Below, in pieces: positions 1 through 64,000 of a DNA stretch of 64,000 nucleotides (positions are counted from its first letter, which is position 1; every line of letters starts with the position of its first letter). The notes under the pieces are model-generated. The model searched no databases. It was not told where the DNA came from and saw nothing but the letters and a program-made list of their open reading frames with translations. The DNA lies in contig NZ_CP036402.1 of NCBI RefSeq assembly GCF_004322855.1, forward strand, positions 3,224,001-3,288,000, given 5' to 3'. Origin of the DNA: Egibacter rhizosphaerae. Its GTDB lineage: Bacteria; Actinomycetota; Nitriliruptoria; Euzebyales; Egibacteraceae. Both the position numbers and the translations under genes were made by a program.

Positions 1-1
1 C

Positions 2-1348
2 GACCTGCAGGCCGCGACGCTCGCGCTGCTCCTGGTCGTGGGATCGGGGCTGCTCGTCAGCGTTCTCCCGGGGCTGCGGGGGATGCTGCGCTGGCGGGTC
101 GTGCTCATCGGCGGCGGCATGTCCGTCGTGCTGTGGCTGATCGTCGGGCTGATCGCCGGCGCGGTGAGCCTCGACCCCACCGCCGAGAGGGAACTGGCGC
201 TCGAGGCGACCGCTCGGCCGGGCTACCACATCGTCGGGGCCGCGCTCGTCTGGGTCGTCGCGTGGGCCGTCACGTGGGTCCGGGAGTTCCGCCTCGTGCT
301 GTGGGGTCTGCTGGGTCTCGCCGGGGCGGCGTGGCTGCTCGGGATGCTGTTGGTCTTCGAGGAGCTCGAGGGCGCCGCGGGCAGCGCCGTCACTGCTCTG
401 GGCGGCCTGCTCCTGAGCGTGAACGCGGCCGTGGTCGCGCCGCTGTGGCCGGTCGGTGCGCCCGTCGAGGTGTACGGCGTGCAGGAGGGCTTCTTCTCGG
501 TCGCCGCCGACCATCCGTGGCTGTGGCTGCTGCCGGTGCTGACGCTCGCCCTCGTCGCCGTGTGGGGCTGGGTCGCCGAAGTGGGCACGTCCATTCGGCA
601 GTTTTGGATCTTCACGGGCATCCGCTTCGGCGTCGCATGGATCGGCATGTCGGTGCTGCTCGGTCTGGGTGGTGTCGAGCTCGCCGCCTCCGGTGACCCC
701 GTGAACGCCACCGGCGGGCTGAGCGGAGCGGTCGATCCTCAGGTGTCCGGCCTGCCGTTCTCTGTCTTCCTGCAGGTGGTACTGCTGGTCGCGATCGCCA
801 GTGCCGTCGCCTACGCGAGGGCGGTCAACGACAGCACCAACTCGTGGGCGACGCTGCCGAACCTCGATCTCGGTGAGTCCGACCAGTCCCCGGGGCAGTT
901 CGCGTCGTCGGTGGCGCGCGCCGCCCGCGACTCGGCTCGAACCGCGCTGGACACCGACGTGTCCCAGGGCAGCCACGGCCAGCAGCCGCCGCCCCCGCCG
1001 CCGGGTGGCCAGCCGCCGCCACCTCCGCCGCCGGGTGGCCAGCCGCCGCCCCCGCCGCCGGCGGGTCAGCAGCCGCCGCCCCCGCCGCCGGCGGGTCAGC
1101 AGCCGCCGCCCCCGCCTCCCAGCCAAGAGGCGCCGCCGCCTCCGCCGAGTCAGCCGCCGGCACCCGGCCACCCACCGGCTAGTGACCCAACCTCGGAGCT
1201 GCCCGCCGAGCCCGACGTCGGGCCGGACTCGAGCGGGACGCCCGACGAGGCCGTGAGCACCGGCCCGCCCGAGGGTCGTAGTTGCCCGAACTGCGGCAAG
1301 ACCTCCAAGGGCAAGTTCTGTGGCGGGTGCGGGACGCAGCTCGCGTAG
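2..1348 (+). CDS. polytopic membrane protein, poly-proline linker, C-terminal zinc ribbon (5' partial)
   Basis: The frame is open to the left edge, so the true start is probably outside the window; the first possible internal start is GTG at 38. The first ~270 residues hold about six or seven hydrophobic segments, followed by a soluble stretch and a proline-rich linker of PPPPPP blocks separated by GGQ/AGQQ. The protein ends in a CPNCG...CGGCG zinc ribbon, which should be cytosolic. The layout mirrors the minus-strand neighbours, where the zinc ribbon is N-terminal instead. Function is unknown; the ribbon and linker suggest protein interaction. It is convergent with the next gene, and the stop codon lies inside a tandem repeat. 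Confidence 0.75.
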   Translation, partial: DLQAATLALLLVVGSGLLVSVLPGLRGMLRWRVVLIGGGMSVVLWLIVGLIAGAVSLDPTAERELALEATARPGYHIVGAALVWVVAWAVTWVREFRLVLWGLLGLAGAAWLLGMLLVFEELEGAAGSAVTALGGLLLSVNAAVVAPLWPVGAPVEVYGVQEGFFSVAADHPWLWLLPVLTLALVAVWGWVAEVGTSIRQFWIFTGIRFGVAWIGMSVLLGLGGVELAASGDPVNATGGLSGAVDPQVSGLPFSVFLQVVLLVAIASAVAYARAVNDSTNSWATLPNLDLGESDQSPGQFASSVARAARDSARTALDTDVSQGSHGQQPPPPPPGGQPPPPPPPGGQPPPPPPAGQQPPPPPPAGQQPPPPPPSQEAPPPPPSQPPAPGHPPASDPTSELPAEPDVGPDSSGTPDEAVSTGPPEGRSCPNCGKTSKGKFCGGCGTQLA

Positions 1349-1400
1349 CCCCCAGCTCGCGTAGCCCGCGGCTCGCGTAGCGCGCAGCTCGCGTAGCCCG
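1337..1400. repeat. 4 x 16-bp tandem repeat over the stop codon
   Basis: Four near-identical 16-bp units of the form CAGCTCGCGTAGCCCS start at 1337, 1353, 1369 and 1385. The first unit contains the TAG stop of the upstream gene and each later unit repeats the TAG. Sixteen is not a multiple of three, so the repeat is not a protein repeat. Confidence 0.85.
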
Positions 1401-1453
1401 CAGCCCACGCGAACTGGGTGGGGCGGCCCGCCCACCGGGAAGCACCGGGAAGC

Positions 1454-1509
1454 GCAGCTCAGTCCGTGCAGCTCAGCCCGTGCAGCTCAGCCCGTGCAGC
1501 TCAGCCCGG
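1454..1509. repeat. 4 x 14-bp tandem repeat over the convergent stop codon
   Basis: Four 14-bp units of the form GCAGCTCAGYCCGK start at 1454, 1468, 1482 and 1496. On the minus strand each unit carries a TGA, and the last unit provides the stop of the 1501-3141 gene. Confidence 0.8.
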
Positions 1510-3141
1510 GCACGGAGTGTGGACGGCCCCGTTGTCGGCGTCGTCGGGAATCCCGTCGATGCGCCACGACCCGTCCTCGGCCACGAGCAGGTGCTCGATC
1601 TCCCACACCGAGCACGTCTCGCCCGGCTCGGGGGCGTGCTCCTCGCCGGGGTGCTGCAGGCTCACGAACTCGATCCGCGCGACCAGGTCCGGGCTGCGGT
1701 CGGTCAACGCCACCAACTGCGGGTCGGTGGGGTAGTGGGTGGTCTGCACTCCCTGGGCGAATCCGTCGAACGTGTTGGCGTCACGCCAGGACGAGCTGTA
1801 CCGCGCGTAGGCGAGGTCGAGCTCCCGGCGGTTGATCCCCCCGAAGTAGTCCCGGTACATGGCGGCGACGGCCTCGGTCTCGTCGTGCGCGAGGGCCTCA
1901 TCGACGACCACGTCGAGGTCACGCTCGGGACGCTCGGGGTCGTCGCACGTCTCGAACTCGATCGGCTCGACGCCGTCGTCGGAGGCGGTCAGGGCCTGGT
2001 CGATCATGCCGGTGTCGGCGACGGCCGTGGGGTCGCCCGTGCTCGTCGCGATCCCCCGCAGCTGCCCGTCCCGATCGACGATCGGGGCGCCGCGATCCCG
2101 CGCCTCGGTGCTCAGCGGCAGGGTGTTCAGGTCCCCGCCGTCGGCCTCGAGTGGGTCGGGTGCCACGCGTCCGTCACCGAGCCGCAGGAGCGCCAGGTGC
2201 GGGTCGTCGGGATCGGGATCGTCGGCGAGGGACAGGGCATCCTCGGCCGAGCCGGGACGGTCGAGGACGGCGACCCCGCTCGCGTCGTCGACGTGGCGAG
2301 CCCGGGTCTGGGCCACGGTGTCGTCGCCGAGTTCGAGCACCAGCACCATCGCGCGCTCGGTGATCCGGGTCTCCGTGAGCACCCCGTCGTCCGTCACGAC
2401 GGCGGTCCCGAGCGTGTGGCCCGAACCGCACGACAGCGCGGCCACCGACACGATGGAGCCGGCGGCGTCGTCCGCGACGGCCTCGAAGTCGGGCGGGACG
2501 TCGAGGTCCTCCGCCTCCCCCTCGTCGTCGTCGTCGTCCTCCCCCTCCTGCTCGGGCTCGTCGTCGCCGACCGCTCCGTCGTCGGGCTCGGCTGGCGCGG
2601 GGTCGGGGTCGTCGTCCGCGTCGTCGGTGTCCGATGCGTCGGTGGTGGCTGGCTCCGGCTCCTCGGGCTCACCGCCGCCGAACAGGGACCACGCGGCGAC
2701 GCCGCCGCCGGTCAGCGCGAGCAGCAGGACGACCACCGGCACGATCCAGGGCACACGCCGCGAGCCCCGACGCGATGGACCGGTCTCCCATTCGAACTCC
2801 TGTGCAGGGCCGTCGATTGGGGGAGGTGGCGGCGGAGGCGGTCCTGCGCCGGTCGGGGGCGGCGGAGGCCGTGTACCCCCCGTGTTCGGGGGCGGTGGAG
2901 GCGGTCCTGCGCCGGTCGGGGGCGGCGGAGGCGGTGCGCCCCCGCCCGGTGGGGGCGGTGGCGGTGGTGCGCCTGGACCGGCCCCCGGGGGAGGGGGCGG
3001 AGGCGGATCCTCGGGGAGGCGCTGGGTGCCGGCGGACGAGGCCGGGTCGCCTGCCGGACCCTCCGCCACCGCGGTCCCGCAGCCGGTGCAGAAGCGCTCG
3101 TCCTCGCCCAGTCGGGTTCCGCACTGCTCGCAGAACGCCAT
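1501..3141 (-). CDS. zinc-ribbon/poly-proline membrane protein with pseudo-trypsin and NTF2-like domains
   Basis: 546 aa. ATG at 3141 is chosen because AAAGGAGG lies just upstream and the protein then begins with the zinc ribbon (CEQCG...CTGCG, residues 4-22). A poly-proline linker (45-110), a transmembrane helix (131-154) and a strongly acidic stretch (158-214) follow. Residues ~225-390 resemble a trypsin-2/HtrA-type protease, but the positions aligning with His, Asp and Ser appear to be R259, G289 and R350, so it is probably catalytically dead. Residues ~420-546 look like an NTF2-like ligand-binding fold. The ribbon should be cytosolic and the last two domains extracellular. It follows the PQQ-propeller gene at 131 bp and may share its operon. 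The role is unknown; sensing or scaffolding is inferred. Confidence 0.75.
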   Translation of the reverse strand: MAFCEQCGTRLGEDERFCTGCGTAVAEGPAGDPASSAGTQRLPEDPPPPPPPGAGPGAPPPPPPPGGGAPPPPPPTGAGPPPPPPNTGGTRPPPPPTGAGPPPPPPPPIDGPAQEFEWETGPSRRGSRRVPWIVPVVVLLLALTGGGVAAWSLFGGGEPEEPEPATTDASDTDDADDDPDPAPAEPDDGAVGDDEPEQEGEDDDDDEGEAEDLDVPPDFEAVADDAAGSIVSVAALSCGSGHTLGTAVVTDDGVLTETRITERAMVLVLELGDDTVAQTRARHVDDASGVAVLDRPGSAEDALSLADDPDPDDPHLALLRLGDGRVAPDPLEADGGDLNTLPLSTEARDRGAPIVDRDGQLRGIATSTGDPTAVADTGMIDQALTASDDGVEPIEFETCDDPERPERDLDVVVDEALAHDETEAVAAMYRDYFGGINRRELDLAYARYSSSWRDANTFDGFAQGVQTTHYPTDPQLVALTDRSPDLVARIEFVSLQHPGEEHAPEPGETCSVWEIEHLLVAEDGSWRIDGIPDDADNGAVHTPCPG

Positions 3142-3272
3142 CCCGCCTCCTTTCGGTGTTCGCTGTGAGGGTGGTGGTCGCTGTAGTGGGTCTTGGTGAG
3201 GGTTCGTCGCGCTGGTTCGCCGAACAGCCACGAAAGCGACGGACCCCGGTGGGGTCGAGTGCGTAGCGGTGA

Positions 3273-4679
3273 CTACTCGAAGGCCGCCACCTCGACATCG
3301 CCGTCCTCGGTCACGCCGGCCACGTGGATCCGACCGTCGCGGACGGTGACGTCGTTCGTCCACGCCCAGTCGACCGCGTCGAGCGTGAGCGACCACCGTT
3401 CGTCCCCGGTGTCGCTGTCGATGGCGAACAGGCGGGGCGCGTCGCCGCCGGAGACGACGCCCACCAGCGTCGTCTCGACCCCGGTGACCGCGGAGATGCT
3501 GCCGTCCGGCAGTTCGGGCGTGGCCTCCCACTGCTGCTCCCCGTCGGCCGGGTCGATCCCTACCAGGCGGCCCGCGGCCCACTCCTCCCAGACCAGCGTG
3601 TCGCCGACCGCAGTGAGCTGCCCGTCGTCGGGCCCGGGCGACGTGGACCAGCGCTCCTCGCCGCTGTCGATCGACACCGCGACCACCTCGTGGGCGGTGG
3701 TGTCGCCGACATCGCGCGACAATGCGGCGAATACCGTGTTGCCGAGCACCGGGGTCGCGCCGGCGGTGAAGCGGTGGTCGGCCATGCCACGGCCGCTGAG
3801 CGCGTAGTGCCATCGCTCCTCACCACTCTCCCCCGAGAGCGCGACGAGTTCGGGTCCCGCGCCACGATCGAGGCGGAGGAACGCCGTGTCCTCCGCTGCC
3901 GCGAACGTGTTGAACTGGAAGGCCGGGTCGAAGTCGCCGAGGTGCTGCTCCCAACGGTCCTCGCCGGTGTTGAGATCGACGCGGGCGATGCGCTCGCCGA
4001 AGCCGTCCTGGTCCGTGCGGTGCATGAGCACGTCGGTGTCGACCATCACCAGCGGGGTTGCGTCGTCCGGCTCGCTCCACCGGTGCTCGCCGTCGAACCC
4101 GACGGCGCCCCGGGCGTGCACGACGCCGTTGTGGACCCACAGCTCAGGGCCCTGCGGGTCCACCGTTTCGGACCCGTGGATGTCCCCGCTGTCGGGGTCG
4201 AGGCGGTGCAGCCGTCCGTCATGGGTGCGCGCGAACAGCTGGCCGCCGACGGACACCAGGTTGGCCCACGGCTCAGGGGACTCGCCGGGGCCGACGTCGA
4301 GCTCGGCGGTCCAGACCGGTTCGGCGGAGGGCTCGCCGGGCGCGGGCCCCGGCTCGGCGATGGAGCCGTCCGGGTTGTAGCCGTACATCGACGACCGTGG
4401 GTCGGCGTTGGCGAGGTGGGCGCTCCCGCCGGGCACGGCCCAGACGACCACGAGCACGGCCAGGAGCGCGACGACGATGACACCGCCGAGGAGCAGCGCG
4501 CCACGTCCCCCCGCGGGCAACCCCTTGTCGGCCGCCGTGCGCCCGGCCCCGCCGCCCGCGCCCGGCCCCGTCGCATCGGCAGGCTGTGCCCGGTGCGTCG
4601 GGTCGGGGTGCTGTTCGGGCGGGTACCAGTTGCCGTCGCTGGCCTGCCACCAGCCCGCCTCGGGTGTCGTTCCCGCCAT
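3273..4679 (-). CDS. DUF2510-TM-PQQ-like beta-propeller protein
   Basis: 468 aa. Residues ~9-27 form a DUF2510 module (GWWQASDGNWYPPEQHPDP), followed by a transmembrane helix (about 60-82). The rest is a PQQ-like/BamB-type beta-propeller with repeated 'sGeerW' blade motifs (GEDRWEQHL, GEERWHYAL, GEERWSTSP, GEQQWEATP, GDERWSLTL). The propeller should be extracellular. Such propellers usually bind proteins or peptides; no catalytic site is visible. The gene starts 9 bp after the stop of the upstream zinc-ribbon gene, so the two are probably co-transcribed. Confidence 0.85.
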   Translation of the reverse strand: MAGTTPEAGWWQASDGNWYPPEQHPDPTHRAQPADATGPGAGGGAGRTAADKGLPAGGRGALLLGGVIVVALLAVLVVVWAVPGGSAHLANADPRSSMYGYNPDGSIAEPGPAPGEPSAEPVWTAELDVGPGESPEPWANLVSVGGQLFARTHDGRLHRLDPDSGDIHGSETVDPQGPELWVHNGVVHARGAVGFDGEHRWSEPDDATPLVMVDTDVLMHRTDQDGFGERIARVDLNTGEDRWEQHLGDFDPAFQFNTFAAAEDTAFLRLDRGAGPELVALSGESGEERWHYALSGRGMADHRFTAGATPVLGNTVFAALSRDVGDTTAHEVVAVSIDSGEERWSTSPGPDDGQLTAVGDTLVWEEWAAGRLVGIDPADGEQQWEATPELPDGSISAVTGVETTLVGVVSGGDAPRLFAIDSDTGDERWSLTLDAVDWAWTNDVTVRDGRIHVAGVTEDGDVEVAAFE

Positions 4680-4688
4680 CGCCTGCCC

Positions 4689-5996
4689 CTACCGCTCGTC
4701 CGGCAGTGTTCTGACCGCGTCCCAGTAGGCGTCGATCTCGTTCGGGGGGTAGACCGTGCCGCAGGGGATCCCGTCACCGGAGGCGTCCATGCGGTCGGGC
4801 TGGCCCTCGCGGTGCCAGTAGGCGACGGCCTCCTGGTAGCCGAAGCCGGGCGCGTCGACGTCGGCGCAGAACTGCCCGCTGCCTCCCGCCCCGTCGACGA
4901 CCTCGTCGAGGTCGGGAGGGGAGCCCGGGCCGGTCCACGGCAACGCGACGTGCTCCCCGTCCGCGTCGTGGATGCTCACGAGGACGGCGTCGCTCGTCAC
5001 GTCCGTCCCCGGGTCGGCGTCGACGATCTCGCACGTGTAGAGGTCGCCGGCGACGAACCGGTCGAGCTCGGGACAGTCGACCCGGAGCTGTTCGCCGGGG
5101 AACTCCTCGTCCTCGAGCCGTCGGGTGACCGCCTCGCCGAGCGGCGTGGAGGCGGTGGCTTCGAGCCGCCAGAGCACGGTTCGGCCCTGCCCGTCGGCCA
5201 TCTCCACGGTGTGGGTGGGGGACTGGGCCTCGTCGAGTTCGACGCCGTCGGGCAGGGTTTCGGGATCCAGCTCGACGTCGTAGGTCCCGGCGCCGGGGAG
5301 GTCGAGCTCCCACCCCCCGTCGTCGTCGGTGGAGGTGGACGCGACCTCGGTCCCGTCCTGTTCGAAGACGGTGACACGCGCCCCGCCGACCGGGTCGCCG
5401 TCGGCTCGGAGCGTCCCCCGGGCGGTGGCCTCGCCCTCGGCGTCGTCCGGCTCTCCGAGCCCTTCGAGGCCGTCGTCGGGCTCCTCGTCGTCGCTGGGCT
5501 CCTCGTCGTCGGCGGCGGTTTCGGCGTCCTCCGGTTCGGCGTCCTCCGGTTCGGCGTCGGCAGCCGCGTCGGGTTCGTCCGGATCGGAGGCCTCGTCGTC
5601 GGCGACCGGCACGGGCTCCTCGTCGTCGGAGCCGGGCAGCAGCGACACGTCGGTGAACAGCGTCAGCGCCGCGACCGTTGCGGCGCCGATGACCGCGAGG
5701 AGCAGCAGGCTCGCCGCCACGAGCCCAGCGCGCGAGCGTCGTGGCGTCTCCTCCCCGACGTCACTCGACCACCCGGCACCGCCGGGGCCGGCTGCCGTCC
5801 CCGTGGCCGGAGGGGGCGGCGCGGCGCGTCCCGGAGGCGCGGGAGGGGGCGGTCCCGCGTCAGGTGGCGGAGGCGGCGGGGCAGACTCACCCTCCGGCGG
5901 CGGCGGGGCATCTGCGACCGGTTGGCCGCACTGCTCGCAGAACCGTTGCTCCCCCGAGAGCTGTTCCCCGCACCCACGGCACGCGTCGGCGCCCAT
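4689..5996 (-). CDS. zinc-ribbon/poly-proline membrane protein with carboxypeptidase-regulatory-like domain
   Basis: 435 aa. The N-terminus is a zinc ribbon (CRGCG...CEQCG, residues 6-23), followed by a proline-rich linker (31-65), a transmembrane helix (about 90-114) and an acidic linker (123-185). The extracellular part begins with a carboxypeptidase-regulatory/Ig-like beta-sandwich (TARGTLRADGDPVGGARVTV). A DUF4333-like region with paired cysteines (VDCPELD...YTCEIVDA) comes next. The C-terminal module YWHREG...DASGDGIPC resembles excalibur-type calcium-binding ends of secreted actinobacterial proteins. It is the first gene of the 5996-to-3273 operon. No enzymatic function is apparent. Confidence 0.8.
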   Translation of the reverse strand: MGADACRGCGEQLSGEQRFCEQCGQPVADAPPPPEGESAPPPPPPDAGPPPPAPPGRAAPPPPATGTAAGPGGAGWSSDVGEETPRRSRAGLVAASLLLLAVIGAATVAALTLFTDVSLLPGSDDEEPVPVADDEASDPDEPDAAADAEPEDAEPEDAETAADDEEPSDDEEPDDGLEGLGEPDDAEGEATARGTLRADGDPVGGARVTVFEQDGTEVASTSTDDDGGWELDLPGAGTYDVELDPETLPDGVELDEAQSPTHTVEMADGQGRTVLWRLEATASTPLGEAVTRRLEDEEFPGEQLRVDCPELDRFVAGDLYTCEIVDADPGTDVTSDAVLVSIHDADGEHVALPWTGPGSPPDLDEVVDGAGGSGQFCADVDAPGFGYQEAVAYWHREGQPDRMDASGDGIPCGTVYPPNEIDAYWDAVRTLPDER

Positions 5997-6167
5997 GTGT
6001 CACCCGCCCCCTGTCGATCCCGTCCTGCCCCGCCGGTCGGCCTTCCGCCGTCGTGGTCAAGTGTGGCAGACCGGGCGATCCCGGGGGCACGGGCGGGCCG
6101 GGTGGGCACAAGCTCCTGTGTCGATTGCATTGGGATAAGACCAGGATGAGCAGGAGTGCCGCGTTGC

Positions 6168-7439
6168 CTACGCGCCCAAGAGCGCGAGAGGAACGACGGC
6201 TACCCCGTCCGCTCGTCGGTAAGCCTGCGGTCCCGAGTTCAGTACGACCTTGTCGAGGACGCGGTTCCCGATCTGCTCCTCGAGCCAGTTCAAGTGCCGG
6301 ACGTCGGAATCGTCGACTGTCGTGGACAGCTTTACCTCGATCGCGACGACGTCACCGCCTCCGGTCTCGACGATGAGGTCGACTTCGTGCTCGCCGCCAT
6401 AGGTACGGAGATGCGACACCGTCGCCTCGCTGTGCTGGGCGAACACACGCACCGATAGTGCCCCCAGCGACTCGAAGAACCCACCGAGCAGAACGCCATC
6501 CCGCGGCAGGGTCACGCCGCCGCTGTCACCGGCGAGGAGCGCCTTGGCGTCCAGACCGAGGAGGCGCACTGCGAGGGCTGGATCGGCAAGGTGATGCTTC
6601 GGCGTCTGCGTGAGTCGATGAAGGTGGGTGGATCCGGGGTGCCAGGCGGGTAGTGGATCGAGGATGCGCAGGTCGGTGAGGGCGTCGATGTAGGGCGAGG
6701 TCGTCGTCTTCGCTGGCTTCTCCCCATGGCCGTGAGTTGCGGCATCCCTCACCTTTTCATAGGAGACCGCTTCTGCGGCTGCGGCGGCGTAGGCAGTAAA
6801 CCAGGCACGGAGTTTGGACGGGCTTCTGATCCTGTGTCCTACCTCACCGACGTCGCGGTCGATGATCCTGTCGAGGTAACCGTCGAGCTGCGTACGAAGC
6901 GCTCGCCCGGAGTGCTCGCGCAGCCCAGGGAACCCGGACCAGATGATCTCGTGCGTGTAGTTGCTCATCGAAAGGCTAGTCGTGCCGGTCACTGGCCCAC
7001 GGGTGCCGGTGAGCAGCTCGGCGAGGCTCACGGTCGGCTCGTAGTCGCTCCGCTCTGGAAGCGTCATCGGGCGCATCCTCGCGGTGACGATCCGCGCGGC
7101 GCCGGAGTGGGTGGTGGTTCGTGACGCTGCAGATCCAGTCAACACGAACGTGCCGGGAGCCGCGTCAGCGTCCACGGCGCGCTTGACGACGTCCCACACC
7201 GCAGGGAACAGCTGCCACTCGTCGATCAATATCGGCGGTGGGTCCTTCGTGACGATGGTTGGGTCGGCCTGGATGATCTGAAGCTGAGCTGGGTCGTCCA
7301 GCCGCCAGACGCTCTGCGCGCGCCGGAGCGCCGTCTCGGTCTTTCCCACGCCCTTTGGCCCGTCGAGCATGACGGCAGGCAACTGCGGCAGAACCTCGTC
7401 GAGCTCGTCATCGACGACGCGACGGATATAGCCGGCCAT
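6168..7439 (-). CDS. AAA ATPase with DUF4143 domain
   Basis: 423 aa. Walker A GPKGVGKT (27-34) and Walker B ILIDEWQ (70-76) define the AAA_14 ATPase module. The C-terminal DUF4143 domain includes a PD-(D/E)xK-like EVDLIVETGGGDVVAIEVKLS stretch, split here as EVDLIVE and AIEVK. Family members are widespread, often in accessory DNA, with unsettled function; DNA-linked nuclease/ATPase roles have been proposed. A second, divergent family member sits at 62846-64000. The upstream DNA holds a 4 x 23-bp tandem repeat starting 54 bp from the ATG, which could regulate it. Confidence 0.9.
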   Translation of the reverse strand: MAGYIRRVVDDELDEVLPQLPAVMLDGPKGVGKTETALRRAQSVWRLDDPAQLQIIQADPTIVTKDPPPILIDEWQLFPAVWDVVKRAVDADAAPGTFVLTGSAASRTTTHSGAARIVTARMRPMTLPERSDYEPTVSLAELLTGTRGPVTGTTSLSMSNYTHEIIWSGFPGLREHSGRALRTQLDGYLDRIIDRDVGEVGHRIRSPSKLRAWFTAYAAAAAEAVSYEKVRDAATHGHGEKPAKTTTSPYIDALTDLRILDPLPAWHPGSTHLHRLTQTPKHHLADPALAVRLLGLDAKALLAGDSGGVTLPRDGVLLGGFFESLGALSVRVFAQHSEATVSHLRTYGGEHEVDLIVETGGGDVVAIEVKLSTTVDDSDVRHLNWLEEQIGNRVLDKVVLNSGPQAYRRADGVAVVPLALLGA

Positions 7440-7492
7440 GTACCCCCTCTCTGGTAACTCAGAGGGACAGTCCGGTGCACTGACTCGCTACG

Positions 7493-7584
7493 CTACCATC
7501 CATCGAACATTTGCACTACCATCCATCGAACATTTGCACTACCATCCATCGAACGTCTGCGCTGCCATCCATCGAACGTCTGCA
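7493..7584. repeat. 4 x 23-bp direct tandem repeat upstream of the DUF4143 gene
   Basis: Units begin at 7493, 7516, 7539 and 7562 with the core CTACCATCCATCGAAC. The first two are identical; units 3 and 4 differ at a few bases. The AT content is clearly above the surroundings. The position directly upstream of the divergently read ATPase start suggests an iteron-like operator or regulatory array. Confidence 0.92.
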
Positions 7585-7712
7585 CTACTGGGACGCAGCC
7601 CCAGCGGGGTCCGCGGCCCGTGAAAGCTCGTGAAGGCAAGCCGCCCTCCTGTCGAACGAGAGGAGTACGCGCTGAGGCCCAGGGTCCCACTCACAGGGCT
7701 CTGGGCGAGGCG

Positions 7713-7758
7713 CATCGGTAGGCGCCTCTCCACCGGTCCCGCTTCCTGCCTACCCCTT
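7713..7758. repeat. solo copy of the 46-bp terminal inverted repeat
   Basis: Read on the minus strand it begins AAGGGGTAGGCAGGAAGCGG and continues through GGGACCGGTGGA to GGCGCCTACC. It closely matches both ends of the 47265-48437 cassette and has the orientation of that cassette's right end. No left partner was found between 1 and 7712, so it is a solo end or the right end of an element extending beyond the window. DNA from 7585 to 7935 otherwise shows no gene; GTGAC...GTCAC (7760-7774) is a possible operator. Confidence 0.8.
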
Positions 7759-7935
7759 CGTGACAATATCGTCACTTTCAGCGTGGAGGCCCTATCGTGA
7801 CTGTCCTGTCACACGCGCACAGATCCCCCGTACCCCACCATGCGGGACCATGCCCACGACCCTGATGATGGCGGCCATGAGCCCTCGACGAGCGGCGGCC
7901 TGCGCCGGTCCGGCCGCGACGGAGGCAGCCGGCCG

Positions 7936-10629
7936 ATGAGTGAACCGCCGGGGCCGGGCTGGTGGCAGGCCAGCGACGGCGAGTGGTACAGCCCGGAGCG
8001 CCACCCTGACCCGGCGCATCGTGCTCGCTTCGCTGCCGCCGCGTCGCGGGAGCCGGATCGGCTCGCGTCGGCGGGGCGCGTCCGGTCCCGTCGCCGACGC
8101 CGCGCCGCGGTCGCCCTCGCGGCCGCGGGCCTGGCGGTCGCCGTCGGCGGCGTCGGCACGGTAAGGCTCCTGTGGGCGCCTTCCGATGCCGAAGTGAGCG
8201 GCGGCAACACAGCTGGCAGCCCCGGGGGTGACTCGGCAGGCAGCACCGCCGATGCGCAGGCGGGCGCACTCGCCTGGGAGGACGACGAGGTGGTCGTCGA
8301 GGTCGCCGAGGGCGGCGCGGCCACGATCGTGGCTGGCTTCGAGGCCGCTGACGGGGTCAGCGATCCGCACGTCGAGGTCTCCGACGAGCTGGCCGACGCC
8401 CTGGCCGTCGTCGACGCGGTGCCGGACGCTGCACTGCCGGCCGGCGCGGGCGAGCTCGCCTTGGTCGCCGAGGCGCCGCCGGAGGCCGATGTCGGCGACA
8501 CCGTGACGGGCGAGGTGGCGGTACGCGACGGCGACGGGTCCGCGGGAGGCCCGCTGGCGGTGACCGTCGAGGTGGTGGCCGCCGGTGGCGACGGCGCGCT
8601 CGACCGGCCGCTGCAGCCGGCCTCCCACCGCATCGGCGAGGCCCGCCCGCTCGGACGTGCGGTGGTCGACGAGGCACTGGTCGTCATCGACCGCGAGGAG
8701 GCCGACGGTGGTCCGGCCGCCACCGCGCGCGCCGTCGCCGACGACCACGGGGCCACGGTGGTGGGCGCCACCCCGCCCGCCGCGATGTACCAGCTCCGCG
8801 TCGACGACGCCCACGACCCCGACGACGCCCACGACCCCGACGACGCCCACGACCCTGACGGCGCCGACGACCCCGACGACGCCCACGACGCGTTGGAGGG
8901 AGCGCTCGCCGGACTGGACGACGACGACCGTGTCGCCTCGGCCACCCGACACGTGCTCGGTGGCGGCCCAGCGGGCCAGGCCGACCCTCCGAGGCCCGCC
9001 GCGCCGCTCTGGGACGACAGCTGGGACGGCGAGCCGCGCGGCAACAACTGGCACCTCCAGCAGGCCCGCGTGCCCGAGGCGTGGGGGCACCAGACCGACG
9101 CCGGCGGGGTGCACGTGGCCGTCATCGACGGCGACTTCAGCCCCAGCCACCCTGATCTGAACTTCGCCGCGGTCCACGGCGAGCGCGCGACCGCCGAGCA
9201 TCACGGCAGCATGGTCGCCGGCGTCGCCTGCGCCGACGGCCACAACGGCGCGGGGATCAGCGGGGTGGCTTGGGACTGCGATCTGCACGGCCACGACGTG
9301 TTCTGGAACGCCCTTACCGACCTGCCGGCCCCCGACGCCGACCCCGACGACCCCGACCCCGACGACCCCGAGGATGACGGGCTCCGCTACGAAGCCGGCG
9401 ACCACGTGCTGTCCCGGCCCCTGGTCCATCAGGCGCTGGTCCGGGCGATCGAGGACGGCGCGGACGTCATCAACCTCAGCTTCGGGACGCAACTCGAGGA
9501 TGGCGCTGACTGCACGGTGTTCGACGATCCCGAGGTCCGCGAGCACCTGCGCGACCTCCGATTCGAGACGGTCGAGGTCCTGACTCAGGCGGTCGCGGAG
9601 CACCGCCACGAGCCGCTGATCGTGGTCGCCGCCGGCAACGACGCCTGCGAGGAGGAACTGCTCTGGCCCGGCAGCGTGGCCGACGAGGTGCCGGTCCCGG
9701 TCGTCACCGTGGGTGCGACGACCGAGCACAAGCAGCTGTCGGACTTCTCCAACCGCGGCGCCAGCGTCGACATCGCCGCGCCGGGTGGGCGCAGCGGGGC
9801 CGGGCGCGTCGGCGACGAGTTCGACCACATCCTCTCGACCTCCACCAGCGCCTGTGCCTGGGCGCCGGCCATCAGCCGCGGGTGCCAGGGCGGGGTGCAC
9901 GACCTCGCGTACGGCACGTCCTTCTCCGCTCCGATCGTGACCGGCGCCGCCGCGCTGATGATGGCGGCTGAGCCCGACCTGACCGCCGAGCAGGCCCGAG
10001 CGTGTCTGCTGGCCTCCGCGGACGGCCGCGACGTGGGCGGCCAGCCGTTCGGCGTGCTCGACGCCGCCACCGCCGTCGAGTGCGCCGGCGATCCCGACGT
10101 CGCGGCCCACCCAGACGATCCCGGCGCGCCGGACGTTGCCGACGAGCCTCACGACTCCGGCGCCGGCGAGGAGCCTCCCGAGGAGGGTGGGCCCGCTGGC
10201 GTCCGCGACGTCGACTGGGCCACGCGCGCCTACGACCCGCTGTGCGACGGCGAGCCCGGCGAGGTGCGCGACGGCGAGTGGGTGCCGGGCCCCGGCGACG
10301 CGCCCGACGCCCTGCGCCTGGACGTCGACGGCGTCGCGTGGGAGTACGGCCACGTGGAGGGCCACGATGGCGAGGTCGCGCTCGTGACCTTCGCGTGCGC
10401 GTTGGGGGCGTCGACCGGTTGGGGGGAGGTGCAGGTGTTCGGCGTCGAGGACGGCGAGGTCATCGACGTCGGTGGTCGCCTGGTCGGCTCACAGCCCGCG
10501 TTCGAGGACGGCGGGCTGCGCCTGACCCGCTACGAGTACGTCGACGACGACCCGCGCTGCTGCCCCAGCATCGAGGAGACGCTGCGGCTGCGTCTGGGCC
10601 CCGACGGCGAGTGGGTCGAGCGGCCCTGA
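7936..10629 (+). CDS. membrane-anchored S8 subtilase with N-terminal DUF2510 module
   Basis: 897 aa from ATG 7936, chosen because it places the DUF2510 module (PGWWQASDGEWYSPERHPDP) at the N-terminus as in neighbouring genes; an in-frame ATG at 7840 is the alternative. A basic stretch and a transmembrane helix follow (about 55-75). A prodomain-like region contains short HDPDDA repeats. The peptidase S8 domain has an apparently intact triad: D398 (AVIDGD), H423 (HHGSMVAG) and S662 (YGTSFSAP), with oxyanion N568 (AAGND). The C-terminal ~140 residues are unassigned and end with a CCPS motif. It should be an active extracellular serine protease tethered to the membrane. Unlike most secreted subtilases it keeps a cytosolic module. 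Confidence 0.88.
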   Translation: MSEPPGPGWWQASDGEWYSPERHPDPAHRARFAAAASREPDRLASAGRVRSRRRRRAAVALAAAGLAVAVGGVGTVRLLWAPSDAEVSGGNTAGSPGGDSAGSTADAQAGALAWEDDEVVVEVAEGGAATIVAGFEAADGVSDPHVEVSDELADALAVVDAVPDAALPAGAGELALVAEAPPEADVGDTVTGEVAVRDGDGSAGGPLAVTVEVVAAGGDGALDRPLQPASHRIGEARPLGRAVVDEALVVIDREEADGGPAATARAVADDHGATVVGATPPAAMYQLRVDDAHDPDDAHDPDDAHDPDGADDPDDAHDALEGALAGLDDDDRVASATRHVLGGGPAGQADPPRPAAPLWDDSWDGEPRGNNWHLQQARVPEAWGHQTDAGGVHVAVIDGDFSPSHPDLNFAAVHGERATAEHHGSMVAGVACADGHNGAGISGVAWDCDLHGHDVFWNALTDLPAPDADPDDPDPDDPEDDGLRYEAGDHVLSRPLVHQALVRAIEDGADVINLSFGTQLEDGADCTVFDDPEVREHLRDLRFETVEVLTQAVAEHRHEPLIVVAAGNDACEEELLWPGSVADEVPVPVVTVGATTEHKQLSDFSNRGASVDIAAPGGRSGAGRVGDEFDHILSTSTSACAWAPAISRGCQGGVHDLAYGTSFSAPIVTGAAALMMAAEPDLTAEQARACLLASADGRDVGGQPFGVLDAATAVECAGDPDVAAHPDDPGAPDVADEPHDSGAGEEPPEEGGPAGVRDVDWATRAYDPLCDGEPGEVRDGEWVPGPGDAPDALRLDVDGVAWEYGHVEGHDGEVALVTFACALGASTGWGEVQVFGVEDGEVIDVGGRLVGSQPAFEDGGLRLTRYEYVDDDPRCCPSIEETLRLRLGPDGEWVERP

Positions 10630-10631
10630 GA

Positions 10632-11657
10632 TCAGTCCTCGTCGGCGGCGACCTCGTCGAGGTGGGCCTCGATCCCGCTGACGAGGGCGTCGGCGAGCTC
10701 GGCGCGCCCCGACTCGCTCGCCAGCGTGGCGGCGTCGTCGGGGTTGCCCATGTTCCCGACCTCGACGAGCACGGCGGGCACGTCCGAGCGGTTCAGCGTG
10801 CCCAGGTCGTCGCGTTGGACGAGGCCGTGCTCGCCGACGTAGGTCGCCGGTTCGCGGCCCGCATCGAGGAACGCGTCCCGGATGTGCGCCGCGAGGATCG
10901 CCGAGGGCTCGACGATGTGCTCGGTGTGGCCCTCGACGGCGTCGGGGTGGATGACGTGGAACCCGTGGGCCTGCGCCGGTGCCCCGTCGGCGTGGATGGA
11001 CACCAGCAGGTCGGCGCCGACCTCGCCGGCGAACGCGCCGCGCTCGTCGATGCACGGTCCCCAGCCCTCGTTGTCCTCGCGGGTCAGGTGGACCTCGGCG
11101 CCCTCGTCCTCGAGCTCGTCGCGCACGACCCGTGACAGGTCCCAGTTGAACCGCGCCTCGGTGTAGCCGTCGTCGGTGACCGCGCCGACGGTGTTGCACT
11201 GCTTGGTGAGCCCACCGGCGTCGACCGGCTGCTGGATCTCCTCGGGATGGTCCGCGTTGCCGCCGTTGTGGCCGGGGTCGATCGCGACCACCGCGCCGTC
11301 GAGGGGGCCGTCCGCGGCCTCTTTCGACCCGCCGTCGTCCTCGTCGGTCGGCTCGTCGTCCTCCTCGGGGTCGTCCTCGCCGCCGTCGTGGTGGCCCGCA
11401 TCTCCGCCGAGTCCGTCGTCGTCGACCTCGCCGGGGTCCTCGTCGGACTCGTCGGGGTCGTCGGCTCCGTCGGAGTCGAATCCGTCGAATCCGTCGAATC
11501 CGTCGGATCCCTCGGGTGCGTCGGGTGGCTCGTCGGCCGGCGGGGTCGCGTCGTCGGTCCCGTCGGCACCGGCGGTCGCCTCGGGTTCTTCCCCCTCCCC
11601 GCAGCTCGCCAGGGCCAGCGCGCCCACCAGGAGCGCGACGATCAGCCGCACGCGCAT
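10632..11657 (-). CDS. lipoprotein N-acetylmuramoyl-L-alanine amidase (Amidase_3)
   Basis: 341 aa. A lipoprotein signal ends at LASC (C19), so the protein should be lipid-anchored. An acidic low-complexity linker (30-120) contains FDGFDG repeats. The Amidase_3 domain shows zinc ligands H130 (DPGHNGG), E167 and H222 (SIHADG), and catalytic E299 (LVEVGNMGN). It should cleave the amide bond between MurNAc and L-alanine in peptidoglycan. Its start follows AGAGGAGTG and lies just downstream of a decayed DUF2510 gene. It is convergent with the subtilase gene, with only 2 bp between them. Confidence 0.92.
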   Translation of the reverse strand: MRVRLIVALLVGALALASCGEGEEPEATAGADGTDDATPPADEPPDAPEGSDGFDGFDGFDSDGADDPDESDEDPGEVDDDGLGGDAGHHDGGEDDPEEDDEPTDEDDGGSKEAADGPLDGAVVAIDPGHNGGNADHPEEIQQPVDAGGLTKQCNTVGAVTDDGYTEARFNWDLSRVVRDELEDEGAEVHLTREDNEGWGPCIDERGAFAGEVGADLLVSIHADGAPAQAHGFHVIHPDAVEGHTEHIVEPSAILAAHIRDAFLDAGREPATYVGEHGLVQRDDLGTLNRSDVPAVLVEVGNMGNPDDAATLASESGRAELADALVSGIEAHLDEVAADED

Positions 11658-11741
11658 CCGTCACTCCTCTTGTCCGCTCGCGCGGGACAGCCCGCTTGGT
11701 CGCCTGCCCGTCGGCCGCGCGACCCGTGGGGTTGAATCCAC

Positions 11742-11850
11742 GGCCGGGGGCTCCGGGGGAGTCTGCGCGAACCGCGCGGTAGGCCGAGTCGGCGTGCTGC
11801 TCGGGCGGGCACCAGAAGCCGTCGTTGGCCTGTCACGCTCCCCGGCTCAT
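11742..11850 (-). pseudogene. DUF2510 N-terminal remnant with nonsense codon
   Basis: The ATG at 11850 overlaps the TGA stop of the upstream CW_binding_2 gene (ATGA). Translation gives MSRGA, then TGA, then QANDGFWCPPEQHADSAYR. This aligns with the DUF2510 start MSHGAWQASDGNWYPSEQHPDPAYR of the gene at 15326, with the conserved TGG (W) changed to TGA. The frame stays open to about the amidase start without a recognisable domain. Confidence 0.7.
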
Positions 11851-13796
11851 GGCGGCTCCACCGCCTCGTCGGGGACGACGCCCGCGTGCACGCCCCAGCG
11901 GGCGCTGCGCAGCGCCTCACCCTCGGGCCCGAGGGTCACCCCGTCCTCACCGGGCACGACCTGCAGCGAGCACTCGCCGAAGCCGGCGCGCCCCATCTCG
12001 ACGCCACCGGGGACGTCGAGCAACGGCGCGCCACGTGGGTCGGTGACGCAGGTCGGCACCGGAGGATCGGGGCTGATCTCGACGAAGTTGGCCGCCTCGC
12101 CTGGCGAGCCGATGACCCGCGGCGCGCCGCGGCGCGGCTCGATGATGACGCCGCCGTGCGTGGCCGCGAACATGTCGCACCCCCAATGCCCGCACTCGGG
12201 ACCGACGATGTAGGCGTCGGGCCCGCCGAATCGATCGGCGACCTCGCGCTGCCGATCGTAGACGCTGCCACGAAGGCGGCGGTCCTCCGCGGCGAGGCCC
12301 GCGTCGCGATCGTCGCGGCGCAGCGCGTCGGCGAAGGCCTCACCGGCGCGCTGCACACCCTCGCGCTGCGCGTCGGGCCCGACACCGTCGGCGCGCAGGA
12401 TGACACGGCGGTCACCCGAGCCGGCGGTCGAGGAGGCATCGACGTCGAAGGCGCCCCGTAGCCGCCACGACGTCGCGTGGCGCTCCAGGCTCGTGGCGGC
12501 GTCGTCCACGCCGAACACCGCCAAGTCCACAGCGCACCCGGCGTCGCCGGGCTCGCAGCGCTCGCCGACCCCGTCGACGGCGAGCACGGTGGCGCCCGCG
12601 AGCGGCTCGCTGTCGAAGGGGCGGGTCGCGGCGTCCGCGTCGACGCGCAGGGCGAGGTCAAGGCGCACCTGCTGGCCATGGTGCCCGTCGAGGTGGTCCA
12701 GCAGGCGCGGCGCGCCGCCGTGGAACGGCTCGACGACCCCGGTGAGCCGCTCGCCGTCGGCACGCAGCGCCGCCTGCCCGGCGGCGGCCGCCGCCACCTG
12801 CGCGAGCACCTCGTCGTCGATCGCGGCGTCGCTGCCCAGGGCCACCACCTCGTCGGGGGCGTGCAGCCGCGCGGCCTCCAACACCGTCGGGCTCACCGGG
12901 CCGGTGCGGGGGGCCAGCATGAGGGGCCCGTCGTCGAGCGCGCCGGCGGCCAGCGCGTCGGGGAAGGTGTCGGCACGGGCCAGGTAGAGCCGCGACGCGT
13001 CTCCGTCGGCGGTGCCGGCAGCCTCGTCGGCGACGCGCGCGGCCGTGTCGAAGCGGTCGCGTCCGTCGAGGCGATCGACGGCGCGGCCCTCCGCGGCCTC
13101 GAGCAGCACTTCGCGAGACAGCGCCGAGCGCCCGCCGAGCCCGACGACCTCGGCGGGGTCGAGCGCCTCGATCGCGTCGGCGAGTCCGCCCGGCAGCGGG
13201 GCGGCGTCGCGGGCCAGCAGCACCGGGCCCGCGTCGATGACCCCGGCCGCCAGCGAGTCGGCGAACTCGTCCGCGCGCGCGAGGTACACGGTGTCGGCGC
13301 CGTCGGGGTAGGCGGCCTCGGCGATGGCCACGGCGGTGGCGAACCGGTCGTCGCCGGCCAAGCGGTCGGTGGCGCGGCCGCCTGCCGCCTCGGTCAACGT
13401 CGCCGACTCGACGGCCGCCGTGCCGCCCAAGGCGACCACGCGTGCCGGGTCGAGGCGCTCGACCTCGTCGACGACCACGTCGGGGACCGGGCCGCCACTG
13501 GGAGTCAGCAGGGTCGGTCCGTCGTCCAAGGCTCCGGCGGCGAGCGCGTCGGCGAACTCGTCGGCGCGCGCGAGGTACGCGGTGTCGGCGCCGTCGGGGT
13601 AGGCGGCCTCGGCGATGGCCACGGCGGTGGCGAACCGGTCGTCGCCGGCCAGCCGTGACGACGCGACCGTCTGGCCGCCCGCGGCCTCGGTCGGCTCCTC
13701 GGCATCGGCGACCCACGGGTCGCTGATCCCCGTGGCGGCCACCGCCACGGCCGACAGTGTCAGCACGCTCAGGACGGCTCGACGAGGGGGTCTCAT
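11847..13796 (-). CDS. secreted protein with three N-terminal CW_binding_2 repeats
   Basis: 649 aa from ATG 13796, chosen because it opens directly onto a signal peptide (RPPRRAVLSVLTLSAVAVAATG); longer in-frame starts lack one. Three CW_binding_2 repeats (about 45-345) carry the R-L/D-G-DRF-TA and LGG signatures. The ~300-residue C-terminal part has several cysteines (GERCEPGDAGC, GPECGHWGC) and is unassigned. CW_binding_2 proteins attach to cell-wall polymers, so it is a surface protein. The stop overlaps the start of a decayed DUF2510 gene, suggesting former translational coupling. Confidence 0.85.
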   Translation of the reverse strand: MRPPRRAVLSVLTLSAVAVAATGISDPWVADAEEPTEAAGGQTVASSRLAGDDRFATAVAIAEAAYPDGADTAYLARADEFADALAAGALDDGPTLLTPSGGPVPDVVVDEVERLDPARVVALGGTAAVESATLTEAAGGRATDRLAGDDRFATAVAIAEAAYPDGADTVYLARADEFADSLAAGVIDAGPVLLARDAAPLPGGLADAIEALDPAEVVGLGGRSALSREVLLEAAEGRAVDRLDGRDRFDTAARVADEAAGTADGDASRLYLARADTFPDALAAGALDDGPLMLAPRTGPVSPTVLEAARLHAPDEVVALGSDAAIDDEVLAQVAAAAAGQAALRADGERLTGVVEPFHGGAPRLLDHLDGHHGQQVRLDLALRVDADAATRPFDSEPLAGATVLAVDGVGERCEPGDAGCAVDLAVFGVDDAATSLERHATSWRLRGAFDVDASSTAGSGDRRVILRADGVGPDAQREGVQRAGEAFADALRRDDRDAGLAAEDRRLRGSVYDRQREVADRFGGPDAYIVGPECGHWGCDMFAATHGGVIIEPRRGAPRVIGSPGEAANFVEISPDPPVPTCVTDPRGAPLLDVPGGVEMGRAGFGECSLQVVPGEDGVTLGPEGEALRSARWGVHAGVVPDEAVEPP

Positions 13797-14090
13797 AGTC
13801 TCGATCCTCACACTCGCTGCCGGCGCGGCAGCCGTCCGGTCAACCCCACGGATCGTGCGGGCGGAGGCGCGGCGGGCCATGGCGGGCTATCCGGGATCCT
13901 CCGGTGGCCCGGCCCGGCGGCACTGCCCGAGGAGGCGCTCGATGAGGCGGGCCGGCGCGCCGAGGCGTCCACCGTCACGCGCGTGCCGGGCCCGCAGCGC
14001 TTCGCCGCCGCCGAGCTCGCTGTCAATGCGATCAGTGATGGACACGATCGAACTCCGGCTGTGAACCCGTGGGCGGCCGGTCGTCGCGCG
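13797..14090. other. intergenic, no recognisable gene
   Basis: About 294 bp between two minus-strand genes. It is open in several frames because of high GC, but no family signature was recognised. It probably holds the promoter of the 13796 gene. Confidence 0.4.
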
Positions 14091-15326
14091 TCAGTCGCCC
14101 GGGGCTGCCTGCTCGAGAACGGTCCGGTCCAGACGCCTCATGGCCCGCACCACGTCGCCCGCCTCGTCGGGATCGGCCGTCGCCCACACGACCGCGCCCT
14201 CGCGCTCGACGCTGGCAATGGTGCCCGCTTCGTCGTCGCTGCGCTCACGCAGCGCCTCGGCGTTGGTCTCGGCGGTCCCGTCGTCGTCGTGCACGAGCAC
14301 GAGGGTCGGGGTGAGCTCCGGCCCGTCCGCCACAGTCGCGTACGCCCCTGCCGCGTAGGGCTCGGGCAGGTGCTCGGCGCCGTCCAGCTCGCCCCAATCA
14401 AGGTCGATCGCCGGCGGCGCGTGGAAGACCCACGCGTAGGCGCTCCGCCCTTCCAGCGCCGCCGCGAGCGTGCGCAGGCCACTCACGTCGCTGAGCCGTC
14501 GCGCGTCGGGGCCGAGCGCGGTGGGCAGTTCCTCCGGGCCGCCGGTGGTCGGGCTCTCGCCGATCGCCACCGTGTCCCCGTCGGGCACGATCGCGCTCGC
14601 GTTGGCCAGCACGGAGTCCTCGCCCTCGCGTTCGAACCACGTCGGGTCGTCGCGGCGTCCCCAGCGGTCATGCTCGTCGAGGCTCGCGGCGACCTCAGCC
14701 GCCTCGTCGCGCAACGTGCCGGCCCAAGCCGAGCCCCCGTGCCACTCCACGAACTGGTCGACGTCGACCGGGCCGAACCCGAGCTCGTCGCCGAACGCGA
14801 CCTCCTCGAGCCGGATCATCGCCGCGATGAAATCGTTGCCCGGCGGCAGCGAGCCTCGCGTGCCGCTCAGCGGGTGGTCATGGTCAGTCGCGGTGTCCGC
14901 GTCCAGGGCCTGCCAGTCGCGCGCGTCGGCGGGTCGTCCCGCGGGCGCAACCTCCCAGCCCAGCTCCAGGTCGCCGAGGACGAGGAACGGCAGCGCCCCG
15001 CCGGTCTCGCGGTAGGGGATCGCGTCCAGCAGTCGCACCAGCGTCCCGTCCGCGTCGTTCGGGTCGGCGGTCTCCTCGACGTCGTTCGCGTCCACCGTCC
15101 CCTCGGCCTCGCCTTCGTCGCCGCCCAACGTGAACGTGGCGACCGTGACGCCGGCGGCTGCGACGACGGCGAGCGCCAGCGCGGCGAGGGTGGGGTCGCG
15201 CCGGCGGCGGACCGCGGGCGGCGGATCCGGGGGAGCTTGTGCGTATCGCGCGCGGTAGGCCGGGTCGGGGTGCTGCTCGGACGGGTACCAGTTGCCGTCG
15301 CTGGCCTGCCACGCTCCGTGGCTCAT
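14091..15326 (-). CDS. DUF2510-TM protein with unassigned extracellular domain
   Basis: 411 aa. The N-terminal DUF2510 module (AWQASDGNWYPSEQHPDPAYR) is followed by a transmembrane helix (about 45-68) and an acidic linker rich in DAND/DPND. The ~320-residue extracellular part (from LVRLLDAIPY onward) was not matched to a family. It has FVEWHGG and TLVLVHDDDGT segments and no obvious catalytic motif. Its ATG overlaps the TGA of the preceding gene (15323-15326), so it is probably translationally coupled to the zinc-ribbon/NTF2-like protein. Confidence 0.75.
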   Translation of the reverse strand: MSHGAWQASDGNWYPSEQHPDPAYRARYAQAPPDPPPAVRRRRDPTLAALALAVVAAAGVTVATFTLGGDEGEAEGTVDANDVEETADPNDADGTLVRLLDAIPYRETGGALPFLVLGDLELGWEVAPAGRPADARDWQALDADTATDHDHPLSGTRGSLPPGNDFIAAMIRLEEVAFGDELGFGPVDVDQFVEWHGGSAWAGTLRDEAAEVAASLDEHDRWGRRDDPTWFEREGEDSVLANASAIVPDGDTVAIGESPTTGGPEELPTALGPDARRLSDVSGLRTLAAALEGRSAYAWVFHAPPAIDLDWGELDGAEHLPEPYAAGAYATVADGPELTPTLVLVHDDDGTAETNAEALRERSDDEAGTIASVEREGAVVWATADPDEAGDVVRAMRRLDRTVLEQAAPGD

Positions 15327-16270
15327 CGTGGCTCCACCTTCCCCTCGGGGACGTGCTCGGCCTCCAGCACCTCGTAGTCGTCGAGCAGCAGCACGTCACC
15401 CTCATCGTCGGGGACGAACTCGACCCGCAGGAGCTCCTTGGAGACGGCGCCGTCAGGCAGGGCGAACTCCACCCGCCCTTCGACTCGCCCGCTGTTCGGC
15501 TCCACGTTGGTGACGTCGACGACATCCACCCCGACGATCGTGTCTTCGACGAACGCGGCGACGTCACCGGACGACCATCCGTCCTCGCTGCGGAGCCCAG
15601 GCGACTGGAGCGCGAGGACGCCGTCGACGTCGCCCGCGTCCATCGTCGCGTGGTAGCGCTCGAACGCTCGCGTGAGCTCGTGCGCGCTGGACGTCGCCGA
15701 TGTCTCGTCCCCGTCTGCCGGGCCCGATGCCTCGGCCTTATGGGGGCCCTCTGCCGCGGAGCGCGGCTCGTCCTGGGCGTCCTCGCGAGGCGCGTCGGGC
15801 GGCACGTCCCCGGCTGGCTCGTCGACCTCGTCGACCTCGTCGACCTTGTGGGTCTCGGGGTCGACGTCGCCGGTGAGCAGCTGGTCCAACAGGGCGGGCT
15901 CGGCCAGGTGCAACCATGCCAGTACCCCTACGCCGATCACGCCGACGATCAGCAGCGCCCCGAGACCCCACAGGAGCCGATCGGGCGGCTTGCGCTGCGC
16001 CCGCGCCGTGGGGGCAGCTGGCGGTGGCGGTGGTGGAGGTGGAGGTGGAGGCGGAGGCGGCGACGCCGTCGCCCGTAGGGCCGGACCGGATGACGACGAG
16101 GGCTCGGGCGGGGGAGGCGGCGGCCCCGAGGCGGTGCCCGCACCGCCGTCCGGCCGTTCCGGGGGTGGGAGCTCCGCCGTCTCGTCGACCCGATCGACCC
16201 GGGTCCCGCACTCGATGCAGTACGCGACCCCGGTGCTCAACCGGGATCCGCATTGCTCGCAGTACCTCAC
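15323..16270 (-). CDS. zinc-ribbon/poly-proline membrane protein with NTF2-like domain
   Basis: 315 aa from GTG 16270, chosen because AGGGGGA lies upstream and the protein then begins with the zinc ribbon (RYCEQCGSRL...CIECG), as in its paralogues; an in-frame ATG at 16360 would overlap the upstream gene. A proline-rich linker, a transmembrane helix (LLWGLGALLIVGVIGVGVLA) and an acidic linker follow. The C-terminal ~120 residues (ELTRAFERYHATMDAGDVDGVLAL...) resemble a SnoaL/NTF2-like fold. Ligand and role are unknown. Confidence 0.75.
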   Translation of the reverse strand: MRYCEQCGSRLSTGVAYCIECGTRVDRVDETAELPPPERPDGGAGTASGPPPPPPEPSSSSGPALRATASPPPPPPPPPPPPPPAAPTARAQRKPPDRLLWGLGALLIVGVIGVGVLAWLHLAEPALLDQLLTGDVDPETHKVDEVDEVDEPAGDVPPDAPREDAQDEPRSAAEGPHKAEASGPADGDETSATSSAHELTRAFERYHATMDAGDVDGVLALQSPGLRSEDGWSSGDVAAFVEDTIVGVDVVDVTNVEPNSGRVEGRVEFALPDGAVSKELLRVEFVPDDEGDVLLLDDYEVLEAEHVPEGKVEPR

Positions 16271-16322
16271 GGACTGATCCCCCTCGGCCCGATCGTCCGA
16301 CCCTGGTCGTCGGTCGGTTCGG

Positions 16323-17111
16323 TCACGACCTGCCTCCTGGGCGGTCGGTTCGTGCGGCATCCGTGGCCGGTGAGGGGTGCAGTGGCGGCGTCCCGTACTG
16401 GTTCGCGTGCGGCTGTCCTGGCAGCGCGCAGAACACGAGCAACGCGATCACGAAGAGCCAACTGACCGGCTGCAGCAGCGTGACGACGATGAGTGCCCCG
16501 AGGGCCCCGGCTTGTAGGAACAGCAGCGGCAGCAGGCTCAGGACCAACGGCGGTCCCAGCAGCGCGAGCACCCACACGCCGCTGCGACCGAGGTCGTGGA
16601 AGCGGCGCGTGGTCACCGCGAGGTAGGGAAGCAGCAACACGAGGAAGACGATGAGCGAGAGCCACTCGGAGCCGATGACCCACGCGGCCAGCGAGACGAT
16701 CCCTTGGAGCAGGACCCACCACCAGTACTCCGCGCGGGGCGCGCGTCCGTCGAAGTGGTTGAACTTCCGCAACACCGTGACGATCGCCTCGCCGAAGCGC
16801 AGCGGGTCCGTCGAGGCCGCAGGGGCGTGCGCGTCCGCGCCTCCTGCGTCGCTCACGTGCTCGGTCCAACTATCGCCGTCCCACCAGCGTTGCCCCGGCA
16901 GCCCGTAAGGATCGGCGTGCCAGCCGGGGGGAGGGTGCTCGGCAGGGACCGGACGCTGCGACGACTCCTCGGACGACGACCGCCCCGCCGACGGGGGGAG
17001 GTCGGCGTCCTGCTTGGGATGCCACTGCTCGGCCCACTGGTTGCCGTCCCAGTACCGCAGCATGCGCTCGTCGGTGGGGTCCTCGAACCAGCCTGGCTGC
17101 GGCAGTTGCAT
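16323..17111 (-). CDS. double DUF2510 domain, DUF805 membrane protein
   Basis: 262 aa from ATG 17111, the last start in a run of repeated start regions; in-frame ATGs at 17141 and 17306 are alternatives. Two DUF2510 modules (PGWFEDPTDERMLRYWDGNQW and PGWHADPYGLPGQRWWDGDSW) precede a DUF805 domain with about four transmembrane helices and the typical RAPRAEYWWW and TRRFHDLGRSG motifs. DUF805 is a widespread inner-membrane family of unknown function. Confidence 0.88.
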   Translation of the reverse strand: MQLPQPGWFEDPTDERMLRYWDGNQWAEQWHPKQDADLPPSAGRSSSEESSQRPVPAEHPPPGWHADPYGLPGQRWWDGDSWTEHVSDAGGADAHAPAASTDPLRFGEAIVTVLRKFNHFDGRAPRAEYWWWVLLQGIVSLAAWVIGSEWLSLIVFLVLLLPYLAVTTRRFHDLGRSGVWVLALLGPPLVLSLLPLLFLQAGALGALIVVTLLQPVSWLFVIALLVFCALPGQPHANQYGTPPLHPSPATDAARTDRPGGRS

Positions 17112-17169
17112 GATGGCCCCCTGCGTGATGACCCCCTGCATGATGGCCCCCTGCGTGATGTCCCCCCTG
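17111..17169. repeat. 15-bp tandem repeat duplicating RBS and start codons
   Basis: Four units of TGATGGCCCCCTGCG type begin at 17111, 17126, 17141 and 17156 (the last is 14 bp). On the minus strand each unit supplies a CAGGGGG Shine-Dalgarno-like stretch, and alternate units supply ATC-ATG. Full units keep the reading frame. Confidence 0.85.
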
Positions 17170-17315
17170 TGATGGCCATCAGGGGCTCGTTGGCTCGTTT
17201 CGCCGCCAGCGGGACCCGTCACGGGTGTGGATGCGGAAACGGGAGCAGGCCCCGATCGGTCCGCGTCAGCCTCGTCGAGGCTCGGGCGCCCCGCATCCCC
17301 CGCCACCCACCAGGC

Positions 17316-18545
17316 TCACCCGTCGTCCGCCTCGACGGCCCGAGGCAGGTCGGGGACCGGCTGCTCGGCACGGTCGTCCTCGGCCTCCGCCGCCGCGGAC
17401 TCCACCGTCGTCCCCGGGTCGGGCGTGGTCGCCCCCAGCACCGCGCCCTGGCCGGCAATGGCGGCACGCACCGGGCTCGGCTGCGAGGCGAGCGATCGGA
17501 CGGCAGCGAGCCGGTCCTCGTCCTCGAGCTGCGGAGCGATCACGGTCGCGCTGACCTCCGCGGCGGCCGCGCAGACGCCGCGCACCCATGCGCGGCCGGA
17601 CTCGCTGCCCAGGACGCTCGCGAGGAACGCCCCGTCCAGACGCACGTAGGCGGCGTCCATGCTGGTCAGCAGGTGCAGCGGCGTGTGGGGGTGTCCGACC
17701 TCGTCCACGCCGATCTGGAAGCCGGCGGCGGCGAGCTCCGCGACCCGCTCGGTCGTGGTGTCGGTCGGATTGCCATCGAGCAGCACCACGCATCGGGGGA
17801 CCGTGAGGCCACAGCCCTTGGCCCACGTCACGAGCGCGTCGCGCGAGAACGCCTCCTCGTCGAGGTGGGCGGCCGAGACGCGCAGGAACAAGCGGGCGTC
17901 CGCGGGCATGCCGAACCCGGGTCCGTCGGTGCGTACCGTTAGGAGGGTGAGGGCCTCGAGCGCGCGGGTCTCGCCGATCCGCTGCGCGGTGGCGAGCATT
18001 TGGCTGCTGCTGGCGAGTTCGGAGCGCTGCGCCGGTCGCGGCTGCACGTCGTACCCGACCAGCTGCTGCGTGAAGAGGTCGACCACCGGTTCGTACACGA
18101 CCCGCAACGTCGCGTTGCGCAGAGTCTCGCGGACGGCCTCGGTCTGCGGTGCACTGACGGGGATCGGGGGCAGGGGCAGCCGGGCGAACGACACGGTCGG
18201 GACCGCGTCGCGAACGGCCCGTCCGGCGGCGGCTTCCGCGCGCTCCCAAAGGGCGTCGGGGTTGCGGGCGTCGCCGGACTGGCCCTCGCTGAAGCCGGAG
18301 ACGACCCGGTCGCCCAGCCCCGCTCTTTGGCCGGCGTCGCGCGCGGCGCGCCATGCTCGGTCGGCAGCGCGCGAGTTGGCGCCGCCCTCGGGGTCGAGGA
18401 CCGCGTACTCGCCCGCTGACAGCTGGAACACCGCGTCGCTGCCGAAGGCGGCGACCAGTTCCGCTCCGAGGGCGCGGTGCCCGCCCTTCGGGTTCGACTC
18501 CAGGTCACCCGCGACCACCCACGGCGGATGGATCCGCACCACCAT
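17316..18545 (-). CDS. degenerate GGDEF-EAL protein
   Basis: 409 aa. The N-terminal ~120 residues resemble a GGDEF fold in which the signature is SAGEY (43-47). The C-terminal part aligns with EAL phosphodiesterases: YEPVVDLFTQQLVGYDVQPR corresponds to the usual 'QPIVDL..G.vvG.EALlR' with EAL replaced by DVQ (166-168), and DDFG replaced by DEVG. Metal-binding and catalytic residues appear lost, so an effector or structural role rather than c-di-GMP turnover is likely. It follows a 55-residue membrane protein gene by 12 bp. Confidence 0.75.
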   Translation of the reverse strand: MVVRIHPPWVVAGDLESNPKGGHRALGAELVAAFGSDAVFQLSAGEYAVLDPEGGANSRAADRAWRAARDAGQRAGLGDRVVSGFSEGQSGDARNPDALWERAEAAAGRAVRDAVPTVSFARLPLPPIPVSAPQTEAVRETLRNATLRVVYEPVVDLFTQQLVGYDVQPRPAQRSELASSSQMLATAQRIGETRALEALTLLTVRTDGPGFGMPADARLFLRVSAAHLDEEAFSRDALVTWAKGCGLTVPRCVVLLDGNPTDTTTERVAELAAAGFQIGVDEVGHPHTPLHLLTSMDAAYVRLDGAFLASVLGSESGRAWVRGVCAAAAEVSATVIAPQLEDEDRLAAVRSLASQPSPVRAAIAGQGAVLGATTPDPGTTVESAAAEAEDDRAEQPVPDLPRAVEADDG

Positions 18546-18557
18546 CAGCCGTGCCTC

Positions 18558-18725
18558 CTACACGCGCGGGCCGAGTCCCGCCAGCCGGGCCTGAAGGTCG
18601 AAGCGGTCGGGGAAACGCGGGGTGCTGGGACCGCCGGAGCCGGACACGCGCCACAGCAGCGTGGCTGCGGCCCCCAGCGCGAGGCCGGAGATCGCGGCGA
18701 GTGCGGCAGCGGCGGTGGCGGACAT
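18558..18725 (-). CDS. small single-pass membrane protein
   Basis: 55 aa. ATG at 18725 follows CGGAG with 6-bp spacing. The N-terminus is one hydrophobic helix (AAAALAAISGLALGAAATLLW) and the rest is basic and soluble. It sits 12 bp upstream of the degenerate GGDEF-EAL gene and is probably co-transcribed, perhaps as a membrane partner. Function is not recognised. Confidence 0.6.
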   Translation of the reverse strand: MSATAAAALAAISGLALGAAATLLWRVSGSGGPSTPRFPDRFDLQARLAGLGPRV

Positions 18726-18965
18726 CGCGTCTCCGATTTCTGGCCTTCGCGGGACGGGTCGGCCGTCTCGCCCCCGAGGGGAGCCCTGTAAGGGAAGGTG
18801 ACTCAGAGTCATCAGGCGTGGTAGTTCAGCCGGGCCGCGCCCGGGTCTGGCCCGGGCGCCCCAGAGCTGCGGTGTCCGGTGGACGCGCAGCTGTGACGTC
18901 GAGCGCATTCGCGGCCGGATCGGCTCAGGGCTCCATTGGCCGCCGGGCTTCTCCGATCGGGTTCG

Positions 18966-18994
18966 TTGCCCTCGTCCGTTGTGTCGGCTAAGGT
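18966..18994 (+). promoter_or_regulatory. putative sigma-70-type promoter for the S-layer-like gene
   Basis: TTGCCC (18966-18971) and TAAGGT (18989-18994) are separated by 17 bp. It is the best-spaced hexamer pair found upstream of 19546 and would give a leader of about 545 nt. Confidence 0.4.
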
Positions 18995-19000
18995 CCCGCT

Positions 19001-19545
19001 CGGCCTCGACCCCCCGGGCCAGCTGCGAACGCGCGCCGTGAGGCGCTCGCAATTGACCGCGCGCCCGGGCAACGCGGAGGAACGACATCGGTCGACGGCT
19101 GGGGCTTCACGCGCAGTGGCCCACTGGACCGGGCATAGATGCCCGCAAAGCGGGTAAACCGGAAAAGCGGTCAGACCGGATTCGTCCGGGAAGATCCGGG
19201 TAGGAGGCGAAGGCCACCCGCAACGGTCCGGTCACCCCACGCGTCTGAGGCCATGGCAAGAGCGTCACCGCAAGCGACAAACGAGGAGGGCTGCCCGTCA
19301 GTAAGTGAGGTCGTGTCACGGAAGCACGAATCGTACGTGACGCCCCATCCGCGACCACGGGCGGTGAGGTATCGCCCCGGTCGCAAGATCACTACCGGCG
19401 AGCCGACGGCACTCCTCGTGCCGGCGGTGGACGACGAAAGAGCTTGGGACGGCTCCGGGTGCGACCCATCCGGGCCGGTCACCAGCACGGAGGCTGCCCC
19501 GCAGGGGCGGCTCCATCTGTGGAACCACAGATCCAGGAGGTCAAA
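19001..19545 (+). ncRNA. long structured 5' leader (candidate regulatory RNA)
   Basis: No convincing gene lies in this interval. Consecutive hairpins are visible: CCCGC/AAA/GCGGG (19142-19154), ACCG...CGGT (19158-19171), CCGGA/TTCG/TCCGG (19176-19189, UUCG tetraloop) and CGGGT...ACCCG (19197-19220). A clean AGGAGG RBS at 19535-19540 ends the leader. No known riboswitch class was matched with confidence. It could be a stabilising leader of an abundant mRNA or a sensor RNA. Confidence 0.4.
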
Positions 19546-21990
19546 TTGAGTACATCCGTAGTGCGCGCACCAGGACGCGCCCTCGCGGTGCTTGCCGCAC
19601 TCGCGCTGGTCGCGTCCGTGGTCGTCTACGCGCCTCCGGCCGCAGCCGATGAGCACGAACCGGAAACCCAGCGCATCGAGGGTGACGACCGGTTCGAGAC
19701 AGCGGCTGAGGCTTCGCAGGAGACCTACGACGATGCTGACGACGTCATCATCGCCGCGGGCTTCAACTTCCCCGACGCGCTCGCCTCGGGCGGGCTCTCG
19801 GGCGCGGTCGACGCGCCGATCCTGCTCGTCAACGACGTGCTGGACAGCGCCACCGACGACACGCTCGACGAGCTCGACCGCCTCGACCCCAGCACCGTGC
19901 ACGTCGCGGGTGGCGAGAGCGCGGTCAGCGCCAGCATCGAAGCTGAGCTCGAGGGCGACTGGGACATCGAGCGGTTCGACGGTGAGGACCGCTTCGAGAC
20001 CGCCGCGCAGATGGCCGGCGAGTTCGACAGCGACGACGTCGACACCGCCGTCGTGGCCACCGGCCGCGTGGCCGCCGACTCGCTGTCGGTCGGGCCGCTC
20101 GCCCAGGGCAACGGCTACCCGATCCTGCTGACCGAGGTCAACGACCTGCCGGACTTCTCGGCTGACGCCCTCGAGAACCTCGACGTGGACGACGTGCTCG
20201 TCCTTGGTGGCGGCAGTGCCGTCAGCGACGAGGTCGTCGAGCAGATCGAGGACATCACCGGCGACGACTCGGTGGAGCGCCTCGACGGGGACACCCGCTT
20301 CGAGACCGCGATCGAGATCGCACAGTACGACGACGACTTCGCGGACAGCAGCGAGGTCCTCGTGGCCACGGGCTTCGGTCCGGAGAACCCGGACGGTGAC
20401 AACGTCCCGGCGGACGCCCTCGCGGCGGCCCCGTACGGCGGCGAGAACACCAGCCCGCTCCTGCCGATCAACGACATCCGCGACGAGCTGCCGGACGCGA
20501 TCGAGGACTACGCCTCGGACAACGCCGCGCAGATCGACCTCATCACCATCTTCGGTGGCACCGCTGCCGTCTCGGCCAACGTCGAGAGCGCGATCCAGTC
20601 GGCGGCCACCACTGAGGTCACCCCGGCAGTCGGGTTCGTCGATGGTCCTGAGCTGCAGTCCGTTGACCTGGTGAGCGAGGTCGGCAGCACCGCTCGCGTT
20701 GCGTTCGAGTTCGACGAAGACGTCGTCGCTGGCGACGCCAACATCGACGAAGAAGGGTTCTACCTCCACGATGCCTTCGGGGAATCCGAGGAGGGAGATG
20801 CGGCGGCTCGTGCCGACGACAACAACGTCGTGAACGTCGACTTCCAGAATCTGAATCTGGATCTGGACGACGTGACCGCTGGAACCGTCGAGTACGGGAC
20901 GGTCAGCACTGCCGCCGGGGACGCCAACCCCGAGGGCTCGGCCGGGTACCAGGACTTGGAGTTCGACGGGCTGGCTGACCTGCCAAACCTGATGGACGTC
21001 GGCGACATCGACGAGAACGACGCCGACAACCTTGAGGTTGAGTTCGTCTTCGACGAGGACATCGACACCGATGCCGGTAATCTTGGGGAGGACGGCTTCA
21101 ACGCTGTGTACGTCGACGACGATGACGAGACTGCCAGCCAGTCCGGTGAGGGTGTGGTGGACGTCGATGACGAGGTCGTGACCGTCGAGTTTGACCTTGA
21201 CGACGACGACGACGAGATCCGCCGGATCAACATCGACCACGGGACGGCACTTGCTTCCGGGGCCGATAGCGTCCTTCAGTCGGTGGACGTAGCGAACGGC
21301 GGTTCGACAACGTACCCCGACCTTGAGGACGTCGAGGTCAACGGTGACGTCGTGACGTACGAGTTCAGCGAGACTGTCCTCGCGGACGATGAAGCCGACG
21401 CGTTCGCCGTCTACGCCGTGAACGGCAACACGCTGGAGGTCGACAGCGACGAAGGCGACGCTGTTGACTACGACGGCTCGACCGTCGAGGTCGACTTCAG
21501 CGAGGAATACGAGGACGGTGTTCTCGCTGAGGGCGTCATCGGTGCGACCGTCGCCGACGAGGCTGTTGCGGCCGATACCGCTGCTGGCGAAGAGAACTTC
21601 GCCGGTGAGGTGCGGTTCGACATCGGCTTGGACGCGGGCGAGTCGTTCGCTCCGGTCTTGACCGAGGCGTCGATCGAGGAGTTCACCGACATCGACGGTG
21701 ACCTCGAGTCCGTCGAGGTGACCTACACCTTCGACAAGGACGTCGACGTCGCCGATGTGGGTTCGTTCCGCATCTATGACGAGTCGGTCGAGTTCGCCGA
21801 CGATGGTTCGGAGGACGAGGTCGACGGCAACGAGGTCGTTGTCGAGTTCGAGATCGATGACGGCGATGGTGACCTCGACGACCTCGACGATCCGGTCCTC
21901 GCGACGGTCCTTTCCGGAGCGGTGGACAACGATGACTCGATCGACTGGTTCATCGAGGAGTCCAACTTCGAGGGCGCGGCGGGCTTCTAG
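19546..21990 (+). CDS. secreted S-layer-like protein with CW_binding_2 repeats (TTG start)
   Basis: 814 aa. TTG at 19546 is chosen because AGGAGG lies 5 bp upstream and the product then opens with a signal peptide (VRAPGRALAVLAALALVASVVVYAPPAAA). Three CW_binding_2 repeats (about 40-345, IEGDDRFETAAEAS, FDGEDRFETAAQMA, LDGDTRFETAIEIA) are followed by four or so acidic beta-sandwich repeats (LxxVxVxYxFDxDVD style). It is extremely rich in Asp and Glu. The long structured leader, strong RBS and strong terminator suggest high expression; a major S-layer or envelope protein is an inference. Confidence 0.85.
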   Translation: MSTSVVRAPGRALAVLAALALVASVVVYAPPAAADEHEPETQRIEGDDRFETAAEASQETYDDADDVIIAAGFNFPDALASGGLSGAVDAPILLVNDVLDSATDDTLDELDRLDPSTVHVAGGESAVSASIEAELEGDWDIERFDGEDRFETAAQMAGEFDSDDVDTAVVATGRVAADSLSVGPLAQGNGYPILLTEVNDLPDFSADALENLDVDDVLVLGGGSAVSDEVVEQIEDITGDDSVERLDGDTRFETAIEIAQYDDDFADSSEVLVATGFGPENPDGDNVPADALAAAPYGGENTSPLLPINDIRDELPDAIEDYASDNAAQIDLITIFGGTAAVSANVESAIQSAATTEVTPAVGFVDGPELQSVDLVSEVGSTARVAFEFDEDVVAGDANIDEEGFYLHDAFGESEEGDAAARADDNNVVNVDFQNLNLDLDDVTAGTVEYGTVSTAAGDANPEGSAGYQDLEFDGLADLPNLMDVGDIDENDADNLEVEFVFDEDIDTDAGNLGEDGFNAVYVDDDDETASQSGEGVVDVDDEVVTVEFDLDDDDDEIRRINIDHGTALASGADSVLQSVDVANGGSTTYPDLEDVEVNGDVVTYEFSETVLADDEADAFAVYAVNGNTLEVDSDEGDAVDYDGSTVEVDFSEEYEDGVLAEGVIGATVADEAVAADTAAGEENFAGEVRFDIGLDAGESFAPVLTEASIEEFTDIDGDLESVEVTYTFDKDVDVADVGSFRIYDESVEFADDGSEDEVDGNEVVVEFEIDDGDGDLDDLDDPVLATVLSGAVDNDDSIDWFIEESNFEGAAGF

Positions 21991-22052
21991 CCCAAAGCGT
22001 CGGTACTGAGTCCGGTTTCTCCAATTCGGACGACAGAACCGAAGTAAGCCCG

Positions 22053-22090
22053 AGGGGCCCGGTCTTCGGACCGGGCCCCTTCGGCGTTTT
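22053..22090 (+). terminator. strong intrinsic terminator
   Basis: A perfect 12-bp stem, AGGGGCCCGGTC / GACCGGGCCCCT, with a TTCG loop is followed by TTCGGCGTTTT. It lies about 60 bp after the S-layer-like stop codon. Confidence 0.9.
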
Positions 22091-22160
22091 CGGACGCCGC
22101 CTTCGTGTCCCTGCGCTGAGTTCGCGAGATGGCGGAGCCCGGATCTAGGCTGCGCGCCCT

Positions 22161-23984
22161 ATGACGCGTCACCCCCGAACCGAGGTGCTCGTGGTGGGGG
22201 CCGTGGCCGTGCTGGCCCCACTGGCCTTCTCACGAGCACTCATCGGTGGCGTCACCGCAGCGAAGTGGCCGATCGTGATGGCAGGAGCGGTGGCCCTTCT
22301 GGCGCTGTGGGCGCATGGCACGATCAAAGATCGGTCGGTACGGCCGCCGACCAACCTGGCGGTGTGGCTTGGTGTTGCCGCAGCCCTCGGGATCGCGCTC
22401 GGCGTACTCGCCAACGGCGTCGGCTGGGCCGGTTGGTGGGGTGAGGAGGCACGCGCGAACGGCGCGCTGCTGTATCTGGGCGCCGCCGCGGCACTGCTTG
22501 CCATCGTGGCGGGTGCGCCGGTCCAGGAGGTTCGAGCCCTGCGCACGGCGCTGGTTGCCGTCGGAGGGGTGGTCGCCCTGCACGGGTTGCTGCAGTACGC
22601 GGGCGCCGACCCGTTGGACATGCCAAGTGCCTTCGGCCCGGTCGTCGCGACGATGGGCAACCCGAACTTCGCATCGGCGATCCTGGGGATCGCCGTGCCG
22701 CTCGTGGCGTCACTCGCACTCGAGCGACGACAGCTCCAGTGGCGTTCGACCGTCGGCGCCCTCGCACTCGGACTGCTCGTCGTCGCGAGCCTGTCGGGCT
22801 CGGTGCAGGGCCCCATCGTCGGCGTGGTGGGGCTCGGTGTGCTGCTCGTCGCCTGGCTGCTGGAGCACGGCGGCAGGGTCCAGCGCATCGGGCTCGCCGC
22901 CGCCGCCGGTGGCGGGGCGGTCGGGCTCACGCTCGGGCTGACGGGGCTGGGTGGAGTCGGACCGTTGTCGGGCCTTTCCAATCTCGCGGCGGTCGGGCCC
23001 CGCCTCCTGTACTGGGAGACGGCGTGGGCCATGTTCCGTGCCGAGCCACTCACAGGGGTGGGTGTCGGCCGCTTCTCGGCCCATTACCGCGAGTTCCGCC
23101 CACCCGAGGGCGCGACCGAGTACGAGTCGACGCTCATCGCCGATTCCGCGCACAGTGTTCCGCTCGACATCGCCGCCCAGGCCGGACTACTCGGGCTCGT
23201 GCCCTATGTCGCCTTCGTCGTGGGGGTCGGTGTGGCGCTCGTGGTCGGGCTTCGCCGCACGCAGGGTCCTCAACGCTTGCTGCTGGGCGGCGTCGGTGGC
23301 GCCTGGGCGGCGTACCAGGTGCAGTCGCTCGTGTCGATCGATGTGCCCGCGCTAGCGGTGTGGCACTGGGTGCTCGCCGGCATGGTGCTCGCCCTCAGCG
23401 GCACGGTTCGAACGCGCGAGTTCGGCAGCAGCGAGGGGGGCGGACGACCGCGACGCCGGCAGCGATCCCGCCCCCGCGAAGTCATCACGGTCGCTGTGAC
23501 TGCGGCGATCGTGCTGGTCGGCGCCTGGGCGGCCACCGTGCCCTTGCGCGCGGAGCGGGCGGCCGCGGAAGGCGTCGCGCGCATCCAGACCGGCGACCTC
23601 GATCGTGGTGGCGAACGCCTCGAGCACGCTGAGCAGCTCATCGGAAGTTCGGGACGCTACCAACAGGAACGAGCCGACGCGCTCGCGACGGTGGGCGAAC
23701 TCGACGCCGCCCTAGACGCGCACAGCGACGCCCTCGACGCCGACCCGCGCCGCTTCCCCTCGCTCGTGGGCTCCGCGCGGATCGCCGACGAACTCGGCGA
23801 GCACGAGCTCGCGGACGAGATGTGGCGCCGGATCATGGAGATCGAGCGAGCCCAGCCCGATCTGGTGGGCGAAGCCGTGGAGCACTGGCTCGACCGGGGC
23901 GACGACGAGCGTGCGAACGCGCTGCTCGATCGATCGGCGCGCTTGGGGGTGCTCACTCCGGAGCTTGAAGCGCTCCGCCCCTGA
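22161..23984 (+). CDS. O-antigen ligase/polymerase-like membrane protein with TPR tail
   Basis: 607 aa. About eleven transmembrane helices cover residues 1-420, with the O-antigen ligase (Wzy_C/WaaL) hallmarks GNPNFAS, RLLYWETAWAMF..PLTGVGVGRF and AHSVPLDIAAQAGLLGL. A further helix (about 440-460) precedes a TPR-like domain (470-600, GDLDRGGERLEHAEQL, GELDAALDAHSDALDADP). Such proteins transfer or polymerise surface glycans. TAGGCT lies a few bases before the ATG, so leaderless transcription is possible. The next gene is a TupA-like ATP-grasp enzyme, fitting a surface-polymer role. Confidence 0.85.
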   Translation: MTRHPRTEVLVVGAVAVLAPLAFSRALIGGVTAAKWPIVMAGAVALLALWAHGTIKDRSVRPPTNLAVWLGVAAALGIALGVLANGVGWAGWWGEEARANGALLYLGAAAALLAIVAGAPVQEVRALRTALVAVGGVVALHGLLQYAGADPLDMPSAFGPVVATMGNPNFASAILGIAVPLVASLALERRQLQWRSTVGALALGLLVVASLSGSVQGPIVGVVGLGVLLVAWLLEHGGRVQRIGLAAAAGGGAVGLTLGLTGLGGVGPLSGLSNLAAVGPRLLYWETAWAMFRAEPLTGVGVGRFSAHYREFRPPEGATEYESTLIADSAHSVPLDIAAQAGLLGLVPYVAFVVGVGVALVVGLRRTQGPQRLLLGGVGGAWAAYQVQSLVSIDVPALAVWHWVLAGMVLALSGTVRTREFGSSEGGGRPRRRQRSRPREVITVAVTAAIVLVGAWAATVPLRAERAAAEGVARIQTGDLDRGGERLEHAEQLIGSSGRYQQERADALATVGELDAALDAHSDALDADPRRFPSLVGSARIADELGEHELADEMWRRIMEIERAQPDLVGEAVEHWLDRGDDERANALLDRSARLGVLTPELEALRP

Positions 23985-24056
23985 GACGGTGCTCACCGCC
24001 GTCCGTGCACGAATGACCGACACGTCGGTGTGGCGGCCCCGCTACGCTCGACCGGG

Positions 24057-24920
24057 ATGGGTGAATCACTGACCCGGCCTTCGTTCGGCTACGAGATCGC
24101 GGCGGCGAATCGGCGCAAGGACAACCCGCTCGTCGCAGTGATCGGCAAGCAGGCGGCTCGTCGCGTCCTCGAGTCGCTCGGCGCGCCCGTGCCGCGCCAC
24201 CACGACGTGCTCGGTTCGCTTCGTGAGGTGACGCCCAGCCATCTCACCGAGCCGCGGGTTCTCAAGCCCGTCAGCGGGTCGAGTTCCCACGGCGTCGCGG
24301 CGTTGGTGCCCGACGGGAGCGGTCGGGGCTGGCACGACGTGCTGGCCGGGACGTCGGAGACCTTCGAGGAGCTCATCGCGCGTCTCGAGGGGATCGCGCG
24401 GAAGCGTCGCGTCGGCGAACAGTGGCTGGTCGAGGAGCTCCTCCTGCACCCGGACGAGGACCCTCGGCCCGCCAACGACGTGAAGGTCTACGCGTTCCGG
24501 GGCGAGATCGGATGCGTGTTGCTGCAGCGAGCGGCCCCTCGGCGCTACCGCTGGTTCGACGCGGACTGGACGCCGGTCGATGTCGGCAAGTACCGAGACC
24601 GCATCGACGAGACACTCGCGCCTCAGGATCCCGAAGGTGCGCTCCGCCTGGCGGCTGACATCTCGTCGGCATTGCCGATCCCGTTCATGCGCGTCGACCT
24701 GTACGACAGTTCCCGGGGGCTGGTGGTGGGGGAACTGACACCGCTCCCGGGCAAGGCCGACCGCTTCGATCCGGCCTGGGACGAACATCTCGGGACGTTG
24801 TACGAGCGCGCGGAGAGTCGACTGCTCACCGACATGCTCGATTGGCGCAAGCACATGCCCCGCCGATCGTGGCGGGCGGTGCGCCACCGCGCCGAGGAGA
24901 TCCGCACGCAATACCGATAG
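24057..24920 (+). CDS. TupA-like ATP-grasp protein
   Basis: 287 aa from ATG 24057. ATP-grasp features include RVLKPVSGSSSHGV (ATP-binding lysine strand), EQWLVEELL, DVKVYAFRGEIGCVL, MRVDLYDSSRGLVVGELTPLPG (metal-binding Asp/Glu) and FDPAWDEHLG. The closest family recognised is TupA-like ATPgrasp (PF14305), associated with teichuronopeptide and exopolysaccharide synthesis. It probably ligates an amino acid or peptide to a surface glycan precursor. It lies 72 bp after the ligase-like gene. Confidence 0.75.
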   Translation: MGESLTRPSFGYEIAAANRRKDNPLVAVIGKQAARRVLESLGAPVPRHHDVLGSLREVTPSHLTEPRVLKPVSGSSSHGVAALVPDGSGRGWHDVLAGTSETFEELIARLEGIARKRRVGEQWLVEELLLHPDEDPRPANDVKVYAFRGEIGCVLLQRAAPRRYRWFDADWTPVDVGKYRDRIDETLAPQDPEGALRLAADISSALPIPFMRVDLYDSSRGLVVGELTPLPGKADRFDPAWDEHLGTLYERAESRLLTDMLDWRKHMPRRSWRAVRHRAEEIRTQYR

Positions 24921-25082
24921 CCGGCGGCAGGGTCGATGCTGGCGGCCGCATCGGCCGGACGGCGTGGCTACTGCGTTCGCGTCGGCGGAGTGCCGGCCCG
25001 CCCCGAGGTTGAGTGCCTGTAGCGAGGACCGGCTACGTGGTCGTTGCCGGACAGTCGGCTGGATCGTCCCCGCACGACTCTA

Positions 25083-25111
25083 TTGAATTTGGTATTGGTA
25101 GTTGGTAGAGT
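25083..25111 (+). promoter_or_regulatory. putative sigma-70-type promoter of the 1839-aa adhesin
   Basis: TTGAAT (25083-25088) and TAGAGT (25106-25111) are spaced by 17 bp within an AT-rich patch that contrasts with the surrounding DNA. Confidence 0.6.
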
Positions 25112-25164
25112 AGCGACTCTGTGTAGTCGCTCCCTGCCCGCGGGTCATCCTCGGAGGTCTGTCG

Positions 25165-28100
25165 TTGTCATACCCACGCCTGGCTGCTCGTGCGTTGCTG
25201 CCGCGTCGCGCGCTCGCCGTCCTGCTCGTCCTGGTCCTCGTCGCCAGCCTTGTCGCGGTCCCGCCGTCCACGCCCGCGACTGCCGCGGACACCGTCGGCG
25301 TCACCTTCGGACTCGAGGGAGCCGGAGGCGGCAACGAGGGTGGCTCCGGTGGTTGGGCCGCAGGTACCGCCGAGCTCGACATCGGCGACGAGTTCACCGT
25401 CGTGGTCGGTGGCGCCGGTGACCAGCAGGCCCAGAGTCCTGGTGATAGCGGCTTCAACGGCGGCGGAGATGCGAGGCTGCAGGGCGACTATGCGGGCGGG
25501 CCGATCGGCACAGGCGGCGGCGCGACCGACGTGCGCCTCGACGGCGACGGCCTAGACGAGCGCGTGCTTGTCGCCGGCGGCGGGGGAGGCGGCGCGAGCG
25601 ACTGGAACACCAGCGCCAGCGGCGGGGACGGGGGCGGCGAGGAAGGAGAGGGCGGCAGCGCCAGCTACGCCACGGGTGGCGGCGGCACCCAGGGGGACGG
25701 CGGCGAGGGAGAGGCCAGCTGCGGCGAGTACTGCCCCGATGGTCCGCCCGACGGCGTGTTCGACGACGGCGACCCTGGCCAGGGGGGCGACGTCGACGTG
25801 CAGACCGGTGGCAGCTACGCCGCCGGCGGCGGGGGTGGCTGGCACGGCGGCGGGGGCGCCGGCGAGCAGTACCCCAGCGACGACTACGGCGTCGCCGGCG
25901 GGGGTGGCTCCGGGCACATCGATGACGACGTGATCTCTGACGGGAGCATGGAGACTGGCGGCGGTGCCGGCGCGGCGAGCGACGGCAGCGCGACGGTGAC
26001 GCTCGTCTACCCCGGCGGGGCCGAGCAGACCGAGACGTTCGGGCAAGGCGAGCACACGGTCGCCCTGGGGGAGGCCCCGGACGCTCCCACAATCGACGAC
26101 GCGGGTCTCGGCGAGGTCACCACCGACGAGGCGACGATCGACGTGGCGTGGACCGAGCCCAGTGACACCGGCGACGAGGGCGTGACCAGCTACCGCGTCG
26201 AGATCCATCACGCCGGCGACGCTCCCGGTGACGCCGAGCCGCTCGCCGAGACCCAGCCCGACGAGGACGCGGACTCGGCGTCGCTCACCGTCGAGGAGGC
26301 CGGGGAGCTGGAAGCCTTCGTGCGCGCCGAGAGCGGGATCGCGCCGGGCGACTGGGATAGCGCAGCGGTCGGTGACGTCGCCCTGTGCCCCACCGCGCCG
26401 GTCGACCCTGCCGTGGACGACGTCGCCTGGGACCAGGAGCAGCGCGAGGCGACGGTGAGCTGGGAGCCTCCCGAGTCCGACGGCGGCGACGACCTCCTCG
26501 AGTACGTGGTCACCAGCGGCGAGGCCAGCACGACCGTCGGTGCCGGCACACACGCGGCAACCGTTGCGGTGGCCGCAGGCGGCGACACCGTCGAGATCGA
26601 GGCGGTGAACGACGTGGTCACCGGTGAGGCAGCCGCGACGACGGTGGACGCGCTGGACGCTCCCGGCAGCGATCTCGACCCGATCGACGCGACCCCGGAG
26701 CCCACCGACGGCGCGGTCGATGTGCACCTCGACTGGTCCGAACCGAGCGACTGGGGCGACGGCGAAAGCGCGCCGGCCGGGCACTACCGGGTCGAGCGCG
26801 ACGGGCAGACGCTGGCCGACGACGTCGACGCGACCGCCACGACCGTGGAGATCGGCGAGACCGACCTCGGCGACACCCATCCAGTCGAGGTCTTCGCGGT
26901 CGGGATCCAGGGCGACGACGGCGCGGCCGTGCCCACTGACGCGTCGTTCGGCGGCGCCCCGGACGCGCCGACTGGGCTGGCGGTCACGGACGCACCGGCC
27001 TGGGACGTCGATGCGGACGCCTACACCGTCCCCCTCGCGTGGGACGCCTACGAGCCTCCGCAGGACCTGCCGACGGGCACCGAGCTGGTGGCTACCAGCG
27101 ACGGCGAGGAGGTGGCCCGCGCTGGCGAGGACGACACGGGGGCGACCGCGGTCCTGCCGAGCGATCCGCTGGAGAGCGAAGAGGTCGAGCTGCGCGCGGT
27201 CAACCCGTCGGCCGAGAGCGCCCCGGCGACGGCGCACCTGTCCGACCCCGACGCGCCCGAGGCCCCCGACGTCGTCGTCACCGACCAGGAGGTCGTCGAC
27301 GATGGCGAGCAGGTGCAGGCCACCGTCGAGCTGTCCTGGGACGGTCAGCAGGCGCCCGTCGACGCCTTGGAGGTCGTCGACAGCGACGACGGAGCCGTGC
27401 TCGCCGTGCACGACGACCCGGCCGGCGACGCGGGAGAGGCCGGCCTGGTCACCGCGACCCTGACCGCCGACGCGACCGCCTTCCGGGACGCGCAGCTGGC
27501 CGACCGTCCCGCGGTCGAGGTCCGGCTGGTCGCCACCGGCGCGGTCGAGGGGGCTGTCGCGGTGGTGCAGGCACAGGAGCTCGAGGGGCCCGACATCGTC
27601 GCGGAGATCGATCGAACCGCCTCGCAGCTGGTGGTCGACGCCGCCGCCACCAGCGCCGTGATCCTCGACGAGGTGACGGTCGTTGGTGAAGCGCTCGACG
27701 GGGACGCCACGATCGACGAGGTCGCCACGGACCCGGGGGACGAGGCGGTCTTCGACCTCGCCGGAGAGGGGGCGCTGTGGGAGCTCGAGGTGACCGTGGA
27801 GACCGCGGCGGGACAGACGACCTCCACCACGGTGGTGGGGCTGACGGGAACGCCACCCGAACCCGAGATCGAGGCCGCGGTGAACGAGCCGGCCTCGCCG
27901 CGGTACCACGTCACCGTCGACGCGCCGACCCACTACTACGCCGATGCGGTCGCCGACGCCGTTGACCCCGTGGCGGTGCTCGTGACCCTGGAGCATCCCG
28001 ACGACGAGGACCCGGTCGACGAAGCGGTCCTCGACGCGGTCGAGGCGCCGGAGACCGTGGCACTGGACACCGGCGAGGTCGATCCCGAGCAGCTGGAGGC

Positions 28101-30684
28101 ACAGGCGGTCGCGGTCTGGACCGACCCCGCCGCCGGCGACACGGTCGACAGCGAGCCCGCCGGCACCAACGTGGTCGAGCGGTCGGCGAATGTCGGGCCC
28201 ACCATCGAGGTCAACGCCGACGGTGACGAGCCCCGCGCCGACGTGCCCGCAGCTGCGGGCTGCTGGACCGGCGCGGAGACCTCGGACGGCCAGCCCGAGT
28301 GCACCTTGCGCGCGGCCATCGAATTCGCCAACGCCACCGCCGACGCCGACCTCGATCCGGTGCAGGAGATCGTCTTGCCGGCCGGGGCAACCATCGTCCC
28401 CGACGAGGCGCTCGAGCTCGACGTGGAACAGGAGGTCACGGTCACCGGCGACGAGCGCGACGTGGCGGAGGTCGTCCTCGCCGACGGCGACCTCACGGCG
28501 GCCGCGGGGGTCACCCTCGACCGGCTCGACGTCACCGACGGCGTGATCACCAGCGGCGGTGCGGTCGCCACGACCGGCGTCGTGCTCACCAACACGCACC
28601 TCATGGCCGACGAGGACCTCACCCTCGAGCGCTCGAGCGCCACCGACGGGTCAGTGACGGGCACCCACGTGGACCTGACCGGCTCGGCGGTCGTGGATGC
28701 GGACGTCTCTGCCGAACGGGTGACCGTGGCCGCGAGCACGGTGCGCGGGGGAGCCGTGCACGCCGAGCAGACCATCGTGTCCGGGACGACGTTGGACGGG
28801 TGGGAACTGCCCGACGATCCCAACGCGACCGTCGCGATTGCCGGGTCCATCGTCGCGTTGACCGGATGCGGCGCCGCGGAGGTGACCGACGAGGGCGGCA
28901 ACGCGCGGTTGGGCGGCAACTGCGCTGACGGTCTCGACGGACCCACCGTGGACATTGGCAACCTCGTGCCCGTCGATGCGGAGGCCAACGCCGCTGACGG
29001 CCTGTTCCGCCGTGGCGAGGCGCTGGCCCCGGACCCCGACGCCGTTGACCACGGCTCGTTCGACGACCTGTTCGACCGAGCCGACAGCGAAACGTGCCCG
29101 AACCGCGACCAGCTCGGGAACCCACCGGCGGGATGGGACTGTGACAGCGGCGCGGTGGAAACCGGTCTCGCCGACCGCGGACAGGACGCCGGCACCGTCG
29201 AGGTGACCGTCCTCGATCCGTCGGGAGAGTCCGCGGACGGCGCCTCGGTCACCTTCACCGACACGGGGTCGGGTGACCACCGCGTCACGCACCATGCGGA
29301 GCCGGGGGCTGACCACCCGCTCATCTCGACGCTGTCGGTCGCGCCGGCGTCGGTGCCTCCCTCGGTGACCGCGGAGCTGCCTCCCGGGGAAGTGGATCTG
29401 CGCCTCCAGGCCGATGGCCTGGCCTCGTCCCGCGACAGCGCCGTGGTGCCCAGTGGCGGTGGAACGACGAGCACTGAGGCGCAGCTCTCGCGCCCCACCC
29501 GCCCGAGCCCGACCGAGTTGCAGGTGACAGTCACCGACGCCGGGGAGGCACTCGTCGCGGGCGCGGAGGTCGTCGTCGATGACGGGGCGCTGGCCGGGAC
29601 GACCGACGAGGAAGGGCTCGTGGCCTGGTCGAGCAGCGATGAGGACGTGCCGACCGGCGACGTTGTCGAGATCGCGGTCACCGCGGACGGCCACCGGGAC
29701 GCGACCGTGACCGAGGCCGTCGAGGCTCGGGCGACCACCGCGGTCGAGGTCGCGTTGGATCCCGCCGGCACGGAGCGGATCGCCGGGGGCGACCGTGTGG
29801 AGACCGCTGCCGAGGTCGCACTGGAAGCGCATCCCGACGGGTCCGATACCGCGGTGGTGGCCACCGGCGCCGAGCCGGCCGATAGCCTCGCAGCAGGTCC
29901 GCTCGCCGCCGCAGCCGATGCCCCGTTGCTGCTCACTCGCGGCGACGAGCTGCCGGCGGCCACGAGCGAGGCCCTCGAGGCGCTGGGGGTCACGCAGGTC
30001 CTGGTCGTCGGCGGTCCCGACGCCGTGGCGGGCAGCGTCGAGGCTGCCCTGGGTGGGGGCGGCGTGACCGTCGATCGGATCGCGGGACAGGACCGGTTCG
30101 ACACCGCGGCGCGGGTCGCCGAGGAGGTCACGGCCCGCGGTGGCGCCACCGGTCGGGCGCTGCTCGCGGCGAGCGACCCGGCCGCACCCGAGCGTGGGTG
30201 GCCCGATGCCCTCGCGGCAGCGAGCTACGCCGGGATCGACGCGACGCCGATCCTGCTGACCAGGGCCGATGACGTGCCGGACGCGACCCGGGAGGCAGCC
30301 GATGGCCGCACGGTCGAGGTCGTCGGCGGCCCGACCGTCGTTTCCGATGACGCGACCGCGGGGCTGGATGTGGCTCGCCGCTTGGCCGGCGCCGACCGGT
30401 GGGGGACCACCGTGGCGGTGCTGGACGCAGCCATCGCGGTCGGGGCGGACCCCGACCAGGCGTGGATCGCCACCGGACGCGACTGGCCCGACGGGCTCAC
30501 CGCCGGTGCGGCAGCCGCGGCCACCGGCGGGGTGCTCGTGCTCGTGGACGGTGGCGATCTCGATGCCTCGGCGGCCACCCGCGAGTGGCTGACCGACCAC
30601 GCTCCCGACCGGCTGCGCATCACCGGGGGCAGCGAGATCGTCACCCCGACCGTCGTCGAGGCGTTGTCCGGTCGTGAGCCCTGA
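25165..30684 (+). CDS. large surface protein: glycine-rich, FN3-like, CSLREP-like, CW_binding_2
   Basis: 1839 aa. TTG at 25165 follows CGGAGG with 7-bp spacing and opens a signal peptide (ALAVLLVLVLVASLVAVPPSTPATAA). Residues ~45-290 are glycine-rich, of the type seen in glycine-rich surface proteins. About eight fibronectin-III-like repeats follow (APTIDDAGLGEVTTDEATIDVAWTEP style, ~300-1000). A CSLREP-like motif ECTLRAAIEFANA (~1045) precedes a beta-helix-like region. Two carboxypeptidase-regulatory-like modules (~1350-1530) and three C-terminal CW_binding_2 repeats (~1540-1839) complete it. It is probably an adhesin or matrix protein. Confidence 0.85.
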   Translation: MSYPRLAARALLPRRALAVLLVLVLVASLVAVPPSTPATAADTVGVTFGLEGAGGGNEGGSGGWAAGTAELDIGDEFTVVVGGAGDQQAQSPGDSGFNGGGDARLQGDYAGGPIGTGGGATDVRLDGDGLDERVLVAGGGGGGASDWNTSASGGDGGGEEGEGGSASYATGGGGTQGDGGEGEASCGEYCPDGPPDGVFDDGDPGQGGDVDVQTGGSYAAGGGGGWHGGGGAGEQYPSDDYGVAGGGGSGHIDDDVISDGSMETGGGAGAASDGSATVTLVYPGGAEQTETFGQGEHTVALGEAPDAPTIDDAGLGEVTTDEATIDVAWTEPSDTGDEGVTSYRVEIHHAGDAPGDAEPLAETQPDEDADSASLTVEEAGELEAFVRAESGIAPGDWDSAAVGDVALCPTAPVDPAVDDVAWDQEQREATVSWEPPESDGGDDLLEYVVTSGEASTTVGAGTHAATVAVAAGGDTVEIEAVNDVVTGEAAATTVDALDAPGSDLDPIDATPEPTDGAVDVHLDWSEPSDWGDGESAPAGHYRVERDGQTLADDVDATATTVEIGETDLGDTHPVEVFAVGIQGDDGAAVPTDASFGGAPDAPTGLAVTDAPAWDVDADAYTVPLAWDAYEPPQDLPTGTELVATSDGEEVARAGEDDTGATAVLPSDPLESEEVELRAVNPSAESAPATAHLSDPDAPEAPDVVVTDQEVVDDGEQVQATVELSWDGQQAPVDALEVVDSDDGAVLAVHDDPAGDAGEAGLVTATLTADATAFRDAQLADRPAVEVRLVATGAVEGAVAVVQAQELEGPDIVAEIDRTASQLVVDAAATSAVILDEVTVVGEALDGDATIDEVATDPGDEAVFDLAGEGALWELEVTVETAAGQTTSTTVVGLTGTPPEPEIEAAVNEPASPRYHVTVDAPTHYYADAVADAVDPVAVLVTLEHPDDEDPVDEAVLDAVEAPETVALDTGEVDPEQLEAQAVAVWTDPAAGDTVDSEPAGTNVVERSANVGPTIEVNADGDEPRADVPAAAGCWTGAETSDGQPECTLRAAIEFANATADADLDPVQEIVLPAGATIVPDEALELDVEQEVTVTGDERDVAEVVLADGDLTAAAGVTLDRLDVTDGVITSGGAVATTGVVLTNTHLMADEDLTLERSSATDGSVTGTHVDLTGSAVVDADVSAERVTVAASTVRGGAVHAEQTIVSGTTLDGWELPDDPNATVAIAGSIVALTGCGAAEVTDEGGNARLGGNCADGLDGPTVDIGNLVPVDAEANAADGLFRRGEALAPDPDAVDHGSFDDLFDRADSETCPNRDQLGNPPAGWDCDSGAVETGLADRGQDAGTVEVTVLDPSGESADGASVTFTDTGSGDHRVTHHAEPGADHPLISTLSVAPASVPPSVTAELPPGEVDLRLQADGLASSRDSAVVPSGGGTTSTEAQLSRPTRPSPTELQVTVTDAGEALVAGAEVVVDDGALAGTTDEEGLVAWSSSDEDVPTGDVVEIAVTADGHRDATVTEAVEARATTAVEVALDPAGTERIAGGDRVETAAEVALEAHPDGSDTAVVATGAEPADSLAAGPLAAAADAPLLLTRGDELPAATSEALEALGVTQVLVVGGPDAVAGSVEAALGGGGVTVDRIAGQDRFDTAARVAEEVTARGGATGRALLAASDPAAPERGWPDALAAASYAGIDATPILLTRADDVPDATREAADGRTVEVVGGPTVVSDDATAGLDVARRLAGADRWGTTVAVLDAAIAVGADPDQAWIATGRDWPDGLTAGAAAAATGGVLVLVDGGDLDASAATREWLTDHAPDRLRITGGSEIVTPTVVEALSGREP

Positions 30685-30717
30685 GGGACGTGACCAGACA
30701 TGCCGGGACTTGATGGT

Positions 30718-30736
30718 CAGGGCAGCCGCGGCCCTG
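30718..30736. terminator. weak hairpin between convergent surface-protein genes
   Basis: CAGGGC/AGCCGCG/GCCCTG forms a 6-bp stem in the 60-bp gap between two convergent large genes. No T-tract is present, so a bidirectional terminator is only a suggestion. Confidence 0.3.
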
Positions 30737-30744
30737 GCCGTCGG

Positions 30745-33700
30745 CTAACGGACGGGGGAGGCGTCGAGGCGTCGTCGCTCCACGATCTCCTCGAGCGCGT
30801 CGACGGTCTCTGACGCGACGGCCGCCTTGCCGCCGAGCACCGTCACGGCGTCGAGCGGCCATCCCGCGACGGCGTCGCGGACGGCGGCAGGCGGCGCGCC
30901 GTCGGGTTCGACGAGCAGCACCGGCGCGCCGATGGCTGCGGCCGCCGGCACCCCGGCCAGCGCGTCGGCAAATACCCGGCCGGTGGTGACGAAGGCCTCG
31001 GTGGACTCATCGAGGGCGTCGGCGATCTCGACGGCGGTCTCGAACCGGTCGTCCCCCGCTCGGCGGTCGACCTCCCCGGGCACGACGAGCTCGACCTCCT
31101 CAATGACGTCGGGATCCACCGCGGACGGGCCGCCGAGCACGGTCACCGTTTCGACCTCGAGCGACTCGAGCGCCTCGACGGTGGCTTCGGGCAGCGCGTC
31201 CGGCTCGACGAGCAGCACCGGAGCCCCCTCCACGGCCGCGGGCACGCCACCGGCGAGGGCGTCGGCGAACTCCCGGCCCGTGGCGATGTAGGCGTGTTCC
31301 GCGGTCTCCTCGAACGTCGTCGTGGCGATCTCGGCAGCGGTCTCGAACCGATCCGCGCCGGCGACGCGCTCGACCTCGGCTTCGGCCTCCAGTTCGTCGG
31401 TGACGTCGCCGCTCACCGCTTGCTCTCCGCCCAGCACGGCGATGCGGTCGGGCGCGAGGTCGTCGATGGCGTCCACGGTCGCTTCGGGCAGCCGGTCCGG
31501 TCGGGTGAGCAGGACCGGCGCACGGTCGGCGTGGGCCGCCGGCCCGCCAGTGAGGGCGTCGGCGAACTCCTCGCCCGTGGCGACGTAGACGGTGTCGGTG
31601 CTGCCCTCGTACGCGTCTCGGGCGATGGTCGCTGCGGTCTCGTAGCGATCGTCACCCGATAGGCGGGAGACCGTGAGTTGCCCGAGGTCCGTCTCGGGTT
31701 CCCCCTCGGGGTCCTCCTCGGGCTCCGGGTCGTCGTCCGGCCCGGGGGGCGGGCTCGGCCCCGGCGAGGACTCCGGCTCCTCGGCCTCGACCTCGACGAT
31801 GGCGTCCCGGGTGAGCCCATGACGGCCCTCGACCTCGACGCTGCTCGACGTCACACCCTCGTAGAGCCCTTCCTCGTCGGAGAGGACGGCCACGTACGTT
31901 TCCTCCTCGACGTCGGGGAACACCGCGACCCCATCGACCCCGGTCACGGTTCGCGCGACGACGTCCTGGTCGTCGCGCAGCTCCGCGTCCACGAAGGGCA
32001 GAGGGTCGCCCTCGCCGTCCACCACGCGAACGGCCGTGAAGGGTGCCGGCTCGACGACGAGATCTACCGAGTTGGTCGCGGGGACCTCCACGGTCGTGGA
32101 GCTCTCCGCCCAGCCAGGTGCCGAGGTCGTGACCTCGTACGTGCCGGCGACCACGCCGTTGAATGTCAAATCGCCGTCGGCATCCACGCCGGCCCGGCCA
32201 GCTGCCGTGTCCGTCGCGGTATCACGCAGGCTCACCTGTAGCCCGGTGGGTGCCTGTCCGTCAGGGTCTTCGACGGAGACGTGCAACTCGTGGGTGGGCT
32301 CGCCCGCGATCTCGCCCAGGTCCAGCGTCTCGCCTGCCTCCAGCTCGAATCGCTCGGCCGACGCCAGCTCGGGACCGCCAAGCCAGCCCCCGGTCTGTCC
32401 GGGAACGAGCGGGTTCGAGAACACGCGGTACTGCCCGGGGGCCAGCCCCTCGACGACGAACGAGCCGTCGGATTCGACCGGTGCGAGGTCCACGCCGTCT
32501 GCGTCGTCGAGCACGACGACCTCGCCACCGTCCAGCGGAGCTCCACCGGGATCGGTCAGGGTGCCGGCGATCTCGGCCGGGCCACCCGTCAGTGCCTGCG
32601 GCCGGAGCAGGCCCTGACGTGGGGCGGTGTCGAGTTCCACTGGTGCCGTGCCACCCGCCGGACCCAGTCGGTCGCGAATGAGGCTGCGTACCGGCATCCA
32701 GTCGGTGGGCCGCTCGGGGGTTCCGCCGTCGAGCAGGACGTGGTGGGCGTCGAGCCCGTGGCCAGAAACGGTGTGCGTGCTGCCTTCGACATGCGGGTGC
32801 ACGTGGTCGGCTACGGTTACATCGGGCGGCATACACGAGTCCTGCGGGGTGCCCAACGTGTTCACCCGAGTCGCTGAATCCCCGATGCGCCCGAGGTCGC
32901 GCTCGACGACGGGCTTCTCGACCTTGGCCAGCGGATCGGCGACGCGCTCGGCGTTCGCGCGTACCTGGACGGTCTGCCGATCGAGCTCGTCGAAGGCCCG
33001 GTCGACCCACCACTGATTGAAGCTCGTCAGGCACGACACGACGTCGATCTCCTGGACGGTCGTGGCGGGGTACACCGCGCCGTTGACGGTGATGACCGAG
33101 CCGACGAGATCCTCGAAGCGTTCGCACGGGTACCCGTCCGGGGTCGTCTCGCCCTCACAGTCGTCCGCCCGGCTCGCGGCCGCCGAGGCGATGTTCAGGA
33201 CCTGGCGGCCACCGAGCGAATGGCCGACGAAGTGGAAGCGCAGCCATTCGCCGTGCGCCTCGTACCAGGCGCGGTCGTACTCGATGAGGGCGTCGAGGTA
33301 CTCCTCACCCGTGCTCCTGATGGCACCGCCGATCCACTCCGAGGGGTCGACCATGTCGAGTAGCCTCGCCGCCTCGCTTGCGGTGCGCTGGAGCTCAGAG
33401 ACGGTGTCCCGGCGACTGTAGGGCACGGGCTCGAAGATCGGGCCCTCGTCGGTTTGGCGGACGTTCGCGCCGTTGTAGGAGAACTCGAGGATGGTGCGGT
33501 TCGGCTCCTCGTACGGTCCCGCTCCGAGGTGGCCGAGCTCGTAGCCGAACTCGGTGAGTTGCCCGACGACACTCTCGAAGTGGGTGTCGTTGGGACGCCC
33601 GAAACGCTCGCGCCAGCGCTCGTCGCCTTCCTCCACCCGGGAGAACAGGCCAGCGGCGAGCACCACCACGTCCTCACCCGGGCAATCCGGGCGCAACGTC

Positions 33701-36700
33701 ACCGAGCCCCATTCCCCCCAAGTCCCCAGTTCGTCCTGCGCTCGCGCACGAACCTCGAGGCCCGCGTCGGGCAGATCATCGGCCTGGAAGGTGTCGAGCT
33801 GGACCGTGTCCGAGCGGCCGCTGAGGTCCCCGCTCTGTTCCTCCCACTCGGCGATCTCGATCTCGTAGCCGGTGAGGTCGAGGATCTCATCGCTGAACGC
33901 CGCCTCGAGTGTCGCCGACCCACCGCACAGGTGGCGCTGCCCGTCGGTGAAGACCAGGCTCGCCGACGGCGAGGTGGGCGTGCTCGTCGCGCCGGCGCGG
34001 GACACGGGGTGGAAGAGCTCACGGTCCCCGTCGATCGATGTCGAAACGGCCCACTCGGACGCGCCCTTGTCCTCCTCCCTCGGGATCGCGACGACTCGTT
34101 CGCGGACCTCTTCACCGTCGATCCGCTCGTCGGGGAACTGGGTGTTGAGGTCTTCGGTCGAGTACAGCTCGTAGTCGTCGGCGCCCCGGACCTCGTCCCA
34201 GGCGAGGACGACGTGCTCGCGGCGGGAGAACGTCCGCAGGTCGTACGTCTCGGCAGGTGGACGCATGGGTTCCACCGTCGAGATGTCGGCATCTGGGATC
34301 TCGGAACCGGCCACCTCGCTCACGTACGACTCGTGCTCCACGATCTCGCCGCTCACGGCCGGCACGAGCGTCGCGGTCGGTGCCCACACCTGCTCGCCGG
34401 CCGGGATCGTGCCGAGCCGCAACTCGCGGGGCTGCCGCGGCTGGTAGACCGCGTTCTCGGTCTCCTCGAGCAGGGTGATCTGCGTGTTGTAGACGTCGAT
34501 GTCGGCGACGTTCTCGAAGCCGAGCCGCAGGCCCATCGGGTTGCGGGTCCAGACGGCCTCGTCGGGCTCCACGAGCAGTTGGAGCGCGTCGGCGCCCCAC
34601 ACGTGCAACGGCTCCTCGGCGCGGGCGACGACGTCGACCGTGGCCCCCAGCGGATCGAGCACCCCGGTCGCGGTCGCCTCGAGGTCGTAGTGACCCGAGG
34701 CGTCACCGCGCACGACCCAGTTGGCGGTGCGCTGCTCGCCCCCAGGGATGTCGCCCATCTCGACCGTCGACGACTGCCCGCCTGCGATCGGCGCGAGGCT
34801 CAGGCCTTCCGGCAGCGGCAGCCGCGCGGTCATGTCCTTGGCCTCGAAGCCCGCGGGCGCGAGGTTCAGGACGGTGAACTCGACGTCGAAGAACTCCTTG
34901 AGGAAGCGGCCCTCGATCGGGATGACGATGTAGGTCAGGTGGGGCTCGCGCGAGCTGCCGGGTTGGCCGCTGCCGGTGCTGCCGAACCGCATGACGTGCT
35001 GGTAGCCCCCGATGGTCCTCGAGCAGCGGTCCTGCTCGCACGTCCAGTCGGGGAGATCCCAGTCGAAAACCCCGCCGGCCCCGCCGAAGACCACGTTGCC
35101 GCCGACGTCGAACCCTCGGACGCGCAGGTTGATGTCGGCCTGCCAGACGTGCTGGTTCTCCGGGTCGTTCGGGTCGAGACCGTGCTCCTCGATCTCGCTC
35201 TCGTCGAGGCGCTCGGCGTCGACCTCGCCCTCGAGGGGCTCGCCCGCCTCGAGATCGATGGTGACCTCACCGCGGCCGTCGTCGGCGACCTCGGCCTCGG
35301 CGACGTCGGGCAGGAACTCGTCGGTGCCGGTGTAGACGACGACCTCCCCTGGCGGCAGCCCGCGCAGCACGGCCTCGCCGTCGTCGTCCGTGGTCGCGTT
35401 GCGTTGGGTGCCGTCGGCCTCCTCGACGACGACCGGAGCGCCCTCGAGCGCCTGCCCCTCGCCGAGCACCTCCACGACGAGCCCCTCGGGCGCGGGATCG
35501 AGGGCCTCGACGGTGATCTCGTCGGTGTCGACTCCGACGGCGGTCTCGACCGTGAGGACGACGTCGTATGTTCCGGGCTCGTCGAACGTGTGGGTGACGG
35601 TCTCCCCCTCGGCGGAGTGGCCGTCGCCGAACTCCCAGGCGTAGTCGGCGATGGTGGGGCCCGGCGTCGACGCCGAGCCATCGAGTGTGAGCTCGGCTCC
35701 GGCGTCGACTGCCCGGTCGTCACCCCCGCGAGCGACCAGCGAATCGGGGTCGGCGACCTCGACGGTCACGACGGTGCTCGCGGCGTTGCCGTCGTCGTCC
35801 TCGGCGGTCAGGCGCACGGGGTAGCTGCCCGCCTCCTCGAAGGTGTGGGTCACCTGCTCGGAATCCTGCCCCTCCGTGGGGTCGCTCCCGTCGCTGGTGT
35901 CGAGCACCCACGGGGCTTCCGCGGTGGAGCCCTCGATCGTGATGTCGAACTCGACCTCGTGGGGCGCCAACCCGCCGGTGGGGGAGGCCGTGAGGCTCGG
36001 CTCCGGGGGATCCGTGTCCACGGCCTCGACCGTCACCTCGACGGGGTCGCTCTCGCTCGGCTCGTACGCGCTGCTCCCGGCGTACTCGGCGACGAGCTCG
36101 TGGGTGCCGACCGCCAACTCGGTGGTCTCGACGCTGAGCGCGCCGCCATCGAGGTCGCCCGTCGCGACCGGTTCGTCCGGGACGGCGACGATCTCGAGCT
36201 CGCCCTCCGCGGTGCCGCCGCCGGGTGCATCGACCTCGACCACCGCGTCGAGGTCGATGGGGTCACCCTCCCCGACGGTGCGCGGCGTCGCGCTCAGGGT
36301 GGTCGCGGTAGCCGCGGGCTCGACGGTCAGTGTCCGGTCGTCCTCGCTGTCGACGAACTCGGCGGGACCCTCGTAGCGTGCGACCACCGTCGGGGTGCCC
36401 GGCGGGAGCTCCGACGTCGTCACGCTCGCCTCGCCTTGCGAGTCAACGTCCGCCTCACCGAGCGGGTCGGTCACGTTCGCGTCGACGCGCTCGAACGTGA
36501 CCGAACCCTCGGTGACGGCGGTGCGTTCCGCGCCGATGGCGGCGGTGAGCTCGACCTCCTCGCCGGTGACGGGCTCGATGGGCTCGACGGTCAGCTCCGT
36601 CTGGGTCGTAGCCGGGACGACGTCGATCGACGCGGTGTCGTCACTGGGGCCGGTGAGGTCGTCACCCGCGTACGCGGCCTCGATGTCGTGCTGACCGAGG

Positions 36701-39700
36701 TCGAGGCCGTCGATCTCGGCGGTCGCGACGCCGTCCTCCGGGGCGACCGTGGTCGCGTCGCCGTCCCACTCGAACACCACGGACCCGGCGGGCTCGATCG
36801 GCTCGCTGGCGTCGACCTCCACGGCCGCCGTCGCGGTCACCGATCGCCCGAAGGGCGCCTCGTCGGCCGGCTCGAGCGTCAGCCCGGTCGTGGTGGGCGC
36901 GCGGACGGTCACGGCGACGGGATCACTGTCGCCACCGAGGAGCCGGTCGCTGCCCGGGTAGCTCGCGACGAGCTCATGCTCACCCACCGGCAGGTCGTCG
37001 ACGGTCACCGAGGCGGTGCCGCCGTCGAGCTCGACGCTCGTGACGTCGGTCGCGCCGTCGCCGCGAGTGATCGTCACCTCGCCGGCGGGTGTGCCGGCGC
37101 CGGGGTCGTCGACGGTGACGTCGGCGTCGAGGGCGAGGTCGTCGCCGGCCTCGATCGTGCTGGCGTCCGCGTCGAGGTTGACGCTCGTCGAGGCCGGCTC
37201 GACGGTCACCGGGTCGGAGGCCTCGCTCGGCATGAACGTGTCGGTGCCCTCGTAGCTCGCGGTGACCTCAACGGTGTCGACCGGCAGCTCATCGACGGTG
37301 ATCTCCGCGACGCCCTGGGAGTTGAGGCCGGAGGTGTCCAGGGTCGTAGGGCCGTCGCCGAGGTCGGCGGTGAACGTCACCGTCCCGCTGATGACCGGCT
37401 CCCCGTCGGCCCCGACAGTCACCGACAGCGTCACCGTCTCGCCGGCCACCGGAGCGTCCGGGCTCGACGCCAGCGCGGTCTCGGTCGGTGCCCGCACCTG
37501 CACGGCCACCGGCTCGCTGACCGCGGGGGCGTAGGCGTCGCTGCCCTGGTACTCCACCGCGAGGTCGTAGCCCCCCGGCTCGAGCTCGGGGGCGAGCGTT
37601 GCGGTCCCGTCCCCCTCGAGGGTTCCGGTGACGAGCGCCTGCTCGTCGTCGACCTCGACCACTGCGACTTCGCCCGCCGGGGTGCCGGCGCCGGGCGGCG
37701 CCGCGCTGACGGCCGCATCGAGCACCGCTTCCTGTCCCGCGTCGACGACGTGATCGTCGGTGGTCACCGTGACCTCGGTCTCTGCTGCGCCGACGTCGAT
37801 GGTCGTCGAGTCCTCGCTGTCGCTGAATCCCTCGCCCCCCGAGAACGCGGCTGTGATCTCGTGCGCCCCGGTGGGCAGCACCCGATCGACCTCGAGCGTG
37901 GCCGCGCCGTCGTCGGCGTCGACCGGTGCCCCGCCGAGCACCGGGTCCTCCAATCCCGCAGCCGAGAACGTGACGTCGCCCTCGGGTATCGTCGCTTCGA
38001 CCTCGTCGTCGGTGACCACTGCAGTGAGCGTGAACGGCTCGCCGGTCACCACCTGCGACGGCGCCTCGAGCGTCGTGGTGGTCGCGGTAGGTGGCTGCTC
38101 GTGGGCCGAGATCTCGACGACGGCGCTCGCCTCCTGCCCGTCCGGGTCGGTCGCGGTCACCGTCGCGGTGGCGACGTCGGGCTCGTCGAAGGTGACGGTC
38201 GCGGTGATCGGATCGGCGGGCAGGCTGACCTCGCCCGAGCTCGGCGTGACGGTGGGTGCCGGCGCGTCGCCGTTCGTCCCCAACACCTCGATCTCCCAGT
38301 CGAGATCGGCCTCGGGCTGGTCGGTGTGGGCGAGCTCGATGGTCAGCTCGCTGTCGAGCGGTGCGACGCCCTCGTCGGGAGCGGCCTCCACGTCGACCAG
38401 CGGGCCGGGCTCACCGGCCAGGGTGAAGACGATGGGCAGGTCGACGTCGGCCTCGCCGTCCGTGTCGATCGTCACCGGCTCGGCCTGGCCGTCGACCTCG
38501 ACCGCGAAGGCGCCCTCGGGGAGGTCGAAGCCGGCGACGCCGTCGTCGGGGGGAGCCAGCATCCGGTTGGTGACGTAGGCGTCGCCGTCGTCCACGATCG
38601 TGACGTCGGCGTGGTCGATGGGCGTTCCATCGGTGTCGAGGACCTCGACCACAAGGTTGCGCTCGGCGATCTCGAGGTCGACCGTCACTGGCTCGGCCTC
38701 GCCGGCCTCGACGGTGACGTCGATCCCCGCGGAGGCTCCCCACAGCGGGTCGATGTACTCGGCTCGCACCTCGTACTCCCCGTCCGGCAGCGTGAGCGCG
38801 TAGTCGCCGGTGCTGGGGTGCGCCTGGGTCTGTGCGACCTCCGCGCCGGTGTCGGCGTCGTGGGCGAGCACTCGCGGAGCGTCGCCAACGAGATGCGCGT
38901 CGAACGGGTCGCTGACGGTTCCGGTCACCGTCGCCGGGCCCACCCCGATCGTGAGCGGCATCTCGGGGGCGATGACGTCGGTGCCGTCGACCTCGAGCTC
39001 GACCGGATCTGTGGGTGCGAGGGGTGTGCCACTGGTCGGCGTCGCGACCAGCTCGACGGCCGCTTCGTCGACGAGGAGTGCGAAGTAGCCCTCGTCGTCG
39101 ACGGAGCCCTGTTCGAGCTGCGAGCCCTCGTCGTCGTGGACCCGCACGGTCATGTTCGACAGCTCGTCCCCGTCGGCACCATCGACGGCGTGCAACTGCC
39201 CGTGGACGTTCGCGGGCACGAGGTCGAGGTGGATCGGTGGCGCGGGCGTCACCTCGCCACCGTCGACCTCGATCTCGACGCTCGTGTCCTCGCCAACGAC
39301 GTCTTCGTGCTCGAACTCGCTGACCCACGGCTGCAGGCGGTAAGTGCCATCGGGCAGCGCCAGCCCGAAGTGGCCTTCGTCGTCGGTCCTCCCGTGGCCG
39401 TCGGGATGCGGCTCGAAGCTCTCGGTCTGCTCGTTGTACACCTCGGCCTCGACCTCGACATCGGCGAGCGGCTCCCGGTCGCTGCTGCGCACCAGGCCGT
39501 GGACGTTCGCGTCGGGGATCTCGAGCTCGACGGGCATCTCCGGCTCAACGTCGGCCCCGTCCACCTCGACGGTCACGGGGTCGCTGTCGCCCATCGGCGA
39601 GTCGAACGGGGCGAAGGCCTGCAGCTGGTAGTCACCGTCGCGTGGGGTGAACGCGAACGCGCCGTCGTCCTCGGTGGAGACCCCCATGACCGGGTCGTCC

Positions 39701-40746
39701 TCCCCGGCCCTGATGAGCTCGACGAAGAAACCTTCGAGCGGCGCGCCGCCCGTGTCGACGACCGTGCCGCGAACCGGAGCCTCGTCGAGGAGCGCGAGGT
39801 CGTGCGGCGCGGGTGGGTCCACCCCGTCCCCCTCGACCGAGACGGCCACGGGTGCACTGGGGACGGCGTTCTCCGCGAGGTCGCTGTAGGGCATGGCCTG
39901 TAGCACGTAGTCGGCGTCCGGTGGCGACGCGACGAAGCGCCCCGTGCGGTCGACGTCGAGGTCGGTGTGGAGTTGGGGGTCAAGGCCCTCCTCGTGGAGC
40001 TGTACGCTTACGTGGTCTCCGGCAACATCGCCATCGGGGGTCTCGACGGTGCCGTGGAGCAAGGGCTCGTCGACTGGCTCCTCGACGTCCGCGGGGGTCG
40101 CCTCGCCGTCCTCGACGGTGACCGTCACCCAGCGGGTCGCATCCCCCCACACGAAGCCGTCCTCGTCGGCGAGCCGCTCCTTGGCGTAGAGCAGATGCGT
40201 GCCGTCGGGCAGCCTCAGTTCGACGTCCTGGAACGATGTTAGGTCGTGGTGCACACGGGAGAACGTTGGATCGGCGGTGTCGACCGGCAGTGCCCGGACG
40301 GTCCCGGCAGCGTCGCTGGCGGTCCCGCTCACCGAGAGCGTGACGTTCGGTGCCTGCAGCTGGAGTTCGATCGTCGCGGGGGCGTCGACGAGGTCCCCTT
40401 CGGCGACGCTGAACGTGGTCGCAGCGGAGCGCAGCAATTCCCCCGGGCCCCCGCCTTCGCCGACGACGGTCCAGTCGGCGTCGGCCTCGAGATCCACCTC
40501 GACGTCGAACGTCCCGTCCGCGACGTCGTGGATCGTGTCGCTGCGCCGGTCGCTACCGTCCCCGTGGTCGATCTCTTGGACCACGCGGATCTGCGAGTGC
40601 GCCGGTGTCTCGCCATCGCGATCGACCAGCGTGCCCGAGAGCGTGACCTCGTCGGCGCTCGCGCTGCTCATCCCCGCGGTGAGCAGCGCGCCGGCCGCCA
40701 ACCCTGCCGCCGCGCTGAGCCGTCGCCGCGTGTTCCCCTGCGCCAT
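30745..40746 (-). CDS. giant multidomain surface protein with embedded lipase and CW_binding_2 anchor
   Basis: 3333 aa from ATG 40746, with AGGAG 5 bp upstream and a signal peptide (LSAAAGLAAGALLTAGMSSASA). About eight carboxypeptidase-regulatory-like beta-sandwiches (~32-770) come first. Next are many Ig-like Big_3_5-type repeats (~850-1600; recurring 'AGTPAGEVTI..DG' and 'VGEHELVASYPGSD'), then PKD-type domains (AWEFGDGHSAEG). An alpha/beta-hydrolase domain (about 2350-2620) contains VVLAAGLFSR and nucleophile S2510 in GHSLGG. Carboxypeptidase-regulatory-like repeats and three CW_binding_2 repeats (~3035-3333) end the protein. It is probably a wall-bound lipase or esterase on a long stalk. 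Confidence 0.85.
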   Translation of the reverse strand: MAQGNTRRRLSAAAGLAAGALLTAGMSSASADEVTLSGTLVDRDGETPAHSQIRVVQEIDHGDGSDRRSDTIHDVADGTFDVEVDLEADADWTVVGEGGGPGELLRSAATTFSVAEGDLVDAPATIELQLQAPNVTLSVSGTASDAAGTVRALPVDTADPTFSRVHHDLTSFQDVELRLPDGTHLLYAKERLADEDGFVWGDATRWVTVTVEDGEATPADVEEPVDEPLLHGTVETPDGDVAGDHVSVQLHEEGLDPQLHTDLDVDRTGRFVASPPDADYVLQAMPYSDLAENAVPSAPVAVSVEGDGVDPPAPHDLALLDEAPVRGTVVDTGGAPLEGFFVELIRAGEDDPVMGVSTEDDGAFAFTPRDGDYQLQAFAPFDSPMGDSDPVTVEVDGADVEPEMPVELEIPDANVHGLVRSSDREPLADVEVEAEVYNEQTESFEPHPDGHGRTDDEGHFGLALPDGTYRLQPWVSEFEHEDVVGEDTSVEIEVDGGEVTPAPPIHLDLVPANVHGQLHAVDGADGDELSNMTVRVHDDEGSQLEQGSVDDEGYFALLVDEAAVELVATPTSGTPLAPTDPVELEVDGTDVIAPEMPLTIGVGPATVTGTVSDPFDAHLVGDAPRVLAHDADTGAEVAQTQAHPSTGDYALTLPDGEYEVRAEYIDPLWGASAGIDVTVEAGEAEPVTVDLEIAERNLVVEVLDTDGTPIDHADVTIVDDGDAYVTNRMLAPPDDGVAGFDLPEGAFAVEVDGQAEPVTIDTDGEADVDLPIVFTLAGEPGPLVDVEAAPDEGVAPLDSELTIELAHTDQPEADLDWEIEVLGTNGDAPAPTVTPSSGEVSLPADPITATVTFDEPDVATATVTATDPDGQEASAVVEISAHEQPPTATTTTLEAPSQVVTGEPFTLTAVVTDDEVEATIPEGDVTFSAAGLEDPVLGGAPVDADDGAATLEVDRVLPTGAHEITAAFSGGEGFSDSEDSTTIDVGAAETEVTVTTDDHVVDAGQEAVLDAAVSAAPPGAGTPAGEVAVVEVDDEQALVTGTLEGDGTATLAPELEPGGYDLAVEYQGSDAYAPAVSEPVAVQVRAPTETALASSPDAPVAGETVTLSVTVGADGEPVISGTVTFTADLGDGPTTLDTSGLNSQGVAEITVDELPVDTVEVTASYEGTDTFMPSEASDPVTVEPASTSVNLDADASTIEAGDDLALDADVTVDDPGAGTPAGEVTITRGDGATDVTSVELDGGTASVTVDDLPVGEHELVASYPGSDRLLGGDSDPVAVTVRAPTTTGLTLEPADEAPFGRSVTATAAVEVDASEPIEPAGSVVFEWDGDATTVAPEDGVATAEIDGLDLGQHDIEAAYAGDDLTGPSDDTASIDVVPATTQTELTVEPIEPVTGEEVELTAAIGAERTAVTEGSVTFERVDANVTDPLGEADVDSQGEASVTTSELPPGTPTVVARYEGPAEFVDSEDDRTLTVEPAATATTLSATPRTVGEGDPIDLDAVVEVDAPGGGTAEGELEIVAVPDEPVATGDLDGGALSVETTELAVGTHELVAEYAGSSAYEPSESDPVEVTVEAVDTDPPEPSLTASPTGGLAPHEVEFDITIEGSTAEAPWVLDTSDGSDPTEGQDSEQVTHTFEEAGSYPVRLTAEDDDGNAASTVVTVEVADPDSLVARGGDDRAVDAGAELTLDGSASTPGPTIADYAWEFGDGHSAEGETVTHTFDEPGTYDVVLTVETAVGVDTDEITVEALDPAPEGLVVEVLGEGQALEGAPVVVEEADGTQRNATTDDDGEAVLRGLPPGEVVVYTGTDEFLPDVAEAEVADDGRGEVTIDLEAGEPLEGEVDAERLDESEIEEHGLDPNDPENQHVWQADINLRVRGFDVGGNVVFGGAGGVFDWDLPDWTCEQDRCSRTIGGYQHVMRFGSTGSGQPGSSREPHLTYIVIPIEGRFLKEFFDVEFTVLNLAPAGFEAKDMTARLPLPEGLSLAPIAGGQSSTVEMGDIPGGEQRTANWVVRGDASGHYDLEATATGVLDPLGATVDVVARAEEPLHVWGADALQLLVEPDEAVWTRNPMGLRLGFENVADIDVYNTQITLLEETENAVYQPRQPRELRLGTIPAGEQVWAPTATLVPAVSGEIVEHESYVSEVAGSEIPDADISTVEPMRPPAETYDLRTFSRREHVVLAWDEVRGADDYELYSTEDLNTQFPDERIDGEEVRERVVAIPREEDKGASEWAVSTSIDGDRELFHPVSRAGATSTPTSPSASLVFTDGQRHLCGGSATLEAAFSDEILDLTGYEIEIAEWEEQSGDLSGRSDTVQLDTFQADDLPDAGLEVRARAQDELGTWGEWGSVTLRPDCPGEDVVVLAAGLFSRVEEGDERWRERFGRPNDTHFESVVGQLTEFGYELGHLGAGPYEEPNRTILEFSYNGANVRQTDEGPIFEPVPYSRRDTVSELQRTASEAARLLDMVDPSEWIGGAIRSTGEEYLDALIEYDRAWYEAHGEWLRFHFVGHSLGGRQVLNIASAAASRADDCEGETTPDGYPCERFEDLVGSVITVNGAVYPATTVQEIDVVSCLTSFNQWWVDRAFDELDRQTVQVRANAERVADPLAKVEKPVVERDLGRIGDSATRVNTLGTPQDSCMPPDVTVADHVHPHVEGSTHTVSGHGLDAHHVLLDGGTPERPTDWMPVRSLIRDRLGPAGGTAPVELDTAPRQGLLRPQALTGGPAEIAGTLTDPGGAPLDGGEVVVLDDADGVDLAPVESDGSFVVEGLAPGQYRVFSNPLVPGQTGGWLGGPELASAERFELEAGETLDLGEIAGEPTHELHVSVEDPDGQAPTGLQVSLRDTATDTAAGRAGVDADGDLTFNGVVAGTYEVTTSAPGWAESSTTVEVPATNSVDLVVEPAPFTAVRVVDGEGDPLPFVDAELRDDQDVVARTVTGVDGVAVFPDVEEETYVAVLSDEEGLYEGVTSSSVEVEGRHGLTRDAIVEVEAEEPESSPGPSPPPGPDDDPEPEEDPEGEPETDLGQLTVSRLSGDDRYETAATIARDAYEGSTDTVYVATGEEFADALTGGPAAHADRAPVLLTRPDRLPEATVDAIDDLAPDRIAVLGGEQAVSGDVTDELEAEAEVERVAGADRFETAAEIATTTFEETAEHAYIATGREFADALAGGVPAAVEGAPVLLVEPDALPEATVEALESLEVETVTVLGGPSAVDPDVIEEVELVVPGEVDRRAGDDRFETAVEIADALDESTEAFVTTGRVFADALAGVPAAAAIGAPVLLVEPDGAPPAAVRDAVAGWPLDAVTVLGGKAAVASETVDALEEIVERRRLDASPVR

Positions 40747-41159
40747 TCGAACTCCTGTTCCGCTAACGGACGGTGGGCCGTCACGGTGTCGCGTCGATGA
40801 CACGAGGGCTCGGCGCTGCGATCGACGAGCCCCGCGACCAAGCGATCGTCGTGACGGCCAGGAGGGCGCGCATGGGGGGTAGTACGGGATCCTCGGCGGG
40901 GCCGCCGCGCTCGCGAGCGCGCCCTACCTCGGCGAGGCGCCCGCCCCGCTGACGGTGACCGGGTCCTTGCCCCGGGCGACGGGATCGACGTGGCAGCGGC
41001 CGACGTCCAGGCCGCCGACGACCTCGTTGTCGCACCGACGAAGCGAGCTCGGATAGGCTGCTCGAGAATCTCCCAACGCTCGACCGCGACCTGGCAGACG
41101 GTGCGTTCGTCGGCTTCGAGGGACCCTGACCGTCCAGTTCGGGGAGCCGGTCGTCGCCG

Positions 41160-41272
41160 AGGGCGACCGGCTCGACCGTCTGGCCGCCGAGCAGCGCGCC
41201 CGCGCCGCGGTCGAGCGCGTCCGCCGAGAGCTGGAGGCCGCCGGAGCATGATCACCGCGCCCCCACGCCACC
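41160..41272 (+). pseudogene. AbiEi C-terminus / AbiEii start relic
   Basis: DRLDRLAAEQRARAAVERVRRELEAAGA followed by an overlapping ATGATCACCGCGCCC closely matches the AbiEi/AbiEii junction at 50785-50872. Only this junction survives; the AbiEii frame ends after about 13 codons. The rest of 40747-41496 shows no recognisable gene. Confidence 0.65.
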
Positions 41273-41496
41273 CGATTCCGACTCACTAGCCGCAAGGGCG
41301 GTGAAGAGCGGGGTAACTCGGCAACACCGTCGGCCGGTGGGGCAGCGGTCGTTACCGGTCCACGCAGGGCGCTCGAGCCGGACAACGGCGACCTCGGGCT
41401 CGGCTGCTAGACACTGCGGTTAACTCGATCTGGGCACGGTCGATGGTGACGGGCGGGATCCCGAAGGTGGTCGAGACACGTACTCGGGGGAGGCCA

Positions 41497-43593
41497 ATGC
41501 GAACGAGGCAGCGGGGAACGCGGGCGCTGGGGGTCCTCATCGGAGCGATCGCCCTGACGTTGGTAGGCGTGCCCGACGAGGTGCGCGCGGACGACGAGAC
41601 GCCCGGCGACCGGAACGATTGGCTCGGCGCCTTGAACGCCTTCCGGGCGGCCGGGGGTCTCGACCCGGTCGAGGAGGAGCCTGCCTGGTTGGATTCCCTC
41701 GAGGCGGGCGGGCGCTACGTGGTGGAGGAGAACCACTTCACCCACTACCCCGACGAGGACAGCGAGTACTACTCGGAGGCGGCCGCCGAGGGGCTTCACA
41801 GCAACCTCATCACGCCGGCGCGCTCGCCGGCGACGAGCATCGAAGGGTGGATCGGCTCGCCGGGGCACGCCGCGAACGCCCTGCACCCGACCTTGGAGCG
41901 GGTCGCCTACCTGGGGTACAAGGACGAGGACAGCGCCGACATCACGAGCGTGGCGCTGCTCGACGTCATGCGCGGTCGCGACGGCTCGCCGCCGGGCGAG
42001 CCGCTGCTGTGGCCGGCCGACGAGGCTCGGGTGCCGCTGCGCGACTCGGGGGACTCGTGGAAGCTCGATGGCTGCGAGAGCGAGGGCTTCTTCGCGGTGG
42101 TGTACCCGTCCGGCGACGGTGAGGCCGACGTCGCCTCCACCTCGTGGGTCGATGCGGACGGCGAGGAGGTGGCGCACTGCGCCACCCGCGACCTGCTCGA
42201 TATCGACGGCGGGCCTCGCGGGGAGTGGCCGAGCGCGGCGTTCGTCGGCACCGAGGAGCCGCTCGAGTTCGGTCGCGAGTACGAGCTCGAGGTCCGGCTC
42301 GAATCGGGGGAGGAGCTGTCCTCAACGTTCGAGATCGCGTGGCCCTCCGAGGTGGACGGCTACCCGGCGCCGTTCCCCAAGCCGAAGTGGGCCGAGCCCG
42401 AAGCCGAGCTCGAGGTGCGCGAGCGTGAACCGGACGCCGTCGTGGTCGAGCGCCCGGACGTCGAGGGCCTTCGCGGCCTCGAGGTCGTCGTCGACGGAGA
42501 GGCGCGGCGCGCTCCCTTCGTCCTTGACGATATCTCGATCAGCGGGCTCGAACCCGATACCGAGCACCACATCGAGCTGGTCGCGCTGGCCGAGGACGGC
42601 AGCCCGGTGCCCGGTCCCGCCGGCAGCGTGACGACGCCGCCCGAGCCGGAGACGCACCGGCACGCCGCCGAGGAGCGGGTCGGGACCGCCCTCGAGGTTG
42701 CCGACGAGGCGTTCCCCGACGGTGCCGACACGGTCGTGCTCGTCAGTGGTGAGGACGCTGCGGACGCGCTCGCTGCTACGCCGTTGGCGGCCGCGGTGGA
42801 CGCGCCGCTGCTGCTGACCCGCGCGGGCTCCGACGGGACCCTCGAGCCGGCGGTGCGCGATGCGGTCGAAGCGCTCGGCGCTGATGAGGCGCTGGTGGTC
42901 GGGGGCGATGCGGTCGTCGGGCCGTCCGTGGTCGACAACCTCGACGCGGCCGGGCTCGACGTCGCCCGACTCGCGGGCTCCGACCGGTTCGCGACGGCCG
43001 CCCTGGTCGCCGACGAGGTCGCCGACCGCGGCGGCTCGACCGACGACGCGCTCCTCGCCGCCAGCGACCCCGGCGACCCGGACGCGGGCTGGCCAGACGT
43101 GCTCGGCGCGGGTCCCTACGCGGCGCTCGACGAGCCCACGCCGATCCTGCTCACCGCGCCTGAGCGCCTACCCGACGCCACACGCGAGGCCGTGGCCGAT
43201 CGCGGCACGGTCGAGGTCGTCGGGGGCACCGGCGTCGTCGACGAGGGCGTTGCTGCCGAGCTCACCGCTCTGGGCGCCGACGTGACGCGCCTGGCGGGCG
43301 CGGACCGCTACGAGACCAACCGCCACCTCGTCGAGGCTGCGATCGCCGCTGGCGCTGACGGGGACGTCGTGTGGCTGGCCAGTGGCAACGGATTCGCCGA
43401 CGGCCTCGCCGCGGGCGCTGCTGCGGCCCAGACCGGCGGCGTGGTGGCGCTCGTCCAGGGCGACGAGCCGAGCTGGACCGGCGCGACCCGCCAGTGGCTA
43501 CTCGACGAGGAACCCCAGGCTGTTCACGTCGTGGGCGGCCCCACTGCCGTGGCACCCGAACTCGTCGATGCCTTGCGGCCCGACCGTCCGTAG
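41497..43593 (+). CDS. secreted CAP-domain protein with CW_binding_2 repeats
   Basis: 698 aa from ATG 41497, preceded by GGGGGAGG. A signal peptide (LGVLIGAIALTLVGVPDEVRA) is followed by a CAP/SCP-PR1 domain (about 38-170: LNAFRAAGGL, ENHFTHYPDED, SIEGWIGSPGHAANAL, VAYLGY). Beta-sandwich regions cover ~180-390, including an FN3-like unit, and three CW_binding_2 repeats cover ~395-698. CAP domains in bacteria are secreted, with varied or unknown activities. The anchor matches the other surface proteins here. Confidence 0.88.
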   Translation: MRTRQRGTRALGVLIGAIALTLVGVPDEVRADDETPGDRNDWLGALNAFRAAGGLDPVEEEPAWLDSLEAGGRYVVEENHFTHYPDEDSEYYSEAAAEGLHSNLITPARSPATSIEGWIGSPGHAANALHPTLERVAYLGYKDEDSADITSVALLDVMRGRDGSPPGEPLLWPADEARVPLRDSGDSWKLDGCESEGFFAVVYPSGDGEADVASTSWVDADGEEVAHCATRDLLDIDGGPRGEWPSAAFVGTEEPLEFGREYELEVRLESGEELSSTFEIAWPSEVDGYPAPFPKPKWAEPEAELEVREREPDAVVVERPDVEGLRGLEVVVDGEARRAPFVLDDISISGLEPDTEHHIELVALAEDGSPVPGPAGSVTTPPEPETHRHAAEERVGTALEVADEAFPDGADTVVLVSGEDAADALAATPLAAAVDAPLLLTRAGSDGTLEPAVRDAVEALGADEALVVGGDAVVGPSVVDNLDAAGLDVARLAGSDRFATAALVADEVADRGGSTDDALLAASDPGDPDAGWPDVLGAGPYAALDEPTPILLTAPERLPDATREAVADRGTVEVVGGTGVVDEGVAAELTALGADVTRLAGADRYETNRHLVEAAIAAGADGDVVWLASGNGFADGLAAGAAAAQTGGVVALVQGDEPSWTGATRQWLLDEEPQAVHVVGGPTAVAPELVDALRPDRP

Positions 43594-43839
43594 TAGCCGT
43601 TCGCCTCGACGGCGGGCCCTTCCTCGCCGGATGCCGCCGGCGCTGAGGCTCCACCGAGCACCGGGCCTGCGCCGAGCTGCTGGCCCACACTCGCGGCCCC
43701 GTGGTCGTCGACGGCAGCATCACCAGCCACCCGCCCGATCCGCGCGTGCACGGCGTCATCAAGACCCACACCGGCCGCTGGCTGGACGACGAGAGCGTGC
43801 TCTACCAGCTGCGTGGCGAGCAGCGCACCGGCGCGTTCC

Positions 43840-44019
43840 GAACGGTCGATTGTCGATCTCTACCGGCTGCGCCACCTCGAAGGCCTCGAACTCGCTCGCG
43901 AGGCGCTGCGAGCGTGGCTGCGGCGCCCCGGTGCGCAGCCCGCCGCGTTGCTCGAGCTCGCCGGTGCCTTCCCCGCCGCCGGCGGGCAGCTGCGCGCTGA
44001 CCTTGAGGTGCTGTTGTGA
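43840..44019 (+). pseudogene. AbiEi antitoxin C-terminal relic
   Basis: SIVDLYRLRHLEGLELAREALRAWLRR...LLELAGAFPAAGGQLRADLEVLL is the typical end of an AbiEi-family type IV antitoxin. No N-terminal part is present. Just upstream (43670-43840) another short coding remnant (VVDGSITSHPP...GVIKTHTG...RGEQRTGAF) joins it; its family is uncertain. Confidence 0.65.
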
Positions 44020-44270
44020 GCCGCCACGATCCCAGCGGCGCCCTGCGCCAGTACCGTGCGCTGCAGCGCCACGCCCGCGCCAGCGGCCGGCCCACCGCCG
44101 AGTTGCTGCAGCTGTAGCCCAAGCCATCCGCGAGGACGACGTCTACGCCGGCGTGCGTGTCTCCCTCGACGCCGGACTGGCGACCGCGCAGCTCAAACTC
44201 AAGGTCGACGTCAACGTCGGCGATCCCATCTGGCCCGACCCGCATGCCGCCCGGCTGAGCCGACGCCATC
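44016..44270 (+). pseudogene. AbiEii nucleotidyltransferase relic with internal deletion
   Basis: GTG at 44016 overlaps the AbiEi stop. The frame reads SRHDPSGALRQYRALQRHARASGRPTAELLQL and stops, then the next frame resumes as AIREDDVYAGVRVSLDAG...LKVDVNVGDPIWPDP. Intact AbiEii proteins have roughly 100 or more residues, including the GGxxL nucleotidyltransferase motif, between these parts. It is an internally deleted and frameshifted gene. Confidence 0.7.
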
Positions 44271-44379
44271 TGACAGCGGCTGACCCGACGGGCAGCACCA
44301 CCCAAGCCCCTGTGGCCGTCACCCGACGGCCACAGGCCTCCCAGCGGTGATGGTTGCCCGAACCGGACCCTTGGGGGTA

Positions 44380-44394
44380 CGGTTTCGGAAACCG
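44380..44394. promoter_or_regulatory. palindromic operator candidate
   Basis: CGGTTTCGGAAACCG is a perfect 15-bp palindrome 45 bp before the HTH gene start, with TAATAT (44418-44423) downstream as a possible -10 element. Autorepression by the HTH protein is plausible. Confidence 0.5.
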
Positions 44395-44438
44395 GTCGTC
44401 TATAGATGCGGTTCCTGTAATATCGAGCGGATGATGGC

Positions 44439-45143
44439 ATGCAGGACCTTCGCGACGTGATGCCGCTTGCTGATGCCGCCGGCCGGCTGGCCATGCCTGC
44501 GGCCAAGCTGCGGGGCCGCATCCGCGCCGGCGAGTTGGCCGCACGGCGCCAGGCCGGCCGGTGGATGGTGCCGGTCAGCGAAGTGCGGCGCCTCGAAGGG
44601 CTGCCACGCCCCGAGGGGCGGCCCTACTCGCCTGAGGCAGCCTGGGCGATGCTGACGATGCTTTCCGGCCATCCGGTTGCGCTGGCGCCCCCTCGCCGGT
44701 CGCAGCTGCGCCGCCATCTTCGTGAGCGCGGTATCGATGAGCTGGCCGGACGGCTGCGCCGACGAGCCAGCCGACGGCCGGGGTTCGTCCACCCCTCCAA
44801 GCTCGACGCCCTGGCCAGCGATCCGCGTACGGTGGTCACCGGTTGGGCCGGCGCCGAGCAAGTGGGCGCGCCGCTGCGCTCGACCCAGTCCGAGCCGACC
44901 GAGGTCTATGTCCATCAGCCCGACCTCGAGGCCCTGCTGGTCGACTACGCCGTCGCCGACGCCGTGGAGGTCGCCAACGTCGTGCTGCAGGTGGTCGCCG
45001 ACCGGCTGGTGATCCCACAGCAGCAGGGCACCGCGACGGCGCCGGTCGTCGGGCTCGATCTTCTCGAGTCCGGAGACCCTCGTGGGCGGCAGGCCGGGCA
45101 CGGCATGTTCGCCGACGCGGTGGCAGCCTTCCGTGAGCGCTGA
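44439..45143 (+). CDS. HTH antitoxin-like protein of an HTH/nucleotidyltransferase pair
   Basis: 234 aa. The N-terminus is an excisionase/MerR-like helix-turn-helix (PLADAAGRLAMPAAKLRGRIRAGELAARRQAGRWMVP); the rest is a conserved partner domain. It resembles the 54309-55007 gene in layout (HTH, then 'GRPYSPEAAWAML', then 'RSQLRRHL'). It overlaps the following nucleotidyltransferase gene by 11 bp, typical of antitoxin-toxin pairs of the nucleotidyltransferase type. It probably represses its own operon through the upstream palindrome. Confidence 0.7.
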   Translation: MQDLRDVMPLADAAGRLAMPAAKLRGRIRAGELAARRQAGRWMVPVSEVRRLEGLPRPEGRPYSPEAAWAMLTMLSGHPVALAPPRRSQLRRHLRERGIDELAGRLRRRASRRPGFVHPSKLDALASDPRTVVTGWAGAEQVGAPLRSTQSEPTEVYVHQPDLEALLVDYAVADAVEVANVVLQVVADRLVIPQQQGTATAPVVGLDLLESGDPRGRQAGHGMFADAVAAFRER

Positions 45144-45888
45144 GCTGTTGTACGCCCACGCCCCCGTGTGCCTGCCGGCCGACGGGCCCACCACAGCGCT
45201 TTGGGAGGCCCTGGTCGACCTCGCCGATGCCCGACCGGACGGGTGGACGCTCATCGGCGCGTTGATGGTCAGTCTCCACGAGCACGAGGCCCGACAGCCA
45301 AGCGCACGGCTCACGGCCGACGCCGACGCGGTCGTCGACGTGCGCGGGGCCACCAGCGGTCCGCGAACCCTCGCCGAGACCCTGCTCGGCCAGGGCTGGC
45401 AACTCTACGACGCCGACGTGGACATCAACCAGGTCGGCTACATCTTCCGCCGCGGTGACCTCGCGTTCGACCTCACCGTGTACGCCCTCGTAGGCCGCGC
45501 CCTCGCGGATGTGCTCCAGCCCCAGCCCAGAGGGCTCGAAGGCCACGCCGTCGTCAGCGTCGACCTCGCAGACGTTGCGTACCCAATCCCGCGACGGCGT
45601 CGAGGTCGTTGGCACCCCCGACCCGGCATGCGCCAGCCGGTACAGGAACCGCTCCAACACGTACAGCTGGAACAGCTCATCGGTCGCGCGTCCCTCCCGG
45701 CGGGCCAGGTTGCGCAGGTCGTTGTACACGCGGCCGGCGGTGGTATCGCGGCGCGGCTGCGGACTCACGCCTGCAACACCTCCAGGGCCTCCGCGGCCGG
45801 GGTCGCACACCGCAACGCCCGAGCGGTGCTCATGACCTCGCCCGCGGCGGCGCGGCGGTGTCCCAGCAAGTGTCGCAACGCTCCGTAG
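45133..45888 (+). CDS. nucleotidyltransferase-like toxin, C-terminus replaced
   Basis: 251 aa from GTG 45133, which overlaps the HTH stop. Residues ~1-118 match the AbiEii/MNT-like nucleotidyltransferase fold (WTLIGALMVSLHEHE, RLTADADAVVDVR, FRRGDLAFDLTVYA). From about 45484 the frame runs through antisense AbiEii/AbiEi relic sequence, so the last ~130 residues are spurious. The normal continuation after FDLTVYA is missing. The toxin is probably inactive. Confidence 0.6.
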   Translation: MSAELLYAHAPVCLPADGPTTALWEALVDLADARPDGWTLIGALMVSLHEHEARQPSARLTADADAVVDVRGATSGPRTLAETLLGQGWQLYDADVDINQVGYIFRRGDLAFDLTVYALVGRALADVLQPQPRGLEGHAVVSVDLADVAYPIPRRRRGRWHPRPGMRQPVQEPLQHVQLEQLIGRASLPAGQVAQVVVHAAGGGIAARLRTHACNTSRASAAGVAHRNARAVLMTSPAAARRCPSKCRNAP

Positions 45889-46037
45889 GCGAGGTCGGTG
45901 CCGATCTGGTGACGCAGCCGCAGCGCATCCACCACTGAGCGCACCGCCCCGTAGACAGCCACGAACTCCCCCGGCGCGACCTCGAGGGACTCCTGCCCGA
46001 CCCCGAACGTGTCCGCGTCGAACACGTGCACCCGCAC
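45484..46037 (-). pseudogene. AbiEi-AbiEii relic on the opposite strand
   Basis: From 46037 the minus strand encodes the C-terminal half of an AbiEi protein (VHVFDADTFGVGQESLEVAPGEFVAVYGAVRSVVDALRLRH..., stop at 45765). An overlapping AbiEii start follows (RVYNDLRNLARREGRATDELFQLYVLERFLYRLA). After a deletion and frameshift the sequence resumes as VCEVDADDGVAFEP...EHIREGAAYEGVH and ends abruptly at about 45484, where the plus-strand nucleotidyltransferase is also cut. Confidence 0.7.
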
Positions 46038-46113
46038 CGGCGGATACGAGATCTGCGGCCTAGCCCGAGGCGGCGGCTGCGGTGCCGCGACGGGTCAGCG
46101 GTAGTCTGTGGGT

Positions 46114-46362
46114 ATGAGCGAGACGCGCACACCGATACCGATCGACTCGGCGCTGTATGAGCGTGCGGCGCTCGCGGCTGCCGAGGATGGCGTCGACGCC
46201 TCGGAGCTGGTGGAGGAGGCGCTGCGTCGGACGCTCGCGATTCGTGCGTTGGGTCGCCTGCAGGACGGCAGCTCATGGCGGGAGCGTCCCGAGGACGAGG
46301 TCATGCGCATGGTGGTGGGCGAGCAGGCGGCCGCTCGGGACGAGCGCGGTCGCGCGTCCTGA
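46114..46362 (+). CDS. ribbon-helix-helix antitoxin-like protein (orphan)
   Basis: 82 aa from ATG 46114 (GTG 46108 is an alternative). TPIPIDSALYERAALAAAEDGVDASELVEEALRR is a ribbon-helix-helix DNA-binding pattern; the tail is charged. No toxin gene follows directly, so it is a possible orphan antitoxin. The next 150 bp hold a repeated GTTACA (46453-46467 region) upstream of the following gene. Confidence 0.6.
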   Translation: MSETRTPIPIDSALYERAALAAAEDGVDASELVEEALRRTLAIRALGRLQDGSSWRERPEDEVMRMVVGEQAAARDERGRAS

Positions 46363-46515
46363 CACCCTCCTTGGCACGCCACTCGTCCTTGCCGAGCAGT
46401 TGGTGGGCTCGCGCAGGGATTGCGCCGTCAGCGACCGCTGAGTATGTTGTGGGTTACAGGTGTTACATCCATGGTGGGGGCCCGTGGATAGGCATCGATG
46501 GTGGAAGGTGCTGGT

Positions 46516-46971
46516 ATGGCAGTGACGTTGAAGGCAGAGGAGGTCGGGCAGACCACAGAGCTGTTCGAGGAGATCCTCACCTCGCCAGAGGTCCGGCTCG
46601 TCGATGCTCACGGCCACGAGGCGGTGCTCTCGCCGCACGTCGCAGGCTTCTTGCGTGCGGCGGTCGTTGCCGCCTCCAGCGGGAACGCGCTGCTGTTCAG
46701 TGAGGACGACACGATGTCGCCCGCCGAGGCGGCACAGGTGCTGGGCGTGTCGCGACCGATGGTGTACCGCTACATCAAGGACGGTCTCCTCGAGGACCGG
46801 CCCGTCAACACCTACCACCGCATCCCTGCGGCGTCGGTACACGAGCTCGCAGAGCAGCGGCGCGGCGCAGCCGAGCGCAGCGCCCAACTGCTGCGCGACG
46901 ACCCCGATCACCCCCGGGTCGCGGCGGCCCGAGCGCGTGCTCGCGCTCGTCGCGCCGACCGCGACGCGTGA
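46516..46971 (+). CDS. excisionase-type HTH antitoxin
   Basis: 151 aa from ATG 46516, with GGAAGG upstream. The HTH_17 domain (MSPAEAAQVLGVSRPMVYRYIKDGLLEDRP) occupies about residues 73-105, preceded by a helical region. The family typically serves as antitoxin for PIN or other toxins; the 61192-61656 gene is a paralogue by architecture. Its stop overlaps the GTG start of the interrupted toxin-like gene at 46968 (GTGA), so they form an operon. Confidence 0.75.
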   Translation: MAVTLKAEEVGQTTELFEEILTSPEVRLVDAHGHEAVLSPHVAGFLRAAVVAASSGNALLFSEDDTMSPAEAAQVLGVSRPMVYRYIKDGLLEDRPVNTYHRIPAASVHELAEQRRGAAERSAQLLRDDPDHPRVAAARARARARRADRDA

Positions 46972-47326
46972 CCGAACCGTTCCCAGCGGTCGGCGACGCA
47001 CCCTGGGAGCTGCGGTTCACCCGACGGGCCCTGTCAGACGTCGGTGCGCCGGCCGCGCGTCAGCATCCCGGCGACATTCAGGCGGTGCGCAGAGTCGCGA
47101 CCTACCAGCGCGTCATCGACGACTTCGTCCAAAAGCGCGCGGAGCACCCACAGGCGCCCGGCGATCCGCTGCACGGTCTCGGCCGGCCCGACATCATCAG
47201 CCTGCACAGCGCCGCGGGCGGGCGAGCTGCCACGTGGTACGACCGCGCGACCGCAGTCGTCTGGAAGGGGTAGGCAGAAGGCGGGACCGGTGGAAGGGCG
47301 CCTACTGGTCCGCCGCGCTTGGACCA

Positions 47327-47355
47327 TTGCACTTGCGTTTTGCTTGCGGTACTGT
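47327..47355 (+). promoter_or_regulatory. promoter of the RES-Xre operon
   Basis: TTGCAC (47327-47332) and TACTGT (47350-47355) are separated by exactly 17 bp, just inside the left terminal repeat. The cassette therefore carries its own promoter. Confidence 0.65.
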
Positions 47356-47374
47356 GCTGGCCAGGAGGTGCCCC

Positions 47375-47821
47375 ATGAGCGCGAACGCCACCTACGACCC
47401 GGACGAAGTCGCCCGCGAACTAATCGAGTCGTACCCCGACGGGGCGCGTGACATCGCCGCCCGCGTCCTCGACCGCACGTCCAGCCAGCCGCGCGTCGAC
47501 GCGCTGCGGCGACTGCTGTCGGTGTGGGACGTCTCACGGGCGGAGGCTGCCGCGATGTTCGGCGTGTCGCGGCAAGCGTTGAGCCAGTGGGTGGACCACG
47601 GTGACGTGCCCGCCGACCGCGCCGACCGGCTGGCGACCCTGTCGGCCGCCACCGATCTGCTCGAGCATTACGTGAAGGTCGACCGGATCCCGGCCGTGGT
47701 GCGCCGACCCGCCGAGGACCTCGGCGGTGAGAGCCTGCTGCAGCTCGCGGTGGACGGCCGGGCCGACGAGGCGCTGCGGTACGCGCGAGACTTGTTCGAC
47801 ATCGCCCGCTGGCAATCGTGA
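47375..47821 (+). CDS. Xre/MbcA/ParS-like antitoxin
   Basis: 148 aa. ATG 47375 follows AGGAGGTG. A central helix-turn-helix (VSRAEAAAMFGVSRQALSQWVDHG, about 52-75) is followed by a helical C-terminal domain (LLQLAVDGRADEALRYARDLFDIARW) of the type that neutralises RES toxins. It overlaps the RES gene by GTGA. It should bind the RES protein and repress the operon. Confidence 0.8.
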   Translation: MSANATYDPDEVARELIESYPDGARDIAARVLDRTSSQPRVDALRRLLSVWDVSRAEAAAMFGVSRQALSQWVDHGDVPADRADRLATLSAATDLLEHYVKVDRIPAVVRRPAEDLGGESLLQLAVDGRADEALRYARDLFDIARWQS

Positions 47822-48351
47822 GAAGCGTGTCATGGCCACCGGGCTCGCGGTGGCTGCGGCTGGCGGACCCGTCGTGGGACGACCCGTTGGACGCGACGTT
47901 CGCTGCCCGCTTCGGCGGCCGGTGGACGCCGGTGGGCGGCGAGCCCACGCTGTACCTGTGCGCCGACGCGCCGACGGCGTGGCGCATTGTGACCGCGCGG
48001 CTCGCGTCGTCGCCAGTCAATGTTGAGGACGTACGCGACGAAGCGGGCCCCGACCTGGTCGACGTGGAACTGGCGCCACCGGTGACCGCGATCGACGCGG
48101 CGAGCAACGAAGGGCTGGTCGCGGCCGGGCTGCCGACGTCGTACCCGCTGGACGGGGTGGATGGTGACGTGGTCGGCCACACCGACTGTCGGCCGGTGGG
48201 CGCGGCCGCTGCGGCCGACGAGTTCGACGGGGTGTACGCGCGGTCGGCCGCCACCCGAGACGGGCGCGGCCGAGAGCTCGCCTGGTTCCCCAAGCGGCGC
48301 GCGGCGCGGTTGAGGGCGCGCTCCCCGTTCACCGTCTGGTCGCGTCAGTAG
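47818..48351 (+). CDS. RES-domain toxin
   Basis: 177 aa from GTG 47818. RES-family hallmarks are the N-terminal RLADPSWDDPLDATFAARFGGRWTPVG, LYLCADAPTAW and the C-terminal GVYARSAATRDGRGRELAWF. Characterised RES toxins degrade or ADP-ribosylate NAD-linked targets. The conserved arginine and serine regions are visible; the usual central glutamate is not obvious. It is encoded directly after its Xre antitoxin and inside the TIR-bounded cassette. Confidence 0.8.
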   Translation: MRSVSWPPGSRWLRLADPSWDDPLDATFAARFGGRWTPVGGEPTLYLCADAPTAWRIVTARLASSPVNVEDVRDEAGPDLVDVELAPPVTAIDAASNEGLVAAGLPTSYPLDGVDGDVVGHTDCRPVGAAAAADEFDGVYARSAATRDGRGRELAWFPKRRAARLRARSPFTVWSRQ

Positions 48352-48983
48352 GCAACGGTGCAGGAAGGTGAGCGCCGACGCGGCGAGGCCCGATCAGTCG
48401 GCGCCCCTCCACCGGTCCCGCTTTCTGCCTACCTCTTTCGTGTGGTTCCTCGGATTCACGCCCGAGCACGACTACACCCTCTTCGAGAGACGCGCCGAGG
48501 TGGGCCACCTGCTTCCAGACGAGGACGACGAAGTCCAACTCGAACTCGAACGGGAGCAGCTCGACTTCGAAAGCCGCATTCGTCCGGGGGTGCTGGAACT
48601 GGTGCGCCGGGCTGTCGCCGCGCCGATGGTGCCCCACCGCGGCACAGTCGGAGGTCTTCTCCGCGTGGAGCTTTCGGTGGCGGTAGTGCATGACGGCGGC
48701 GAAGCGGTTGGCGACGTCTGGCTCATCGTTCACCTGCCCCTGCAACCCGACGCCGCACAGGTGCCGGGATGGCCGGGTTCCGACCTCCTCACCACGGTGG
48801 CGGGAGTGATCGGCGCGGGCGACCTCGACTACGACTCGCAGGTGCCCACCGAGGACGGCTGGCGACCGTTGGACCCTGAGACGGAGCTCGGCATCGTCGT
48901 TCGCAACGTCGAGCTGGCAAGCAGGACGTAGCTGCAGGCGACGCTGCCAACCGTGAGCACACCCGCCCGCCGAGGGTCTCACC

Positions 48984-49206
48984 AGCACCCAGACGTTTGA
49001 CGTCACCCCCGACGACGAGGCCACCAACCCGACCAGCGACGATCGTGACTACGCCGCGAGCGGCATCGATGCCGACAGCGACGTCGAGGTCGCGCTCGCC
49101 GACGCCGACGACGTCACCGTCGAGGACAACACCGTGAGCTTCGGCGACGACGGCGACGGCAACGCCGACTTCAGCGACACCGACGCCTACATCTCCGAGT
49201 CCGGCG
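48984..49206 (+). pseudogene. S-layer-like protein fragment
   Basis: STQTFDVTPDDEATNPTSDDRDYAASGIDADSDVEVALADADDVTVEDNTVSFGDDGDGNADF (in pieces) resembles the start of the 55077-56583 relic (NTQVFNVEPTDG...). There is no signal peptide or start codon at its left end and it runs directly into a DUF2384-like fragment. Confidence 0.6.
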
Positions 49207-49216
49207 GTGTGAGCCA

Positions 49217-49342
49217 GCGCAGTGGCTGCGTGCCCGCAACCGACTGCTGGACGGACGCCGGCCGCTGGACGCGCTGGCCGAGGGCGATGCCGACGCGGTG
49301 CGCGAGGCCGCGGACGCCTTCGACGCGGGCAGCTACGTCTAG
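49217..49342 (+). pseudogene. DUF2384/MbcA-like antitoxin C-terminal fragment
   Basis: AQWLRARNRLLDGRRPLDAL...GDADAVREAADAFDAGSYV followed by a stop matches the C-terminal antitoxin domain (DUF2384) that pairs with RES toxins. The N-terminal part is missing. A similar but frameshifted fragment lies at 61062-61105. DNA from 49343 to 49540 shows nothing recognisable. Confidence 0.6.
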
Positions 49343-49540
49343 CCTGCTGCGGGGGTGGGCGTCGAGGGCGGGGACGTCGGCGCGCGGGGAAGCGGCTGCG
49401 TCTCGCCGCTGGCGCAGCACCCACGTGCGCTCGGCAGCTCGCCGGGGCGCGCTGCCCGGGCTCCAGTCAGCGGGCCAAGGAGCCGACCCTTCCTCGTAGG
49501 CAGCTCGCACTGCTGCATGTCCAGCTCCGAGGGGCACGTG

Positions 49541-49906
49541 ATGGACCACCGCACCTGCATCCACTGTGACCGACCGGTGTACGAGCCCCTGGTCCGTGCC
49601 TCGAGGGGCGAGACCGACAACCGGCTGCGGCACCGCGACAGCGACGACATCGAGTGCTATCCCAAGCACCGCTACCCGGTGGCCGAAACCGAACACGCCA
49701 GACACGCGAAGGAACGCGAGGACACAAAGGCTCGCGCCGACGAGCGGCTGAATCGGGTGATGCACGGGCTGACCTTCGGCGGGTTCGGCGCGACCGGGGG
49801 CGCGCTCACCAGCGCCATGCTCTTCTCGTCGTTCGATCCCCCGGCGTGGCCGATCGCTCTGGGCGCGATCATCGGTGCGCTGTACGGCGCGACTTCGCCG
49901 GGCTGA
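49541..49906 (+). CDS. small CxxC membrane protein
   Basis: 121 aa from ATG 49541, with GAGGGG upstream (GTG 49538 and ATG 49517 are alternatives). An N-terminal CIHCDRPVYEPL knuckle and IECYPKH suggest a metal-binding site. A charged helical stretch rich in Lys/Arg/Glu precedes two hydrophobic segments at the C-terminus. Function is not recognised. The last ~15 codons are duplicated as a fragment at 53201-53224. Confidence 0.55.
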   Translation: MDHRTCIHCDRPVYEPLVRASRGETDNRLRHRDSDDIECYPKHRYPVAETEHARHAKEREDTKARADERLNRVMHGLTFGGFGATGGALTSAMLFSSFDPPAWPIALGAIIGALYGATSPG

Positions 49907-49937
49907 CGGAGCCAGCCACACACGCGATCCCCCTGCG

Positions 49938-50095
49938 GCACCGCCCCCAAGCATCGAGCACGCCATCGTCGATCTCGCCCGCCGCCGCTCACGGCGACGT
50001 CGAGCCACTCCGGGAGAGGTATCGCGGCTGTGGCCCTGCGCTCGGACCGAACGGCTCGACGAACGCGCGCGGCGAACCGCGCGCCCGCGCCGCGG
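49938..50095 (+). pseudogene. AbiEi C-terminal relic
   Basis: SIEHAIVDLARRRS...GEVSRLWPCARTERLDERARR parallels GIEQTIVDLARRPAHGG...REAIARLWPRAETDRLDQLAREQRARA of the gene at 50227-50861. Only about 50 codons remain. Confidence 0.6.
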
Positions 50096-50187
50096 ACATG
50101 CAGGGGTGAGTGCGCCCGGGCCGAGGTCGCAGCCGCACACCCGGGCAGCGTCCCTCCCGAGCGGGCCACCGATACCACAGCATTACT

Positions 50188-50216
50188 TTGTTAAAAGTAG
50201 CTCCATAAGCTACAGT
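50188..50216 (+). promoter_or_regulatory. promoter with inverted-repeat operators before AbiEi
   Basis: TTGTTA (50188-50193) and TACAGT (50211-50216) are 17 bp apart. The spacer holds GTAGCT/ccata/AGCTAC (50197-50213), and ACTTT/gtta/AAAGT overlaps the -35. AbiEi proteins bind inverted repeats in their own promoter, so autoregulation is likely. Confidence 0.6.
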
Positions 50217-50226
50217 GGACAAAGTC

Positions 50227-50861
50227 ATGAGCATACGCGGGCTCCCACTGGACCTGTACCGGCTCGGACGTCGCGTGGTGCGCCCGCGCGACGCCGAAGG
50301 GTTGTACCGCAACCCGCGGGCGGAGTTTCGCCGTCTGGCCGACGCGGGCGCGTTGCGGCGGGTGGCGCACGGCTACTACCTCATCCCCCGCAGGAGGCGC
50401 TGGGCGACGCGCGCTGGCGGCCGCCGGTTGAGGATCTCGCGTTGGGGATCGCGGTGGCCGACCACGGCGAGCGGGCGGCCCTGATGGGCTTGTCCGCGGC
50501 GCGCTACCACGGCGCGGTGCCCCGCGCGCACGCCACCGCGTGGGTCGCGGTCGGGGTGAACCGCCGTCCCATCGACGGGGGCGTCTACGGGCGGGTGGTG
50601 TTCGTGCCCCGCGACCTCGAGCGGCTGGATCTGGTGCGCGCGCGCACCGCGATCGCCGACGGGTACGTCACCGGCATCGAGCAGACCATCGTCGATCTCG
50701 CCCGCCGCCCGGCTCACGGCGGCGGGGAGGACACCGCGCGGGAGGCCATCGCGCGGCTGTGGCCCCGCGCCGAGACCGACCGGCTCGACCAGCTCGCCCG
50801 CGAGCAGCGCGCCCGCGCCGCGCTCAACCGGGTCCGCGTCGAGCAGGGGGCGGCGGGATGA
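50227..50861 (+). pseudogene. abiEi: AbiEi antitoxin with a poly-C frameshift
   Basis: ATG 50227 starts a winged-helix AbiEi N-terminus (GLPLDLYRLGRRVVRPRDAEGLYRNPRAEFRRLADAGALRRVAHGYYLIP). At a C5 run (50385-50389) the frame is lost; adding one C restores PPQEALGDARWRPPVEDLALGIAVADHG and the rest of the protein to the TGA at 50859. The restored protein is about 210 residues. It is a pseudogene, a sequencing error, or a slippage-prone switch. The stop overlaps the AbiEii ATG. Confidence 0.7.
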
Positions 50862-51427
50862 TCACCGCGCCCGAGGCCGCCCGCTGGGCCGAGCGGCTCG
50901 GCGTGACGCGCGAGCAGATCGAACGCGACCACCTCGTCTCCCACCTCCTCGCCGCGCTGCCGCGACTCGACGGCCCCGACGCCGCGTTCGTCGGTGGCAC
51001 CGCGCTCGCGCGCACCCACCTCGACGGGCTTCGGGTCTCCGAGGACATCGACCTGCTCGTCGACGACCCGCACGACTACGCACCACGGCTGCAGAGTGAG
51101 CTCGGCCGCCTTCTCCGCCGCGCCTACCCCGAGCTGGAGATCGGCTCCGCCGCCCGCGCCCCACGCGACCTCACCCTGCACCTCACCGCCAACGCGGTCC
51201 CCAGCGTGGAAGTCCAGCTGCTGCGCCGCGAACCCGCCGAGCAGCAGCTCGAGTACGAGCAACGCGCCGTGTCCCTGCGCTACCACGACCTGCCCACCTC
51301 GGTCGACTGGCGCGTGCCCACCGCCGAGTCCTTCGTCGCGCTCAAACCGCGCCCCTTCAACCGGCAACCACGGACCGGAGCCTGTGGTCAGCGACCCTCC
51401 CGGACCTTGGCGCGCAGCCCGCCATAG
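50858..51427 (+). CDS. abiEii: AbiEii-type nucleotidyltransferase toxin, C-terminally truncated
   Basis: 189 aa from ATG 50858 (ATGA overlap with AbiEi). The nucleotidyltransferase motif FVGGTALARTHLDGLRVSEDIDLLVDD is intact. After ESFVALKPRPFN (about 51350) the sequence departs from the expected ALK...W.R..PRDLYDL continuation, so the C-terminal helical domain is lost. The function of such truncated proteins is doubtful. DNA from 51428 to 51651 shows nothing recognisable. Confidence 0.65.
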   Translation: MITAPEAARWAERLGVTREQIERDHLVSHLLAALPRLDGPDAAFVGGTALARTHLDGLRVSEDIDLLVDDPHDYAPRLQSELGRLLRRAYPELEIGSAARAPRDLTLHLTANAVPSVEVQLLRREPAEQQLEYEQRAVSLRYHDLPTSVDWRVPTAESFVALKPRPFNRQPRTGACGQRPSRTLARSPP

Positions 51428-51651
51428 GCGAGGGATCCAGTGGGGTTCATCCCAACGCAGCCACGCGGGACGCGAGCCGATACCGCGACCCGGCAAACAG
51501 GCGGGCAGGCGCAGGTAGGATCCGTGGCCTGGGCGGGGACGCCGGCGATGAGCGCGCCACCACCGCGCGGGCGCGCCAGCACGTCAGCGCGGAGGCCGCG
51601 GCATGCCGCAGCGGCGCGCCCCCCGTCACGGGGCGCGCCGCTGGGCGCCTC

Positions 51652-51858
51652 TCAGCACGTGAACTCGTACAGCTCGCCGTCGTGGGCGGTGAGCGTCGCA
51701 GCTCGGTAGGTGCCCGCGCCGTCGCTGAGCAGCACTTCGTCGCCGGGCGCGAGGTTCTCGTCGCCGTCGAGCTGCGCCTCGTGCACGGTCGTCTTGCCGT
51801 GACGAAGCATCAGTGGTGTGGTCTCGACCGTGATCACGGTTCGGTTGATGGTCTGCAT
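51652..51858 (-). CDS. small conserved-looking beta-rich protein
   Basis: 68 aa: TVITVETTPLMLRHGKTTVHEAQLDGDENLAPGDEVLLSDGAGTY...YEFTC. It has the look of a small SH3-like beta-barrel with an 'APGDEVLL' turn; family is not recognised. An IS end begins 5 bp upstream of its ATG, so any native promoter and RBS have been displaced. Confidence 0.5.
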   Translation of the reverse strand: MQTINRTVITVETTPLMLRHGKTTVHEAQLDGDENLAPGDEVLLSDGAGTYRAATLTAHDGELYEFTC

Positions 51859-51863
51859 AGGCC

Positions 51864-52775
51864 TGTGGGTGCCAGAAACCCGGTCGTGGCTTCATGCCGC
51901 GTTTTTGTACTCGTTGATGAGGCCGTCCTCCGGAGGTGGCGCTGGTTCCAGACGAGCGTGCGGTCGAGGAGCTCGCGGCGCAGGCTCTGGATCCAGCGCT
52001 CGGCGAAGCTGTTGGCCACCGGCGTGCGCACCGGAGTGGCGAGGACCTTCATACCCGCGCTGCGGAATACGGCGTCGAAGGATGTGGTGAACTGGCTTCC
52101 GCGGTCGCGGACCAGCGCTTTGGCGCTGGCGAGCCTGTCGCCGTGGGTGAGGAAGAGGTTGCGGGCTGCCTGCGTGGTCCAGGCGGCGGTGGGGTTGGCT
52201 GTGATGCCTCCGAGGATGACTTCGCGGCTGGCCGTGTCGATGAAGAACAGCACGTAGACGCGGCGCAGCAGGACCGTGTCGACGGTGGCGAAGTCGCAGG
52301 CCACGGCGGCTTGGGAGCGAAGCAATTGCGGCCACGTCGTCGACGTGCGTGTGGGGGCGGGATCGATGCCGGCGTCGTTGAGGATCTTCCACACCGTCGA
52401 TGCCTCGATGGTGTGGCCGAGCCGGCTGAGCTCGCCGTGGGTGCGGCGGTAGCCCCAGGTCGGGTTCTCACGCGCCATGCGCATCGCGAGGCTGCGGGCC
52501 TGGGCCGCGGTGCTGGGACGGCCCGGCCGGCGACGCGGATGCCCCCCGTGCCGTGCGATTCGTCGGCGGTGCCAGCGCAGCAGCGTGTCGGGGGTGACCA
52601 GCCAGCCCTGCCGGCGGGGGCGCGGGAGCGCGGTCGCGATCGCGCCCATCAGGCCGCGGTCGCGCTCGGTGAGCTCCGGCCTGCCGAGCTGGCGGCGCAG
52701 GACCGCCACCTGGTGACGGAGGACGATGATCTCGAGGTCCTTCGCGCGACCGGAGCGGGTCGCGAGTGTGATGGC
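51864..52775 (-). mobile_element. deleted IS copy with DDE integrase relic
   Basis: The terminus TGTGGGTGCCAGAAACCCGG starts at 51864. The integrase (rve) coding part is closely similar to the 58709-59868 copy and retains ACDFATVDTV, VRDRGSQFTT and FAERWIQSLRRE. About 185 bp corresponding to 58774-58937 are deleted, removing the C-terminal YIDHYNGHRPHRSL segment. The other end is cut at about 52775, where a DUF433 fragment begins. It should be immobile. Confidence 0.8.
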
Positions 52776-52792
52776 GGTGCGTGCTCGCAAGC

Positions 52793-52990
52793 AGCAGACG
52801 GGTCGGCACCGTGCATCCGCGGGCTGCGCGTTCCCGTGGCGAGCGTGGTCGCCACGGTCGCTGACGGTATGACCGCCGACGAGCTCGTCGCCGCCTACCC
52901 CGACCTGGAACGCGAGGACGTCGCTGATGCGCTGCACTACGCCGCCGACGCGTTACGCGAACGCGCGCGGAGGCGTTCGCTGACATCGAG
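52793..52990 (+). pseudogene. DUF433 antitoxin-like fragment
   Basis: PCIRGLRVPVASVVATVADGMTADELVAAYPDLEREDVADALHYAADALRERARRR matches the DUF433 family (PF04255), usually a VapB-like antitoxin. Its N-terminus is cut off by the truncated IS, and the C-terminal part runs into AbiEi debris. Confidence 0.65.
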
Positions 52991-53029
52991 TCGTGCGAGA
53001 GCGACGAGCGGGGCCGCTGGTCGGCGCTG

Positions 53030-53224
53030 TACGAGGTGTGGGCGCCAGCCAGGACCGCGAGGCCGCTGACGGTCGGGTGGGGTTCGTTTCCCGCGACCTC
53101 GATCGGCTGGATCTCGTGCGTGCCCGCACCGCCATCGTCGCCGGGCAGGTCACCGGCATCGAGCAGACCATCATCGACCTCGCCCGTCGCCCCGCGCAAT
53201 CATCGGGGTGCTGTACGGCGCGAC
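53030..53224 (+). pseudogene. AbiEi fragment fused to the tail of the CxxC protein gene
   Basis: DGRVGFVSRDLDRLDLVRARTAIVAGQVTGIEQTIIDLARRP matches 50577-50710. It joins at about 53200 to ATCATCGGGGTGCTGTACGGCGC, which matches the end of the 49541-49906 gene (49869-49895). From 53225 to 53512 no gene was recognised; a possible AbiEi tail similarity lies at about 53455-53490. Confidence 0.6.
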
Positions 53225-53512
53225 CTCGCAGCACTGACGAGGCCAGCCACGCGTTCGATCGACCTACGACTGCGATGACACATGCCCGACGGCCCGTCGC
53301 TGTGTGGGGGAAGCGCCGCGCGACTGCGGGCGGGGTGGCCACCACCGCTCGAGCATCGAGTGGCGATCCCGCCGCAGAGACACTCCGAGATCGTGCCGAA
53401 CGTCGGCCATAGCCGCTTCCGAGCCCGCCGCGGTCGCCCCCCGGAGACCGCGGTGACCTGGTCGGCTGGCCGCGAGCAGCACGCCCGCGCCGCCTGGCAC
53501 CCCGACGGGACC

Positions 53513-53923
53513 TTACCCTTGCTGGATTCCCGGGGCGATGACCTCAAGGCTCTCGGCTTCCGCGGCCTTGGCGAGTCGTCCGTCGTAGCTCACCACCGGC
53601 GTCTGCGCACCCGCGGCCGCGGCAATGTGCAGCGCATCCAACGTACGGACCCAGGTTCGCTCGGCGATCGCGGCGGCGGTCTCACACAGAGCCGCGTCGA
53701 CCTCGACTACTCGCAACTGCGTCCAGTCCTGCGCGAACTGCTCCCGCGCTGCGGCCAGCTCACCACCGTCCAGGAGCACCGTGAGGGCTCGCCGGGCCTC
53801 AACCGCGGTGTGTCGCGCGGTCACGACATCGGGCTCGGCGTCGAGCAGGGCCTCGCACGCCACGCTCTCGGCTTCCTCGACGTACAGCTTGAGCAGCGCG
53901 CTGGTGTCCACGTACAGCGTCAC
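53513..53923 (-). CDS. vapC: VapC-type PIN-domain toxin
   Basis: 136 aa from GTG 53923. PIN hallmarks are the N-terminal LYVDTSALLKLY, the internal TAVEARRAL glutamate, and DALHIAAA followed by VVSYDGRLAKAA near the C-terminus. These are the acidic residues of a PIN ribonuclease. It overlaps its antitoxin by 4 bp (GTGA) and should cleave RNA when released. Confidence 0.88.
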   Translation of the reverse strand: MTLYVDTSALLKLYVEEAESVACEALLDAEPDVVTARHTAVEARRALTVLLDGGELAAAREQFAQDWTQLRVVEVDAALCETAAAIAERTWVRTLDALHIAAAAGAQTPVVSYDGRLAKAAEAESLEVIAPGIQQG

Positions 53924-54150
53924 GCGCCACGATCCTCGGCCAGGACTTCGGCCACGCTGCGGTCGCTGCGGAAACGCCGCCGCGGCGGTGAGGAGGACCC
54001 ATGCTCCGGCCGAACGGCCATCAAGCGGACCGGCAGCTTCCGGCCACCGGCATCGACCTGGAGCACGAGGATCTCCTCCCCGTGCGCCGCCCGCTCGAGA
54101 TAGTCGGACAAGTGCGCGCGCAACTCTTGGGCATCGATCGTCGTGCTCAT
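53920..54150 (-). CDS. vapB: Phd/YefM-type antitoxin of VapBC
   Basis: 76 aa. STTIDAQELRAHLSDYLERAAHGEEILVLQ is the Phd/YefM-type DNA-binding start; the C-terminal RSDRSVAEVLAEDRGA tail probably wraps the PIN toxin. It immediately precedes and overlaps the vapC gene. Confidence 0.82.
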   Translation of the reverse strand: MSTTIDAQELRAHLSDYLERAAHGEEILVLQVDAGGRKLPVRLMAVRPEHGSSSPPRRRFRSDRSVAEVLAEDRGA

Positions 54151-54308
54151 ACGCCGAGACTACCCCAACGCTCGGTCGTGACTGCCCCGGTCCGACCTCG
54201 ACCGAGCGGCCTGCCGTCGCTCTCTCGACGAGGCAGACGGTAGTGCTCCTCGAGCAGCGAGCACCCCGACCGCGGGCGGGACGGCGACATCGGCGACCAC
54301 CGAGGCGC

Positions 54309-55007
54309 TCACGCATCCCGGCTTTCCACGCGGGCGGCCAGCTCGCGCGCGGCCGCGTGGCTGCGGGTGTCGGCGTGCTCGGCGAGGTCCAGCGCCGCCG
54401 CGGCGACCGGCGCGACCGTGCGCCCTTCGAGCTGCCACGCCGCGTCGGGCACCCGGCGCAGCGTCACGTTCGCCCCGCCCGACGCCTCGACTGGACGCAG
54501 CGCGAGCGCGGCCACGAGACCGTCGACGGTCCCCTCGGGCACGTAGACGTCGGCCTGCTCGCCCTCGCGCACCGCCAAGCCCACCTTCAACGCCGCCGCC
54601 GCCGACAGGCCCGTAGCACAGCCGGCATGCTCGACGTCGCGCAGCACCGAGGGGTGCCCGTGCAGCCGCAGCGGCCGCGCGCGGCGCACCAGCCGCGGCG
54701 CGAGCGCCTCGAGCCGCACCGGCGCTTGCAGGCGACGCCGCAGCCGCGAGCGGTCCACGGCAGCGAGCGCCGCCACCGCCCTCTGCTCGCCGTCGAGCCA
54801 CCGCAGACAGGCCCACGCCACCTGCGGCGACCACGGCCGCCCCGAGGCCCGCGGCGCGGCAGCCAGCCGCTCGAGCGAGTCCGCGTCGACCAGCCACCGG
54901 TCCGCCACGCGCTGCGCCTCGACCTGCTGATCGCTGATCATGGCGCGCACCCGCCGCGGGGACACCCCCAGACGACGCGCCGCCTCCGCGGTCGCGACCA
55001 GCTCCAC
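54309..55007 (-). CDS. HTH antitoxin-like protein, partner toxin missing
   Basis: 232 aa from GTG 55007. The N-terminal HTH (VATAEAARRLGVSPRRVRAMISDQQVEAQRVADRWLVD) and the following GRPWSPQVAWACLRW and RSRLRRRL blocks parallel the 44439-45143 protein. The middle part has 'HPSVLRDVEHAGCATGLSAA'. The GTGAGC overlap at its stop starts only about 28 codons (SASVVADVAVPPA...) before a stop, so a nucleotidyltransferase partner appears to have been lost. Confidence 0.65.
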   Translation of the reverse strand: MELVATAEAARRLGVSPRRVRAMISDQQVEAQRVADRWLVDADSLERLAAAPRASGRPWSPQVAWACLRWLDGEQRAVAALAAVDRSRLRRRLQAPVRLEALAPRLVRRARPLRLHGHPSVLRDVEHAGCATGLSAAAALKVGLAVREGEQADVYVPEGTVDGLVAALALRPVEASGGANVTLRRVPDAAWQLEGRTVAPVAAAALDLAEHADTRSHAAARELAARVESRDA

Positions 55008-55042
55008 GACGCGCCCTCTCGCTCGACCCCATCGAGGACGAA

Positions 55043-55071
55043 ACTGTACCTATAACGGCATGATTCTGCAA
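55043..55071 (-). promoter_or_regulatory. promoter of the orphan HTH gene
   Basis: On the minus strand TTGCAG (55071-55066) and TACAGT (55048-55043) are 17 bp apart, ending 36 bp before the GTG start. Confidence 0.5.
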
Positions 55072-55076
55072 TCGCC

Positions 55077-56583
55077 AACACCCAGGTGTTTAACGTCGAG
55101 CCGACCGACGGCGACGTGTTCCAGCACACCGACACTGACGCCGACGACGCTGGTGCGCGCGACTTCGAGGTCGACGCCAGCGACGCCGACGAGGTCAGTA
55201 TCGCGCTGGTCGACGCCGACGAGGTCGACGTTGACAACGGCGTCGTGACCTTCGAGGACCTCGACGGTGACGGCACGTCCAGTTCATCGACGACACCGAC
55301 GCCGAGATCACCGGCGTGTCGACTGACGGTACCGTGGTGCCGGGCACCAGCGACCGTTTCGACGGCGTTAGCGGTGGCGAGATCGAGTTCACCGTGCAGA
55401 GCGCCGAGAACGATCCCGTTGAGGTGCACCCGGTCGTGTTCGTCGCCGACGATGACGATGAGCTGCCCACCGATGAGGGCGATCCGGAGAACGACTTCGG
55501 TATCGGCGGTGCGACGTACTTCGCTGCCGTGACCACGCTTGAGTCCGACCCTGAGGCTGGGCAGACGACTGAGCAGCCTGAGGGCAGCATGGTCGACATC
55601 GAGATCGGCCTCGTCAACGACAGCGCGGATGACTTCGTCGTGCCGGCCGACGGGCAGACCGTCGAGTACCGGGTAGTCGAAGACGATGCAACGTTGTCGT
55701 TCGGCGCGATTCCCTCGGATGACATCGTGCAGTCGGGGGAGGCCGAGACCGAGGATGGCGTCGTCGAGTTCGAGATCGACGGTTCTGAGGCGGAGGACGG
55801 CGACCCCGACTGGGACGTCTACTTCCGTTGGCAGGGCGACGGCAACTACGAAGGGCAGACCGAGACCCTGGACAATGGCGACGAGGTTCGCCTCGAGTGG
55901 GTCGACAGCGAGCGGGTCGCCGACGCCCTTGAGTTCGATGCGGAGGACTCCGTCAACGAGGTCAGCACTACGCACATGGTGAACGTGCAGGTGGTCGACC
56001 AGTTTGAGGGGCCTACGCGCTCGACGAGGAAGAGGACTGGCAGGTCGAATTCACCGTCGACACCGACAACGATGGGGACTTCACCCAGGTGGTCCAGGTC
56101 GACGGTGACGGATCGGCATCGTTCAGCTACCAGGGCCCTTCGGCCTCCGGTACGGACGACATTGATGCGGCCCTCCAGGAAACCGAGGACCCGAACGACC
56201 CCGTGGACGACGACACCGGCACTGCCATCACCGCCAGTGCGAACAAGCACTGGTGGGAGGACGCCGAAGAGGGTCAGGACCCCGAGGCGGCCGATGCTGC
56301 GGAGGTTCTCGCCGCGGACTTCGACACCGAGCACGTCATCGTGAAGGTGACCGCTGCTGCCGGTTCGCTCGATCAGTTCGATGTGCTGCGCTACGACTAC
56401 GACGCCTCCGACTTCTACGTCACCGAGGACGGTTCGGCGACGAAGGCTCAGTGGGTGTCGGTTATGCAGGACATCGTCGATCCCGACGAAACACCAGACA
56501 ACAGTGAGGACGCACTTATCACCGACGAGTACCTGAACGACGACGCGAACACGACCTTCGAGCTCTCCGATGAGGGACTGTAA
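55077..56583 (+). pseudogene. S-layer-like surface protein, N-truncated with two frameshifts
   Basis: The coding starts abruptly as NTQVFNVEPTDGDVFQHTDTDADD with no signal peptide. It shifts frame near 55276 (to IDDTDAEITGVSTDGTVVPG...) and again near 56010 (to ALDEEEDWQVEFTVDTDNDG...), each fitting a one-base change, and ends TTFELSDEGL at 56581. Composition is highly acidic, like the S-layer-like gene at 19546. It is the 3' part of a surface-protein gene whose 5' part was replaced by the HTH gene region. Confidence 0.75.
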
Positions 56584-56624
56584 GGACGGTCGTTCTGACG
56601 GCTAGTTTCGCCTAGTGAACGTCG

Positions 56625-56659
56625 CGGAGCCCCGGTCCTCTCGGAGGGCCGGGGCTCCG
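56625..56659 (+). terminator. hairpin terminator of the S-layer-like relic
   Basis: CGGAGCCCCGG and CCGGGGCTCCG form an 11-bp stem around a 13-nt loop, followed by TCGTTTCGG. It resembles the terminator after the 19546 gene in position and strength. From 56660 to 56964 nothing else was recognised. Confidence 0.7.
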
Positions 56660-56964
56660 GTCGTTTCGGGCTCCGTCGAGTTTGTCGTCGTGCTCGTGGA
56701 AGGTGAGTTGTGGAGAGCGCGATGTATTCGCCATTGCGGGACCTTTTGGAGGACAATGAGGACGGTCTCTCGGGTCTGCGGCTATGTGGGCAGCTGTTCG
56801 TAGCTGATGAGGATTGTGGGTGACTTGGTCGGGGGCGAGGCCGTGATGGTCTCGGGGGTCGGCGTTGGTGGCGGGGAAGAGCGCGAGGTTGTCGGGGAGG
56901 CGGGTCGGGTGGTGGTGAGGTAGCGCGTGAGGGTGAAGCTGGGAGTCGGTGAGCGGTTCACGCG

Positions 56965-57197
56965 GTGCCGCGCGCGCACGCCACCGCGTGGGTCGCGGTC
57001 CCGGTGATCCGCCGCCCCGTCGACGGGGGCGTCTACGGTCGAGTGGTGTTCGTCTCCCGCGACCTCGACCGGCTGGATCTGGTGCGCGCCCGCACCGCGA
57101 TCGCCGACGGGCACGTCACCAGCATCGAGCAAACCATCGTCGATCTCTGAGGACATCGATCTTCTCGTCGCCGACCCCCACGACTACGCACATCGGC
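56965..57197 (+). pseudogene. fused AbiEi/AbiEii fragments
   Basis: PRAHATAWVAVPVIRRPVDGGVYGRVVFVSRDLDRLDLVRARTAIADGHVTSIEQTIVDL matches AbiEi at 50515-50700. At 57147 it joins directly to EDIDLLVADPHDYAH, which matches AbiEii at 51040-51083. The ~350 bp normally between them are gone. Confidence 0.7.
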
Positions 57198-57280
57198 GCA
57201 CTCGTCGCGACGATGCCCAAGATCGTGGCAAGACCGTTATCATAACGCTACGGTAGTGCCACCTCTCCGAGGAGTTTGCA

Positions 57281-57850
57281 ATGCCCGGTGCGACATGGCG
57301 GCAGCTGTACGACATCGCTCTGGACCACCACGGCTTCGTGACCACGACCGCCGCGAGGGCGGTGGGCGTGGATGGCGCCTACCTGCGGCAGATGACGCAG
57401 CGCGGGACACTCGAGCAGGTCGCCTACGGCCTGTACCGAGTTCCGGAGGTGCCGGTCACCGAGCAGACACCGTACATGGAGGCGGTGCTGTGGACCGGGC
57501 CTGACGCGGCCTTGTCGCACGACGCCGTCCTGGCCCTGCACGGCCTGGCGTCCGCCAACCCATCGGTCATCCGGGTCGTGACGCCGCGGCGCGTCCGGAG
57601 GCGCCAACGCCCACCAGTCCCGCTGCGGGTCATCAAGCGGACGATTCCGGCGGACCAGCTCACTCACTACTTTGCGATCCCCTCGACCACGGTCGCCCGC
57701 GCGCTGATGGACTGCCGTGATCTGATCATGCGCTCACGGCTGGTCGAGGGCGCAGAGCAGGCGCGAGGCGAGGGCTTGCTCCGCGACGCTGAGCTCGACG
57801 CCGTCTTCGATGCACTGGGCCTCCACGAACCGGCGCACCACGATGGCTGA
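57281..57850 (+). CDS. abiEi: AbiEi antitoxin (intact pair)
   Basis: 189 aa. ATG 57281 follows GAGGAG with 6-bp spacing. The winged-helix N-terminus (ALDHHGFVTTTAARAVGVDGAYLRQMTQRGTLEQVAYGLYRVP) is followed by the AbiEi effector-binding domain (YMEAVLWTGPDAALSHDAVLALHGLA). AbiEi represses its promoter and antagonises AbiEii in the type IV abortive-infection system. GTTATCATAAC (57236-57246) upstream is a near-palindromic operator candidate. It overlaps abiEii by 8 bp. Confidence 0.85.
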   Translation: MPGATWRQLYDIALDHHGFVTTTAARAVGVDGAYLRQMTQRGTLEQVAYGLYRVPEVPVTEQTPYMEAVLWTGPDAALSHDAVLALHGLASANPSVIRVVTPRRVRRRQRPPVPLRVIKRTIPADQLTHYFAIPSTTVARALMDCRDLIMRSRLVEGAEQARGEGLLRDAELDAVFDALGLHEPAHHDG

Positions 57851-58700
57851 CGGCCCGCCCCACAACCTGCGATCCCTGCAGGACCGCCTGCGCAACCACA
57901 CCCGGGAGACCCAGCTGCCGTTCGGACGCGTGCAGCGGTTGCTGGGCGTCCTGGTGGTCGGTGAGATGCTGCGCGGCCAGGACCTCGACCTCGGGGTGGT
58001 CAAGGGCGGCTCGAACCTGGAGGCGCGGCTGGGCATCGCGGCCACCCGCGCCTCCAGCGACCTCGACATCGTGCGGGTCCAATCGATCGAACGGCTCCGC
58101 GACTCGATGGCTGAGGCCCTCGAGGCCGGTTGGCACGGGTTCAGCGGCCGCATCGTCGACCGCGGCCCGATCGGCGCGCCCGTGCCCGACGCCTACCAGC
58201 CGCACCGCTTGGAGGTGAAGCTTGAGTACCGAGGCCAGCGGGGAGCCGGGACGATCACGCTCGAAGTCGCCGTCGAGGAGATCGACGCGCTCGAACACGT
58301 CGACGCCGTGACTAGCGAGGACGGCCAGGCCATCTTCGACGCCGTCGGACTGCCCCTGCCGGGACCTCTCCCCGCGCTGGCACAGCACCAGCAGATCGCC
58401 CAGAAACTGCACGCTTGCACCGCCCCCGACGAGGGCGGATGGGTCAACGACCGCGCCCACGACCTCGTGGATCTGCAGCTCGCGCACCGCAGCTACGACG
58501 GCACGCTCGCGGAGATCCGAGCGACCTGCGAGCGGCTGTTCGCCGCGCGCCGGCGCCACCCCTGGCCCCCGAAGGTGACCGTCCGCGACGGCTGGTCACA
58601 GCGCTACGCTGAGGAGTCCGCCGGCCTGGACGTCTGCGCCGACGTTGAAGACGCCGTTGCCTGGGCCAACGACCTTGTCGCACGCATCGCCCGGGCATAA
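57843..58700 (+). CDS. abiEii: AbiEii nucleotidyltransferase toxin (intact pair)
   Basis: 285 aa from ATG 57843. The nucleotidyltransferase core is VVKGGSNLEARLGIAATRASSDLDIVR, with later conserved QHQQIAQKLHACT and RAHDLVDLQLA segments. AbiEii-type enzymes transfer nucleotides to RNA or other targets and arrest growth during phage infection. It is the only AbiE pair here with both genes complete. An IS ends 8 bp after its stop, and a decayed copy of its N-terminal region lies at 60938-61062. Confidence 0.88.
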   Translation: MADGPPHNLRSLQDRLRNHTRETQLPFGRVQRLLGVLVVGEMLRGQDLDLGVVKGGSNLEARLGIAATRASSDLDIVRVQSIERLRDSMAEALEAGWHGFSGRIVDRGPIGAPVPDAYQPHRLEVKLEYRGQRGAGTITLEVAVEEIDALEHVDAVTSEDGQAIFDAVGLPLPGPLPALAQHQQIAQKLHACTAPDEGGWVNDRAHDLVDLQLAHRSYDGTLAEIRATCERLFAARRRHPWPPKVTVRDGWSQRYAEESAGLDVCADVEDAVAWANDLVARIARA

Positions 58701-59806
58701 CCGAGACGTGTGGGTGCCAGAAACCCGGTCGTGGGCTTCATGCCGTGTTCTTGTACTCGTTGATGAGGCCGTCGCAGCGCGGGAGCATGATGACGTTCGC
58801 TGACGCGCGGGGCCGCGGGCGCGGGAGATGATGTCTCGGACGGTTCTGGTGGATTCGGCGGGCGCTGCTGCAGTGACCGGTGGGGTCGGTGGCCGTTGTA
58901 GTGGTCGATGTAGTCGGAGACCAGCCTCTGAAGCTGGCGCTGGTTCCAGACGAGCGTGCGGTCGAGGAGCTCGCGGCGCAGGCTCTGGATCCAGCGCTCG
59001 GCGAAGCTGTTGGCCACCGGCGTGCGCACCGGAGTGGCGAGGACCTTCATACCCGCGCTGCGGAATACGGCGTCGAAGGATGTGGTGAACTGGCTTCCGC
59101 GGTCGCGGACCAGCGCTTTGGCGCTGGCGAGCCTGTCGCCGTGGGTGAGGAAGAGGTTGCGGGCTGCCTGCACAGTCCAGGCGGAGGTGGGGTTGGCCGT
59201 GATGCCTCCGAAGATGACCTCGCGGCTGGCCGTGTCGATGAAGAACAGCACGTAGAAGCGGCGCATCAGCACCGTGTCGACGGTGGCGAAGTCGCAGGCC
59301 ACGGCTGCTTGGGAGCGAAGCAACTGCGACCACGTCGTCGACGTCCGTGTCGGGGCGGGATCGATGCCGGCGTCGTTGAGGATCTTCCACACGGTCGACG
59401 CACCGACGGTGTGGCCGAGCCGGCTGAGCTCGCCGTGGATGCGGCGATAGCCCCAAGTCGGGTTCTCACGCGCCATGCGCACCGCGAGGCTGCGGGCCTG
59501 GGCCGCGATGCTGGGACGGCCCGGCCGACGACGCGGATGCGTCCCGTGCCGTGCGATCCGTCGGCGCTGCCAGCGCAGCAGCGTGTCGGGGGTGACCAGC
59601 CAGCCCTGCCGGCGGGGGCGCGGGAGCGCGGCCGCGATCGCGCCCATCAGGCCGCGGTCGCGCTCGGTGAGCTCTGGCCTGCCGATCTGGCGGCGCAGGA
59701 CCGCCATTTGGTGACGGAGGACGATGATCTCGAGATCCTTCGCGCGACCGGATCGGGTCGCAAGTGTGAGCAGGCCGAAGGCGAGCCGGTAGAGGACCCA
59801 GGACAT
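58604..59806 (-). CDS. IS transposase/integrase (rve, DDE)
   Basis: 400 aa from ATG 59806. Helix-turn-helix segments (LVTPDTLLRWQRRRIARHG, WGYRRIHGELSRLGH) precede an integrase core with ACDFATVDTV, VRDRGSQFTT and FAERWIQSLRRE supplying the DDE residues, and a C-terminal YIDHYNGHRPHRSLQQ. Near 58795 the frame departs from the likely native ending DGLINEYKNTA, so the last residues read beyond the IS end. The enzyme may still be functional. Confidence 0.82.
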   Translation of the reverse strand: MSWVLYRLAFGLLTLATRSGRAKDLEIIVLRHQMAVLRRQIGRPELTERDRGLMGAIAAALPRPRRQGWLVTPDTLLRWQRRRIARHGTHPRRRPGRPSIAAQARSLAVRMARENPTWGYRRIHGELSRLGHTVGASTVWKILNDAGIDPAPTRTSTTWSQLLRSQAAVACDFATVDTVLMRRFYVLFFIDTASREVIFGGITANPTSAWTVQAARNLFLTHGDRLASAKALVRDRGSQFTTSFDAVFRSAGMKVLATPVRTPVANSFAERWIQSLRRELLDRTLVWNQRQLQRLVSDYIDHYNGHRPHRSLQQRPPNPPEPSETSSPAPAAPRVSERHHAPALRRPHQRVQEHGMKPTTGFLAPTRLGYARAMRATRSLAQATASSTSAQTSRPADSSA

Positions 59807-59868
59807 CACGCTCTCTTGTTCGACAGGTGGAACCCGCCCCATCACAGTGGGGCCAAATCGAGTTGACA
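58709..59868 (-). mobile_element. insertion sequence, nearly full copy
   Basis: The element runs from TGTGGGTGCCAGAAACC (58709) to ...GAGTTGACA (59868), with both ends beginning TGT when read inward. It encodes one rve-type transposase of the IS3/IS481-like class. It lies 8 bp after abiEii. Related termini recur at 51864, 61728 and 62597, all in the same orientation. Confidence 0.75.
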
Positions 59869-59971
59869 TTCCCACCCACCCATCGACAGCGAGCCCTGAC
59901 CCGCTGAGTCCCTCGCAACCGATCATCTCCCCGGGGTCGAGCTCGGCGGCGATGTCGGTGGGGTCGTGCAC
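59869..59971 (-). pseudogene. possible VapB-like antitoxin fragment
   Basis: HDPTDIAAELDPGEMIGCEGLSGSGLAVDGW resembles the C-terminal 'DP.ELIG.EG..GSG' tail of VapB-type antitoxins. Only about 30 codons are present before the IS end. The call rests on the tail motif alone. Confidence 0.3.
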
Positions 59972-59983
59972 CGCCAGTGGCTG

Positions 59984-60385
59984 TCAGCTGCATCGGAGGT
60001 TCTCGACGACGATGAGGTCGCGTACGGTCTCCAGGGTCACCGGCGCATGCGGGACGCGACGGTCACCGACGTGCAGGTGGGTGGGGCCGCCGTCGCTTGC
60101 TTCGTGGCCGGTGTGGCGGTCGTGCCGCCAGATGAGCGGCTCGGCCTCGGTGCGCGCGTGGAAGCGGTACTGCGGGACCGACAAGTCCGGCGTCACGACC
60201 ATCTGCACGGCCACTCGCAGTCCGGTGTGGAAGGCCAGTTCGAACGGGCCGACCAGCAGCGCGCCGTCGCGTCGGCGTGTGAGCACCACCGCGTCCGGCG
60301 GGACGATCTGCCCGCCCATCGATTCGAGCCACGCCCACACGTAGGCGTCGGCCTGGTCCAGGCCGGTCACGCTGGCCGGGAACAC
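59984..60385 (-). CDS. TumE-like toxin
   Basis: 133 aa. The motif YRFHARTEAEPLIWRHDRHTGHE followed by GGPTHLHVGDRR resembles the TumE/DUF6516 toxin pattern (charged HH/RH pair then HxH). The C-terminus is short (VRDLIVVENLRCS). It is preceded by a small antitoxin-like gene with a 3-bp gap, supporting a TA pair. Family assignment is moderate. Confidence 0.5.
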   Translation of the reverse strand: MFPASVTGLDQADAYVWAWLESMGGQIVPPDAVVLTRRRDGALLVGPFELAFHTGLRVAVQMVVTPDLSVPQYRFHARTEAEPLIWRHDRHTGHEASDGGPTHLHVGDRRVPHAPVTLETVRDLIVVENLRCS

Positions 60386-60388
60386 CCG

Positions 60389-60601
60389 CTACGCCTGCGG
60401 GGCGGTCTCGGCCTGCCAGGCGGCGTGCAGCTGTTGCCAGCGGTGAAAGTCCTCGGTCTCGTCGAGGTCGCCGCCGGTGGTGCGAAATACCTCAACCATC
60501 CGCTCACTGGGCACGCCGTAGCGGCGCTCGAACGCGTCGAGCTCCCCACGCAGTTCCTCGCGGGAGATCTCGCGGCGACGGTGCGGCGGCGGGGTCGTCA
60601 T
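60389..60601 (-). CDS. small antitoxin partner of the TumE-like protein
   Basis: 70 aa from ATG 60601. REISREELRGELDAFERRYGVPSERMVEVFRTTGGDLDETEDFHRWQQLHAAWQ is helical and charged, as expected for an antitoxin that lies over a toxin surface. No clear DNA-binding domain is seen. It directly precedes the toxin-like gene. Confidence 0.55.
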   Translation of the reverse strand: MTTPPPHRRREISREELRGELDAFERRYGVPSERMVEVFRTTGGDLDETEDFHRWQQLHAAWQAETAPQA

Positions 60602-60883
60602 GCGCTCCACGGTAGCGGACTTGGCGTCTGTCTTGCGGCGTCGGTTCCGTGAACGGGTTGGGCGCACCGGCGGGGGGCCCGGCCTCACCGCCGACGAGGT
60701 CGAGACGCACGTTTACGTCCCCGACGGTCGCCGCGAGCCCAGCCCACCCGCACCCTTCGAGTTCGTCGCCGACCTCGTCCGCGTCGAGCTCCTCGACTGA
60801 GTTGCGCCCGCCTACGCCGGCACACATCCAGCCCGCCGCCCGGCACTTGAATCACACGCCGGTAACCACGTCGACGTTGCTTC
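60602..60883 (+). other. short coding-like remnant, unassigned
   Basis: The frame ending at 60800 (GLTADEVETHVYVPDGRREPSPPAPFEFVADLVRVELLD) has coding character but no recognised family and no RBS. It may be the end of a lost gene. Nothing else was seen up to the S-layer-like fragment at 60884. Confidence 0.25.
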
Positions 60884-60940
60884 CAGGTGTTTGACGGCAC
60901 CCCGACCGAGGCCGAGACCAACGAGACCAGCGAGGACGCC
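60884..60940 (+). pseudogene. S-layer-like fragment start
   Basis: QVFDGTPTEAETNETSED repeats the opening motif found at 48990 (QTFDVTPDDEATNPTSDD) and 55083 (QVFNVEPTDG). It lasts about 19 codons and then runs into an AbiEii fragment. Confidence 0.5.
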
Positions 60941-61062
60941 CAGTTGCCCTTCGGACGCGTGCACCGGCTGCTGGGCGTCCTGGTGGTCGGCGAGATGCTG
61001 CGCGGCCAGGGCCTCGGGGTCGTCAAGGACGGCTCGAACCTCGAGGCCGGTTGGCACGGGTT
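60938..61062 (+). pseudogene. AbiEii fragment with deletions
   Basis: CAGTTGCCCTTCGGACGCGT and the following ~70 bp match 57919-57983 of the intact abiEii gene, as QLPFGRVHRLLGVLVVGEMLRGQ. A short deletion follows (GLGVVKDGSNLEAG), and the sequence then jumps to the GWHGFSG segment. It ends at a DUF2384-like fragment (61062-61105). Confidence 0.7.
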
Positions 61063-61104
61063 CAGCGGCAGTGGCTGCGCGCCCCGCAACCGCCTGCTGG
61101 ACGG

Positions 61105-61183
61105 GCGCCGGGGTGCGCACCTGCAGATCACACCAGCGGATGGGGTAGAGGACGCTGGCGTGGTACACCACGACGAAGGCCAT
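61105..61183 (-). pseudogene. PIN-domain toxin N-terminal remnant
   Basis: ATG 61183 begins AFVVVYHASVLYPIRWCDLQVRTP, the start of a PIN toxin (normally VYDA.VLYP). It sits 8 bp after the HTH antitoxin stop, the expected toxin position, but breaks off after about 25 codons into DUF2384-like debris. The usual first aspartate appears changed to His. Confidence 0.6.
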
Positions 61184-61191
61184 GCGTTCCC

Positions 61192-61656
61192 CTACTCCAG
61201 CCCCAGCTCCTCGGCTTCCTCGGCGAGGTCGTCCAGCACGCCCCGTCGGCGTTGGTCGTCCCGCCGCCGGTAGTCCATCACATCCTGCACTCTGATGCGC
61301 CGATGAGTGCCCACGCGGCGCGCGGGCAACGTCCCGTCCTCGACGAGCTTGACGACGTGGGGCCGCGAGACGTTGAGCAGCTCGGCGGCTTGCTGAGTCG
61401 TGAGTTCGGCGTGGATCGGCAGGATCTGCACGGCATGCCCGGCGGAGAGCTGCGCGAGCACATCGCGGAACAACCGCAAAGCTGGCGCGGGCACCTGCAA
61501 GCTTTCGGCCGGGTCTTCGCTGGAGTGCAGCTCGACCAGGTCTCGATCCCCGATCCGCGCGAGCAGGTCTTCCAGACCTGCCAGCGCTTGCTGCGCGTGC
61601 TCGGTCTGGTCCTCGCGGAGGGGTTCCTCCACGGGGCCGCTCAACGTCGCTGACAT
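61192..61656 (-). CDS. excisionase-type HTH antitoxin, toxin truncated
   Basis: 154 aa from ATG 61656, with AGGGGGTGA upstream. The HTH_17 domain (LTTQQAAELLNVSRPHVVKLVEDGTLPARRVGTHRRI) lies at about 85-122, followed by a charged C-terminus (RRRDDQRRRGVLDDLAEEAEELGLE). This architecture is typical of antitoxins paired with PIN toxins; the partner downstream survives only as a remnant. Confidence 0.78.
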   Translation of the reverse strand: MSATLSGPVEEPLREDQTEHAQQALAGLEDLLARIGDRDLVELHSSEDPAESLQVPAPALRLFRDVLAQLSAGHAVQILPIHAELTTQQAAELLNVSRPHVVKLVEDGTLPARRVGTHRRIRVQDVMDYRRRDDQRRRGVLDDLAEEAEELGLE

Positions 61657-61727
61657 CGCACTTCACCCCCTCGCTCTTGTCCGTGAGGGTTACCGAGCTC
61701 TACCCTCAGACGCAATATCCGAAACGG

Positions 61728-61752
61728 TGTGGGTGTCAAGAACCCGGTGGGC
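61728..61752. repeat. solo IS terminus relic
   Basis: TGTGGGTGTCAAGAACCCGG differs at only a few positions from the IS terminus at 58709. No other IS sequence follows it. Confidence 0.5.
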
Positions 61753-61832
61753 GGACTGCCGTCGACCGGATGCTCAAGCGCGACTGTTCTTTGAGGGTGG
61801 GCGGCGGGTCACGTTCGCCGAGCTTCCGTGCC

Positions 61833-62270
61833 TCAGTCCTGGCCGGGCGGCGGCAGGGGGTGCAGACCCTCGCGCTCGGCCGCGTCCGCGAGGCGGTGGT
61901 CGCAGCATACGAAGGCCAGTGGGGGACCGCTCTCGGGCGCGATGAGGAGCGCCGCGGCGAGCTGGCCGGCGTCGGCCGCCCGGAGCGGGTGCCGCGCGAG
62001 CAATCGAATCGCTCTGCGCCGGACCGCCAGCGTGTCGGTGACCTCGTGCCAGCTCTCCGCGAGCCGGGCGAGTCGGTGGAGCAGATCCCGGCGCTGCTCC
62101 CGGTCGAGGGCACCCTCGCGGGCGCGGCGCTCGATCGCGCTCGCGACCTCGACCGACGACCACGCCCACGTGACCATCGACGTGTCGTCCTCGAGCAGTG
62201 CTCGCATTCGGCTCGACGCCGGCTCTGCGACGAGGAGCGGCACGAGGCCCGAGGCGTCCCAGTACCTCAC
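61833..62270 (-). CDS. vapC: VapC-type PIN-domain toxin (second pair)
   Basis: 145 aa. MRYWDASGLVPLLV gives the first PIN aspartate. SSVEVASAIERR supplies the conserved glutamate. RAADAGQLAAALL and FVCCDHRLADAAEREG supply the C-terminal acidic residues. Its ATG overlaps the antitoxin stop (ATGA). It should be a ribonuclease toxin. Confidence 0.88.
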   Translation of the reverse strand: MRYWDASGLVPLLVAEPASSRMRALLEDDTSMVTWAWSSVEVASAIERRAREGALDREQRRDLLHRLARLAESWHEVTDTLAVRRRAIRLLARHPLRAADAGQLAAALLIAPESGPPLAFVCCDHRLADAAEREGLHPLPPPGQD

Positions 62271-62557
62271 AAGCGGTCGGCGCGATCCTCGGCCAGTGCG
62301 TCAGAGACCTCCGCGCTCGTCTGGATCGGCGGCGCTGCCACCGCTGACCACGGCTCGCCCGTCCCTGCGCGGAGGGTCCCGCTGCGGATGAGGTGCTCGC
62401 GGTGCGCGTCCGAGTCGGGCGCCTCGCCTCCGGGCATTGCGGTGAGGCGCGCCACCGGGCGACCCCGATCGAGCACCTGCACCTCACCGCCGCGGCGGAC
62501 CTCGCGGAGGTAGCGCGACAGGCGTGCCTTGAACTCAGACACCGACACGGAGATCAT
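62267..62557 (-). CDS. vapB: Phd/YefM-type antitoxin (second VapBC)
   Basis: 96 aa. ISVSVSEFKARLSRYLREVRRGGEVQVLDRGRPVARL is a clear Phd/YefM DNA-binding domain. The C-terminal tail (SAEVSDALAEDRADRL) probably binds the toxin. The start lies next to a palindromic operator. Confidence 0.88.
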   Translation of the reverse strand: MISVSVSEFKARLSRYLREVRRGGEVQVLDRGRPVARLTAMPGGEAPDSDAHREHLIRSGTLRAGTGEPWSAVAAPPIQTSAEVSDALAEDRADRL

Positions 62558-62592
62558 GTGACCAGAATGGTCACCCGGGTGAGTCCTGTCAA
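62558..62592 (-). promoter_or_regulatory. VapBC promoter with operator palindrome
   Basis: GTGACCA/GAA/TGGTCAC (62558-62574) is a perfect palindrome immediately before the antitoxin ATG. On the minus strand TTGACA (62592-62587) and CATTCT (62569-62564) are 17 bp apart, so the operator covers the -10. The transcript would have almost no leader. Confidence 0.75.
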
Positions 62593-62596
62593 GACT

Positions 62597-62661
62597 TGTA
62601 GGTGCCAGAAACCCGGTCGTGGGGCTTCATGCCGCGTTCTTGTACTCGTTGATGGGGCCGT
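62597..62661. repeat. solo IS end
   Basis: TGTAGGTGCCAGAAACCCGG and the following ~45 bp match the IS terminus and the transposase 3' end (GATG-GGCCGT), then stop. It lies 4 bp beyond the VapBC -35 element. Confidence 0.75.
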
Positions 62662-62776
62662 GGCTGCGGCAACACACCTCAGGATCCGGCCCCACCACGC
62701 CTTCCAGGCAGGAGCTATTCGCAAACGCGTCGATGGACGATGGCGCAGAACGTCTACGCTAAGGGGCGCAATCTGT

Positions 62777-62803
62777 CTATACTAGTTCCCGCATTCTGTA
62801 TAG
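62777..62803 (+). promoter_or_regulatory. inverted repeat overlapping a -10 before the second DUF4143 gene
   Basis: CTATAC (62777-62782) and GTATAG (62798-62803) are inverted around a 15-bp spacer. TATACT (62778-62783) resembles a -10 element. No good -35 was seen. Confidence 0.4.
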
Positions 62804-62845
62804 GCTGGCCGTCGGCTGGTGGCGACGACATCTCGGAGGGCCGGC

Positions 62846-64000
62846 ATGGCATACCGCCCACGGGTCGTCGGCCGACCTCCAAAAGCGGCTGACTTCGGCC
62901 GGTGCAGTGGTCATCGAGGGACCCAAGGCGTGTGGGAAGACCGAGACCGCCCGTAGGGTCGCCGCCAGCGAGGTCCGACTCGACATCGACGATTCCGCCC
63001 GCCAGGCAGCCGAGATCGACCCGAGCTTGGTGATCGACGGTCAAACGCCGCGCCTGCTCGACGAGTGGCAGGAGTATCCACGCCTGTGGAACCACGTTCG
63101 GCGAGCGGTCGACGACCGTCCTTCTCCGGGCCAGTTCATCCTGACCGGCTCGGCGACGCCCGCAGACTCCGGCGACCGACACACCGGCGCAGGCCGGTTC
63201 TCGTTCCTGCGCATGCGGCCCATGAGTCTGTACGAGAGCGGTGATTCCACCGGTGACGTGTCGCTTGCCGCACTGATGCGCGGCGAGATGCCGCGCGCGG
63301 CTGAAGCCGAGTGCGGGATCGCACAGATCGCCGAACGCATCGTGGTAGGCGGCTGGCCGGCAACGCTCGATCTCGACGTCGGTCGTGCGGCTCGGGCGAA
63401 TCACGACTACCTCGAGCAGGTCAGTCGCGTCGACGTGCGACACGTCGCTGGCCCGCGAAGGGATCCTCAGCGGGTCCAGCGGCTGTTGGCCGCTCTCGCT
63501 CGAAACGTTGCCACCGAAGCTCCTGATGCTCGCCTGGCCGACGACGCGGGTGACGGGAACCAGCCGTTGAATCGGCACACCGTCAGGGACTACCTCGATG
63601 CGCTGGAACGGCTCATGCTCGTGGAGGACCAGCCGGCTTGGGCGCCGCATCTTCGGTCACGCCGGCGCGTGCGCCGATCGGCCAAGCGCCACTTCGTCGA
63701 TCCCTCGCTCGCGGCTGCCGCCTTGCGGGCGGAGCCGGCGCGGCTCCTCGAGGACCTGGGGCTGCTCGGGCGCCTCTTCGAGTCGCTCGTGGTGCGCGAT
63801 CTGCGCGTACTCTCCCAGGCGATCGACGGCGGAGTGCGCCACTACCGCGATGACGCCGGCATCGAAGTCGACGCGATCATCGAGCTGGCCGACGGCAGAT
63901 GGGCCGCGTTCGAAGTCAAGCTCGGTCAGGGCCAGATCGAGCAGGGCGCGACGACGCTGCGACGCTTCTGCGAATCCGTCGACACCGACCGAAGCGGATC
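62846..64000 (+). CDS. AAA ATPase with DUF4143 domain (3' partial, N-terminal frameshift)
   Basis: ATG 62846 follows GGAGGG and encodes AYRPRVVG, but the ATPase body (DLQKRLTSAGAVVIEGPKACGKTETARR) is in the next frame, so a one-base change near 62870 is likely. Walker A is GPKACGKT and Walker B RLLDEWQEYP. The DUF4143 part (LNRHTVRDYLDALERLMLVEDQPAWAP, RLFESLVVRDLRVLSQ) ends with a PD-(D/E)xK-like IEVDAIIEL...AAFEVKLG. The frame runs off the window. It is a distant paralogue of 6168-7439. Confidence 0.8.

Follow-up and report, generated by a model that had tools for sequence, protein, structure and literature searches.

A 23-bp repeat array upstream of a DUF4143 gene

The 64,000-nucleotide stretch of the Egibacter rhizosphaerae chromosome analysed here (NZ_CP036402.1, positions 3,224,001 to 3,288,000), called the window below, carries on its minus strand a gene for a DUF4143 protein of 423 amino acids (6168-7439), for which Pfam, PADLOC and an AF2 model predict the domain order AAA_14 ATPase, wHTH and PD-(D/E)XK nuclease-like domain. 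Its neighbours encode a subtilase (7840-10629), an amidase (10632-11657) and a CWB2 protein (11847-13880), and a WQASDG[NE]WY motif near the N-terminus is common to the ORFs at 3273-4679, 7840-10629 and 14091-15326. An earlier sequence-only reading of the window had described direct 23-bp repeats in front of the DUF4143 gene, richer in AT than the region and beginning 54 bp from the start codon. All of this was confirmed: TRF reported a period of 23 with 4.2 copies and 91% matches at 7493-7588, the GC content was 50% in the array versus 66% and 73% in the flanks, and the first repeat base (7493) lies 54 bp from the ATG (A at 7439). The self-repeat score of the 250 bp upstream of the gene had a z of 46.6 relative to 60 dinucleotide shuffles.

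We set the unit register in gene orientation, so that units end on the predicted -10 box. Read in this way, the array occupies 7485-7599 of the minus strand and starts, next to the gene, with unit 1 (TTCGATGGATGGTAGCGTAGCGA, 7485-7507), which holds the predicted -10 hexamer TAGCGT (7490-7495, minus strand; assigned from the sequence and the family pattern) with TGG before it, as in an extended -10. It is followed by units 2 (7508-7530) and 3 (7531-7553), which have the same sequence, by unit 4 (7554-7576) and by a degenerate fifth unit (7577-7599). Units 1 and 4 are close to the identical units 2 and 3, and all four open with the 12-bp core TTCGATGGATGG. Without mismatches, this core has four sites in the 4.64-Mb genome, all of them in the array; with one mismatch, seven scattered single sites were found. 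A search of 296 genomes of the phylum for the two-unit core with up to 3 mismatches returned one genome, namely its own.

Between the array and the gene, a leader stretch (7440-7468, minus strand) is predicted to fold into a hairpin over the ribosome-binding region, and the nearest orthologue, L013, has a similar leader hairpin. The hairpin is an element separate from the array and may have a role in the window gene. Control at the RNA level by the array itself was rejected because the array precedes the predicted transcription start.

The encoded protein

Pfam assigned residues 21-129 to PF13173 (AAA_14; 40.1 bits, cut-off 27) and residues 195-372 to PF13635 (DUF4143; 87.6 bits, curated cut-off 28.1); these were the only domains found at E values up to 1, and a Rep initiator domain was absent. 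We take the nuclease-like domain to belong to the PD-(D/E)XK superfamily. This assignment agrees with the excerpts of PMC12988326, which describe PDC-S01, a single-gene phage-defence candidate of PADLOC, as an ATPase with a PD-(D/E)XK domain, rank it fourth by frequency among prokaryotic defence systems and state that most candidates of its kind still await validation. Excerpts of a further paper report that no individual locus is more frequent than PDC-S01 in the genomes of the rumen (PMC13356809). The PDC-S01 model PDLC04790 matched residues 1-421 of the window protein with an E value of 8.6e-76, and by this profile the gene is a candidate phage-defence gene with a putative antiviral role. 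The excerpts of the PDC-S01 literature make no mention of a promoter array, whereas the window gene has one.

In the AF2 model (mean pLDDT 91.8), the helices of the wHTH span residues 207-219, 227-234 and 244-256. The residues E352, D354, E368 and K370, located on or beside strands 352-358 and 364-369, were invariant in 53 of 53 aligned proteins (P0001 together with 52 loci from the species-genome scan described below, whose 80 loci are the best of at least 508 relatives), and so were the P-loop residues G27, G32 and K33. The modelled domain thus carries the D ... E-x-K motif of the PD-(D/E)XK superfamily, and cleavage is predicted. The best fold matches, over the AAA and wHTH parts, were the archaeal ATPases PABY2304 (2qen; VIA Z 15.3, rmsd 4.4 over 250) and SSO1545 (2fna; VIA Z 14.5), for which Foldseek gave E 7.7e-6 for 2qen and E 8e-4 for 2fna, TM 0.40; the NLR and CED-4 cores came next, with VIA Z of about 11 to 12.6. 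The VIA-align matches span mostly residues 1-339, and those to 2qen and 2fna end at residue 295 or 294, the PD-(D/E)XK part of the window protein lying beyond. A sequence search of the PDB returned only two weak matches (E 0.083). Judged from the model, the AAA and wHTH parts have a STAND-like AAA plus winged helix fold. We know of no operator array for PABY2304 or SSO1545.

The 23-bp period is the rule in one branch of the family

In a protein search at E 1e-20, 53 of the phylum's 296 genomes had a match. The close group comprised 16 long places, including that of the window itself, with 53-100% identity, besides two fragments at 60-65%; the remaining matches in the phylum had 44% identity or less. 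The upstream DNA of both close and distant relatives contains arrays of other sequences with similar spacing. We rejected the idea that the window array is a local oddity, since what the relatives keep is the period and not the sequence.

The upstream DNA of 117 DUF4143 genes (up to 250 bp each) was searched for the self-repeat period, from 14 to 40 bp, that scored best; the genes were kept from 128 HMM matches after removal of those with no Walker motif, a short upstream region, a short remainder or a repeated upstream region. The best period was 22-24 bp in 33 of the 36 genes of the query branch, and exactly 23 in 30 of them. In the next three tiers, a best period of 22-24 bp was found in 14/24, 10/34 and 4/23 genes, and the controls gave 23/151 (upstream regions of other ORFs of the same loci) and 3/60 (windows 250-500 bp further upstream); the difference between the query branch and the control upstream regions had a p of 3e-18.

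A scan of species genomes, in which loci were chosen by protein only and the best 80 of at least 508 relatives were kept, gave a period of exactly 23 in 73 of these 80 loci and of 22-24 in 76. At least two of the 80 overlap the first 16 (L014 and L135 share a contig of 17,824 bases, L015 and L140 one of 102,841 bases). By title, the 80 loci belong to Actinomycetota, Acidobacteria, Planctomycetes, Proteobacteria, Chloroflexi and others, where single phylum labels may be binning errors because most of the loci are metagenome-assembled contigs. Five plasmid genes (34-57% identity) and seven viral-contig genes from IMG/VR (27-31%) all had a best period of 23 (12/12, scores 10 to 86), the upstream regions of two of them, L232 and L237, being identical. 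In a third, held-out draw taken together with L238, which is also counted among the 12, the period was exactly 23 in 32 of 33 genes; the near-duplicates L255, L259, L260 and L263 as well as L254, which has no Walker motif, had been dropped from an initial 38 genes. The exceptions with a best period outside 22-24 bp amount to 3/36 in the branch, 4/80 in the scan and 1/33 in the third draw. We conclude from these sequence comparisons that the array is a rule of the query branch of the DUF4143 family and that the rule weakens outside this branch. The expectation of a conserved 23-bp period before orthologues was thus borne out (73/80), and of the two contrary outcomes named by the sequence-only reading, orthologues lacking repeats and the same repeat at unrelated loci, neither was seen, as most orthologues have repeats and the core occurs at no other locus of its own genome.

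The identity of units 2 and 3 in the window, with units 1 and 4 close to them, is what a functionless tandem duplication or a VNTR would leave behind. The constant 23-bp spacing and the diverged spacers in orthologues of about 50 to 60% identity speak against such an accident, to which we give almost no weight.

The gene-proximal unit probably contains the promoter

Units could be chained in 95 genes, L014 being left out because of the contig shared with L135. At least three copies were present in 88 of the 95 genes, the number among orthologues ranged from 1 to 6, the step between units was 23 in 219 of 225 cases, and the consensus over all 95 genes was CCGGCGAAATGGTAGCGTAGGGG. The two parts of the unit differ in how far they are shared: the likeness of bases 0-9 is 62% within an array versus 38% between arrays, and that of bases 10-18 is 71% versus 57%.

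Bases 12-17 can form the hexamer TANNNT, which works as a -10 element in actinobacteria. It was present in the gene-proximal copy of 71/94 arrays versus 108/221 of the other copies, and the extended -10 in 41/94 versus 24/221 (p 4e-10). Moreover, the first in-frame start codon lies at most 10 nt after the hexamer in 56 of 90 genes, most commonly at a distance of 6. Because of this enrichment and the nearby starts, we conclude that the promoter probably sits in the gene-proximal unit and that many transcripts of array genes should be leaderless. The window gene differs in this respect, since its ATG is 50 nt after the hexamer and a leaderless start is not seen. As 23 bp is also the distance between the starts of the -35 and -10 elements at 17-bp spacing, the unit may host the promoter in register.

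Coevolution of the repeat with the protein

We calculated couplings between the unit consensus and the varied protein columns (383 residues x 23 bases) with the register taken from the DNA alone; 83 of 94 orthologues were kept at an identity limit of 85%. The strongest coupling linked residue 244 to base 10, where proteins with K had G in 44 cases (A 9, C 3, T 1) and proteins with R had T in 20 (A 4, G 2). The second linked residue 347 to base 5, with C in 28/32 arrays for R or K, G in 20/21 for H and G in 5/6 for Q. The same preferences were found in the first, non-promoter copies alone (T in 18/26 for R244, C in 26/32 for R or K347) and in the last copies alone (16/26 and 27/32). In the AF2 model, the third wHTH helix (244-256) begins with residue 244, and residue 347 is placed in the turn before the strand starting at E352.

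Thirteen couplings exceeded a z of 8 in the array, of which three or more are probably end-gap effects, and none did so among 23 bases taken from outside the array, further upstream; the high scores of residues 412, 415 and 417 with base 17 were judged to be end-gap effects of shortened proteins. The influence of common descent was assessed with 1000 simulated evolutions of the base on a tree inferred after removal of the DNA-binding columns. Neither 244 x base 10 nor 347 x base 5 was reached in any of the 1000 simulations, family-wise over the tested residues. For 245 x base 14, where residue 243 scored as high, the family-wise p was 0.017, and for 274 x base 3 it was 0.013. Two of the six couplings put through the simulation did not pass and were dropped; their family-wise p values were 0.565 (212 x base 4) and 0.997 (261 x base 7). 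Permutation also yielded couplings outside the DNA-binding parts (138 x 19, 327 x 4, 283 x 7 and 127 x 14), not all of which were tree-tested. The couplings 89 x 2 and 205 x 11 came from single odd sequences and left the top list once rare letters were merged; 114 x 3, also from odd single sequences, stayed at a z of 6.2.

Evolutionarily independent pairs on supported branches gave averages of 5.3 agreeing and 0.0 opposing for 244 x base 10 (8 pairs) and 4.6 and 0.0 for 347 x base 5 (6 pairs), with a median sign test p of 0.06, the pairs being too few for firmness. For 243 x base 14, 3.4 agreed and 1.0 opposed, of 7. Residues 258 and 327 had 0.0 and 0.1 in agreement. The coupling 138 x base 19, intended as a control, had 2.3 in agreement and 0.0 in opposition, of 3, and is therefore no clean negative.

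With the register frozen, the code was read in 30 held-out genes with at least two units. Residue 244 again followed base 10 (K: G 11, A 2, T 1; R: T 12, G 1, C 1; p 7e-5), and residue 347 followed base 5 (R or K: C 8/9; H: G 3/3; Q: G 4, T 2, C 1; p 3e-4). The single-unit held-out genes L253, L275 and L277, outside this table, all combine R244 with G, so that R244 is found with T in 12/17 when they are included. The window pair obeys the code as well (K244 with G, Y347 with T). At the level of sequence, the residue-base code largely held in the held-out genes.

Because repeat bases and protein residues coevolve, we regard the DUF4143 protein itself as the probable reader of the array. The earlier proposal of an iteron-like array with a dedicated binding protein is upheld in its second part, with the DUF4143 protein as the supported binder; a role as a replication iteron is not, as the protein has no Rep domain. 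A separate host regulator binding the array would fit the resemblance of part of the unit to promoter elements. It would leave unexplained that the repeat bases vary with residues of the protein encoded next to them, as seen in two data sets, that the array has 13 couplings at z>8 (three or more of them probably from end gaps) and the non-array upstream bases have none, and that the core array is found nowhere else in its own genome, and we consider it very improbable.

Array and gene in close relatives

We compared the DNA of 16 pairs of loci with more than 80% protein identity. In 10 pair comparisons, the main shared stretch corresponded to roughly the gene alone, with no more than 206 bp in front of the array and 132 bp past the stop codon. 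Among the comparisons analysed, the four closest (L137/L150, L137/L152, L181/L212 and L184/L212) show array and gene shared along with 76-206 bp in front of the array and 36-132 bp beyond the stop codon, and L159/L166 have three units and the gene in common, ending 2 bp after the stop codon. The shared DNA of L209/L214 starts 10 bp inside the array, and in other pairs it starts further inside or only with the gene; in L172/L178 and L139/L167, similar DNA begins at the gene, the array being excluded. Where the stop codon was found, the shared DNA ended between 37 bp before and 132 bp after it. A further shared stretch lies downstream in L181/L212 and L137/L152. Two of the 16 pairs share more than the gene region: in L162/L163 the whole contig is shared, and in L149/L197, whose titles both name Pseudonocardia, the flanks are.

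No conserved partner gene, as in a two-gene toxin-antitoxin module, was present in most close pairs, and we noticed neither a transposase in the main shared DNA nor a second array in the shared DNA of close relatives. An empty site was not obtained for the window locus, whose flanks had only short patchy matches across 21 genomes of the family, and these limits of homology were drawn from other relatives. The shared DNA fits a joint transfer of array and gene, with the caveat that metagenome-assembled genomes are involved; the pairs L162/L163, L149/L197, L172/L178, L139/L167, L181/L212 and L137/L152 carry less weight in this respect. In a tblastn search, the window protein matched phage records rarely (5 of 50,697) and 183 of 72,556 plasmid records.

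Tn7 offers a likeness in its TnsA and TnsC proteins, which combine PD-(D/E)XK and AAA+, and in its 22-bp TnsB sites: here, too, PD-(D/E)XK and AAA+ occur with repeats of about 22 bp. A Tn7-like element was rejected, given that the shared DNA of close relatives contains no transposase.

A proposed self-operator

We read the array, its spacing, its overlap with the promoter as a sequence pattern and the repeat-protein coevolution, all of them computed here, as a self-operator, at a probability of about 0.8: the protein would bind the array in its own promoter and repress its expression until a trigger arrives. One protomer would occupy each 23-bp unit, and binding to the array would be cooperative. 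The start of the recognition helix (residues 243-245) would read bases 10-15 of the unit, and the PD-(D/E)XK domain, through residue 347 and perhaps 274, bases 3-5. The constant 23-bp spacing would let protomers stack side by side. As the gene-proximal unit usually holds the -10 box, the last protomer would block RNA polymerase there and keep the expression of a potentially harmful nuclease low. The oligomer might be released or rearranged by a trigger, for which phage infection, sensed by way of the AAA/STAND-like module, is a possible candidate; this would derepress the gene and free the nuclease for a putative role in defence.

The same elements could be weighted differently, with the protein binding its array mainly as a platform on which the nuclease is assembled or held (for storage, arming or the sensing of chromosome loss) and with transcription control as a secondary effect. 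The invariance of the catalytic residues E352, D354, E368 and K370 and of G27, G32 and K33 of the P-loop in 53 proteins would suit such a platform, as would the coupling of a nuclease-domain residue, 347, to the repeat, and the three or more units in 88/95 genes are more than a simple repressor needs. The TANNNT hexamer in the gene-proximal copy of 71/94 arrays points to promoter control instead, and a platform as the main function appears rather unlikely to us.

Activation of the protein's own promoter from the upstream copies, without repression, is still less probable. By eye, the window promoter has no obvious -35, and the upstream copies occupy the positions of an activator; against this, the gene-proximal unit overlaps the -10 itself, where binding normally blocks polymerase. 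An activator with an SSO1545-like ATPase domain does exist in IniR, a mycobacterial STAND ATPase and dedicated transcription regulator, according to the excerpts of PMC5760070. IniR differs from the window protein in that its target is the iniBAC operon, which it activates, and in that its DNA-binding domain is C-terminal and SdiA/LuxR-like, and a self-operator is absent from its description in those excerpts (PMC5760070).

Going beyond the self-operator, we tentatively suggest, as a picture somewhat more doubtful than not, that the branch is self-addressed: each protein would have a private 23-bp array read by a two-residue code, the nuclease domain would co-read it, and the array would act as an operator and, at the same time, as a docking platform on which the nuclease stays counted and harmless until the trigger. 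If the addresses are indeed private, many paralogues could exist in one genome without cross-talk, and array and gene could travel together as a block of about 1.5 kb; the array code suggests how many copies could coexist in a genome. For this branch of PDC-S01, the cognate DNA site and the amino-acid-to-base code provide a concrete candidate ligand, and the code makes binding, regulation and specificity swaps testable together.

Operators in front of the gene of their own binder are familiar from other systems. Plasmid iterons are direct repeats of about two helical turns before the gene of the Rep protein that binds them, and toxin-antitoxin systems and the C proteins of restriction-modification systems have operators before the binder's own gene; all of these serve autoregulation. 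The window protein lacks the Rep domain of the first, most close pairs of array genes lack the shared partner gene of the second, and all three differ from the present case, in which a nuclease-like domain seems to join in the reading. If confirmed, an operator read by a PD-(D/E)XK domain would be unusual as far as we know. RptR is reportedly a repressor of defence islands. The open-access titles, abstract openings and passages that we examined contain no description of an array of this kind.

Other branches of the DUF4143 family

All of the 10 other DUF4143 proteins that we scanned with PADLOC match PDC-S01 models. PDLC04790 is the best model for the array genes L029, L037, L040 and L041 and also for L050, L053 and L054, which have no array and outscore the window protein on it; PDLC04786 is the best model for L102 and L095 (both with a 32-bp period) and for L103 (31 bp). 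Because L050, L053 and L054 also match PDLC04790 best, the array marks one branch, and neither all DUF4143 proteins nor all PDLC04790 matches.

Periods of 31-33 bp form a second mode in the most distant tier, where 9/23 genes have them with a score of 10 or more. Promoter repeats of 31-33 bp, some of them also inverted, were observed in the distant DUF4143 genes L095, L097, L098, L099, L102, L103 and L134. Strong palindromes near the promoter or start codon, and no direct arrays, were observed in L045, L055, L064, L072, L092 and L132. A near-start palindrome scoring above all 20 shuffles was found in 14/34 and 9/23 genes of the two most distant tiers, 5/24 of the middle tier, 4/36 of the array branch and 5/110 controls. 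At the sequence level, other DUF4143 branches are without the 23-bp array, and some have palindromes or a period of 32 bp. Self-operators in various geometries may be common to the DUF4143 family as a whole.

The window itself contains a second DUF4143 gene (62877 onward), preceded on the plus strand by three 23-bp units of another sequence (62744-62812), detected by self-repeat scoring with a best period of 23, a score of 12 and a z of 3.4, a score that does not exceed those of all 60 shuffles. In this region (62744-64000), the ATG at 62846 (MAYRPRVV) is out of frame with the remainder of the protein, and position 22 is the first that the profile match covers, so that the gene start may be frameshifted or located elsewhere. 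A weak 23-bp period (score 10) was also seen in L239 on an Actinomyces oris plasmid, where the gene adjoins a type I-U cas3 gene.
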